From a virus, in IMG/VR virus record IMGVR_UViG_3300033141_000652, positions 1 through 38,424 of that record: a stretch of 38,424 bases of DNA. The stretch is one strand, 5' to 3'. The notes under the pieces are model-generated. The model searched no databases, was not told the DNA's origin, and worked only from the letters and a program-made list of their open reading frames with translations. Positions 1 to 38,424 of the stretch are shown here, piece by piece (the stretch's first letter is position 1; each line of letters opens with the position of its first letter). The position numbers and the translations under genes are program-made.

Positions 1-361
1 CTCCGATAGCAAATTCGCTATACTCCGGCCAAACAAAATAAACTTAATAGGAGACTTCATCAAAGACAACGGGCTGTTCTTCAGCAATAAAGACTACAAA
101 GAATTTCGTCTGCCCGTCAAGACAACAACAGCAACATCAACGCATATACACAGCAAAACCAGCGAATCAGACAAAATCAAACTCGGAGGCTTGCGGAAAC
201 TACAAGATGCCCACAAAACTAAAGCAACAACAAAAGCACAAGAAGTAAACTTAGCTTGCGAATTCTGCGACACCATGACGGAAATAGACGACATGAGATT
301 ATACGAAGGATTGCTAGTATGCCCCGATTGTATGTCCTACATCGAAGCTAGTATATATTAA
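1..361 (+). CDS. Partial hypothetical protein with C-terminal zinc ribbon (5' end outside window)
   Basis: The frame with codons starting at position 2 is open from the window edge to TAA at 359-361 (119 codons). The last third holds two Cys pairs, CEFC and CPDC about 20 residues apart, typical of a treble-clef or zinc-ribbon fold that binds one zinc ion. The preceding stretch is Lys/Thr-rich and looks like a linker. The upstream part is missing, so the main domain is unknown. The next gene starts only 6 bases after the stop, so the two are probably co-transcribed. Confidence 0.7.
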   Translation, partial: SDSKFAILRPNKINLIGDFIKDNGLFFSNKDYKEFRLPVKTTTATSTHIHSKTSESDKIKLGGLRKLQDAHKTKATTKAQEVNLACEFCDTMTEIDDMRLYEGLLVCPDCMSYIEASIY

Positions 362-367
362 AACAAC

Positions 368-979
368 ATGATAAATTACTTAAGACAATGCGAGCACTGG
401 AAACAACGAGTGCCCATGAGCAATCATTACTTCCTAGCATCGGCAAGGTGCGATAGGCCAGCATGGAATGATACAACAATCTACGAAAAACCAGACTTCG
501 GAATATACCTCGATGATACCTGGTTTAACCATACAACAAATATCGCTGGCTGTGGAGTATTCGTACCCACATTCAAAAATAACCTACCAACCATAATAAT
601 AGAATGGCCTGATGCAAGCACTATCAACCAACGTATCTTCAAATGGCTCGTCAATAAAGCCATAGAACACTTCAAACAAGGAGAAGTGGTAGACATAGGT
701 TGCATAGGCGGGCATGGCCGAACGGGCACCCTATTGGCCGCAATCTTAGGCCGAGTCGAAAACCTACAACCACAAACGGCCATAGAAGAAATACATAAAC
801 GCTACTGCCCGTATGCAATCGAAACAATAGGGCAATTCCAGATGGTCTATCAATCATTAGGACACAATCCAGATGAAGTATTCCTACATTGGGAATTTGT
901 AATACCTAAGAAAAAAGAAAAAGCCAAGCCGTTGGTCGATTATAACGAAGAAATGTGGCGTTATAGCGGCATGTACTAA
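368..979 (+). CDS. Protein tyrosine / dual-specificity phosphatase-like protein
   Basis: 203 residues. The Cys-based phosphatase signature CX5R is visible as CIGGHGRTG (Cys112, Arg118) at the end of a predicted beta strand (VVDIG). A WPD-type loop (EWPDAS, Asp82) lies upstream at the usual place for the general acid. In this family the Cys attacks the phosphate and the Asp protonates the leaving group; substrates can be phosphotyrosine, RNA 5' ends or nucleotides, so the target here is unknown. No good ribosome binding site precedes the ATG at 368. An internal ATG at 416 is an alternative start and would keep both motifs. It may interfere with host signalling or process RNA ends, which is inference. 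Confidence 0.8.
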   Translation: MINYLRQCEHWKQRVPMSNHYFLASARCDRPAWNDTTIYEKPDFGIYLDDTWFNHTTNIAGCGVFVPTFKNNLPTIIIEWPDASTINQRIFKWLVNKAIEHFKQGEVVDIGCIGGHGRTGTLLAAILGRVENLQPQTAIEEIHKRYCPYAIETIGQFQMVYQSLGHNPDEVFLHWEFVIPKKKEKAKPLVDYNEEMWRYSGMY

Positions 980-997
980 CAAAACAAGGAGGATAAA

Positions 998-1279
998 ATG
1001 GGCAATCTAATAACATTTTACTTCGAGGTAGCCCCCATTGTAGGCAACGGCATCGTAGTACTCCCACGTGTCGTGAACAAAGAAGCCTTCTGCAATGCTC
1101 AGAAAGTATCCCTGTCCAGAATCCCTGGCAAGTGCTTCTATGGCCTCGACAACCTCGAAGCCCACGACTACCATGCCCCACCGTTTCATAGTCTTGGTGA
1201 AGCAACAGATTACATCAAGCGTGTATCTGGCGACATCATCAAGTCCGCCGCCTACATCACCAATACCAACATTTATTAG
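998..1279 (+). CDS. Hypothetical small protein
   Basis: 93 residues with a strong ribosome binding site (AAGGAGG, 8 bases before ATG), which supports the start. The sequence is mixed alpha/beta with a C-terminal helix (about residues 66-85) and no motif that I recognise. It follows the phosphatase gene by 18 bases and precedes a GC-rich hairpin, so it is probably the last gene of a small transcriptional group. Confidence 0.7.
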   Translation: MGNLITFYFEVAPIVGNGIVVLPRVVNKEAFCNAQKVSLSRIPGKCFYGLDNLEAHDYHAPPFHSLGEATDYIKRVSGDIIKSAAYITNTNIY

Positions 1280-1290
1280 TGACCATAATC

Positions 1291-1330
1291 CTCCCTTCCC
1301 CACTCCTCTCTATAAGAGAGTGGGGAGGGG
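1291..1330 (+). terminator. GC-rich hairpin, possible attenuator/terminator
   Basis: CTCTC at 1306-1310 pairs with GAGAG at 1316-1320 around a TATAA loop. The C-rich arm at 1294-1302 pairs with the G-rich arm at 1321-1328 across a small bulge. No T-run follows, so it is not a textbook intrinsic terminator. It could stabilise the upstream mRNA end or attenuate transcription into the next gene. Confidence 0.4.
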
Positions 1331-1362
1331 TAGGATGGTGGCAGTAAGTAGGAGAGCAAAAA

Positions 1363-2511
1363 ATGTGGCCGCCGAATATACCAGAAAATCTAAAAGGTTA
1401 TCAATACTACTGGCATAAAGGACATCAGAAATTTTATTGTTATTGTGGTTATGGAACCTACAACGAGCAACAAATTATTACCCACTGCGAAGTATTTGCA
1501 CCACCAAATGCAGACCTATATTATGGCTCGGTAGAAGGTACAGAAACAAAGGAGGAAATAGGAATAGTGGGTAGCTACCAGTCGTATGTACCTCAAATAA
1601 TGATTGATGATGAGTATGAACTTGTTGATAAAGAAGACGAAGAAATAGACCAACCATGCTCGCATCCATACATCCAAAAAATTGAAGATGCAAAACATAT
1701 TGGCACTGATAATTTCATGGAACTATGGGAACTAGACGGGGACATGAATTTAACCAGATGTGCCAGCGATTTCTATACCTTGCTTTCTTTATCGTTAGAC
1801 CTGCCCGATGATAAAGAAATCAAAGAAAACCTAACCAACATAACAACATACCTTGCAAAACAATTCAAAAACTACCTAATAATGGCAGTCGGCGGGGAAA
1901 TAAGACACTTCAAAAGAGAAACTAGATTTAACAGTTGCGCCACATATATCAAAATCATGAAAGAAAAATATGGCCAGTCATGGGATTGCTGGGCACAACA
2001 TCCTAATTGTAAAGGTTGCGGAAAGGATAATCTATCCAATCCTTTACTATCGTCATTCTTACCTAAAGAAATAGTCAATTCTGATGTATTACAATACATC
2101 TTGGACATAAAAGAAGAAAACCACTGTTATTCAAGGGTAGAAGTTTGGGCATCATGGTACGAAATCTACCACACCCACAAATTAGAAGCCTTGAAAGTAT
2201 TAGAATACCTATTCAAAAACATAGAATGGAGAGACAACTTCGGTGGCTCTAAATGGGCTAATGTCACTGATGTTCTAATATCTTACCTTTCGGGTGGAAT
2301 GTCAGACCTACTCTTTGTCGATACTGCATGGTCATTACAACACAACAACTCCATTATCTTCGACAAAATTTGGGACATCACGGGAGTCAGAATCGTGCTC
2401 GATGCCAATTTTCGCCACCAAATGTGGCTTGTAAAAGTAAAAGCAAGCGATAACATAAAAGAACTATATGACCGCAAAACATTAGCAATAAAATACAAAG
2501 ATAACCAATAG
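1363..2511 (+). CDS. Hypothetical phage protein with Cys clusters (382 aa)
   Basis: 382 residues, start supported by AGGAG upstream of ATG. An N-terminal YCYCGYG segment (about residues 25-31) and a central Cys-rich motif (CWAQHPNCKGCG, about residues 207-218) could bind a metal. The C-terminal third contains AWSLQHNNS, a pattern I associate with uncharacterised phage proteins. The middle is acidic (DEYELVDKEDEEID). I do not recognise a catalytic domain. Composition matches its neighbours, so there is no sign of recent transfer. Confidence 0.7.
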   Translation: MWPPNIPENLKGYQYYWHKGHQKFYCYCGYGTYNEQQIITHCEVFAPPNADLYYGSVEGTETKEEIGIVGSYQSYVPQIMIDDEYELVDKEDEEIDQPCSHPYIQKIEDAKHIGTDNFMELWELDGDMNLTRCASDFYTLLSLSLDLPDDKEIKENLTNITTYLAKQFKNYLIMAVGGEIRHFKRETRFNSCATYIKIMKEKYGQSWDCWAQHPNCKGCGKDNLSNPLLSSFLPKEIVNSDVLQYILDIKEENHCYSRVEVWASWYEIYHTHKLEALKVLEYLFKNIEWRDNFGGSKWANVTDVLISYLSGGMSDLLFVDTAWSLQHNNSIIFDKIWDITGVRIVLDANFRHQMWLVKVKASDNIKELYDRKTLAIKYKDNQ

Positions 2512-2533
2512 AAAAATAGGAGGTTAGATTTTA

Positions 2534-2671
2534 ATGTACGTCTATATTAGAAGTGAACCGCAACTCTGGACTGTGGGTTTCTATAAACCTAATGGGGAAT
2601 GGGTACCTGAAAGTGACCATTCCTCAAGGGATGAGGCCGCTAAAAGGGTAGCATGGCTAAACGGCAATTAG
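2534..2671 (+). CDS. Conserved 45-aa phage protein
   Basis: ATG at 2534 follows TAGGAGG by 9 bases. The product begins MYVYIRSEPQLWTVGFY and ends with EAAKRVAWLNGN. This matches a very common short phage protein family of unknown function (remembered pattern: aromatic start, WTVGFY, P-x-G-x-W, then E/D-AA-x-RV-x-x-LNG). The length agrees with the family. It is too small for default gene callers. Confidence 0.75.
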   Translation: MYVYIRSEPQLWTVGFYKPNGEWVPESDHSSRDEAAKRVAWLNGN

Positions 2672-2712
2672 AGGCTAGAGACTTTAGCGGGAATTAAAGG
2701 AGGAGAATTACA

Positions 2713-3027
2713 ATGGAACCAAAGAGAGTATCACCAATGGAAGGACTACTAAACAGTTTGAGCGCAATGGCAAATGGAACACTCGCACCAAAGGAACGCT
2801 TTAATACTGAAGTCGGGCGCCATATTGTTGTTGACACCTGTCTGCCAGGAGATACTAGAATTTGGGAAACTGGTATTGAGCGGAATGGTGAACCCTGGAT
2901 TATCGTTGAACAATATCCTGATAAGGATGCAGCTTCCAAAGGCCATAATCACTGGGTTAAACTCATGACTGAAGAACCTGATTGCTCACTTCAAGACATT
3001 GATTTGTGGTCATTAGACAACCTCTAA
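2713..3027 (+). CDS. Hypothetical small phage protein
   Basis: 104 residues. Start supported by AAAGGAGGAGA ahead of ATG. The C-terminal half (GEPWIIVEQYPDKDAASKG, then HNHWVKLM) resembles a recurrent small phage protein type in which an aromatic strand is followed by an EEA-x-GH-x-x-W-V helix. Function unknown. It lies in a run of tiny same-strand genes. Confidence 0.7.
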   Translation: MEPKRVSPMEGLLNSLSAMANGTLAPKERFNTEVGRHIVVDTCLPGDTRIWETGIERNGEPWIIVEQYPDKDAASKGHNHWVKLMTEEPDCSLQDIDLWSLDNL

Positions 3028-3032
3028 TCCAT

Positions 3033-3070
3033 CCTGCGACTACCTGCGACTATCTCGTATGGTAGTCGGG
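3033..3070 (+). repeat. Tandem 10-bp repeat forming a hairpin
   Basis: CCTGCGACTA occurs twice in tandem (3033-3042 and 3043-3052). CGACTACC at 3037-3044 is perfectly complementary to GGTAGTCG at 3061-3068, and the second repeat unit could pair with the same arm instead. The hairpin fills the gap between two small genes and ends just before the ribosome binding site of the next one. Confidence 0.5.
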
Positions 3071-3091
3071 AATGATTAGAAGGAGAGAACG

Positions 3092-3208
3092 ATGCAAAGA
3101 TGCCCAAAGTGTGACCATATCCTCTATAGGCTATCCATGACTCACCCGTGGCGGCTGTACTGTCCTAAGTGCCGAATAGAGGTCAAAAATGAAAACCAGA
3201 CACATTAA
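3092..3208 (+). CDS. 38-aa zinc-ribbon microprotein
   Basis: ATG at 3092 follows AAGGAGAG. The product starts MQRCPKCD and has a second CPKC pair 22 residues later, a compact four-Cys zinc ribbon with little else. The leader (GGTAGTCGGGAATGATTAGA) is nearly repeated ahead of another zinc-ribbon gene at 3586. Binding to nucleic acid or to a host protein is possible but not shown. Confidence 0.65.
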   Translation: MQRCPKCDHILYRLSMTHPWRLYCPKCRIEVKNENQTH

Positions 3209-3260
3209 ACGCATGGAATACCTAGGAGGTATATATGGAAAGGATAATAAAGTTTACTGA
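3189..3260 (+). pseudogene. Short fragment related to the 30-aa ORF at 3422
   Basis: A 23-codon ORF starts inside the end of the zinc-ribbon gene and runs into the next gene. Its N-terminal KTRHIKRMEYL matches KTHHTKRMEYL of the 3422-3514 ORF, after which similarity stops. I read it as a truncated copy, but it could be a translated overlap peptide. Confidence 0.35.
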
Positions 3261-3447
3261 CACGGACGGGCAAGAAGTACGACTATCAAGTACACTGGGG
3301 TTCACTAAGGCAAAAGCTCGTAAAGAGGTTAAGACGCTAACAGCATTGGGGTGTACTAACATAAGGGTGTTCAAATTACTGCCCATATTCTGTGAACATT
3401 GCGAGAGTGAAATAGGCGTTGATGAAATTGAAGACACACCACACTAA
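3235..3447 (+). CDS. Hypothetical protein with C-terminal CxxC pair
   Basis: 70 residues. A strong TAGGAGG precedes the ATG. A basic helix (KAKARKEVKTLTALG) is followed by a strand and CEHC near the C-terminus. Only one Cys pair is present, so zinc binding would need a partner or a dimer. The 3' end overlaps the start of the 30-aa ORF at 3422, which suggests translational coupling. Confidence 0.65.
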   Translation: MERIIKFTDTDGQEVRLSSTLGFTKAKARKEVKTLTALGCTNIRVFKLLPIFCEHCESEIGVDEIEDTPH

Positions 3448-3514
3448 GAGAATGGAATACCTGAGGAAATGGGCTAAGAAGAATAAGGCTAGATTAGCCA
3501 AGGGGATAAGATAA
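3422..3514 (+). CDS. 30-aa highly basic microprotein
   Basis: ATG at 3422 overlaps the end of the upstream gene. The product contains KRMEYLRKWAKKNKARLAKG and is almost entirely basic and helical, resembling the MEYLRKW-x-KKN tails found in small phage proteins. A truncated relative lies at 3189-3260. It could bind nucleic acid, which is inference from charge only. Confidence 0.45.
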   Translation: MKLKTHHTKRMEYLRKWAKKNKARLAKGIR

Positions 3515-3585
3515 TGTTAATCAGACGTTGCGCAAAGAAACGTCACATTATAGGTAGTCGGGAGTGATTAGAATGGAGGAGAATA

Positions 3586-3741
3586 ATGGAATACATAGAG
3601 AAGTTAAAGCAGGACATAGCAGACCTGATTGAACTTTCACAAGCGGAACGATGCCATAAATGCGGTAGGTTTTACGTGCCAGGATATGTATGCCCACACT
3701 GCGACACTGACAACTCTATTCTAGAAGATGATGGGAGTTGA
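3586..3741 (+). CDS. 51-aa zinc-ribbon microprotein
   Basis: ATG at 3586 follows TGGAGGAG. An N-terminal amphipathic helix (KLKQDIADLIELSQAE) is followed by CHKCG and CPHCD, a classic zinc ribbon. Its leader repeats the one ahead of the 3092 zinc-ribbon gene, so the pair probably arose by duplication of a leader-plus-gene module. Confidence 0.65.
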   Translation: MEYIEKLKQDIADLIELSQAERCHKCGRFYVPGYVCPHCDTDNSILEDDGS

Positions 3742-3744
3742 ATA

Positions 3745-3939
3745 ATGGAAAGTTTTACTAGACTTCAGAGGCACTATGCAGCTAGGGGATATAGGATTAA
3801 CTATCGGGCTGGAACCTACTATATCACCCGCATGGACAAACCTCTTATAATTATTAAGCGGTTTACAAGAGCCGCAGTTAATAATATAGATGAATGTATT
3901 ACCTTGTTAAATAATTATATCAAAGAGTTAGGAGAATGA
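3745..3939 (+). CDS. Hypothetical basic small protein
   Basis: 64 residues, beginning 3 bases after the preceding stop. Basic and beta-rich at the N-terminus (RHYAARGYRINYRAGTYYI) with a C-terminal helix. No recognisable domain. The stop overlaps the ATG of the following 20-codon ORF (ATGA). Confidence 0.6.
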   Translation: MESFTRLQRHYAARGYRINYRAGTYYITRMDKPLIIIKRFTRAAVNNIDECITLLNNYIKELGE

Positions 3940-3998
3940 AGACCAAATGCATTAAAGGCATTGATAAGTCTATGGGCAGACCCAGAAAAAACGAATAA
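3936..3998 (+). CDS. Possible 20-aa peptide with AT-hook-like core
   Basis: ATG at 3936 overlaps the upstream stop as ATGA. The peptide ends GRPRKNE; GRP with flanking basic residues is the AT-hook core. The left arm of an inverted repeat (3971-3981) lies inside it. Length makes chance likely, so confidence is low. Confidence 0.25.
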   Translation: MKTKCIKGIDKSMGRPRKNE

Positions 3999-4022
3999 CA
4001 ATAGCTGGCATGTCTGCCCATA
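3971..4022. repeat. 11-bp perfect inverted repeat
   Basis: TATGGGCAGAC at 3971-3981 is perfectly complementary to GTCTGCCCATA at 4012-4022 with a 30-nt spacer. It precedes the ribosome binding site of the next gene. No T-run follows, so it is more likely an RNA stem or an operator than a terminator. Confidence 0.5.
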
Positions 4023-4049
4023 AGCAATAAAAGAAAGGAGAACGAAAAT

Positions 4050-4304
4050 GTGACTACAAGAAACTACAAAACAGCAAACACCAACACCTACCGAGAATAC
4101 AACAAGGAAGAAGGCCGTTGGTATATCGTGACCGACTTAGGTTGTGATAATCCGAAGGCGGCTCGCAAAAATAGACATCGAGTCGCCACGGAAAAATACC
4201 ACTGGTGGGACACCTACGAACAGGCCGTTGAGGAAAACAACATTGAGTTTCTGGACGACCTATCTGATGGAAACGTACCACAAGTAGGCAAAGCAAGGAG
4301 GTAA
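4050..4304 (+). CDS. Hypothetical small protein (GTG start)
   Basis: 84 residues. The start must be GTG at 4050: the overlapping ATG at 4048 is followed at once by TGA, and AAAGGAG lies at the right distance. The sequence is polar and basic with a WYIVTDLG strand and an aromatic-rich middle (KYHWWDTYEQAVEE). No known domain recognised. Confidence 0.65.
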   Translation: MTTRNYKTANTNTYREYNKEEGRWYIVTDLGCDNPKAARKNRHRVATEKYHWWDTYEQAVEENNIEFLDDLSDGNVPQVGKARR

Positions 4305-4306
4305 AA

Positions 4307-4345
4307 ATGAACAAGCCAACGATGAAAGCGTGGCGGAAAAAATGA
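4307..4345 (+). CDS. 12-codon leader minigene coupled to RNase HI-like gene
   Basis: AAGGAGG at 4295-4301 is correctly spaced for ATG at 4307, not for the RNase H start 35 bases later. The peptide MNKPTMKAWRKK ends in TGA that overlaps the ATG at 4342 (ATGA). Ribosomes terminating here could reinitiate on the downstream gene, coupling the two. Confidence 0.4.
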   Translation: MNKPTMKAWRKK

Positions 4346-4776
4346 AGCTATACTGTGACGGCGCAAGGACAAGGGTGTGCTTTATCCTTGAAGGCCAAGA
4401 CCCGAAGATAATAAACTTTGACGAACAACACACCAACAACGAGGCGGAGTATCTTGCTATCATAGAAGGATTGCAAGAAGCCAACAAACAAGGATTAGCG
4501 GATATAGAAGTCTACTCCGACAGCCAGCTTGTAATAAACCAGATAAATGCTAGATTAAAACGCATCAACATCCAGCCTGGCACAATCGGCTACAAAACCA
4601 AAGAGCGTAGACTCTATAATTTAGGCACGGCAGCCATCGTTCTAGGCAAAAAATTAAACGCTACCTATCAATGGGTGCCCCGTGAAGAAAGTCCTGCTGG
4701 CCTTGTACTTGACAACCTATGCAGGATAGAGAAAAAAGAAAGGAGAAAGGATGGTAGAAACAATATGGGTAGTTGA
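4342..4776 (+). CDS. RNase HI-like ribonuclease
   Basis: 144 residues from ATG 4342 (GTG at 4330 would add MAEK). The RNase H fold metal ligands are visible in order: CDGA (Asp6), NNEAEY (Glu34), VYSDSQ (Asp60) and a terminal WVPREESPAG (Glu115/116). The enzyme cleaves the RNA strand of RNA-DNA hybrids with two metal ions, as in primer or R-loop removal. Length fits a minimal RNase HI without the basic handle. It overlaps the following ATPase gene by 26 bases and is translated via the upstream minigene. A homologue with another substrate is possible since the last acid sits in a variant motif. Confidence 0.8.
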   Translation: MKLYCDGARTRVCFILEGQDPKIINFDEQHTNNEAEYLAIIEGLQEANKQGLADIEVYSDSQLVINQINARLKRINIQPGTIGYKTKERRLYNLGTAAIVLGKKLNATYQWVPREESPAGLVLDNLCRIEKKERRKDGRNNMGS

Positions 4777-5770
4777 CCCAGACACAAAGAAAGAACAAAT
4801 GATAAGGCTTGACGAACTCGAAAACGACCAGCGTGCCCATATAATCAAGCCTCTTGGCGGCTTTTGCTGGAATGCTAATGAGTTTGTGTTGGTGCCTCTA
4901 ACAACTGCCCCCTTCTATGTCCGTGACTGGATGCCCAAGCACGGAAAGACCGTCCTGTACGCCCCGCCAAAGACAGGCAAGTCGTATCTTTGTCTACAAT
5001 TAGCAAGGTGTATTGGTGCTGGTGATGATTTCTTGGGTATGCCCACGCAACAAGGGCGTGTCTTGTACATACAGTTTGAGCTATCACCAGAAGTATTACA
5101 GCTACGACTATGTAGTACGCAACTTTCATACGACAATGTATTTGTTGGGACAACCTTCTCCATGAAGCTGGACTCAGAGGCTGGTAAGCAACAACTTTAC
5201 AAAGCCTTGAACGCTGTAAACCCAGATGTACTAATCCTTGACCCACTGTATAAGATGATGCAAGGAGACGAAAACGACTCCAAAGATATGCGCTTAATTG
5301 TAAACACGCTAGACGAAGCAATCGAAGCCTTTGACATATCTGTTCTTATAGTACATCATCCAGGCAAAGACATATCACGCATGGGCAGGGGCAGTAGCGT
5401 GCTCACGGACTGGGTTGACAGCTACATAGAAATGAAACGTGTGCAAACATCTAACAAAGATACCTTGCGTGTCAAGCTAACTCCCAAATTGTTGCGCCAT
5501 GCTGAACTGCCCCCAGAATCAATAGAGGCTGAAATGCACGGCTTTGAATTTGGCACAGCCGATGCGCTCCCGAAAGTAAAAGACCTAGTAGCCAACTATA
5601 TAGCACAGCACGGCACTGCCCGACCTAGAGACTTGTTTGTAGCCAACCTAGGTAAAAACAAATCAGTTTACGAAGCATTAAAAACACTAGTGGAAGAGGG
5701 ACTTGTCGGACACGAAAAACGAGGCGTGTATTATTGGATGGGCAACAAAAATAACATCAATAAAACATAG
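4751..5770 (+). CDS. RepA/AAA_25-type P-loop ATPase (helicase-like)
   Basis: 339 residues; AAAGGAGAAAGG precedes ATG. Walker A is APPKTGKS (71-78), the second strand is VLYIQFE, and Walker B is LILDP (Asp164). A VHHPGKD sensor segment (201-207) and RGSSVLTDW (213-221) are typical of RecA-fold hexameric helicases of the RSF1010 RepA/AAA_25 group. The last 70 residues form a winged-helix-like domain (PRDLFVANLGKNKSVYEAL, then LVEEGLVGHEKRGVYYW). It probably acts as replicative helicase or ATP-dependent DNA translocase. Its position between the RNase HI-like gene and the rest of the replication block supports this. Confidence 0.85.
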   Translation: MVETIWVVDPDTKKEQMIRLDELENDQRAHIIKPLGGFCWNANEFVLVPLTTAPFYVRDWMPKHGKTVLYAPPKTGKSYLCLQLARCIGAGDDFLGMPTQQGRVLYIQFELSPEVLQLRLCSTQLSYDNVFVGTTFSMKLDSEAGKQQLYKALNAVNPDVLILDPLYKMMQGDENDSKDMRLIVNTLDEAIEAFDISVLIVHHPGKDISRMGRGSSVLTDWVDSYIEMKRVQTSNKDTLRVKLTPKLLRHAELPPESIEAEMHGFEFGTADALPKVKDLVANYIAQHGTARPRDLFVANLGKNKSVYEALKTLVEEGLVGHEKRGVYYWMGNKNNINKT

Positions 5771-5782
5771 GAGGAAACACAA

Positions 5783-5998
5783 GTGCCGATATTTGAGTAT
5801 GTCTGCCCGAATTGTAACTGGGCAATTGAAAGAATAGAGTTACAAGGACGAGAATATTCCAAGCCCGATTGTGTTTGTTGCGGGGTGGATATGGAACGCA
5901 TAATATCGCCCTTTGCCACCGTGACATGGGCAGACCCACCCGTAAAATTAACAGGCTGGCGTGATAGCAAGTGGCCAGGCTTCGGAGAAGGAAAGTGA
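5783..5998 (+). CDS. FmdB-like zinc-ribbon protein
   Basis: 71 residues from a GTG start preceded by TAGGAGG. It opens MPIFEYVCPNC, followed by CVCCG 21 residues after the first pair, which is the FmdB/CxxC zinc-ribbon arrangement (family start M-P-x-Y-x-Y-x-C). The C-terminal tail is aromatic and Gly-rich. FmdB-like ribbons are common small proteins of poorly known, possibly regulatory, function. Confidence 0.75.
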   Translation: MPIFEYVCPNCNWAIERIELQGREYSKPDCVCCGVDMERIISPFATVTWADPPVKLTGWRDSKWPGFGEGK

Positions 5999-5999
5999 T

Positions 6000-6200
6000 A
6001 TGCGGCTACGAGATATTGCAAATTGCAAGGTGCTTGGCGTGCCACTTTATGTTATCGGCCTTTGTGGGCTGGCTGGCATGGCGATTGACATTGACCATAT
6101 TTGGTGCGGGAGATGTGCGCACACGCCTATTCTTATCTTTGGGATTGGCCTTAGTTGTACATGTCTTGGAAGATTACTTCGTAGGGTGGTTTTGAAATGA
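6000..6200 (+). CDS. Small membrane protein with DIDH / HTP motif
   Basis: 66 residues from ATG 6000, preceded by GAAGGAAAG. The sequence has two hydrophobic segments flanking MAIDIDHIW and CAHTPIL, a pattern I have seen in small phage membrane proteins and in metal-dependent YdjM-like hydrolases. The stop overlaps the next ATG as ATGA. A second open frame over the same bases (5971-6195) also encodes a hydrophobic peptide ending just before the next gene. I prefer the DIDH frame because of its motif and ribosome binding site. Confidence 0.5.
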   Translation: MRLRDIANCKVLGVPLYVIGLCGLAGMAIDIDHIWCGRCAHTPILIFGIGLSCTCLGRLLRRVVLK

Positions 6201-6754
6201 AATTAATTTTTTATTCATGTATATTATTCCTAATACCAATATTAATTATTTTAATTGTAGTAGTTATTGTTTCAACAACTGCTGAAACAGTCATTATCTA
6301 TGAAACAAAGTATGTAGACCGTCCTATCCAGACTACCGTATACGTCCCTGAGCCTTACCCAGTAGAAGTCCCAGTCCCTTACGAGATAGAAGTCCCTATC
6401 TATGTGGATAGGATAGTCGGAACTCCCATTGAATACAAGGATTGGGAAAGTGTCAACCAGTTCATTGAATGGTATGGCAAACAGGACTTTGCTACCCTTA
6501 TGCCGTCTGGTGTTTACAAGGTAGACTGCGATGATTATGCGGCAAGGCTTCAACGAGAAGCACTAAAGGACGGCTATGCTGTGTCTCAAATCCTTCTAAA
6601 AGGTACAGACTATTATGGTGTCAAAGTAAGGGACTCTATCAAGCCTCATGACGGGTGTATGATACTTGTGCGAGGCGCTTCTGGCGATAAGTTCTATTAT
6701 GTTGAACCTGACCCGATGAATTTCAAGGTGATATATATTACTTGGAGGGATTAG
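6197..6754 (+). CDS. Membrane-anchored transglutaminase-like cysteine hydrolase
   Basis: 185 residues. An N-terminal hydrophobic segment (about 5-27) acts as an anchor or uncleaved signal. A Pro/Val-rich stalk follows (about 45-75, repeated VPVPYEIEVP type). The C-terminal domain has DCDDYA (Cys111), a later HDGCMILV (His151) and YYVEPDP (Glu170/Asp172): the Cys-His-Asp order of the transglutaminase-like fold. Such enzymes cleave or cross-link peptides or glycans. The topology implies action outside the membrane. A second family member without an anchor lies at 37945-38382. Role in lysis, superinfection control or envelope change is inference. Confidence 0.65.
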   Translation: MKLIFYSCILFLIPILIILIVVVIVSTTAETVIIYETKYVDRPIQTTVYVPEPYPVEVPVPYEIEVPIYVDRIVGTPIEYKDWESVNQFIEWYGKQDFATLMPSGVYKVDCDDYAARLQREALKDGYAVSQILLKGTDYYGVKVRDSIKPHDGCMILVRGASGDKFYYVEPDPMNFKVIYITWRD

Positions 6755-6904
6755 ATGGAAGAACAATGCCCCAATTTAGTTTATAGGGCACGTGGCTGGT
6801 GTTGCCTATTAACGGAGCGTCCTAGCGGCAGGATACAGCCCTGCCCTCTTGAATATGGTGGTGAATGTTATGAACCACCAGAAATAGAGGAAGAAGAAGT
6901 ATGA
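6755..6904 (+). CDS. 49-aa Cys-rich microprotein
   Basis: ATG at 6755 begins directly after the previous stop, with TTGGAGGG ahead of it. Five Cys are visible (QCPNL, WCCL, PCPLE, ECYE) and the C-terminus is a run of Glu. Possible metal binding. It is the last gene before the strong promoter at 6960. Confidence 0.5.
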   Translation: MEEQCPNLVYRARGWCCLLTERPSGRIQPCPLEYGGECYEPPEIEEEEV

Positions 6905-6935
6905 GGTAGGTAATAGCCGCACAATTATTCTCTTT

Positions 6936-6956
6936 CAACCACAATGCGCCTGGTTG
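6936..6956. promoter_or_regulatory. Inverted repeat upstream of the -35 box
   Basis: CAACCA at 6936-6941 and TGGTTG at 6951-6956 are perfect complements, 9 bases apart and ending 3 bases before the -35 box. This is a possible activator or repressor site; chance is not excluded for 6 bp. Confidence 0.3.
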
Positions 6957-6959
6957 TAC

Positions 6960-6988
6960 TTGACTTTTTGTGTGCTGTGTGGTATAAT
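6960..6988 (+). promoter_or_regulatory. Sigma-70-type promoter
   Basis: TTGACT at 6960-6965, a 17-base spacer and TATAAT at 6983-6988. Only one base differs from the consensus hexamers. It lies 53 bases upstream of the gene at 7042, which has a strong ribosome binding site, and should drive the second replication block and the structured RNAs downstream. Confidence 0.85.
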
Positions 6989-6993
6989 ATACT

Positions 6994-7014
6994 CACAACT
7001 GGTTCACAGTGGTG
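6994..7014. promoter_or_regulatory. Operator-like inverted repeat in the initially transcribed region
   Basis: CACAACTG at 6994-7001 and CAGTGGTG at 7007-7014 are complementary with one mismatch around GTTCA. It starts 6 bases after the -10 box, where a bound repressor would block the promoter. GTTCACA inside it reappears, inverted, at the same distance from the promoter at 17894. Confidence 0.45.
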
Positions 7015-7041
7015 GACTAAAAATAAACAAAGGAGGGCTAT

Positions 7042-7818
7042 ATGCCTAACGAAAAAGGGTTTGCTGATTCAACAGCAGAGGCTTCTGTAAGTGGTTCATT
7101 CAAAGATGTGAAGCGTGTACGTGGCCTAATCATTGACATGAACAAAATCCCACCCAGAGAATTTGATGGAGAAAGTAAGTGGGAACCTAAGGAACAAATA
7201 CAAGTAGACTTGGACGATGCTGTGGTACTCGCTACGTTCTCAGGAGACGAGCCGCCAGACCTAAAGGACAACAAGTTTACAATATATGTTCCTTACCAAA
7301 CAGCAGAAAATACAGCGAGGGGCAAAACACCTAGCGCCAACAGTATCTACATGAAATGTTTTGTTGCTTCATCGGAAGAACTTGGTATGGCCGAAACAGG
7401 AGAAAAAGTAAGGCCATTGTCAAGGATTGGAACCTATGTTACTCTCGAACGCATGTCGGTGGAACTGTTCAAGACTTACAAGAAAGACGACATGGGCAAC
7501 ATAATGATTGACGATGAAGGCAACAAGATACTGGAACCAATATACTCCGCAAATTCAGATGGTATCCCGTACTCTGGTGCATGGTGCTTTGTTGGTGATG
7601 AAGGTGCGGACTCCACTGGCGTAAAGGATTACCTTGTAAACTTACTTACATACAACGGTGGCCTAAATAAACAAGCTGCCCTGCGTGTACTACTTACAGA
7701 CAACCGTGCGAAACAGTTCCCCGAGTACAAGGAAGCATTGCAGAATGGAACTTTAGCGGAACTGTTAGGATTGGAGATTGATGCTAATGGAGTCTTCAAA
7801 CAAGCCGAAGCTAGTTAG
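7042..7818 (+). CDS. Conserved phage protein, possible ssDNA-binding protein
   Basis: 258 residues, first gene behind the 6960 promoter, with AAAGGAGGG ahead of ATG. The N-terminal region (about 15-130) alternates short strands and charged loops (RGLIIDMNKIPPREF, VVLATFSG, FTIYVPY). The rest includes a segment rich in Gly/Asp and a C-terminal helical part (VKDYLVNLL, QAALRVLLTDNRAKQF). Position directly upstream of a Cas4-like exonuclease and the strong expression signals fit an OB-fold ssDNA-binding protein, but no diagnostic motif is visible and the C-terminus lacks the acidic tip of bacterial SSB. The following gene overlaps it. Confidence 0.6.
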   Translation: MPNEKGFADSTAEASVSGSFKDVKRVRGLIIDMNKIPPREFDGESKWEPKEQIQVDLDDAVVLATFSGDEPPDLKDNKFTIYVPYQTAENTARGKTPSANSIYMKCFVASSEELGMAETGEKVRPLSRIGTYVTLERMSVELFKTYKKDDMGNIMIDDEGNKILEPIYSANSDGIPYSGAWCFVGDEGADSTGVKDYLVNLLTYNGGLNKQAALRVLLTDNRAKQFPEYKEALQNGTLAELLGLEIDANGVFKQAEAS

Positions 7819-8047
7819 AATACATTGGCTTGATACCACGTCATTCCTTGGCTGGTATTCCCCTGAATTAGCAAGTAAACAAAAATCCATGATTGCTGTA
7901 GCCATAGGCTTCTTAGTAGAAGAAACAGACAACGATGTTGTCCTATCTATGATGGTGGCTGAGGATGGTGATGTTAATACGTTATCCGTCATACCAAAAG
8001 TAAGCATAATATCTATGGATATAGTAGAGGAAGTAAAATGGAAATAA
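7781..8047 (+). CDS. Conserved small phage protein
   Basis: 88 residues from ATG 7781 (ATG 7787 and TTG 7778 are alternatives; TTGGAG at 7771-7776 favours 7781 or 7787). It overlaps the 3' end of the upstream gene by about 38 bases and the start of the exonuclease gene by 10. The layout W-x-D-T-T-S-F-x-G-W, then AIGFLVEETDNDVVLS and a SVIPKVSI ending matches a recurrent phage family of unknown function. Overlaps at both ends imply translational coupling. Confidence 0.65.
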   Translation: MLMESSNKPKLVRIHWLDTTSFLGWYSPELASKQKSMIAVAIGFLVEETDNDVVLSMMVAEDGDVNTLSVIPKVSIISMDIVEEVKWK

Positions 8048-8721
8048 CTGAATCACCAGAATTCAGGGCAGAGCTAATAACCATGATGCGTGAGCGTGAG
8101 TTTACAAATAGAACTGGCGTTCACATGTCCGACCTGAATTATTGTCTTAACAAGCAGGCGTTGCGGAAACTACAACCCAAAGAAGATTCTGAGCAAGATA
8201 TTTTAATCTTTAGTTTGGGGTGGGCAACGCAACGCTGGCTAACAGGGCAGGACGACGAGCCTGGCATCGAGAAAGATGGAATCATTGTAACCTGCGATGC
8301 GCTAAAAGACTCTGTGCCTTGGGAATTAAAGGCTACATACCAGTCGTCTAATCGACCAATAGAGGACAACCACGCGTGGATACGTCAAATAAAAGCGCAA
8401 TGCTACGTGAAATCCTGTCTAACTGCCTACCTCAGCAGGTTTGAATTAGCTGGTGACTATGGAAGCTTTTATCCACGGGGTTCCACGAAAGAAGAGAAGA
8501 ACCTTTACCGAGAAGAACATCCACGTCCAACGCTACATGCGTACAAATTGACGTTTACACCCAAAGAACTTGAGGACAACTGGTCATGGTTTAAGAGCCG
8601 CCGAGTAGAATACTTAAAAATACTTGAAACAGAGGAGTTGTTGAAACCAATACTTGCTTTGCCCCCAGGCGGCTCATACGAGTGCGGCTATTGTCATTAC
8701 CAAGAAGAATGTAAAAGGTAG
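8038..8721 (+). CDS. Cas4-like PD-(D/E)XK exonuclease with Fe-S cluster ligands
   Basis: 227 residues. The N-terminal HMSDLNYC supplies the first Cys (36). The nuclease core shows CDAL (Asp87) followed by WELKAT (Glu96, Lys98), then a helix IRQIKAQCYV at the place of the QxxxY motif. The C-terminus has CGYCHYQEEC (Cys216, 219, 225), completing four Cys for a [4Fe-4S] cluster as in Cas4/AddB-type nucleases. These enzymes resect DNA ends and, in phages, work with a single-strand annealing protein or RecA-like partner; a Sak4-like ATPase is encoded at 13015. No Cas1 or Cas2 is nearby, so a CRISPR role is unlikely. Confidence 0.85.
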   Translation: MEITESPEFRAELITMMREREFTNRTGVHMSDLNYCLNKQALRKLQPKEDSEQDILIFSLGWATQRWLTGQDDEPGIEKDGIIVTCDALKDSVPWELKATYQSSNRPIEDNHAWIRQIKAQCYVKSCLTAYLSRFELAGDYGSFYPRGSTKEEKNLYREEHPRPTLHAYKLTFTPKELEDNWSWFKSRRVEYLKILETEELLKPILALPPGGSYECGYCHYQEECKR

Positions 8722-8754
8722 TTATAAGTATTTATGGTCGTTAAGGGAGGAAGT

Positions 8755-9264
8755 ATGAAACTAATTGAAGCACTCAAACAAATCAAGGACATGGAGAAAA
8801 AAGCAGATGATTTACGAGCAAAGGTGAGTAAGCATTCTGCCCATTTGAACACCGAAACACCTGTCTATGTTGACCAGAAAAAGCAGGTCAGAGAATGGAT
8901 ACAGGCGCATTCGGATATCCTCAAGGAAATTCTCCGGTTGCGGATTGCTATTCAGCGAACCAATCTTGAAACTGATGTCACGATAGAACTTGGCGGCAAG
9001 AACGTCACAAAGACAATAGCTGAGTGGATACACCGGAGACGTGACCTTGCTAGGGATGAGGCTACTATGTGGGCACAACTCACTGACCGCAACCTAAAGG
9101 AAGGTTTTGCCCAAGATTCCCAACAGCAACAGGTGGAAGTAAAGATAGTGCGATGCTACGACCCAGCAGAGCGTGATGAGAAGCGGTCTGTGTTTGAGTC
9201 TGAACCTTCCATTATTGACGGCAAACTTGAGGTAGTTAATGCTGTTACTGATTTAATCGAGTAA
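8755..9264 (+). CDS. DIP1984/DUF6847-like coiled-coil protein
   Basis: 169 residues from ATG 8755, chosen because AAGGGAGGAAG lies just upstream (8734 would add seven residues). Starts MKLIEALKQIKDMEKKADDL, then long charged helices with a turn near residues 73-90 (IQRTNLETDV). That order (MKL-x-EAL start, coiled coil, I-x-x-x-N segment, second helix with RRRDLARDEA) fits the DIP1984/DUF6847 family of unknown function found in phages and bacteria. The last 50 residues are extra. It is the last gene before the structured-RNA region. Confidence 0.65.
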   Translation: MKLIEALKQIKDMEKKADDLRAKVSKHSAHLNTETPVYVDQKKQVREWIQAHSDILKEILRLRIAIQRTNLETDVTIELGGKNVTKTIAEWIHRRRDLARDEATMWAQLTDRNLKEGFAQDSQQQQVEVKIVRCYDPAERDEKRSVFESEPSIIDGKLEVVNAVTDLIE

Positions 9265-9308
9265 GGAGGATTACCCTACAAGCAGAGATAAAAACTGGTA
9301 AAAAGGAA

Positions 9309-9560
9309 GCGTGAGATATAGACGTACATATATCATTGCTTATCACGCAATAATAATAGTACAACGTTATGTGGGTTGTATTAGTGAAAAGTTAAAGGAA
9401 GTAAGGTTTAAGTCTCACGGAAGCAAGGCTCAGATAAATCAAGGCAGTATGGAGAACGGTAGTAAGGCAGAACCCCGAAGCTGAGTCGGAGGGAATGACC
9501 TCAAGAAAGTTATGTTTCTTCCTTTAGTCCCAGAACTTTTGAGGCTTCCTGCTTGGGAGG
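9309..9560 (+). ncRNA. Structured RNA candidate U (upstream segment)
   Basis: Non-coding stretch after the 8755 gene. Visible helices: GCGTGA 9309-9314 with TCACGC 9343-9348, enclosing GATATA 9315-9320 with TATATC 9329-9334; AGTACAAC 9358-9365 with GTTGTATT 9375-9382; GGCTCAG 9427-9433 with CTGAGTC 9481-9487; CCTCAA 9499-9504 with TTGAGG 9539-9544. CGTGAGA 9310-9316 can also pair with TCTCACG 9413-9419, which would break the first helix, so two conformations are possible. No open frame of coding character was seen. It may be an independent RNA or the 5' domain of the element that follows. Confidence 0.5.
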
Positions 9561-9584
9561 GTTAATCAAATAATAAAACTCTAG

Positions 9585-10041
9585 TAAGGAGTTAATTGAA
9601 TAGTGCTGGTGCGTTAAAGCGTAGGAACCTGCTACGTCACTTTGAGAAACGTTAAATGCGGAAGAAAGTGCAGCCAGCACAAGGAGTGCAACTTAATAGT
9701 GGTGTGCTGGTGGTGGAATTAGAAGCAGGTAGTTGTAGCAGCATCAATAAGTCTAACTATCCTCTAAGGAAACGTAAATCCAGCACAAGTGCCAGTTACC
9801 TGAAAGACTGACGTATGTCGGATTGAGTAGGGGCGAGGCTCATCATAGCGTAGCCTAATGGACTTGGCTACTAACTGGCACAAACCTGAGACTGAGGGTG
9901 TCCGTGGTCGGTGGTGACTTTCGAGAAACCACAAGTGATTATGAGGGACAAACGGCGTGGGTGTTAGGTCTCAGGAAGGTCAGGTGTGGTGCAATAGGAA
10001 AGTTAAATGGTGTTGTCCTCAGTACACCAGCCTCACCTGAC
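9585..10041 (+). ncRNA. Large structured RNA element, copy A
   Basis: Five helices are visible in a row: P1 GTGCTGG 9603-9609 with CCAGCAC 9674-9680; a second P1-type helix 9704-9710 with 9780-9786; P2 GTGCCAGTTA 9789-9798 with TAACTGGCAC 9872-9881; P3 CCTGAGAC 9885-9892 with GTCTCAGG 9968-9975; P4 GTCAGGTG 9979-9986 with CACCTGAC 10034-10041, extended by TGGTG 9987-9991 with CACCA 10025-10029. Inner hairpins include CGTAG/CTACG, CACTTT/AAAGTG, GTAGCC/GGCTAC and GTGGT/ACCAC. Copy B repeats the stems and linkers but not the loops. It does not match any RNA family that I can place; GOLLD- or ROOL-type phage RNAs are comparisons by size only. Confidence 0.7.
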
Positions 10042-10056
10042 TACCAGAATAAAGGA
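10029..10056 (+). repeat. 28-bp direct repeat, left copy
   Basis: Matches 10238-10265 at 27 of 28 positions. It holds the 3' arm of helix P4 (CACCTGAC 10034-10041) and the ribosome binding region of the zinc-ribbon gene at 10063. The two copies bracket that gene. Confidence 0.85.
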
Positions 10057-10062
10057 GATAAA

Positions 10063-10239
10063 ATGAAGATTACTAATAGGGAACGGCAATTACCAGCTAG
10101 GTCTAAGTGCACTGATGTTATATGCCCCGCTTGCAACATTGAATGTATTGGTGAGGTAGCCGTCGGGCAATTGGATATCCATTGTAATTATTGCGGTCAT
10201 AATTGGCGAGTTGATACCAAGGGTAAACCTATATTCTAG
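10063..10239 (+). CDS. 58-aa zinc-ribbon protein between the RNA copies
   Basis: ATG at 10063 follows AAAGGAGATAAA. The product has VICPACN and CNYCGHNWRVD about 30 residues apart, a zinc ribbon ending in a short basic/aromatic strand, as in many nucleic-acid-binding ribbons. The frame is open further upstream to 9898, but that part lies in structured RNA and has no ribosome binding site. The gene is bracketed by 28-bp direct repeats, the right copy starting inside its stop codon. A role in binding the neighbouring RNA is only a guess from position. Confidence 0.7.
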   Translation: MKITNRERQLPARSKCTDVICPACNIECIGEVAVGQLDIHCNYCGHNWRVDTKGKPIF

Positions 10240-10265
10240 CCTCACCTGACTACCGGAATAAAGGA
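10238..10265 (+). repeat. 28-bp direct repeat, right copy
   Basis: Differs from the left copy at one base (G for A at 10255). Carries CACCTGAC at 10243-10250, which can replace 10034-10041 as the 3' arm of P4. RNA copy B begins 2 bases later. Confidence 0.85.
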
Positions 10266-10266
10266 A

Positions 10267-10658
10267 TAAGGAGTTAATTGAATAGTGCTGGTGTTCTGTA
10301 TATCGGACACGTTAGAAGCGGGAAGCGGTAGCACCGTGAGAACCGCCCCGTGTAGCGCACGGGAATAGGACTGACAGGCAGTATAAAGTCCGAGCCAGCA
10401 CAGGTGCTAGTTACTTTTAGAGGCTCACGCTAGGTATCGTGATATATGGGTTGAAACTGTACGGGCATACCCCTCTAACTGGCACAGACCTGAGATGGGA
10501 AGACAGATGTAATGGTTTATCTATGTGGGGTGTGCTCTATGAGAGCGGACTGCCAATAGTGGGGTCTCAGGTCACAAGGTCAGGTGGGGTGCAAAAGTCT
10601 ATAGCACTTAGGGGGCATGGCCTGAAAAACGGACAGAACCCCCCAGCCCCACCTGACC
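10267..10658 (+). ncRNA. Large structured RNA element, copy B
   Basis: The first 27 bases (10267-10293) are identical to 9585-9611 of copy A. Helices: P1 GTGCTGG 10285-10291 with CCAGCAC 10395-10401; P2 GTGCTAGTTA 10404-10413 with TAACTGGCAC 10476-10485 (one G-U where A has G-C); P3 GACCTGAGA 10487-10495 with TCTCAGGTC 10565-10573; P4 a 12-bp helix 10578-10589 with 10647-10658. P1 encloses CCCGTG/CACGGG (10347-10352/10358-10363), GGACT/AGTCC (10368-10372/10387-10391) and GCGG/CCGC. P3 encloses GCTCT-ATG-AGAGC. Only one P1 domain is present, against two in copy A. Loop sequences are unrelated to A, so the pairing rather than the sequence is kept. Confidence 0.7.
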
Positions 10659-10678
10659 ACTACTTAGGAGATTGAGAG

Positions 10679-11008
10679 ATGAAATTCAGAAAGAAACCTG
10701 TGGTAATTGAGGCTATGCAGTTTGATGGTTCTCACTCATCTGCCGAGGAAATCATAGAGTGGGTAAATAAGGCAACTGGATTTATTTCAGGCCGAGTATA
10801 CTATATTTTTCTCCGAGAAACAAGAAATGGGGCAATCCGTTATGAACGGTGCCCCGTCTCCGAAGCTCTTATATATGAAGAGGATAGAAGGGATGCAACT
10901 GTGGTAAAACAGAGAGCAAAGAACAATGCTGTTTATAGATGGGTGTTTCGTGTTCCTATTGGAACAGTTTGCCATAACCTATCAATAGATTTAGATAATT
11001 TGAGGTAG
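10679..11008 (+). CDS. Conserved phage protein (KPVVIEA family)
   Basis: 109 residues; TTAGGAGATTGAG precedes ATG. The opening MKFRKKPVVIEAMQFDG is the hallmark of a very widespread small phage protein of unknown function (remembered pattern K-P-V-x-I-E-A-x-Q). Family members usually run 80-130 residues, so this is complete. It follows RNA copy B directly, with its ribosome binding site about 10 bases after P4, so folding of P4 could affect its translation. Confidence 0.75.
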   Translation: MKFRKKPVVIEAMQFDGSHSSAEEIIEWVNKATGFISGRVYYIFLRETRNGAIRYERCPVSEALIYEEDRRDATVVKQRAKNNAVYRWVFRVPIGTVCHNLSIDLDNLR

Positions 11009-11061
11009 TAGACTTTATAAACAGTTGCTACTCACCTGAAAGAGAATGGACTGGAGGGATA
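11006..11061 (+). pseudogene. Gene scar: internally deleted copy of the following gene
   Basis: 11007-11036 matches 11217-11246 of the next gene (VVxFINxCYS) at most positions. It then jumps to a stretch, 11036-11061, that matches the end of that gene (CCTGAAAGAGAA-GGA-GGAGRGATA). The middle, about 70 bases, is missing. This looks like the remnant of a tandem duplicate reduced by an internal deletion, and it now supplies the ribosome binding site of the intact gene. Confidence 0.55.
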
Positions 11062-11343
11062 ATGGAAGCTAAAGATACAGTGATGGATGAATCTACGCTC
11101 CACAAAGTAGCCCAGCGAACCATGATGGATAAATACCCCGCTCAATTAAAGGCAATAGCGGAGATACAGGCTGAAATCACAGCGCCTATCTTTGAAAAGA
11201 TTGGTATGCAGAGAGTAGTAAACTTTATAAATAAATGCTACTCCTTCCCGATACGTCCTGCTGATGGTATACAGTATTGGGATACCTGGATACCCAGAGA
11301 GAAATGGAAAGCCTTCCTGAAAGAGAACGGATTGGAGAGATAA
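11062..11343 (+). CDS. Hypothetical small phage protein
   Basis: 93 residues; TGGAGGGATA precedes ATG. Helical N-terminus (STLHKVAQRTMMDKYP), then KIGMQRVVNFINKCYS and a tail with WIPREKWKAFLKENG. No domain recognised. The 53 bases before it are a shortened copy of its own 3' part, evidence of a past tandem duplication. Confidence 0.65.
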   Translation: MEAKDTVMDESTLHKVAQRTMMDKYPAQLKAIAEIQAEITAPIFEKIGMQRVVNFINKCYSFPIRPADGIQYWDTWIPREKWKAFLKENGLER

Positions 11344-11344
11344 G

Positions 11345-11509
11345 ATGTTTGATTACAGGGTAGTTCATACGTGCGGATACGGGATGGTAGATAGTTTTAA
11401 CGAGGAGTACGAGTGTGGCGAGCCAGCTCCCTATGAAGTGTGGTGGGGTGACAGTTCAATGTTTGTGTGCAATAAGCACTTTGACTTTATCCGAGCAATG
11501 GAGGGTTAA
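11345..11509 (+). CDS. 54-aa hypothetical protein
   Basis: ATG at 11345 lies 1 base after the previous stop; GGAGAGATA in the upstream gene is its ribosome binding site. Acidic and aromatic (EEYECGEPAPYEVWWG) with three spaced Cys. Unknown function. The stop abuts the next ATG. Confidence 0.55.
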   Translation: MFDYRVVHTCGYGMVDSFNEEYECGEPAPYEVWWGDSSMFVCNKHFDFIRAMEG

Positions 11510-11569
11510 ATGTGGTCAATTAAATACTACACATCTCCCCTACCGCGAGCCACTAAGGAGTTGATATGA
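11510..11569 (+). CDS. Possible 19-aa peptide
   Basis: ATG at 11510 overlaps the TAA of the upstream gene, and GGAGGG is placed 11 bases before it. The stop overlaps the next ATG (ATGA). Its last codons (KELI) also form the ribosome binding site of the next gene. May exist only to couple translation. Confidence 0.35.
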   Translation: MWSIKYYTSPLPRATKELI

Positions 11570-11709
11570 TTTGGTATACGTCTACTGTCTATTATCCTGC
11601 TTACTATGTGCTGCGCCCAAGGAACACCACAGCAGACAATAATGATTCTTGGGAACTAAAACCAGCAACATTAAACCTAGACACTGGTTATATTGAGGAG
11701 TTGATATGA
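11566..11709 (+). CDS. 47-aa hypothetical protein
   Basis: Start ATG 11566 behind AAGGAGTTGAT. Tyr-rich N-terminus (MIWYTSTVYYPAYYVLRPRN), then a polar C-terminus ending EELI. The final bases, GGAGTTGATATGA, repeat the junction at 11558-11570 exactly, so two successive genes share the same coupled stop/start module. Confidence 0.5.
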   Translation: MIWYTSTVYYPAYYVLRPRNTTADNNDSWELKPATLNLDTGYIEELI

Positions 11710-11984
11710 GCGCACCAGCACAGACTTATTTTTGCGGCAATGGGCATATAATCCTGGAATTGGGGCATGGTGAAGTGATATTTGATGATATCCCCCCTTG
11801 CTCCCACTGCGATAACAAGAACGTTTACGTGACACTTGAATGGCACGACTATGGGGATAAAGATGTGTCTCACACCCCGATAAGCAGAGAGACTAAGGTA
11901 ATTGACATTCCTGTGTATGACATATCTAATCTCAAAGAACGTCAGGGGGATGGCATTGGCGGGACAAATGAAAGGCTTTTGTAG
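11706..11984 (+). CDS. Hypothetical protein with Cys-rich metal-binding segment
   Basis: 92 residues. ATG 11706 overlaps the upstream stop and uses GAGGAGTTGAT. Contains FCGNGHIILE and PPCSHCDNKN, a likely zinc-binding pair set as in rubredoxin-type ribbons (CxNGH with CxxCxN), typical of a recurring small phage protein. Overlaps the 30-aa ORF at 11968. Confidence 0.6.
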   Translation: MSAPAQTYFCGNGHIILELGHGEVIFDDIPPCSHCDNKNVYVTLEWHDYGDKDVSHTPISRETKVIDIPVYDISNLKERQGDGIGGTNERLL

Positions 11985-12060
11985 TAAATGCGGGCAACCG
12001 CTGAAGAAGGGCAATATCAATTTCGGCCAATATTTCAGATTGAAAAATGAGAAAGATTAA
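11968..12060 (+). CDS. 30-aa Cys-pair microprotein
   Basis: ATG 11968 lies within the end of the upstream gene and the stop lies within the start of the YopX gene. The product is MKGFCSKCGQPLKKGN plus a basic tail: a single CxxCG zinc knuckle. Overlap at both ends suggests coupling, or a chance frame. Confidence 0.4.
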   Translation: MKGFCSKCGQPLKKGNINFGQYFRLKNEKD

Positions 12061-12427
12061 GTTTAGAGCATGGGATAAGACTACAAATACAATGTATCCT
12101 AATGTAGAACAAAGATTGGATTTATTTTTGTATAATCGTGATATGGAGATTATGCAGTATACTGGCTTGCTTGATAATCAGGGCAAGGAAGTATATGATG
12201 GGGACATACTCAGTGTAGAAGTGAAACTAGGGCTTGGGGATATCGACCAAACATATACTGTGTTTGTCAGATGGGATGATAAGCGTTCTGGTTGGGTATT
12301 CCAAAGAGTAGATATGGATACATATCTTAAGCCCAGTGAATGGGTGTCTGAGTGCAATGTCATTGGTAACATCTACGAAAACCTAGAGCTTTACAATATC
12401 GTACAAAATAAGGGGGTTGAAAGGTGA
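12047..12427 (+). CDS. YopX family protein (copy 1)
   Basis: 126 residues. Diagnostic order: MRKIKFRAWDK at the N-terminus, MQYTGLLDNQGKEVYDGDIL in the middle and VIGNIYENLEL at the end. YopX proteins are widespread in phages of Gram-positive and other bacteria; their function is unknown. Overlaps the second YopX gene as GTGA. Confidence 0.9.
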   Translation: MRKIKFRAWDKTTNTMYPNVEQRLDLFLYNRDMEIMQYTGLLDNQGKEVYDGDILSVEVKLGLGDIDQTYTVFVRWDDKRSGWVFQRVDMDTYLKPSEWVSECNVIGNIYENLELYNIVQNKGVER

Positions 12428-12798
12428 GGGAGATTAAGTTTAGGGTGTGGAACGAACGGCGATGGTTACATGATTGGGAATATGCAATTAAACCAGATGG
12501 TAAGGTAATGCTATATGAACCGCTAGATGATGAGTGGGTGACTGAATTTCCTTATGTCGTTACCTTATCTTGGTACACTGGCCTCAAGGACAAGAACGGT
12601 AGAGAGATTTACGAAGGAGATATAGTTGAACTCTATAAGTATCAAGGGGAAGCATTATATTGTCTTGCTCTCACGACAGTAGTCAAGTGGAATGAAACAG
12701 GGTTGAACTTCAATATCTGGCTTCCACAGGATGGGAAAGAATTCTGGAAAGTGGCTAGCAACATCTACGAAATCGTGCAAAGTAAGGATGAAAAATAA
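12424..12798 (+). CDS. YopX family protein (copy 2)
   Basis: 124 residues from GTG 12424, which overlaps the stop of copy 1. Keeps REIKFRVWNE, YTGLKDKNGREIYEGDIV and SNIYEIV. Identity with copy 1 is limited outside these motifs, so the duplication is old or the two came separately. The stop abuts the next ATG. Confidence 0.9.
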   Translation: MREIKFRVWNERRWLHDWEYAIKPDGKVMLYEPLDDEWVTEFPYVVTLSWYTGLKDKNGREIYEGDIVELYKYQGEALYCLALTTVVKWNETGLNFNIWLPQDGKEFWKVASNIYEIVQSKDEK

Positions 12799-12959
12799 TG
12801 GAAGTTGAGTTTGGTTACGTAGAATGTCAGGTATGTGGTAAACCAGTAGAGGTAATGGTACCTTACAAGGGGTGTGTGACCTGCGATGATTGCCTAGAGC
12901 GTGAAGCTAAATATCCCAGTAGCTGGACAATTGGGCATGAGGATTTTAATAGACAGTGA
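12798..12959 (+). CDS. 53-aa zinc-ribbon microprotein
   Basis: ATG 12798 overlaps the stop of the second YopX gene (TAATG). CQVCG and CVTCDDC are spaced as in a zinc ribbon, followed by an acidic/aromatic tail. Closes the run of small genes before the recombination/polymerase block. Confidence 0.6.
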   Translation: MEVEFGYVECQVCGKPVEVMVPYKGCVTCDDCLEREAKYPSSWTIGHEDFNRQ

Positions 12960-13014
12960 AAAGACACGGTTAAAATAGAATTATACTTTAGAAAATAAAC
13001 AGGGGGATTTATTA

Positions 13015-13698
13015 ATGACAATAGTACCAAACTTAATTGTTAGTGTAACAGGAAAACCTAAAGCTGGCAAGACGCATTTTGCGTGCACATTCCCAGACCC
13101 AATAAAAATATTTTCGTTCGACCAACGGGCAAGATTTGTGGCTAGCAAGTTTCCAGAAAAGGAAATAGATGTGCATGATGTAATGTTGCCAGTAATAGAA
13201 TCGGAAGAACAGCAGTGGGCAGAGCCGATTTGGATTACATTTGAAAAAGATTACAAGTCAGCAGTGGATTCTGGTAAATTCAAGACAGTTGTGATTGACC
13301 CAGCAACAGTGGTATGGCAGATGTGTCACCAGGCGGTGACAGAATCAAAGAACAGAAAGAAAATACTTGAGGTAGAATACATGAAGCCCAACCTAAAAAT
13401 GACCTCATTGTTTTCGCGCGCTGCTAATGCTGGTATCAATCTGGTTACAATACAATATTTCCGTGACCGATATGTAAACGGCGACAACACAGGCGAGCAA
13501 GAATTAGATGGCTGGAAGCGTACAGCAGGAAGGGCAGACATAAACCTCTTCATTGAAAACGTTATACTTGGCTCCGGTAATAATTCCCGCTCGATAATGC
13601 GGACAACCATCGTAGACAACGGTTACGAGCGTGACCTCAATGGTAAAGAATTTGACGATTTTACATATGACGACTTGATTGCGTTGCTTGGTGTCTAA
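13015..13698 (+). CDS. Sak4-like / AAA_24 phage nucleotide-binding ATPase
   Basis: 227 residues; AGGGGGATT precedes ATG. Walker A GKPKAGKT (13-20), Walker B VVIDPATVV (Asp95), and a later VTIQYFRDRY strand. The small size and layout match the AAA_24/Sak4 group, RecA-core ATPases that assist single-strand annealing and recombination in phages. A Cas4-like exonuclease and a PolA lie in the same arm, which is the usual company of Sak4 proteins. 55 bases upstream contain no convincing promoter. Confidence 0.8.
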   Translation: MTIVPNLIVSVTGKPKAGKTHFACTFPDPIKIFSFDQRARFVASKFPEKEIDVHDVMLPVIESEEQQWAEPIWITFEKDYKSAVDSGKFKTVVIDPATVVWQMCHQAVTESKNRKKILEVEYMKPNLKMTSLFSRAANAGINLVTIQYFRDRYVNGDNTGEQELDGWKRTAGRADINLFIENVILGSGNNSRSIMRTTIVDNGYERDLNGKEFDDFTYDDLIALLGV

Positions 13699-13699
13699 C

Positions 13700-14143
13700 A
13701 TGGAAATCGAAGATTTACAAGCTCGCATACGAGAATGTACTGCCTGCCCCTTGCGTATGACAGCCACTCAACCTGTCCCTGGGTATGGTGCGATTGGCTG
13801 TAAGTATATGTTAATCGGCGAAGCCCCTGGGAAGAACGAGGACGAACAAGGAATGCCCTTTATTGGTTTGGCTGGGCGCCGTCTTAATCAATTACTTGAG
13901 CTTGGTGGCATTAGTCTCAATGAATGTTTCTTTACTAATGTTGTCAAGTGTAGGCCACCATCAAATAAAACACCGAAGAAATCCTTGATTAGGGTGTGTA
14001 AACCCTGGTTGTTGCAAGAAATAAAACTTGTCCAGCCAGAAATAATAATAGCATTGGGTGCTACCCCGTTGAGTTTATTTACTACCAGCGGCGTATCCCA
14101 GATGCACGGAACCTTGTTTGAGGCCGAAATAGAGGATATATAA
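13700..14143 (+). CDS. Uracil-DNA glycosylase family 4/SPO1-type, N-terminal part (split)
   Basis: 147 residues from ATG 13700. Contains the [4Fe-4S] Cys set (CTAC 13/16, VKC 84, VC 100), the catalytic GEAPGKNEDEQG (40-51) with PFIGLAGRRL, FTNVVKCRPP, and IIALGATPL. The usual last motif, HP(S/A)-x-L, is absent because the frame stops after GTLFEAEIEDI. That motif is found instead at the N-terminus of the DNA polymerase gene, 142 bases downstream, past a small inserted ORF. The enzyme would remove uracil from DNA only if both parts associate. A start at 13679 would need TTG and overlap the upstream gene. Confidence 0.85.
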   Translation: MEIEDLQARIRECTACPLRMTATQPVPGYGAIGCKYMLIGEAPGKNEDEQGMPFIGLAGRRLNQLLELGGISLNECFFTNVVKCRPPSNKTPKKSLIRVCKPWLLQEIKLVQPEIIIALGATPLSLFTTSGVSQMHGTLFEAEIEDI

Positions 14144-14286
14144 TGAAACAAGAAGTAGAATGCTGGAACTGCGGATATAAAGGCATGTTAAACATAATTA
14201 ATATAAAGACAAAAAATGTTGTTTTGCGTAGGGCTATCTGCCCTACATGCAAAGCAGTTATAATAATTGGTGCAAATAGAAGATAA
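14143..14286 (+). CDS. 47-aa zinc-ribbon ORF inserted between the UDG halves
   Basis: ATG 14143 overlaps the UDG stop (TAATG), and its stop overlaps the polymerase ATG in the same way. It encodes CWNCGY and CPTCKA around a basic strand region, a zinc ribbon. Its two edges coincide with the break in the UDG domain, so it was either inserted there or grew into the break. Confidence 0.65.
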   Translation: MKQEVECWNCGYKGMLNIINIKTKNVVLRRAICPTCKAVIIIGANRR

Positions 14287-16028
14287 TGAAAGTAAATGTA
14301 ATAAGCCAATACCACCCTGCGGCTTGTTTGCACAATCCTAGGTTGTGGGCAGTGATGCTTAATGACTGGGAATCTTTGCCATCTGTGGTACCATGCGATT
14401 ATGTAATTGTTGACGAACAACAAACCCACGTAGATGATTATGTCTCTCTTGATACTGAGAATACACCATCAGGAAAACTTGGTGATTGGTCGATGGCATC
14501 CAGGGGTGCAGACGGGCAGATAAATGTTGAACGCTTCTTTGGGCCACGCAAATACAAGCGCTTCGATAAGCCAATTGTTATGCACAATGCCAAGTGGGAT
14601 ATACGAGTTCTCAAAAAGAACGGCATGGAACCACCAGCAGATTTCCACGACACGATGATAGCCGCCTATTGCTTAGATTATGGACAGCAATCATCAAAGG
14701 AATCAGCAAACAATACTAGCGGCGGCAATATGGTCGGCGGGTTAGGGTTAAAGTATTTAGCTAGGCGGCATCTTGGCATTAAGATGCAAACGTGGAATGA
14801 TGTTAAAGACCGCCCAGAATTGGTGCCAGAATATAATGATATGGACAGCGTAGCCACTTATTTGTTGTGGGAAAAATGGCTGCCAAATATACCACAACAC
14901 TACTGGGATATTGATATGCCCTTGTTGCCTACCATTATGAGCATGGAAGATAGGGGCATCATGGTTGATGCAAACTTCCTTGAAAAATATGCTGACAGTT
15001 TGCAGAAACAACAAGCCTCCATGGATATGCCCGTCAATGCTTACTCCCCACAGCAAATACAAAGCTACATTTACGGCACATTAGATATAGAACCGTGGAA
15101 ATTCTCTGATTCTGGGGCACCATCCACTGATGCCGATGTACTAGAGCAGATAGACGACCCGATAGTCAAGAGCATACTAAAATACAGAGAACTACATAAG
15201 GAAATAAGTACCTACGTAAATAATTATGTAGATGGCATGGCTAAGGATGGGAGAATACACCCAGAGTTTAAGCAAGTACGAACATCTACTGGCAGGCTAT
15301 CTTGTAGTAATCCAAACCTTCAAAATGTGTACAAAGAAGGAGACATGCGTAGGCTATTCATAGCTCCAGCAGGTAAGAAACTAATAAGACTTGACTATGA
15401 CCAGCTTGAGTGGCGCTTTACTGCTGCCCTAATTAAAGACGAGGCAATGCAAGAGCTTCTCAACTCTGGTATGAAGATACATCAGATTACCTCAGACCGC
15501 ATGAACATAAAATATGATGATGCGAAGCACATGAATTTCTTAATGATGTTTGGTGGAACAGCCTGGCGCATAGCGCGGGAATTGGGGTGTTCATTAAGTG
15601 CGGCCAATGATTTGGTATCTGATTACTTCAGGGCATTCCCAGGGTTAAAGCGGTATATGGATGAAATGCGTGAGCGGGTGCGTAGTGAGAAGCAAGTAAT
15701 TAACGCCTTTGGCCGCAAACGCCGCATAGATGCCATGTTCGCTAACGATTGGAGAATAAGACAAGAGGGTGAGCGTGAAGGAATCAACATGCCAATACAA
15801 GGCGGCTCCGCTGAGATAGTAAAGCTCGCCATGATAGATTTACATAAGAATTTCTCTGCCCCAATGATACTTCAAGTGCATGATGAGCTTCTCTTTGAAG
15901 TAGATGCTAAGGAGGCTAATGAATATGCACAATGGCTGAGAGAGTATGTACCAACGATAACAGAGTTCATGGGTTCTACATTCCCAGTACAAGTGGGTGT
16001 AGGAAATAATTGGAAGGAAGCAGAATAA
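14286..16028 (+). CDS. polA: Family A DNA polymerase with UDG C-terminal motif at its N-terminus
   Basis: 580 residues. Residues 1-30 (VISQYHPAACLHNPRL, then NDWESLP) are the end of a family 4-type uracil-DNA glycosylase. The 3'-5' exonuclease follows: DTE (56-58), HNAKWD (Asp105), YNDMD (183-187). Polymerase motifs: TSTGRLS (334-340), motif A LDYDQLEWR (369-377), O-helix K414-x3-F418-x3-F422 and motif C VHDE (531-534). F422 replaces the Tyr that most enzymes have (E. coli Tyr766). F418 at the Phe762 position means good ddNTP use is unlikely to be blocked. It copies phage DNA with proofreading. SPO1-type phages carry an intact UDG-like domain on PolA. Confidence 0.92.
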   Translation: MKVNVISQYHPAACLHNPRLWAVMLNDWESLPSVVPCDYVIVDEQQTHVDDYVSLDTENTPSGKLGDWSMASRGADGQINVERFFGPRKYKRFDKPIVMHNAKWDIRVLKKNGMEPPADFHDTMIAAYCLDYGQQSSKESANNTSGGNMVGGLGLKYLARRHLGIKMQTWNDVKDRPELVPEYNDMDSVATYLLWEKWLPNIPQHYWDIDMPLLPTIMSMEDRGIMVDANFLEKYADSLQKQQASMDMPVNAYSPQQIQSYIYGTLDIEPWKFSDSGAPSTDADVLEQIDDPIVKSILKYRELHKEISTYVNNYVDGMAKDGRIHPEFKQVRTSTGRLSCSNPNLQNVYKEGDMRRLFIAPAGKKLIRLDYDQLEWRFTAALIKDEAMQELLNSGMKIHQITSDRMNIKYDDAKHMNFLMMFGGTAWRIARELGCSLSAANDLVSDYFRAFPGLKRYMDEMRERVRSEKQVINAFGRKRRIDAMFANDWRIRQEGEREGINMPIQGGSAEIVKLAMIDLHKNFSAPMILQVHDELLFEVDAKEANEYAQWLREYVPTITEFMGSTFPVQVGVGNNWKEAE

Positions 16029-16032
16029 ATAT

Positions 16033-16998
16033 ATGAACAAGCCAAAGACAAAAGAAGAGTGGATTGATTGGTGCTATAATTGGGATTCCCGTTCACACGC
16101 AGATAAGGTGGAAATGTGTAGGGATTATGCAATATCGTACGATACTGGCAGACATTGGCGTAGTGATTGTGGTATTGAAACACGTACACAAACGAAGATT
16201 ACCATGTTGAAATCCCAAGATTCGGCGCCAGTAGTAAATACGCCGATGTTATTAAACACAGGCGAGGGCATAACAACCTTCGCAATAATTGGTGATACAC
16301 ATATTCCCTATCATGACGAAGAAGTTGTTGCTACCGTAGAGGGTTTTCTTGGGCACATACAGCCAGATTATTTGATATATAATGGTGATATTAATGACTT
16401 CTACCAGGTGTCGGTATTCGCTAAAGACCCAGCTAGGCTTGGCGAGCTTCAGTCTGATATAGATATCACCGTAAATATGTTTGAACGACACACCAAGTTG
16501 ATGCCCAACACCAAGAAAATATTAATTGATGGTACGCATGAAAACAGGTGGATTAAGTACCTACAAAATCAATCCCCAGCCGTATCTAAATTACGCTGTA
16601 ACAGTATACAAGAGTTGTATGAACTAAATAAATACGACATAGAGCACGTAGAGTTTGAACGTGGTATTTTAGTCAACAACACATTTTTAATATTACATGG
16701 TTCTTATGCTTCAAAGCATTCGTCCTATACAGCAAAGATGCAATATGAAGCTAATGGAGGCAACGGTATTTGTAACCATACACATAGGGGTGGTAGTTAC
16801 TTTAAGAGGGATAGATTTGGAATGTGGGGCTGGTGGGAAAATTTCTGCCTGTGTAGATTAGACCCTGATTGGATACAAAATCCTAATTGGCAACATGGTT
16901 TCTCCTTAGTGCATTTCAAGGATGATGGGCGCTTCTGGGTAGAGCAGATACCCATCATCAATAATAAATTTATGTATGGCGGGCAAATCTATGGCTAA
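16033..16998 (+). CDS. Calcineurin-like metallophosphoesterase
   Basis: 321 residues. Metal-binding motifs in order: IIGDTHIPYH (GDxH, 87-90), NGDINDF (GDxxD, 118-122), DGTHENR (GNHE variant with Thr for Asn, 167-170), LILHGS (His222) and NHTHR (249-251). The first 60 residues form a separate helical region with an HTH-like look (YDTGRHWRSD). Such phage enzymes hydrolyse phosphodiesters in nucleotides or nucleic acid. Follows PolA by 4 bases and overlaps the HAD gene, so it belongs to the same operon. Confidence 0.85.
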   Translation: MNKPKTKEEWIDWCYNWDSRSHADKVEMCRDYAISYDTGRHWRSDCGIETRTQTKITMLKSQDSAPVVNTPMLLNTGEGITTFAIIGDTHIPYHDEEVVATVEGFLGHIQPDYLIYNGDINDFYQVSVFAKDPARLGELQSDIDITVNMFERHTKLMPNTKKILIDGTHENRWIKYLQNQSPAVSKLRCNSIQELYELNKYDIEHVEFERGILVNNTFLILHGSYASKHSSYTAKMQYEANGGNGICNHTHRGGSYFKRDRFGMWGWWENFCLCRLDPDWIQNPNWQHGFSLVHFKDDGRFWVEQIPIINNKFMYGGQIYG

Positions 16999-17530
16999 AA
17001 CGATAATAGTTGACATTGATGGAGTAATATGCCAGTACGATTTCCGCGGCATAATAAAGAAACATTTTGGAGTCGATATAAAAAGCAATTCCACGATGTG
17101 GGGATATTCGGTTGAGGATTGTCTCGGACTGCCCTACAATGATGTTGCTAAAATGTTCGGCGAAGAAAGTTATGAGCCACCAAACATGGTTCCTGGTGCC
17201 GTCAAAACATTAACGAATTTAATAGCTGATGGTTTCCATGTCAGCATCTTATCTAACAGATTAAAATTTATGGAGTACTCTGATTTAGAAGATTGGCTAG
17301 ACGATTCTGGCATACCTTACTCAGAGCTAATAACATTTGACACATTACCACAATATGCACATGCTATGGTAGATGATAGCCCATCAAAATTGTTATGTGT
17401 TGATGAAACGATAAGGGTAAAGAATTTAATATTGTTTGATAATCCATGGAACAAGAAATGCTTGGATATATTGAATAAATTTCAACGTGCTCGAAACTGG
17501 AAATCTGTAAAGGAGATAATATATGGCTGA
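16991..17530 (+). CDS. HAD-superfamily 5'-nucleotidase-like phosphatase
   Basis: 179 residues from ATG 16991; ATG 16976 would add five and overlap the previous gene more. Motif I VDIDGVI (Asp8, Asp10), motif II SILSNR (Ser88), motif IV MVDDSPSKL (Asp128, Asp129). The cap is small. This layout fits the NT5C-type deoxynucleotidases and related phage HAD proteins, which dephosphorylate nucleoside monophosphates. The next gene's ribosome binding site lies in its last codons. Confidence 0.8.
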   Translation: MAKTIIVDIDGVICQYDFRGIIKKHFGVDIKSNSTMWGYSVEDCLGLPYNDVAKMFGEESYEPPNMVPGAVKTLTNLIADGFHVSILSNRLKFMEYSDLEDWLDDSGIPYSELITFDTLPQYAHAMVDDSPSKLLCVDETIRVKNLILFDNPWNKKCLDILNKFQRARNWKSVKEIIYG

Positions 17531-17897
17531 ATACTACGGGCATCCGATGTTTTATGAATTGACTGACGCTGAGAAAGAGTTACATAGCGCAAAAAATAAG
17601 GATTACGCACATGGCGGCGACCCACTTGGAAATTTTAACAGGGTATCCAACATACTTGGGCAGTACCCGAATTTGGACATGTCCAACCCAGTTAATGTAG
17701 CGATGGTTTATGCCCTGAAGCAGTTAGACGCCGCCCTGTGGATGCTAAATGTTGGGTATGACGGTGAGGTAGAAAGTATAGGTACAAGACTACGTGATGT
17801 ATCGGTGTATATGAAATTGGCTATTATATTGCATGAGGAGAAGATTAAGAGAGATAAACACCTGTCAATCGACGCCAATGTCTCTCAACAGGGTTGA
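17523..17897 (+). CDS. Phage nucleotide-metabolism-like helical protein
   Basis: 124 residues; AAGGAGATAAT precedes ATG. The signature SAKNKDYAHGGDPLGNFNRV followed by ALKQLDAALWML and a terminal long helix occurs in phage proteins often annotated as MazG/NTP-pyrophosphatase-like or of unknown function. Its place next to a nucleotidase supports a role in nucleotide pools. A full MazG EEXXE-D set is not evident, so the enzyme activity is uncertain. The 3' end overlaps the -35 box of the next promoter. Confidence 0.6.
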   Translation: MAEYYGHPMFYELTDAEKELHSAKNKDYAHGGDPLGNFNRVSNILGQYPNLDMSNPVNVAMVYALKQLDAALWMLNVGYDGEVESIGTRLRDVSVYMKLAIILHEEKIKRDKHLSIDANVSQQG

Positions 17898-17922
17898 CAT
17901 TTCACGTTGTTTGTGTTATAAT
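17894..17922 (+). promoter_or_regulatory. Consensus sigma-70 promoter
   Basis: TTGACA 17894-17899, 17-base spacer, TATAAT 17917-17922: a perfect consensus at both hexamers. Drives the small gene at 17972. It overlaps the last codons of the preceding gene. Confidence 0.9.
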
Positions 17923-17933
17923 ACTAGAGCCTT

Positions 17934-17943
17934 TGTGAACACA
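17934..17943. promoter_or_regulatory. Operator-like palindrome TGTGAACACA
   Basis: TGTG and CACA flank AA, 12 bases after the -10 box. The 6960 promoter has the same TGTGAAC word (other strand, 7002-7008) at a similar distance, which suggests one regulator for both. Confidence 0.4.
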
Positions 17944-17971
17944 GGGGCAGACTATTTGAAAGGAAACTACC

Positions 17972-18163
17972 ATGAGCTTAAAGGTTTGCCCTATACAAGA
18001 TATATGCCCAAAGTACAATAATGGAACAAAAGATTTAAGTAATTACGTAAGGCTTACTCATCCGTGTAATGATTTTCTTGCGGTGAATTGCGAAATGGCG
18101 ATAATGTTAGAAATGTTTTTGTCTGACGAGCCTATTGCCTGCGATATAAATAAGAAAAAATAA
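17972..18163 (+). CDS. Small Cys-rich protein behind a strong promoter
   Basis: 63 residues; GAAAGGAAAC precedes ATG 17972. Cys pattern: VCPIQDICPKYN, HPCNDF, NCEMA and one near the end (ACDIN). This could bind a metal or Fe-S centre. Being the sole gene between a consensus promoter and a large hairpin, it is probably made early and in quantity; a host-directed role is inference. Confidence 0.6.
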   Translation: MSLKVCPIQDICPKYNNGTKDLSNYVRLTHPCNDFLAVNCEMAIMLEMFLSDEPIACDINKKK

Positions 18164-18167
18164 AATT

Positions 18168-18226
18168 ACCCACGGTTGGCCTTGGGAAAGATAATATAAT
18201 TATCTAGTACTATGCCAGCCGTGGGT
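18168..18226 (+). repeat. Nested stem: 13-bp outer stem with inner palindrome
   Basis: ACCCACGGTTGGC 18168-18180 pairs with GCCAGCCGTGGGT 18214-18226 (one G-U). Inside, AGATAAT 18189-18195 pairs with ATTATCT 18199-18205 around ATA. No T-run follows. It lies in the leader of the gene at 18238, so it may be a regulatory RNA element, a processing site or a protein-binding site. Confidence 0.6.
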
Positions 18227-18237
18227 GGGCAAATAAA

Positions 18238-18612
18238 ATGAAAGAAGAATATTTAACTGGGGGAGAACTTACCTTCCGAGTGCGTAGTTTGTTCAATCAA
18301 GTATGCCTAGATAAGGGCATAGGCATCGACGAAGAAAGAATAATTCTCAGACTAAAGCCAGAAATAGAAGACAAAATTTCCTCAGACTTAAAATATATGA
18401 TTAACATTGCCACGATGGAGGACGAAGTGGTAAAATACCCATCTGATTGGTGGCAATGGTTCAAGCAACGTTGGTTTCCAGCGTGGGCTTTGAAAATGTT
18501 TCCAATCAAGTACGCCCATGTCTGGTCAATACATAAGTTCCCAGAAGTTAGCATACCAAACAGATTTGTCGGCCAAGAATTCGTACATTTTAGAATATTA
18601 AGAGATAAATAA
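18238..18612 (+). CDS. Hypothetical protein, last gene of the early arm
   Basis: 124 residues. Ribosome binding is probably by GGGTGGG 8 bases before ATG. Mostly charged N-terminal helices (KGIGIDEERIILRLKPEIED), then a Trp/aromatic-rich stretch (YPSDWWQWFKQRWFPAWAL) that resembles host-like small phage proteins without known role. It ends 4 bases before the terminator. Confidence 0.65.
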   Translation: MKEEYLTGGELTFRVRSLFNQVCLDKGIGIDEERIILRLKPEIEDKISSDLKYMINIATMEDEVVKYPSDWWQWFKQRWFPAWALKMFPIKYAHVWSIHKFPEVSIPNRFVGQEFVHFRILRDK

Positions 18613-18615
18613 AAG

Positions 18616-18655
18616 CAAAAAGCCCCTGCTCCAACTAAGGAGTGGGGGCTTTTTT
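18616..18655. terminator. Bidirectional intrinsic terminator between convergent arms
   Basis: AGCCCCTGCTCC 18621-18632 pairs with GGAGTGGGGGCT 18639-18650 (loop AACTAA). It is flanked by A-run on the left and T-run on the right, so it works for both transcripts. It separates the rightward early arm from the leftward structural arm. Confidence 0.9.
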
Positions 18656-18671
18656 CGTTTCTTATACATTT

Positions 18672-18878
18672 TTAGTCAATTATTTTCAGTACTAACGAAA
18701 GGACAAGCCCATTAAGGGCAATTACAACACCAATAAGGCCAAACATAAATGCTAATTGTACATTAACCCAACGGAATTTATGTGGTACTTCATTGAACAA
18801 CGCCGCCCACACCATATCCAATTTGTCTTTGCTAGTTTTCGGCTTTTCTGGTATTATAATTCCATTAAATAGTTTCAT
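18672..18878 (-). CDS. Small one-TM protein, holin candidate
   Basis: 68 residues. Charged N-terminal half (PEKPKTSKDKLDMVWAAL), then a single hydrophobic segment (about 43-66, FMFGLIGVVIALNGLVLSL). The stop-adjacent position, last in the structural arm, is where lysis genes often sit, but no endolysin is present in the window. The start overlaps the last base of the tail gene (ATG/TAA junction). Confidence 0.5.
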   Translation of the reverse strand: MKLFNGIIIPEKPKTSKDKLDMVWAALFNEVPHKFRWVNVQLAFMFGLIGVVIALNGLVLSLVLKIID

Positions 18879-21148
18879 TATGTTGCCTCTAAGAGTGTTA
18901 CTTGATAATATCCACGTACATTTTGCCCTGTTGTTTGTTCGCCAGAAATATTTGTTGAAATTGACCTATGGTCTGTCGAGGTATCGTCAATATAGAAAAT
19001 CATACGGCCATTTACAGCGGGCAAATCTAATAGGGCATCTATCATTTGCTCTGGAGATTTCCCATCGTGGCTCTTGGTGCAGTCTACAGTGAACTCATAT
19101 TGCCACATTGGATGCGGGGTGTTCCGCCTGTAATCCAAGGCCAAATAACGTAATATCGGACTTAGAGTTGTGGTAGACCCCCTGGTTAGTGCTATTTTGA
19201 ATTGTATTGCATAGAAGTTTAACCCAGCATATAATGTACCGAGTTCCAAACTGCCGTGCCCATCTGAGTCTATGCCAGTTTTAAGAGCCGTCCACCCCGT
19301 TGCTAGGTCTGTGTTGCTTCTGTTGGTTCTGTAGTATATAGATATTTCTTCGTCAGATGTGCAGTCGTCTGCCCCCCAGTAAAGTCTCTGCCCAGTCTTC
19401 ATTCCAATAGGCCAGTTATCATCAAACCAAGGTGTTACAAGTATACCATCGGTTGCATATTCAAAATTAGTTATTTGCTTTGGCTTTGTAATTCCACTTT
19501 GGAGTGGTACATAATAAATTGTGTCCCCGCAAGACCACCATAATCTGTAGTCTACAACGGAGCTTACTCCACCGCAGTCCATGGCTTTGTTATTCGCGCT
19601 AGCTTCCCACTCTTGTCTCCACCCCATGCTGTTAAATGATAAAACGGTTGATTTGCTTGTAGAACCTTCGTAGGTGCTATCTACTAAAGCAAACATGTAG
19701 TTATAGCTGGGAATTAATTGGATTATTTCACCACCGCGCCCCTCTGGGAGTCCATCATCTCTACTTGGGCCGATGTTGCCTATCATAGAACCAGCTTGCC
19801 CTACTTGATACATCATAACATCAAGACCTGCTGAAATATATGATGCATCACGCCATGTACAAGCACCTAATCCTGTGGTATCCAGGTCGGGCATTTTTAG
19901 TTCTGTCTCTAGCCATATTCCATTTTCGTAATCGTGGGCATATAAGCCCTTCTTTGTGGCTGCGTAAACTATGGTATTGCCCGCCGCATTGCGCCCAACA
20001 AATAAATTATTAACATCATTAACGTCTAACCCATTATCGGCTAATGTTCCTTTAGCCGTCCAATCTGGTGTTGAGGTATTAGGTGTAGTACAAAATTCTA
20101 TTTCACCAGCCGAGTCTATTTTAGCTAGCTTACTGTCCCAAGTTATACCCAAAATTGCATCTTGTGTTTCCTCCCCTGTATCAGCCTCATTGAATTGGTA
20201 GGGGGCTGTGCCATTCATATAGAAATAATTTGCATTATCCCCAAAATAAATATATAAGTAGGAATTGGGGCCAGCTATTAAATCCGTAATTGTATTGGCG
20301 AATACCTCCACAGTGTTGAAGGCGGTGCCAGTAGCATTTAATACTTGTAGAGATTTCCCAGCCGCTAAGAACCATTGGCTATTAAAATTAACAAATTTAG
20401 TTGGTGTGCTTGCAGTTCCAGTAGTCTCTATTACTTGAAGTTCATTTATATTAATGCCAACAATGTTACCAGAAGAGTTATACATCCTAATTCTTACATT
20501 CTTAATCCCTATTTGTGAACCAATACAGATTGTATTCCAATCAGCATCTATCCAAGTAGAATCAATATTACTATCGTACCTGTTTGTCCAATTACTATTA
20601 TCTGGTGAGGTATCTATCTGGATTCTTGATATGATATCTGCTGAGTAGGTTGTAATTGTATAAAATCTAATAGCACTAATAGTTTTTGTGCTTGTAAAAT
20701 TAAACACTAGATATCCACTCCACGAAGTTGCAGCAACATTTGCGGAGGCCGCCGTCCCCACATTATTATCATAGGCCGTTGCTTCATTCGACCAAACCCC
20801 ACCAACATCAGTGTATGAATCAAAGGAATAATTTATAGTTGGGGTCTCATGTGTAACTGTGGTAACTAATCTACCCAACGTTAAGGCTTTTTGGTGTGAT
20901 GTACTGCATGTTGAGTACCAATAGCGGGCTGCGTCTGTCGCTTCGTTCATTTCTTCGACGCCTAAACCGCCTCTGAAGTCACTCAAAGCCCATGTTGACA
21001 TATATGGGTTGCTCGTCAGACTATAATCCCCAGTGACCATCTTCTGAGCTTCTGGGCGTAACAGACTTCTTTTCAAACTATCTACAAGAGGATAGCGCAC
21101 ACCATTTAGGATTACTTCGTTTTCTTTTATAACTTTTTCTAAAGCCAT
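18878..21148 (-). CDS. Tail protein with discoidin-like region (756 aa)
   Basis: 756 residues, large, Ser/Thr/Gly-rich and beta-rich as in tail and nozzle proteins. Residues about 105-240 (GVWSNEATAYDNNVGTAASA, then GYLVFNFTSTKTISAIRFY and NIVGININELQV) resemble an F5/8 type C (discoidin) carbohydrate-binding domain. The middle has repeated strand motifs like propeller proteins. Its place after the adaptor candidate fits a tail hub/nozzle or receptor-binding protein of a short-tailed phage. The start overlaps the adaptor stop by one base. Confidence 0.65.
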   Translation of the reverse strand: MALEKVIKENEVILNGVRYPLVDSLKRSLLRPEAQKMVTGDYSLTSNPYMSTWALSDFRGGLGVEEMNEATDAARYWYSTCSTSHQKALTLGRLVTTVTHETPTINYSFDSYTDVGGVWSNEATAYDNNVGTAASANVAATSWSGYLVFNFTSTKTISAIRFYTITTYSADIISRIQIDTSPDNSNWTNRYDSNIDSTWIDADWNTICIGSQIGIKNVRIRMYNSSGNIVGININELQVIETTGTASTPTKFVNFNSQWFLAAGKSLQVLNATGTAFNTVEVFANTITDLIAGPNSYLYIYFGDNANYFYMNGTAPYQFNEADTGEETQDAILGITWDSKLAKIDSAGEIEFCTTPNTSTPDWTAKGTLADNGLDVNDVNNLFVGRNAAGNTIVYAATKKGLYAHDYENGIWLETELKMPDLDTTGLGACTWRDASYISAGLDVMMYQVGQAGSMIGNIGPSRDDGLPEGRGGEIIQLIPSYNYMFALVDSTYEGSTSKSTVLSFNSMGWRQEWEASANNKAMDCGGVSSVVDYRLWWSCGDTIYYVPLQSGITKPKQITNFEYATDGILVTPWFDDNWPIGMKTGQRLYWGADDCTSDEEISIYYRTNRSNTDLATGWTALKTGIDSDGHGSLELGTLYAGLNFYAIQFKIALTRGSTTTLSPILRYLALDYRRNTPHPMWQYEFTVDCTKSHDGKSPEQMIDALLDLPAVNGRMIFYIDDTSTDHRSISTNISGEQTTGQNVRGYYQVTLLEAT

Positions 21149-22047
21149 TATGTTTCGACTCTCTTTATATTAGGTGGGAATGGTTGCTTGCTACTACGTA
21201 AAGCCCGTGCTGCAATTTCGCGGCAGACCCCAGCCTGCACACCATGCTCGTCCTGGTCTGCCTTCCTCATACGAGAAACATGCATGTAATACATCGCCTG
21301 ATAAATCATATACTCTGGGTTTAAGTAACATATATCCGTGTCGTTGATAAGTTTAGCCTGCTTTTGCAATCCTTCTATTCTAAGAATTCTGCCAGCAGTA
21401 AGGTCTGAGCCTGCCCAGAGATTGCTGTAGTTGTAGTCTTCGTGTTTACTGTATTCTGAAAATGTGGAAAAGTGCAATAATGGACTTGCTGTACCACGTA
21501 TAATTATATACTGCTGTGATGCAATTGGTGTAAGAAAATCTCCGTTGCCATCTGCTTGTGTTACTCTATAAATATGTGTGAAGCCTTCTGGTATTGTATA
21601 ATCATATACAGACGCTGCTACTTCTACGGTTTCATCTACCTTTTCAATAAACACACCCTCTGATGTGGCGTGTGATATCGCTAGATTTAGGGAAGACAAT
21701 ATTTCAGGCCACTTATACTCGTTTAATATAATGTAGGTATCCCCAGCATCGGGTGCTACAGTAAACGGTTTGTCAGAACTAATTGTTATCGTGCCTGTAG
21801 AGTGTGCTGAATCTGTTATTCTACTAGACTCGCCTTGTGGGGCAGCGCCGTCCGTGGTTGTTACAATGCGAATGTTTGAAACAGGTTGTGTATTCTGGAA
21901 GAAATCATCAATTTCTTGCCTCTCATCATCCACTACAGTAGTTGTCGTGCCACTGTCTACTGTGCCCTCAAAGAACTCATCGTATTTGAAAAGCAGGCGA
22001 CCCATTTGCTGTACTAATTCTATTACTGTGTTTCTAAATAGCGCCAT
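21148..22047 (-). CDS. Head-tail adaptor candidate
   Basis: 299 residues. Starts MALFRNTVIELVQQMGRLL, has a beta-rich middle (SNIRIVTTTDGAAPQG, TITISSDKPFTVAP) with a Glu-rich loop and a helical C-terminal part (EYMIYQAMYYMHVSRM). The order MCP, decoration, this, tail protein is that of neck/adaptor genes. No diagnostic motif, so the call rests on context. Confidence 0.5.
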   Translation of the reverse strand: MALFRNTVIELVQQMGRLLFKYDEFFEGTVDSGTTTTVVDDERQEIDDFFQNTQPVSNIRIVTTTDGAAPQGESSRITDSAHSTGTITISSDKPFTVAPDAGDTYIILNEYKWPEILSSLNLAISHATSEGVFIEKVDETVEVAASVYDYTIPEGFTHIYRVTQADGNGDFLTPIASQQYIIIRGTASPLLHFSTFSEYSKHEDYNYSNLWAGSDLTAGRILRIEGLQKQAKLINDTDICYLNPEYMIYQAMYYMHVSRMRKADQDEHGVQAGVCREIAARALRSSKQPFPPNIKRVET

Positions 22048-22178
22048 TATTTCTTTTCCTTCTTGCCACTGTTAGTTTTCTTGAGGCAAATAGCCAACCT
22101 TTGTTTGTATGGCCATTTAGAATGCTCCCGTCTCAAAAACCTCATACAAGCACCCATGCTAGTAGTTGGTATTGGCAT
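22047..22178 (-). CDS. 43-aa basic protein between decoration and adaptor genes
   Basis: Start at 22178 and stop at 22047, sharing a base with each neighbour (TAATG at both ends). The product is very basic with a REHSKWPYKQRLAICL core and a Lys-rich end, resembling a short phage protein often found near structural genes. Its translation depends on coupling. Confidence 0.55.
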   Translation of the reverse strand: MPIPTTSMGACMRFLRREHSKWPYKQRLAICLKKTNSGKKEKK

Positions 22179-22603
22179 TATGCAGCCTCCGATTCCTTAT
22201 TCATGTTACAAAATATTATTGCCCTGTCTGGGGCAGTGGCATACCCAATAACTGTGTTGGCATCCCCAGTGTCGCTCGGTGCCGTCTGGGTGTACTGCCC
22301 AGCAGTCTCGGAGGCATATATAGCACCACCTACAGTGGCGCCACTTATTCTACCGCCGATGGATACCTCACCGAAATAGACTTTTATTGTTTGGTCTACT
22401 ACTCCGTCTTCCGCGGCGACACAACGTGCATGTATTGGTACAGCCGTGTCTGCATCTGTACTAGCATCGGCCTGTTTCCAACCACCGCCAGTCACTGCCC
22501 AACCAACTGGGTCGCCTTTATTCACAGCGCCAGACAGCTTTATATATGCTGGGATTTCCCCATTGAAAATTAATGCCCCAGATTGTGCATCAGCGAATGC
22601 CAT
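22178..22603 (-). CDS. Capsid decoration-like protein, short paralogue
   Basis: 141 residues with AAGGAG upstream. Gly/Ala/Thr-rich and all-beta; SGAVNKGDPVGW, DADTAVP, AAEDGVVDQTIKV, GGAIYASETAGQYTQTAP and IGYATAPDRAIIF. The same layout is seen in the N-terminal half of the neighbouring 275-residue protein. This fits the DUF2190-like decoration/head-fibre proteins. Head surface role is inferred. Confidence 0.65.
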   Translation of the reverse strand: MAFADAQSGALIFNGEIPAYIKLSGAVNKGDPVGWAVTGGGWKQADASTDADTAVPIHARCVAAEDGVVDQTIKVYFGEVSIGGRISGATVGGAIYASETAGQYTQTAPSDTGDANTVIGYATAPDRAIIFCNMNKESEAA

Positions 22604-22625
22604 TTGCTGGTTCTCCTTATTTTAA

Positions 22626-22651
22626 TTGGGGGTGTTTAAGCCCACCCCCAA
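22626..22651 (-). terminator. 9-bp GC-rich hairpin between the decoration genes
   Basis: On the minus strand TTGGGGGTG pairs with CACCCCCAA around an 8-base loop. The tail after the stem is TTAAAATAAGG, not a U-run, so it may slow transcription or protect mRNA rather than terminate it. It is placed directly after the stop of the 275-residue gene. Confidence 0.5.
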
Positions 22652-22662
22652 GGCTTTTGTGG

Positions 22663-23490
22663 TTAAACCACCAGGCAACGCATCTTGATGCCAAGTACCT
22701 GTGCATCGCCACCTGTGATACCATCCATGTCAACCCAAACGGAGAAGTTCCGTCCAGGTGTGGCAAATCCAGCATCCATCAAATGTGAAGCACCAGCAAT
22801 GTCGATGTAGCACAGTTTGTTGTCCGCGCCACTGTCGAAATCCGCGGTTGTCTGCGCCGAGCCTGTATCCTGGTCGTTATCTGCACCATCATACCCACCA
22901 GTTATGGTGAGGTCAACATCAACCGCAGTTGCCCCAATAGAATTGAATATGATTCTAGCAGACTCAAGGGATACCATGTTATGTGGGAAACAGCCCTTGA
23001 TATAGGCGTCTTCACCATCAGCGTCAAGCTGTGGGCCAGTCCAACCAGTATCTACTGTGCCAAGACCAGTTTCACCAGTAGTGTCATAGGTATCAACCTC
23101 GAACCAGAAAGTTTCCTCTCTCGGCTGTGCCAGGTCGATTCTAACACGTGATGTAGACAGCGCCCAACCAACAATTTGAATCAAGTCACCATCTGTGGCT
23201 GGCTTGGTTTCTGTAATTGCGCCAGCAGTACCAGAAAGATACTGTGCTGTATTAATGGTGTATGGTTCATCTAGGTCTTCGAAGACCGCGCCACGACAGA
23301 CGTTAATTTCGTCGCCGTCAACACCATCCTCAAGTGCTATCCACTGGGCATAAATCGGCCCAGCAGCTACGTTAGCATCTGCGGCAACCCATCCAGAGCT
23401 ATACCCAAGCAGATTACCCCTTGTAACTGTCCCAGACAGTTCTAGTTTGCCAAGTTTGTCCTTTTGCTTTATTACCAAAGCGTATGCCAT
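22663..23490 (-). CDS. Capsid decoration-like protein, long paralogue
   Basis: 275 residues; AAGGAGGATAG precedes ATG. Residues 1-120 align in pattern with the 141-residue neighbour (GTVTRGNLLGY, GWVAADA, ALEDGVDGDEINV, YLSGTAGAITETKP, VGWALSTSRVRI). A second beta domain follows (residues about 125-275, VSLESARIIFN, VDVDLTITGGYDGADND). The extra domain may project from the capsid. Its ribosome binding site is strong, as expected of an abundant virion protein. Confidence 0.7.
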   Translation of the reverse strand: MAYALVIKQKDKLGKLELSGTVTRGNLLGYSSGWVAADANVAAGPIYAQWIALEDGVDGDEINVCRGAVFEDLDEPYTINTAQYLSGTAGAITETKPATDGDLIQIVGWALSTSRVRIDLAQPREETFWFEVDTYDTTGETGLGTVDTGWTGPQLDADGEDAYIKGCFPHNMVSLESARIIFNSIGATAVDVDLTITGGYDGADNDQDTGSAQTTADFDSGADNKLCYIDIAGASHLMDAGFATPGRNFSVWVDMDGITGGDAQVLGIKMRCLVV

Positions 23491-23523
23491 TATCTATCCT
23501 CCTTATAGATTTAAGCAATTATT

Positions 23524-23566
23524 CGGTCTGCTTAAGACCGTTGATTGTTACAGTTTAAGCTGTAAC
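23524..23566 (-). repeat. Two tandem hairpins after the major capsid gene
   Basis: GTTACAG/CTGTAAC (23547-23553/23560-23566) includes the capsid stop codon in its loop. CGGTCT/AGACCG (23524-23529/23535-23540) follows. No U-run, so mRNA stabilisation or processing is more likely than full termination. They lie between capsid and decoration genes. Confidence 0.5.
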
Positions 23567-24493
23567 GGTGCCATCAGAGTCGATGCCATCTACCTTGCTA
23601 CTAGTCCGCAGGTTCTCCATTTTGAGTCCGCAGTACCATTTTATCCGATAGCGTATCGCATCTTTGGTTTCCAACTCACCGAGTTCCTTGACCTGAACTC
23701 CGTTGGTTCCCTGGACACCGCAAACATCCTGCCCACCGAAAGTGAGCACAAAGATGGTTGTATTACCGCCACCAGTCTTGGCTGAGTAAGCACCAGACGC
23801 GGCAGTTTCGGTGTCAACAATATGGTCAGTCGTATAGATAGGAATACCATCAAACGACTGTGTTGGTCTGCCCCAATGGTCTCTAGTTGCTGGGAATGCA
23901 TCACCAATACTGTCAAGGTATACGCTAATCCCACGCCGCATGGCTTTCGACATGAATATATGCGTGGGTCTAACGCCCCTCACCAGGTCGATGGCTTCCC
24001 GAAGTTTCGCCATTGAGAGGGCAGTGCCAGTACTTGAGCCAGCATGAACCGTATTATAGGTTGTGCTAGACATCAGTACTTGCAGGCCATCAAACTTCTC
24101 TGGGGCTGAAGAATCATCCCCGTACCAGAAGTTATCACAGAACATATACTGCACAGCTTTAACTTTGTTCATCAAGACTGTGCCCTTCAGGTCTGTCTTG
24201 TTAGCCCTAGTATCCTGTGCGAAGTTGTCAATATCAGCATCTCCACCCAGAATCTTCAGCGTAACCGTGGCCTGTGTCAGGACTGGTGTACTTTCTACCC
24301 ACACATCACCAGGTGAATAGAAGCCAGCACCAGAATCGGTGGTAATGGTGTTATAAGTTAGGCTGTTACCGAGTAACGTCTCAAACGGCAGAGCTTCGAG
24401 TTCGGGACTATCCTTGACCAAACGGTCAATTACAACCTTATCAAGCTCTGTTGTTGAGTACTTGTTCATTTCGGTTAGTGTATTAAGAGCCAC
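23555..24493 (-). CDS. Major capsid protein (HK97-fold type)
   Basis: 312 residues. MALNTLTEMNKYSTTELDK start (E-loop and N-arm region), then WVESTPVLTQATVTLKIL typical of the A-domain/E-loop strands, VLMNKVKAVQYMFCDNFWYG helix, LREAIDLVRGVRPTHIFMS and a C-terminal AIRYRIKWYCGLKMEN. This order fits small HK97-type capsid proteins. It follows the scaffold gene and has GGAG before ATG. No protease domain was seen. Confidence 0.8.
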   Translation of the reverse strand: MALNTLTEMNKYSTTELDKVVIDRLVKDSPELEALPFETLLGNSLTYNTITTDSGAGFYSPGDVWVESTPVLTQATVTLKILGGDADIDNFAQDTRANKTDLKGTVLMNKVKAVQYMFCDNFWYGDDSSAPEKFDGLQVLMSSTTYNTVHAGSSTGTALSMAKLREAIDLVRGVRPTHIFMSKAMRRGISVYLDSIGDAFPATRDHWGRPTQSFDGIPIYTTDHIVDTETAASGAYSAKTGGGNTTIFVLTFGGQDVCGVQGTNGVQVKELGELETKDAIRYRIKWYCGLKMENLRTSSKVDGIDSDGTVTA

Positions 24494-24511
24494 TTTGTTT
24501 CTCCTTTAATA

Positions 24512-25207
24512 TTATATTTTTCCATCCAATGCTAATCCAGCCCGTTCTTCGAGGGAAAGCTTAGATATATCTACGCCTGTTCCTTTCGGTGGGCCACCGT
24601 CAACATTAGTTACAGGTTTAGCATCAATAGCTTGCTTGTCGGCATAAGCTTTCAATGCTAGGATTTCCATCTGTTCTGGAGTATTGGCAGCAAGCAACTC
24701 TTTAAGAATATCACTATTAAGCCCGTATTTTGTAACGAGGTCATTAGCTTTCTTAGTACGGGCAGCCTCGGACACGATTGCACTCTGGCTTTCTAGTTCT
24801 GCCTTTAGCTCGGCTAACCTGTTTGCCTCTGCCCTTGAAGCACGGTCACGCTCTACTATAGTTTTGACTAGACCTACATCTCCGCCTTCTTCTTCGGTGC
24901 GTTTTATTAACGCATCCTCTTGTGCTCTAGCTATTTTTTCGGCGTTCTCCGCAACCTGCGTTCTTAGCTGCCTTGCTTCTTCAATTGTTTCTGTAAGTTT
25001 AGCATCAAGGCCTCCGTATCGAGCCTTCCAGCTTGTGTCCTTTTCAGATAACAATGCTTCCACTTCTGCTTGCGTGTATGTTTTCTCCCCAGATGTTTCG
25101 TTCTCCCCAACTACTTCACTTGCCTCAACTACTTGATTGCTAGAAGGCTCCACAGCGGGAACGTTCTGCTCATCTTGTGTTGAAGGAGTATCAGTTTGGT
25201 TTGACAA
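24512..25207 (-). CDS. Scaffolding protein
   Basis: 231 residues. Acidic N-terminus rich in Gln/Glu, long coiled coil (about 45-155, KTYTQAEVEALLSEKD, LTETIEEARQLRTQVAENAE, RLAELKAELES) and a short helical end (LSLEERAGLALDG). Immediately upstream of the capsid gene, as usual for scaffolds that guide procapsid assembly. Confidence 0.75.
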   Translation of the reverse strand: MSNQTDTPSTQDEQNVPAVEPSSNQVVEASEVVGENETSGEKTYTQAEVEALLSEKDTSWKARYGGLDAKLTETIEEARQLRTQVAENAEKIARAQEDALIKRTEEEGGDVGLVKTIVERDRASRAEANRLAELKAELESQSAIVSEAARTKKANDLVTKYGLNSDILKELLAANTPEQMEILALKAYADKQAIDAKPVTNVDGGPPKGTGVDISKLSLEERAGLALDGKI

Positions 25208-25210
25208 TTT

Positions 25211-28200
25211 CTATTTTCCTCCTGATTTCTTTCTGAGTCTGTCTATCGCAGACCCTCTTTGTATAGTTTTTGGTGTTCCGTTTTTGGTATCTTTTGTGCC
25301 TTCGAGTACTTGTTCGGCATATCGTGTACCAAACAATGCGTGTTGAATGACCTGGATTGCATTACGTTCTACATTATAATACTCCTTGCCCATCTTATAT
25401 TCTTTGTTTACTAATTCTTTTATTTTTCTTATTCCTTGTCTATCTGCATATCTTGTACCTAGGGCAGCTTCAAGAATATCTATTGCTTGCTTGTAAAAGG
25501 GCACAGTCATTTCAGCCATACGTGGTATGCTAGTCGCTGCTCTGTCTAATGCCTTGGCATCGCCAGTGGCTGCCCTTACTAAATCACTAATAGCATTAGC
25601 CACTTCAATACCGTAGCCAATTGCAAGTCCACCTGGCTGCCAACCAAGTATTTCTCTTGGGTCGTATGGGCCACGTTCTTTCCCAGTTAAAAGCATGTAG
25701 AGAGAATTCGCAATTAACATGCCCGCAACCATAGTAATTAAGTCTTTACCAGCCCTTTGTTTCTCTGCTGTAGTAGCGTCCGAACCAGGGCGTAATTTGT
25801 TAATATGGTCGTATAATTTCTGCCCGAAGCCACGTGGGAATGTCATTAGGCTACCAGCTAGTCTGCCCGATTCTCCCATTTCAATTGGTGCACGCTCAAA
25901 TCTTCGATATCTAAAGTGTGTTTTTTCAGTTATGAGACGTGCTAATTCCAAAACAGCCGCCTCATGCCCAGTAAACTTTGGTATACCACCCCCGAAATCT
26001 ACTTCTTTAAGCACCACCAAATCAAGAATATGTTTCTGTTCAAGTGGTTGCAGGTCATAAAAACCCGACTTTTCCATGAATTCATCTATATCACCAGAGG
26101 CTTCAAACCTCTTCATTGCACGCTCCGCTTTATTAACAGAAATCCACATTGATACCCTTCTGTTAATCCAATCAGATTTCGCGTAGTATGAAATCTTCTT
26201 GATAAATCGTGCTAGTTTGTTATTACCCAAGGCTTCTTGCATAAGCCAATCACGTTTTATCGCATTATATTGTTTTATATATATATCTGAATATTGCTTT
26301 TCTGCCTCAGATAATTCTCTGTTATTAAAGCTGAAAGCTTCCATGGCATCTGGATGGAACGCTATATTCTGATGAAGATTTCTTACAAACATGTGCGGGG
26401 ATAATGAAAGTACAGAGAATGCCCATGAACCAGATTTTAGCATTAACTTAGCTACTTCACTTCTAGGTATGAATCCATATACTTCTTTAATAAACTGGGA
26501 AATATCCTTTTCTACTTTTCTTGGGTCTTCAAATCTTTCATAGTTTTCTTTGAATAATCTTTCTAATTCTTTAGCATATGGTTCTAAATCTAATGCAAAC
26601 AATCTCCGCCAGTAACGTTTGCGGCGTTGTAATATGTTTTCCTCCATTTCTGGCATATCTTCTATTGTACGACCATGAAGATGTGTTTTGTTGGTATTAG
26701 CCCAACGAATTTCAGACAATTCAAATTGTGGGTTAATCATCATTCTTGGGTCGTACCCAGTATGTATAACACCCCACTCTTTATCGGCTGTATAATCCCA
26801 AAGTGCTTGGTCGCCACCAGAAGCCCAAGCATCAATAGCCTCCTGGATTTCGGCAAGTGTGGGCATATATTGTCTTTCTTCCTCGGCGGCCTTACCAGCT
26901 TTGAATACGTTATCAAGAATACTTTGAGCATCGTCATTGTACATATCAATGCCCCAATGAACACGATTGAATCGTACACGGTGTTCAGCCGCCTTGTATT
27001 CCATCTTGATTTGTTCCGCAATAGCTAATTCTTGTTCTCTTATATCGTTAACTTCTTCCCCAGAACAATGACGTTGTATTCTATCCAAGGCATCCTTGTC
27101 TTTTGATATTTCATCAATGTCCGGTGCTATAGCCTCTAATTCACTATGCATCTTTTCTACTAGTTCATCCATTAGAAGCTTGCGATTTATCATCATGTAG
27201 TAGACTTCGTAGAATCTATCACCAGTACGATTTTGTAGCTCTTGCATGTACCTTGCTATATCCCAAAGTCTTGATGGTGTAGGCACTTTGCCCGTTTCAA
27301 TTTTTCTTCTTTCTAGCTTAGATATAATTTTATTGTGTGCTTCAGCAACGTTCTTTGATTTTTCTAAGCCGACAGAAACTTTCGCATCCATTTCTGTCAA
27401 GCCTATAGCCGCCTGGTTATCCATTGTCTTCATTAGATTAAATCCTTCACTTTCTGTTATAAAAGATTCGGGATTTTCATAATGGTCAATTTCTAAACCA
27501 AGCGTATCCATTATTCTTTGATAACCAGCGTCCGTTAAAAGTTCGGCGCGAACAAGAGAACCTTTATGTGCTTGTATGTTACGCTCTGTTTTATCTGTTA
27601 TTACAATTTTATTACCTATTTTTTCTGGTCTTCCAGATTCTACATATTCTAATATTTCTTTTAGCTCATTAAGCGTCATGCGACGAAGGTCAGAATGTGA
27701 ATCATATTTTTTGAGGTACCTATTAAAGAACCGTGCCTTCTTTCCCCTCTTTGTATAGAAGCCTCGCTCTGTGCCAGTACGTTTGATTTTGGCTCTTACT
27801 TCTGTTTTCGCCTTGCCTAATGTTTTCTTAGTAAAAGCTTTTCCACTTTCGGGTATGTTAAACATTTCACGCATTGCTTTAGAGGTTTCTTTGAAGTTCT
27901 TTGCTTCTTGTCCCTTCATAAGTTTTGCGTAAACATTACTAAATACTTCGTTCTCATCAAACGGATGCAATGTAATTATATCATCTGGTTTAAGGTCAGC
28001 AACATAATCTTCTCCGAAAGTAAATAATACTGCCGCTTTCTCTTTTTTCGTTAAGTCACTATAAGCTTTATTTTTAACCCTTAAAACATATGGAGGTAGG
28101 CGGTCTGTTAATTTTTTGTATTCGGGCAGGAAAACATCATCAACCAATTTTACAATTGGGTCGTCAACAGTTTTCCCTATCATACTTTCATAAATATCAT

Positions 28201-29725
28201 GCCCAATTTCATGAAAGACAGATGGAGTCGCTTCTTCTGTATAAATTATTTCTGCTGGCTTACCTTCTTGGGCAGGGATATACACCGCGCCATTTTCTTT
28301 AAGGTCTACTAATGTTTTGTATAGTAAAGATTTATTAGCATCCTCAGATGATACTTGTGTTAACTTTACGCCACGTTCTGCGGCAATCTTTTCTAGGCTA
28401 AATGGTTCCTCTGCTGCTATTTCCTCTGTTGTTGCTTCTTCTGGTGTAGTAACTACTTCTATCTCTGGTGAAACATTTGGTGGAGGCAGTTCATCCACCA
28501 ATGATACTTGCTGTATTTCACCAGCATCCTGTGTTCTAATTGCCCCAAAGGTTCCTGCTGCTCCACCAAATATTGCCCCAGGAATTGCTGCCCTACTTGC
28601 GGCTTCTGCCAAGCCCTCTATTAAGCTAGCATTTTCATCTATTGCTTTGCGAGCCAAGTTGGTTACAAATTGCTGTGATGTTTCATCAATGCCCTCCGAT
28701 ATAGCCCCAATAAGTGTGGCACCAGTGGCTTTCGCTGGGATACTACGAAGTACTCTGCCAGCTAAACCCTTTAATATTCTATTCGTAACAGGTTTGAATA
28801 GTGTACCCTTTGCCGCACTTAATATTGGTATATTAGTTAATGATTCTATACCACCCTCAATTGGCCCAAGTACAGCCGCTATCTGTATTGCTTGTTCTTC
28901 TGTAGCACCTTGTAGTATTAATGATTGATATACTTCATCTACTAATGCTGGTGAAACTGCTGCTGCCCCAGCCAATAAACCAGCTACTCCACTGCCTGTT
29001 ACTGCTGTTGTAATTGCTGCGGAAGATAAAGCTGCTAGCATATATGTTATAGAAGATGTTAATTCATATACTAGATAATCTGGGTCTGTAAGTAACTCAG
29101 GATTATTAAGCCAACCATTTACATACTCAGGGTTGGGGGATAATTCAGGATGTTCTTGCAACCAATTATTATAATCGGCTTTCCTCTGTTGTATTCTAGG
29201 CAAGAAATAATCTAGTAATGTTTGATTTGTTTGCTCCGCTTTTTCATAACCTGGGGCAGTCACCCATGTACCACCAGGTTGCCAATCATCAATAGTTTCA
29301 GGTATTTCCCCAAAGAATTTGGCGAATACTTGCTCATCATCCTCAGTTTGCAAGAAACCTTCTGGCATACTTTTTCTCAATTCTTCTTTTGTCCGTGGTC
29401 TATAGCCAGCATCAAGCAGTTTTTGCCTGACAGTTTCTTGGCCATCATTTATATCTAGTTGCACATTAAAATTTTGTAATAGTTTAGATGTTCTATCGTC
29501 GGCGAACCAGTAACGTGGTATATTGCGGTTTAGCCATATACCAAGTTTCATCATATCGAATCCCTGTTGCGAACCGTGTATAAATGACTTACCACTATAT
29601 ATAATATTATCTACGGCATCTTTTAGAAAACCCTCATCTTTGTACTTAATAAAAGGTTTTGGTTGTTCTGCTGGTTGCCTTGTATCTTGTTGTGTAGATT
29701 CTTTTCTAAGTCTGTCTATAGTCAA
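25211..29725 (-). CDS. 1504-aa polyvalent virion/ejection protein with HExxH motif
   Basis: 1504 residues, the largest gene. Residues about 225-265 and 300-400 are Gly/Ala-rich and hydrophobic (AAVSPALVDEVYQ, GAISEGIDETSQQF), as in membrane-inserting ejection proteins. SVFHEIGHDIYES (His504-Glu-x2-His) is a zincin metallopeptidase motif. The middle is a long charged helical region. A late hydrophobic segment lies near 1326-1345. N-terminal IDRLRKES and C-terminal IDRLRKKS frame the protein. It lies between the portal-side gene and the scaffold, fitting a packaged protein injected with DNA. A capsid protease role is less likely because of the size. Confidence 0.65.
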   Translation of the reverse strand: MTIDRLRKESTQQDTRQPAEQPKPFIKYKDEGFLKDAVDNIIYSGKSFIHGSQQGFDMMKLGIWLNRNIPRYWFADDRTSKLLQNFNVQLDINDGQETVRQKLLDAGYRPRTKEELRKSMPEGFLQTEDDEQVFAKFFGEIPETIDDWQPGGTWVTAPGYEKAEQTNQTLLDYFLPRIQQRKADYNNWLQEHPELSPNPEYVNGWLNNPELLTDPDYLVYELTSSITYMLAALSSAAITTAVTGSGVAGLLAGAAAVSPALVDEVYQSLILQGATEEQAIQIAAVLGPIEGGIESLTNIPILSAAKGTLFKPVTNRILKGLAGRVLRSIPAKATGATLIGAISEGIDETSQQFVTNLARKAIDENASLIEGLAEAASRAAIPGAIFGGAAGTFGAIRTQDAGEIQQVSLVDELPPPNVSPEIEVVTTPEEATTEEIAAEEPFSLEKIAAERGVKLTQVSSEDANKSLLYKTLVDLKENGAVYIPAQEGKPAEIIYTEEATPSVFHEIGHDIYESMIGKTVDDPIVKLVDDVFLPEYKKLTDRLPPYVLRVKNKAYSDLTKKEKAAVLFTFGEDYVADLKPDDIITLHPFDENEVFSNVYAKLMKGQEAKNFKETSKAMREMFNIPESGKAFTKKTLGKAKTEVRAKIKRTGTERGFYTKRGKKARFFNRYLKKYDSHSDLRRMTLNELKEILEYVESGRPEKIGNKIVITDKTERNIQAHKGSLVRAELLTDAGYQRIMDTLGLEIDHYENPESFITESEGFNLMKTMDNQAAIGLTEMDAKVSVGLEKSKNVAEAHNKIISKLERRKIETGKVPTPSRLWDIARYMQELQNRTGDRFYEVYYMMINRKLLMDELVEKMHSELEAIAPDIDEISKDKDALDRIQRHCSGEEVNDIREQELAIAEQIKMEYKAAEHRVRFNRVHWGIDMYNDDAQSILDNVFKAGKAAEEERQYMPTLAEIQEAIDAWASGGDQALWDYTADKEWGVIHTGYDPRMMINPQFELSEIRWANTNKTHLHGRTIEDMPEMEENILQRRKRYWRRLFALDLEPYAKELERLFKENYERFEDPRKVEKDISQFIKEVYGFIPRSEVAKLMLKSGSWAFSVLSLSPHMFVRNLHQNIAFHPDAMEAFSFNNRELSEAEKQYSDIYIKQYNAIKRDWLMQEALGNNKLARFIKKISYYAKSDWINRRVSMWISVNKAERAMKRFEASGDIDEFMEKSGFYDLQPLEQKHILDLVVLKEVDFGGGIPKFTGHEAAVLELARLITEKTHFRYRRFERAPIEMGESGRLAGSLMTFPRGFGQKLYDHINKLRPGSDATTAEKQRAGKDLITMVAGMLIANSLYMLLTGKERGPYDPREILGWQPGGLAIGYGIEVANAISDLVRAATGDAKALDRAATSIPRMAEMTVPFYKQAIDILEAALGTRYADRQGIRKIKELVNKEYKMGKEYYNVERNAIQVIQHALFGTRYAEQVLEGTKDTKNGTPKTIQRGSAIDRLRKKSGGK

Positions 29726-30970
29726 CTAACTGAACCACCTTGCAGCAGGTTTGTATTTCCATTCTTGTAATCCACGTTGCTGCGGGGAAAGTTTAAGATA
29801 TTCAGCCTGCCAGGGATATTTTTCTAAGTATTCCTCTAATGGGTCACGAGTTTGTACTCTAGCACCATAACTTTTTATTTGTTCCTGTGACATTCCCTGT
29901 ATCTGCGCTAGCTTAGCTTGTGCCTCTTTCCATTTTTGTGGGGCTATAGTGATTAGCCATTCTTCCGGCATCATTTCTTCTGCTTTTCTAGTAAAGTCTG
30001 GCTTCATGCCCCTGGATGCCCCAGATTCTATTACCTTAGCCCAGCGGTCTACTTCAAATTGTGCTTGTTTAAGTTCTTGTTCGTATGTTGGACGATTGAT
30101 AGCAGCCCACCATTGGTTGCGTATATCCCCAGCTTGCTGTTCAAATTTTTCAATGACTCCTGGTAGCCTTGATTCTACAAATGCTTGTAATTTAGTAGGT
30201 CTTTCTTGTTCTAAGAATTCTCTTAATATAGGTTCAGCAGATGGAGCCTGTATCCTACTATCAGGAAAAGCAAATTGCCTTTGTTCTTCCCAAGCTTTTT
30301 TGACACGCTCTTGATATTCTTTTTGGGCTGCTAATTGTAGCGGAGTGGCTCCCTTTTCAAAATAATATTTTCTTGTGGCTTCATGTTGTTTCCAGGTTTC
30401 TTCTCGTTTTGCTTGCCACTCTTTTAGAGTATCAGCATATTCTTTAGCAGCTTTACGTTCTACACCAGGAGCTTTTACACCAACAATAAAATCTTGCTGA
30501 TAGTCATATCCTTTATTATACCATTCTTTATATTCTTTGCTGCCTGGTGAATACCCAGCGTCTATAGCCATTCTACCAAAAGCTAATGGAGCTATAGCCT
30601 TGGTATACTGAGGCAAGTCACGTAGTGGACTGAACTCTGGTAACTGCGTAGCAAAGGGCACAGTATAGCCCTGCTCCCCAGCATAATCCAACAATCCCAT
30701 TAATGCATCTAATTTTCTAGCAAGTGGGTCTACTTGCGTTGAACCCTGTTCTAAACTAGCTAGTTTTTCTTCGATAGCCCTTGCTGTAAAGTCTTGTCTA
30801 CCAAGCCCAAATAGTCCGTAATCTTTTGTAAATCCTCTTATTGTTATAGCGTAAGTAATACGGTCTACGGCCTTCTCTATTAAATCAATAAATAAATCTG
30901 GTATGGATACATCAAAAGTTTCAAAATCTGGGACTGTTGGAATAGTTTTTACTTTAAGTTCATCTGTCAT
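29726..30970 (-). CDS. Virion-associated helical protein (414 aa)
   Basis: 414 residues, Gln/Glu/Lys-rich helices in the second half (EYQERVKKAWEEQRQF, ELKQAQFEVDRWAKV). Starts with TDELKVKTIPTVPDFETFDV. The stop overlaps the start of the 1504-residue gene and the start overlaps the portal stop. Probably a head or ejection accessory protein. No domain recognised. Confidence 0.55.
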   Translation of the reverse strand: MTDELKVKTIPTVPDFETFDVSIPDLFIDLIEKAVDRITYAITIRGFTKDYGLFGLGRQDFTARAIEEKLASLEQGSTQVDPLARKLDALMGLLDYAGEQGYTVPFATQLPEFSPLRDLPQYTKAIAPLAFGRMAIDAGYSPGSKEYKEWYNKGYDYQQDFIVGVKAPGVERKAAKEYADTLKEWQAKREETWKQHEATRKYYFEKGATPLQLAAQKEYQERVKKAWEEQRQFAFPDSRIQAPSAEPILREFLEQERPTKLQAFVESRLPGVIEKFEQQAGDIRNQWWAAINRPTYEQELKQAQFEVDRWAKVIESGASRGMKPDFTRKAEEMMPEEWLITIAPQKWKEAQAKLAQIQGMSQEQIKSYGARVQTRDPLEEYLEKYPWQAEYLKLSPQQRGLQEWKYKPAARWFS

Positions 30971-32709
30971 TGAGTAGCTCCAACTGTACCACCAGAAACG
31001 CCACCCATCATTTCTTGTGGCATTGTTTCAGGGGGTACTCCAGTTGCCATTGGCGGTAGGTTCATACCAATATTTTCAAGGCTTAGTTGCCCTGTTGGGC
31101 TTATACTGCCACCTTGCGGAGTATTTTTAGGTTGTGTTTGCTGCATGAACAAATTAAGTTCGGCTACAATATTCCTTGCTTTATCCAAATTGTTAGCAGC
31201 GAGGGATGCATTCAAGGCATTCCAGAGTTTTATTACTGGTAAATTATCAGCCCACTCCTCAGATATTCTCTCATTCTCAAGAGTAGTATCTTCAACACCT
31301 ATTATTTCAGCCTGTGCTGTTCTCCGTGACAGTATTGGTTTTTCACCATCTATCGCAAGTCGAGCAAGCTGGTAGCGTTGTGCATCATCCTTCGGGTATA
31401 TTGGTGTTAGTGTTATTTCTGGGCGCCACGCATCATTTATGTCGCTTGGTTTAATTTTAATCGGTGTTGGAACACCAAATGGTGCGCCCTTGCTTGTTCT
31501 TCCTCTGACTTCTACAGGCTTCCAACCACCCGCGGCGTATTGCTTCATTAAAGATATTGCTATACTAGTCTGGAATTGTTCAATACAACGGGCAAAGGGC
31601 ACAATCAAACTGGCTAGCGAACCCTGCAATTGGTTGATTGCAAATCCAGATAGTCTAAATCCAAGTTCACCCAATGCTACGTGAGAAATACCACCACGTT
31701 GTATCTCACCTTGTACGAAGTCTACCATGTCCTTTGCATCCCTAGGCATGGTTGGCTCCATAAGAGGTTCTATTTTCTCCCCTGTTGTGGAATCCATCGG
31801 GACTGCGAACGCTTTATCGGTCTGCCAGATATCTTCTTCAAGATTTCGCTGCCCACCAGCAGACCAGACACCGAGCGGCACCACTACGCCGCGCTCGACT
31901 ATTGTTAGCAACGATGATATCGTTCTGTTAAGTAGTGGATATAATTGTCTGGTTGGGCCGTAGATTGATTCTCCGACATACAAGCCTGTTTGATTGTAGG
32001 TTCCATGCCCAACTATTGGGGTTGCCCCAACACGGCTTATATGCACAGGGCAGTAACCAAGTCCATGTGTCCACTGGTTTACAATATCTTTACCGTTTAC
32101 ATAAACTATATTGTCCTGTGTATCCCAGTAGTCTACGATGTCTGCTTCACGCTTTCCTACATCTATTCCGTAGGTATCTTTTATTTCTTCGCGCGATGCG
32201 GTTCTAGTGTGCGCTGCCCAAGCTAATCCACGCCGCCCACGGGCATACGCAGTATTATAGATATCCCAGATTGCTATTTCTGGGAATGTACTGCCATCTT
32301 CTTCTTTCAATATTAATGCTCTGCCTGCTAATGTGCCACGTACTACTGGGTACCAGGCTTCTAAAGAATTCAAGCTTGGTGAGTCTGGTTCTAGCATTAA
32401 CCTATCATCGTTCATATTGCGCACGCCATAGAGAAAACGCTCAATGTTATTGGCTACTTCTATCTCGTCTTCTTGTAGCGTGTCTTCTGGAATTCTTATA
32501 ATTAATTTGGCATCGGTAAGCATTGATATTGCTTTATCGGCCAGTACGCGAGCCGAGTTAGATGTGTAGGAGTAGAAGCCGCTTCCAGCATCATAAGGAA
32601 CTTCGCGGAATAGGTCGTAGTCTCTATCCCAGCGCTTGCGTAGCTGAATATTAGTTGTATCGTTCCAGTAACGCTTAATTCCAGCTTGTATATCTTCGAC
32701 GCTCTTCAT
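30967..32709 (-). CDS. Portal protein
   Basis: 580 residues. Features of phage portal proteins: N-terminal wing with KRYWNDTTNIQLRKRWDRDY, NSARVLADKAISMLTDAKLI, central stem/clip region (YPLLNRTISSLLTIVERGVV), long C-terminal helix GFAINQLQGSLASLIVP and a Pro/Gln/Gly-rich tail. Gene order TerL, small gene, portal supports it. It forms the dodecameric DNA gate at one capsid vertex. Confidence 0.8.
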   Translation of the reverse strand: MKSVEDIQAGIKRYWNDTTNIQLRKRWDRDYDLFREVPYDAGSGFYSYTSNSARVLADKAISMLTDAKLIIRIPEDTLQEDEIEVANNIERFLYGVRNMNDDRLMLEPDSPSLNSLEAWYPVVRGTLAGRALILKEEDGSTFPEIAIWDIYNTAYARGRRGLAWAAHTRTASREEIKDTYGIDVGKREADIVDYWDTQDNIVYVNGKDIVNQWTHGLGYCPVHISRVGATPIVGHGTYNQTGLYVGESIYGPTRQLYPLLNRTISSLLTIVERGVVVPLGVWSAGGQRNLEEDIWQTDKAFAVPMDSTTGEKIEPLMEPTMPRDAKDMVDFVQGEIQRGGISHVALGELGFRLSGFAINQLQGSLASLIVPFARCIEQFQTSIAISLMKQYAAGGWKPVEVRGRTSKGAPFGVPTPIKIKPSDINDAWRPEITLTPIYPKDDAQRYQLARLAIDGEKPILSRRTAQAEIIGVEDTTLENERISEEWADNLPVIKLWNALNASLAANNLDKARNIVAELNLFMQQTQPKNTPQGGSISPTGQLSLENIGMNLPPMATGVPPETMPQEMMGGVSGGTVGATQ

Positions 32710-32946
32710 TTATTCCTCGTCTTCTACATCTATTCTTACTGGTTTCGGCATACCTGCCCTAGCTCTTCGTTCCATTGCACGGAGTTTATTCTTAACTCTT
32801 ACATGCAAATCCGAAACGACTATTGCATCGTCTATGCCACTCAAGACAAATGTTGGCGTTCCATCTACAAGAACTTCTAATGGTAGCTGTGGTACTACAT
32901 TTGCAGCACTAATTCTTCGTAATTCTGACCAAGATACTTGATTCAT
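32710..32946 (-). CDS. Hypothetical small protein between terminase and portal
   Basis: 78 residues; AAGGAGACG precedes ATG. Central strand-rich part (LPLEVLVDGTPTFVLSG) and a basic helix (HVRVKNKLRAMERRAR). Ends acidic (DVEDEE). The stop is directly followed by the portal ATG. A head-assembly accessory role is possible. Confidence 0.6.
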   Translation of the reverse strand: MNQVSWSELRRISAANVVPQLPLEVLVDGTPTFVLSGIDDAIVVSDLHVRVKNKLRAMERRARAGMPKPVRIDVEDEE

Positions 32947-32954
32947 ACGTCTCC

Positions 32955-34307
32955 TTATCTCTTGCGTTTTGGTGTAAATGTTTTTATTGGTGCTCTATGT
33001 TTCTGTGTGTATCCCAGCATATCTACTAAGCCATAAGCTAAAGCCTTACATGCATCATTATTTTTGTCGTCTGGTACTTCACCTACTACATTCCCGTCTC
33101 TATCCATACGCCATTTATATACACGTGTAGTATTATCAATGGGATTTGGGCAGCCACCGAGTTCACTTATTAAGCCTGTACATTTTGTGTTTATGAATAG
33201 GCCAGGAAGATTAGTTATCGGATTTACTTTCAGGCAGGTTTTTACACGCTCTATTCCATCCTGTATCCTAATCTTGCGTGACATGAGCGAAAGACCTGCC
33301 TGATGTAACCATGTTTCTGCTGGTGAGGACATAGCTTGATGCTGGGTGCCAGCGATGTCAATTGCCCCACCAACAATATTTGCGGTGCCCCACCAGGGCT
33401 TCTTTTGGCATATTGTTATTATGTCTTCTGTTACAAAACCAGTTTCATAAACCTCATCGAAAATAACGGCGCCATCTGCACGTTTCTGTGCAAAGAGGAC
33501 AGAATAAGCATGGCTGTATCCTGGGTCTACCCATATGTGTACTGGTTCTCCTGGGTCATATTCAAATAGTTCTGTGTTGCCTGTATGTATGTTGGAACGA
33601 AACTCTGGAAATACAAGTCCCTTGGGTGGGCATGGAACCCCACCATAACGCTCCATGAACCAATCATTTGACATAATTGATTCTATTCGTTTTATTTCTG
33701 GGTCAGTACGACCACCAGGAAATATAGCCAGGTTAGACCATGTGGGCAGACTGAATGATTTAATAAGAAAATCATTCGCTGCCTTGCCCAGGTTGAACAT
33801 ATCGACATACCAACCTAAGCTAGATTCAAAGGTTCCAGACATTAACATCCAGCCGCGCTTTTCAATAAGGCGGCCACGCAGACGAAGGAATGTTTCAAAG
33901 TCTATCTGTGAAGCTTCGCAGACAAGGATTCCATCTGGGGCTTTCATGGCAATTTTACGTGGGTCTTTAGCAGATTTTGTTTGAAATGTAATACCAAGTT
34001 CTGTTATGATTTCCCCTGGGTCTACTTGCTTCGTTGATTGGAAATTTATTCCTAATTTAGTTAGTCCTTCCTGTATGTATTCAAATTCAGCCTTGGTTCT
34101 TTCATAATCGGCGGCTACTAGCCAGAATAATTCACCAGCAAAATGTCTCGCTAACATATCCATGGCGGATAAATAAGACTTGCCGGAACGTTCCCCGCCC
34201 GCTACCAATCGCAATCTTTCGTTGGCTTGATGTACAAGCCATTGCTCAGTAGATGGGTTATATCCTATTTCATTAAATATATATTTAAGTTGTTCTTTAG
34301 TTGGCAT
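32955..34307 (-). CDS. terL: Terminase large subunit
   Basis: 450 residues. Walker A GGERSGKS (37-44), Walker B ILVCE (127-131; Cys in place of the usual first Asp, as in a group of phage terminases), SGTFESSLGWY coupling motif (158-167). The nuclease part carries WVDPGYS (Asp261), GAIDIAGT (Asp317) and NNDACKAL (Asp418), the three metal ligands of the RNase H-like terminase fold. It packages DNA into the procapsid through the portal and cuts it. The small terminase gene is about 3.2 kb upstream, beyond the fibre genes, which is unusual. Confidence 0.9.
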   Translation of the reverse strand: MPTKEQLKYIFNEIGYNPSTEQWLVHQANERLRLVAGGERSGKSYLSAMDMLARHFAGELFWLVAADYERTKAEFEYIQEGLTKLGINFQSTKQVDPGEIITELGITFQTKSAKDPRKIAMKAPDGILVCEASQIDFETFLRLRGRLIEKRGWMLMSGTFESSLGWYVDMFNLGKAANDFLIKSFSLPTWSNLAIFPGGRTDPEIKRIESIMSNDWFMERYGGVPCPPKGLVFPEFRSNIHTGNTELFEYDPGEPVHIWVDPGYSHAYSVLFAQKRADGAVIFDEVYETGFVTEDIITICQKKPWWGTANIVGGAIDIAGTQHQAMSSPAETWLHQAGLSLMSRKIRIQDGIERVKTCLKVNPITNLPGLFINTKCTGLISELGGCPNPIDNTTRVYKWRMDRDGNVVGEVPDDKNNDACKALAYGLVDMLGYTQKHRAPIKTFTPKRKR

Positions 34308-34316
34308 ATTATTTTA

Positions 34317-34871
34317 TTAAGTAATGTACCCACCAATTCTAATTCTCTGGTACCGTAACATAGTTCCCTGGAGTACAAACTCGCCCGCTATTTCATCTGA
34401 TGTAGCCGCTATTCTGTAAATCCTGAAACCCAAAACATCTCCTGCTATGATACCAGAATAAGGTACAGTATGTTGTAACTTGAATGATTTATACTGAGCA
34501 GCAGTGCCTGTTTCTGACTCTATGTCTATATTGCTTGAAGTATTTGGTACTGTATCCCCCGCCGTCCAGTGAGAGTATTCAACTCTTATCTGGAACTTCT
34601 TGCCTGTATTGGCGGTATCTAGCCAACCGCCTATAAAGATGTCAAAGTCAGTATCCTCGCTCCAATCATCAGGAACACAAATACAACCCCATAAGTCCTC
34701 ATCATCGCTATTAAAGATGGGCAGACTCCAACCAGAGAATATGCCCCTGTCTACAACAGTCGGTTTATGAGTGCCAAGTACACGGCCTAAGTTAAATTCT
34801 ATAGGCTGATAAGCGTAGACTGGGAGGAAGTCCTTATTTGCTAATACAGGGTCGCCCGCTTTCTGGGACAT
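34317..34871 (-). CDS. Beta-rich virion protein
   Basis: 184 residues. Rich in Asp, Gly, aromatics and strands (RVEYSHWTAGDTVP, SFKLQHTVPYSGIIAGDVLG), a jelly-roll look. It sits between the tailspike and TerL genes. The ribosome binding site GGAG is 12-14 bases from ATG, a little far. Tail or fibre-associated role is inference. Confidence 0.55.
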   Translation of the reverse strand: MSQKAGDPVLANKDFLPVYAYQPIEFNLGRVLGTHKPTVVDRGIFSGWSLPIFNSDDEDLWGCICVPDDWSEDTDFDIFIGGWLDTANTGKKFQIRVEYSHWTAGDTVPNTSSNIDIESETGTAAQYKSFKLQHTVPYSGIIAGDVLGFRIYRIAATSDEIAGEFVLQGTMLRYQRIRIGGYIT

Positions 34872-34908
34872 TACGCATTGCTACTCCTTTCCACTACTAC
34901 TCTCTTGA

Positions 34909-36417
34909 TTATCCCTTCATGTAGGTAATATAGATAGTGACCGCGCCTTGACTCCCAGCGCCAGAAATGATATTAGTAATATCATCATCCTCGGTGAAAG
35001 TTACTCGCGGAGTAACTTCTGTCCCTACTATGTGATTCTGGCAGTCCGATTCCCCCCAACAGATATCAGTAGTGGTATTGAAAGCGTTATCACCTGGGTC
35101 AGCCGTCATAGAAAAAGCATCTGTATCACCAGCAGAACCAATCATCACAGTAAGCGTGGTGGTATTGTCTGAATTCCATGCTTCTGTAAAGTCTAGCTTG
35201 ACAGCTTTGATAATGGACTCAGCAGGGATGGAGTCATCAAAGTCAATGTGGCCAGCAGCACCACCGTCGTCGGTCAGGTCGGCGTGGTCGATGGACTTGA
35301 TAATCGTACGAGTGTCTCCTGGTCCCACATGACCAACATTGTCACCCACGATGTTGTGGGCTTGTCCGTTGATGAAGTGGACACCCGCAGTGGTAGGAGA
35401 GACAAAGATATTGTCTCGGATGATGTTGTAATCTGGCGTACCAGTGTAGCAATCCAGCCCATACTTGTAACTGTTGGTATCATTCTTGACGACATTACCT
35501 TCGATAACATTGTAATCGCACACGTCGCCCCCCAGACTTACCCCATCGTAAGTGTTGGGATTGCCGTATGATACCTCGAAAAACACGTTCCCTTGAACTA
35601 CATTGTAGGAACCGTTGTTAATGGATACACCGTTCTGGGCAACGCCTCCACTGCCGGATGCGTACGTTCCCGACCCTATGAGGCGGTTGTAGTCACCGTC
35701 AAGCCTGTAACCATTCTGACTAGCATCTGCGACCAAGCAGCTTACAATCACGGTTCTATCCCCATTGACATGCCAGCCATTTGTAATAGCATGACCCGCG
35801 AAACATGCTTCAAACCAGTTGTTATACCCATCGACAAGGAAGCCATCATCATCGCAGTACTCGACAAAGATGTGCTTATAGAAACCAGCGTGGCTTGTGG
35901 TCCAAATACCGTAACCCCCGCATCTGTAAACACCTACATTCTCCACCGATGAGTTCAGACCTGCTATCTTTATTCCTTCCGTGGTTGCACCACCATTGTT
36001 GCCCTTGTTGCCGTGTATCAGAAGGTCACGTATCCTCACGTTGTCTCCAGTGCAATGTAACATCTGGGCCAAATCGGAACCACTTGCTTGATAAATACGT
36101 GTCACGCCATGCGTGTTTGCCAACCCGTCGCCCTCGCCAGTCAGTAGCACGTCCTCATCCACATTGATACAGGCGGAGATATTGAAATTACCAGCACTCA
36201 GGTGGACATGCCCGCCAATATCTGTTCCTCCTCCATCGCCAACTACGGGCAGTGCGTCTATTGCCGCCTGAATCTCTACATCATCGTCAGTTCCATCACA
36301 GACATAACCGCCTGACGCAAGAGCCGCTTTCTTGTAGGCATCAGAGGCGTCTGAAGCCGCCACAATTATTGCTGTTCCTATAAGCCCATTTACTGGGTCG
36401 CCTTCATTGAAAGTCAT
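34909..36417 (-). CDS. Tailspike-like protein with right-handed beta-helix
   Basis: 502 residues; GGAGGATTT precedes ATG. N-terminal GDPVNGLIGT head, then DDDVEIQAAIDALP and a repeat region (about 100-350) with spaced N, G and aliphatic steps: SSVENVGVYRCGGYGIW, TVIVSCLVADASQNG, NVVQGNVFFEV, NVIEGNVVKND. This is the pectate-lyase-3/NosD-type beta-helix of phage tailspikes. C-terminal beta sandwich with FTEAWNSDNTTTLTVMIG. Probably binds or degrades surface polysaccharide. Confidence 0.75.
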   Translation of the reverse strand: MTFNEGDPVNGLIGTAIIVAASDASDAYKKAALASGGYVCDGTDDDVEIQAAIDALPVVGDGGGTDIGGHVHLSAGNFNISACINVDEDVLLTGEGDGLANTHGVTRIYQASGSDLAQMLHCTGDNVRIRDLLIHGNKGNNGGATTEGIKIAGLNSSVENVGVYRCGGYGIWTTSHAGFYKHIFVEYCDDDGFLVDGYNNWFEACFAGHAITNGWHVNGDRTVIVSCLVADASQNGYRLDGDYNRLIGSGTYASGSGGVAQNGVSINNGSYNVVQGNVFFEVSYGNPNTYDGVSLGGDVCDYNVIEGNVVKNDTNSYKYGLDCYTGTPDYNIIRDNIFVSPTTAGVHFINGQAHNIVGDNVGHVGPGDTRTIIKSIDHADLTDDGGAAGHIDFDDSIPAESIIKAVKLDFTEAWNSDNTTTLTVMIGSAGDTDAFSMTADPGDNAFNTTTDICWGESDCQNHIVGTEVTPRVTFTEDDDITNIISGAGSQGAVTIYITYMKG

Positions 36418-36444
36418 TTTAGAAATCCTCCAAAAGATAATTGG

Positions 36445-36921
36445 TTAAGCATTGCTACTCCTTGATATTTCCAACCACTTCGACTGGCCTGCGTCGTATA
36501 GCAGGGTCATAGTATCTTCTATATTATCCATTACAAAGTTCCCAGCAAGGGCAAGATTACTGCCGTCTACTATGGTTACTGTATCGTTGGCCCCAGAAGT
36601 AGCTGCCCTGATTATCAGAATAGCACCGTCTACTCCGCCATTGATTGTAGTTAGGTTATCTGCTCCAGCGCCAGTTCCGCCTTCCACAACTATCTCATGG
36701 TAGGACTTAGTTACTGTAATTGCACCTGAAGAGATTGTTAGAGACCCAGCATCGCCATACGATGTTCTATCAATATATGCAATACCGTCAATGTACAGGT
36801 CTTTCCACTCTTTGGAAGATGAACCAAGGTCATAGGTATCGTCCGCACTGGGAATCCAGTCTCTTGTTACATAGCTATTAAAGATTTCTAAACCAAAGCT
36901 AGAGAAAATTTCAAGTCCCAT
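36445..36921 (-). CDS. Tail-fibre head/tip-like protein
   Basis: 158 residues. N-terminal near-duplicate GLEIFSSF-GLEIFNSY, then ADDTYDLGSSSKEWKDLYID, a sequence type found in many tail fibres (D-x-x-x-LG-S-x-x-x-W-K-D-L-Y-I-D-G), and a beta-rich remainder (VVEGGTGAGADNLTTING). Probably part of the fibre that follows it in the operon. GGAGG lies 11 bases before ATG. Confidence 0.6.
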   Translation of the reverse strand: MGLEIFSSFGLEIFNSYVTRDWIPSADDTYDLGSSSKEWKDLYIDGIAYIDRTSYGDAGSLTISSGAITVTKSYHEIVVEGGTGAGADNLTTINGGVDGAILIIRAATSGANDTVTIVDGSNLALAGNFVMDNIEDTMTLLYDAGQSKWLEISRSSNA

Positions 36922-37107
36922 TTAAGTTGTATCCTCCTTCTTTGGTTTTTCTTCGTTAATTTTCTGGTATTCTGCTCTCAAGTATGCGACAACACCTTTA
37001 ACCATTAGCAACTGGTCTTTTAATTTTGCTTCATCGTTTAGGGCTTTTTGGAGGTCTTCTTCTACTTTTAGTTTGTAGTTGTCGTCTTTCTTTTGTTTCT
37101 TTGTCAT
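36922..37107 (-). CDS. Small coiled-coil protein
   Basis: 61 residues from ATG at 37107. A GTG 15 bases upstream would only add MCVCK and is part of a GT-repeat, so I reject it. Lys/Glu-rich helix (LKVEEDLQKALNDEAKLKDQ) predicted as coiled coil. The upstream spacer is AAGG followed by a 12-base GT repeat. Possible fibre or chaperone accessory. Confidence 0.55.
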   Translation of the reverse strand: MTKKQKKDDNYKLKVEEDLQKALNDEAKLKDQLLMVKGVVAYLRAEYQKINEEKPKKEDTT

Positions 37108-37123
37108 TTTACACACACACACC

Positions 37124-37444
37124 TTAATTTTTTATTCCTACTGCTTTAACTGTAACAGCAGCAGTTGTTTGGGCAGCCGAAGCCACGACCTTGATGTATC
37201 GTAGTCCAGCGCAGTACAATAGTGTAAAACAATCACCTGTCGTGGTTGGTGTCAGGGCAGTGGTCACGCCGACATCCCGAAAGGTGCCGCCCGTAGAGCT
37301 TGCACCTTGGAGTTTGATTGTGCAACTATCCATAGTTGTTAGCTCTAGTCGAACGAAATCACATTCCGCCTGTAAGTCAATTTCACCAGTGGACGTGCCG
37401 CTCTTTGAAATTGTGGCTGTTTGCTCTCTGTGGTAAAGACTCAT
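37124..37444 (-). CDS. Small beta-rich structural protein
   Basis: 106 residues. Thr/Ser-rich strands (TATISKSGTSTGEIDLQA, DSCTIKLQGASSTGGTFRD, IKVVASAAQTTAAVTVKA), similar in style to head decoration or fibre-tip proteins. AAGGA followed by a 10-base GT repeat precedes ATG. Confidence 0.55.
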   Translation of the reverse strand: MSLYHREQTATISKSGTSTGEIDLQAECDFVRLELTTMDSCTIKLQGASSTGGTFRDVGVTTALTPTTTGDCFTLLYCAGLRYIKVVASAAQTTAAVTVKAVGIKN

Positions 37445-37459
37445 TTACACACACACTCC

Positions 37460-37936
37460 TTATTTGTTTTCTTTATCTTCAACAGAAGGCGTTTCCGCGC
37501 TCTTCTGATTATTTTCAGATTTCTTTAACAGCTCTTGCAGTTTTTGCAGGTGCTCCATTGCCTTGCTGTCCGTAACTATTACTTTGTAGTTATCGCGGTA
37601 TTCGGGGCGGATTTTCTTCAGGCGAAATATTATGGAGGTTACTTTGGGCACACTCTTGGTGTATTCTGGGTCGGCTAGTTGAAGGAGCAATTCGTCAGCA
37701 ATTAATTCTTCCGCAACGTCCAACATAGCACGAAATTCTTTATCGTCCTTGCGCCAGCGATGTACCTTCATTTTCGGGATACCAAGAATATCGGCGGCCT
37801 CCGAAAGCGTGGTTACTTGCCGCGTTTCAAAGAGGTCGATAATTTTGTGCATGTAATCCAGCTTCTTTTCTGGAGACATGGTTTCTTTGAAGGGCATTGC
37901 CTTTGGCCCAGGTTTGCGTCTTGGTGCTCTAGCCAT
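37460..37936 (-). CDS. Terminase small subunit (HTH type)
   Basis: 158 residues from ATG at 37936 (AGGAAAG ahead of it). The open frame extends further to 38143 but overlaps the upstream gene and lacks a binding site. Basic N-terminus (RAPRRKPGPK), then DLFETRQVTTLSEAADILG with KMKVHRWRKDDKEFR, a helix-turn-helix of the kind seen in small terminases that recognise the packaging site. C-terminal half is charged helix. Distance from TerL is unusual. Confidence 0.65.
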   Translation of the reverse strand: MARAPRRKPGPKAMPFKETMSPEKKLDYMHKIIDLFETRQVTTLSEAADILGIPKMKVHRWRKDDKEFRAMLDVAEELIADELLLQLADPEYTKSVPKVTSIIFRLKKIRPEYRDNYKVIVTDSKAMEHLQKLQELLKKSENNQKSAETPSVEDKENK

Positions 37937-37944
37937 ATTCTTTC

Positions 37945-38382
37945 CTACATTATTATGAATCTTACTTTTATGTCTTGTGGTTTTGTTATTTCGTCGGTTT
38001 GTGGTTCCACCAGGTAGAATTCGCCAGCCTCGTCGATGAAGCAGTTGAGGGCATGTGTATCTGTCCACAGAATTCCGAAGGCAAGGTCTGACCAGTAGGG
38101 CACCGACATCTGCCCCATCAGGCGGTAGGCGAAATCGTCGCAATCAAATTTTTCCTGTACGTAGGTGTTGCGGTTGGTTGTATCGGTTGCAAGGAAGGCT
38201 TTTATGTCAGCCTTGTTGCAGAGTAGGTAGTTACGGTCTGACAAGTGAATTGGGGCAGACTGGGTTATGCCGCGTAGTATTTTGTGCAAATCGGCGAATG
38301 CTATTCGCTTGGTGCTAGTTGGTTTAACGGTTGATTTTGCGCGCGACTGCGATATTAATTGCTTTAAGAGCGCTAAACACAT
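37945..38382 (-). CDS. Transglutaminase-like cysteine hydrolase
   Basis: 145 residues; AAGGAGGCCC precedes ATG. EKFDCDDFAYRL (Cys81), then WTDTHALNCFI (His110) and EFYLVEPQTD (Glu126/Asp130): the Cys-His-Asp/Glu order of transglutaminase-like enzymes and the same family as the anchored protein at 6197. No signal peptide or TM segment. Close to the packaging gene; it could be a virion-carried or lysis-related enzyme, inference. Confidence 0.65.
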   Translation of the reverse strand: MCLALLKQLISQSRAKSTVKPTSTKRIAFADLHKILRGITQSAPIHLSDRNYLLCNKADIKAFLATDTTNRNTYVQEKFDCDDFAYRLMGQMSVPYWSDLAFGILWTDTHALNCFIDEAGEFYLVEPQTDEITKPQDIKVRFIIM

Positions 38383-38424
38383 CGCGGGCCTCCTTCAAAA
38401 TGCTGGCTGCCTCTTCTTTGGTCA
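38324..38424 (-). CDS. Partial gene at the window edge
   Basis: Minus strand frame open from the edge to TAA at 38324-38326. The C-terminus reads TKEEAASILKEARDV, then ALKAINIAVARKIN, a plausible charged helix end. It overlaps the transglutaminase-like gene by 59 bases in another frame and contains its ribosome binding site. Most of the gene is outside the window. Confidence 0.35.
   Translation of the reverse strand, partial: TKEEAASILKEARDVFSALKAINIAVARKINR

Follow-up and report, generated by a model that had tools for sequence, protein, structure and literature searches.

The results presented here define a previously undescribed RNA family, a four-hairpin array found in three phages, and the element is almost certainly a structured RNA. 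Two copies, A and B, lie in the window (the whole IMG/VR virus record analysed here, 38,424 bp, classed linear, from a phage known from metagenome sequence alone), and further copies lie in L006 and L010, two IMG/VR contigs whose PolA is 52-55% identical to that of the window (Table 1). Comparison of A and B with each other and with the L006 and L010 copies, together with folding and coding analyses, shows them to be copies of one structured, noncoding RNA element lying in the sense orientation within the early operon, each with four hairpins (P1 to P4) whose closing stems of 8-13 bp are separated by linkers of 1-4 nt. Conservation is confined to the closing stems, the linkers and the beginning of P4; the hairpin interiors diverge freely.

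In the window, genes point rightward up to about 18.6 kb and leftward beyond. The rightward (early) block carries RNase H, RepA-like ATPase, Cas4-like, Sak4-like ATPase, UDG-like and PolA genes, among which the RNase H, Cas4-like and UDG-like names are putative readings of the sequences. The element lies inside this block, after a DUF6847 gene that itself stands behind the Cas4-like gene, and about 2.6 kb downstream of its best upstream promoter-like match, a good sigma-70-like promoter at 6960-6988. No strong promoter was found directly upstream and no intrinsic terminator on the + strand around the element. Each flanking gene is intact and has a start and a stop of its own, and the annotated genes around the element include no recombinase or similar mobile-element gene. 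Elsewhere in the window, PolA begins with 35 residues (14286-14390) similar to the YHPAA motif at the C-terminus of family 4 uracil-DNA glycosylases, and the best cellular matches to this UDG-like start are from Chloroflexota, which hints weakly at the host. The window also holds two neighbouring YopX-like paralogues whose starts are repeated (12047-12798), and duplicated gene pieces (11005/11215 and 11035/11316).

Table 1. Parts of the four-hairpin element in the window and in two related phages.
Feature	Position	Strand	Sequence or remark
Upstream domain P0	9268..9570 (approx.)	+	long outer stem GAUUACCC..CAAGCAG / CUGCUUG..GGGUUAAUC; MFE z -3.4; noncoding
Copy A leader	9585..9602	+	UAAGGAGUUAAUUGAAUA; identical in B, loosely similar in L006 and L010
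Copy A P1	9603..9787	+	outer arms GTGCTGG/CCAGCAC; second leader+P1 copy inside
Copy A P2	9789..9881	+	GTGCCAGTTA/TAACTGGCAC
Copy A P3	9885..9975	+	CCTGAGAC/GTCTCAGG
Copy A P4	9978..10042	+	conserved inner motif GGUGCAA .. CCAGCC
28-nt end of A (P4 3' arm + tail)	10029..10056	+	repeated at 10238-10265
Small gene (58-aa zinc-ribbon)	10063-10239		between copies A and B
Second copy of 28-nt A end	10238..10265	+	after small gene
Copy B leader	10267..10284	+	
Copy B P1	10285..10401	+	GTGCTGGT/GCCAGCAC
Copy B P2	10404..10485	+	GTGCTAGTTA/TAACTGGCAC
Copy B P3	10487..10573	+	GACCTGAGAT/GTCTCAGGTC
Copy B P4	10578..10658	+	GGTCAGGTGGGGT/GCCCCACCTGACC with GGGGUGCAA .. CCAGCCCC
L010 element	L010:1860-2362		
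L010 P1			GCTTGCTGG/CCAGCAAGC
L010 P2			CTGCCAGCTA/TAGCTGGCGG
L010 P3			GCCTGAGCC/GGCTCAGGC
L010 first P4			CCTGCGGGGTGAAA..CCAGCCTCGCAGG
L010 second P4			GGGACTGGGGTGAAAA..TAGCCCCAGTCCC
L006 element	L006:127-562		
L006 P1			GCTTGCTGGGGT/ACCCCAGCAAGT; followed by small extra hairpin
L006 P2			TTGCCAGCCA/TGGCTGGTAC
L006 P3			short, GTCCTGG/CCAGGAC
L006 P4			AAACTAGGGGTGAAAA..CGCCCCTAGTTT

Both window copies open with the same 27 bases (9585-9611 and 10267-10293) and contain the stems in the same P1-P2-P3-P4 order, as an earlier note on this DNA had reported, and their closing stems, linkers, leader and P4 base (GGGGUGMAA .. YAGCCYC) are nearly identical. The linker CAC-AA-GTG given in that note is likewise present, but its place in A follows the last P1 arm (9780-9787), and the 64-nt P1 interior quoted for A belongs to the first of two P1-like hairpins. 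P1-like arms occur in A at 9603-9609, 9674-9680, 9703-9710 and 9780-9787; since leader and P1 are duplicated inside A, P1 has two possible folds, a single long nested hairpin (9603-9787) or a pair of hairpins. Noncoding sequence extends beyond the two proposed copies, starting at 9265 and including the long-stem domain P0, whose membership in the element is unproven; no counterpart of P0 was seen in L006 or L010. The loops do diverge as claimed, but the interiors of P2 and P3 are unrelated and not merely varied, their likeness being at the level of shuffled sequences (p 0.28 and 0.95), while the P1 interiors are weakly alike (p 0.03-0.04, against shuffled sequences) and P4 is alike only beside its stem. 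P2 and P3 do carry the C-G to U-G changes; the argument for pairing built on them is weak, as roughly one in two such single changes would preserve the pair by chance, and because the stems are nearly identical and the interiors unrelated, the comparison of A with B alone could not prove pairing.

Arrangement and folding both set the element apart from shuffled sequence. When successive stems (arm length 8 or more) were counted as a chain if joined by 0-4 nt, two four-stem chains were found in 9265-10700 and none in 5853 dinucleotide shuffles, of which 8 reached a three-stem chain. All element copies fold better than shuffles (z -2.5 to -4.8), with z scores of -3.0 for A, -2.5 for B, -3.8 for L006:127-562 and -2.8 for the noncoding gap L010:1854-2378 (-4.8 with flanks). 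No protein is common to the copies, and no reading frame is conserved: the ORFs inside A and B have codon usage within the range of spurious ORFs, and the L010 element contains no + strand ORF of at least 45 aa. We also rejected a leader peptide starting from UUG after AAGGAG (LNSAG...), which is short and whose frame is not kept.

Duplications recur: A contains a second P1, L010 has two P2 and three P4, and the window carries the whole element twice, showing that the element grows via hairpin duplication. The 28-nt end of A occurs again after the small gene, as a direct repeat flanking that gene, which points to a past duplication or insertion; judged from the sequence, the second occurrence looks like a remnant of another, deleted third RNA copy or a gene-insertion scar. 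A small zinc-ribbon gene lies beside the element in each phage, but we dropped a link between the two, as such genes are frequent in these phages and two that were compared are unrelated.

A search with PolA yielded five related phages (51-55% identity), among them L006 and L010; the annotated phage records that were searched contained no close relative of this phage group. Searches by sequence, using motifs of the window type, yielded no homologue of the element. These comprised exact or gapped patterns in IMG/VR for the P1-P2 and P2-P3 junctions, the P2 arms, P4 and the leader, and a leader pattern in genome_contigs; nor did blastn match the window element to phages and plasmids, or the L010 and L006 copies to phages. 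Fold scores, stem searches and visual inspection first drew attention to the copies in L006 and L010, which keep the P1-P2-P3-P4 order with changed stem letters. In both phages the element starts 6-14 nt past a stop codon and lies among small genes, 2-3 kb upstream of the RNase H gene; its genomic position differs between the three phages, and no neighbour gene is common to them.

Over the sequence retrieved, no P4 match was found in the other relatives, the early region being covered in L007 and L009; the L008 contig begins at the Cas4-like gene and is therefore uninformative on the presence of the element. A search of 400 Chloroflexota genomes under strict filters gave no true copy; this phylum was chosen as a guess because the UDG-like PolA start matches Chloroflexota proteins best. 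The Cas4-like protein of the window had no relative in IMG/VR or in these 400 genomes. R1 matches in chromosomes L088 and L100 were rejected because they lie inside coding genes, as were three-hairpin chains at other loci, which represent coding sequence or chance. Gene insertions in L007 are likewise not this RNA: its PolA contains an apparent intein (L007:11122-11966, ending VVITGNC), and an HNH-type endonuclease gene interrupts its Cas4-like gene (L007:5595-6099). Two further hairpin loci were recorded. In L010, a further noncoding stretch (1254-1405), directly upstream of a zinc-ribbon gene, holds GCCTGAG/CTCAGGC and, after it, a hairpin with GGGTCG..CTTCTGT; this may be a P3-P4 copy in reduced form, which the P4 model does not match. 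A lone intergenic hairpin with a 14-bp stem occurs at L095:10619-10703 (G003:C1), in a relative where the array was not found.

The homologues maintain pairing even where both partners of a pair have changed. Across the four copies, 94.2% of the cells pair in an alignment of 39 closing pairs, and 15 of the 39 core pairs change on both sides, values that 0 of 500 shuffles reached on any measure; sliding the partner by one base lowers core pairing to 35-44%. This core alignment comprised arms and linkers only, with interiors replaced by N, linkers trimmed to a common length, and L010 P2 and A P1 paired in the outer, nested reading. In P4, for which five copies were available, 7 of 12 pairs change on both sides. 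G-U pairs outnumber A-C combinations in the core by 9 to 1, which points to the + (mRNA) strand as the folding strand. A P1-P4 descriptor, composed like the alignment rows after the copies had been seen, matches only the four elements in 2.77 Mb (million strand-bases) and none of the shuffled stretches (0/441,482 for L006 and 0/480,151 for L010). The sample is thin, comprising four full copies from three phages.

A P4 model recovers its training copies, except the first P4 of L010 under default filters, and detects a P4 on which it was not trained at L010:2848-2920, directly upstream of the next gene (E 0.019 in 1.3 Mb; 0.001 with filters off). Trained without L006, the model still finds this site (E 0.0013) but misses L006, where the P4 loop is longer; it is thus the stems in their order, rather than P4 alone, that support the assignment of L006. 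Built from A and B only, it places two of the L010 P4s at ranks one and three over 30 kb, non-significantly.

The window has no match to any Rfam 15 family at gathering score, so the novelty proposed by the earlier note stands. Among the five relatives, the scan returned only a tRNA-like match in L010 (8912-8983, Rfam tRNA, 30.7 bits), between replication genes; L006 gave two sub-threshold matches, DicF and RAGATH-8. The GOLLD covariance model had no match at gathering score or at E <= 10, the ROOL model none in the window or in the copies of the relatives, and the EAR model none in the window. Group I and II intron models gave no match either, and no gene is interrupted. With these searches, the two-sided pair changes in two other phages and the lack of a conserved protein, the proposal of an unlisted functional structured RNA is supported.

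The explanation that best accounts for the whole, to which we assign a probability of about 0.5, is that the element is an autonomous, trans-acting RNA module that is cut from the early transcript. The searches revealed neither a promoter nor an intrinsic terminator belonging to the element, from which we infer that it is transcribed along with the early operon. Host nucleases would then excise it, and the excised element would work in trans as a stable RNA, in which the four stacked stems may form a rigid core and the variable arms an outer surface; scaffold, decoy or regulator are possible jobs in early infection. We read the conserved core, free interiors, changing neighbours and dispensability in relatives as marks of an autonomous trans module, and consider a trans role of an RNA processed from the early transcript to stand slightly short of even odds.

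The array could also be a cis-acting leader that controls translation or stability of the following small gene; P4, adjacent to the ribosome binding site, would be its output. In the five cases, 20, 20, 16, 18 and 30 nt separate the end of the P4 3' arm from the start codon that follows, a spacing that also fits cis control, and a lone P4 in L010 precedes the binding site of another gene. Yet the downstream genes are unrelated, the element is far bigger than usual leaders, and packed phage genomes place the end of any intergenic element near the next gene. We favour the trans reading over cis control of the next gene, which is possible but distinctly less probable.

An improbable alternative is a processive antitermination or polarity-suppressing RNA acting on the early-operon polymerase, as HK022 put RNA/EAR do. 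Such a role would suit a mid-operon element on the coding strand that has no fixed neighbour and no promoter of its own and occurs more than once in one operon; the element is, however, much larger, lies at least 2.6 kb behind the promoter, matches no Rfam antitermination family and is dispensed with by two relatives. Marginally less probable still is selection at the DNA level, in which the inverted repeats would be recombination, replication or hairpin-insertion sites and covariation would be kept for DNA hairpins. The hairpin and whole-element duplications, the 28-nt direct repeat around a gene, the exchange of interiors between copies and the differing genomic positions fit this idea, but the 9 to 1 excess of G-U over A-C favours folding of the transcript, and no recombinase or comparable mobile-element gene is annotated nearby. 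Functionless chance hairpins spread by simple tandem duplication would agree with the unremarkable interior folds and the shared ancestry of A and B, whose stems are not independent, but are very improbable given the absence of four-stem chains from the shuffles and, above all, the compensated stems in two other phages.

In a further reading, which we regard as rather unlikely, the array might combine handles and payloads, each fixed closing stem serving as a processing or binding handle and each interior as a fast-changing payload. The two P1 in A, the two P2 and three P4 in L010 and the two elements in the window are the duplications cited for it; were it true, duplicating and diversifying hairpins would give the phage a set of varied RNAs against host factors.

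Large structured phage RNAs are few, and their function is mostly unknown. What is new here is a covariation-supported RNA with an unusual plan of fixed closing stems, free interiors and duplicating hairpins, and its compact core provides a ready search model that turns a hunch into a testable RNA family.

The plan of the element invites comparison with several known systems. Like group I and II introns, the element has core stems that are conserved, peripheral extensions that vary and joining segments that are short; it differs from them in lacking an interrupted gene and a 34-nt domain V. HK022 put RNA and EAR antitermination elements are structured RNAs of about 70-120 nt inside operons; the element is similarly a coding-strand structured RNA within an operon, untied to one gene, but measures 390-460 nt. 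The resemblance to GOLLD and ROOL suggested by the earlier note was backed by no test and is limited to size and phage context, and by the Rfam models, the only test applied, the element is neither. GOLLD is a long noncoding structured phage RNA with a conserved part and a freely varying part, ROOL is a large phage or prophage RNA with many helices and of unknown function, and multimer formation characterises both (PMC12286853). Like GOLLD, the element is a long structured phage RNA with a fixed and a variable part, but it is about half the size of GOLLD and has no tRNA nearby; like ROOL, it is a large, many-helix phage RNA, but one built as a linear row of four separately closed hairpins.
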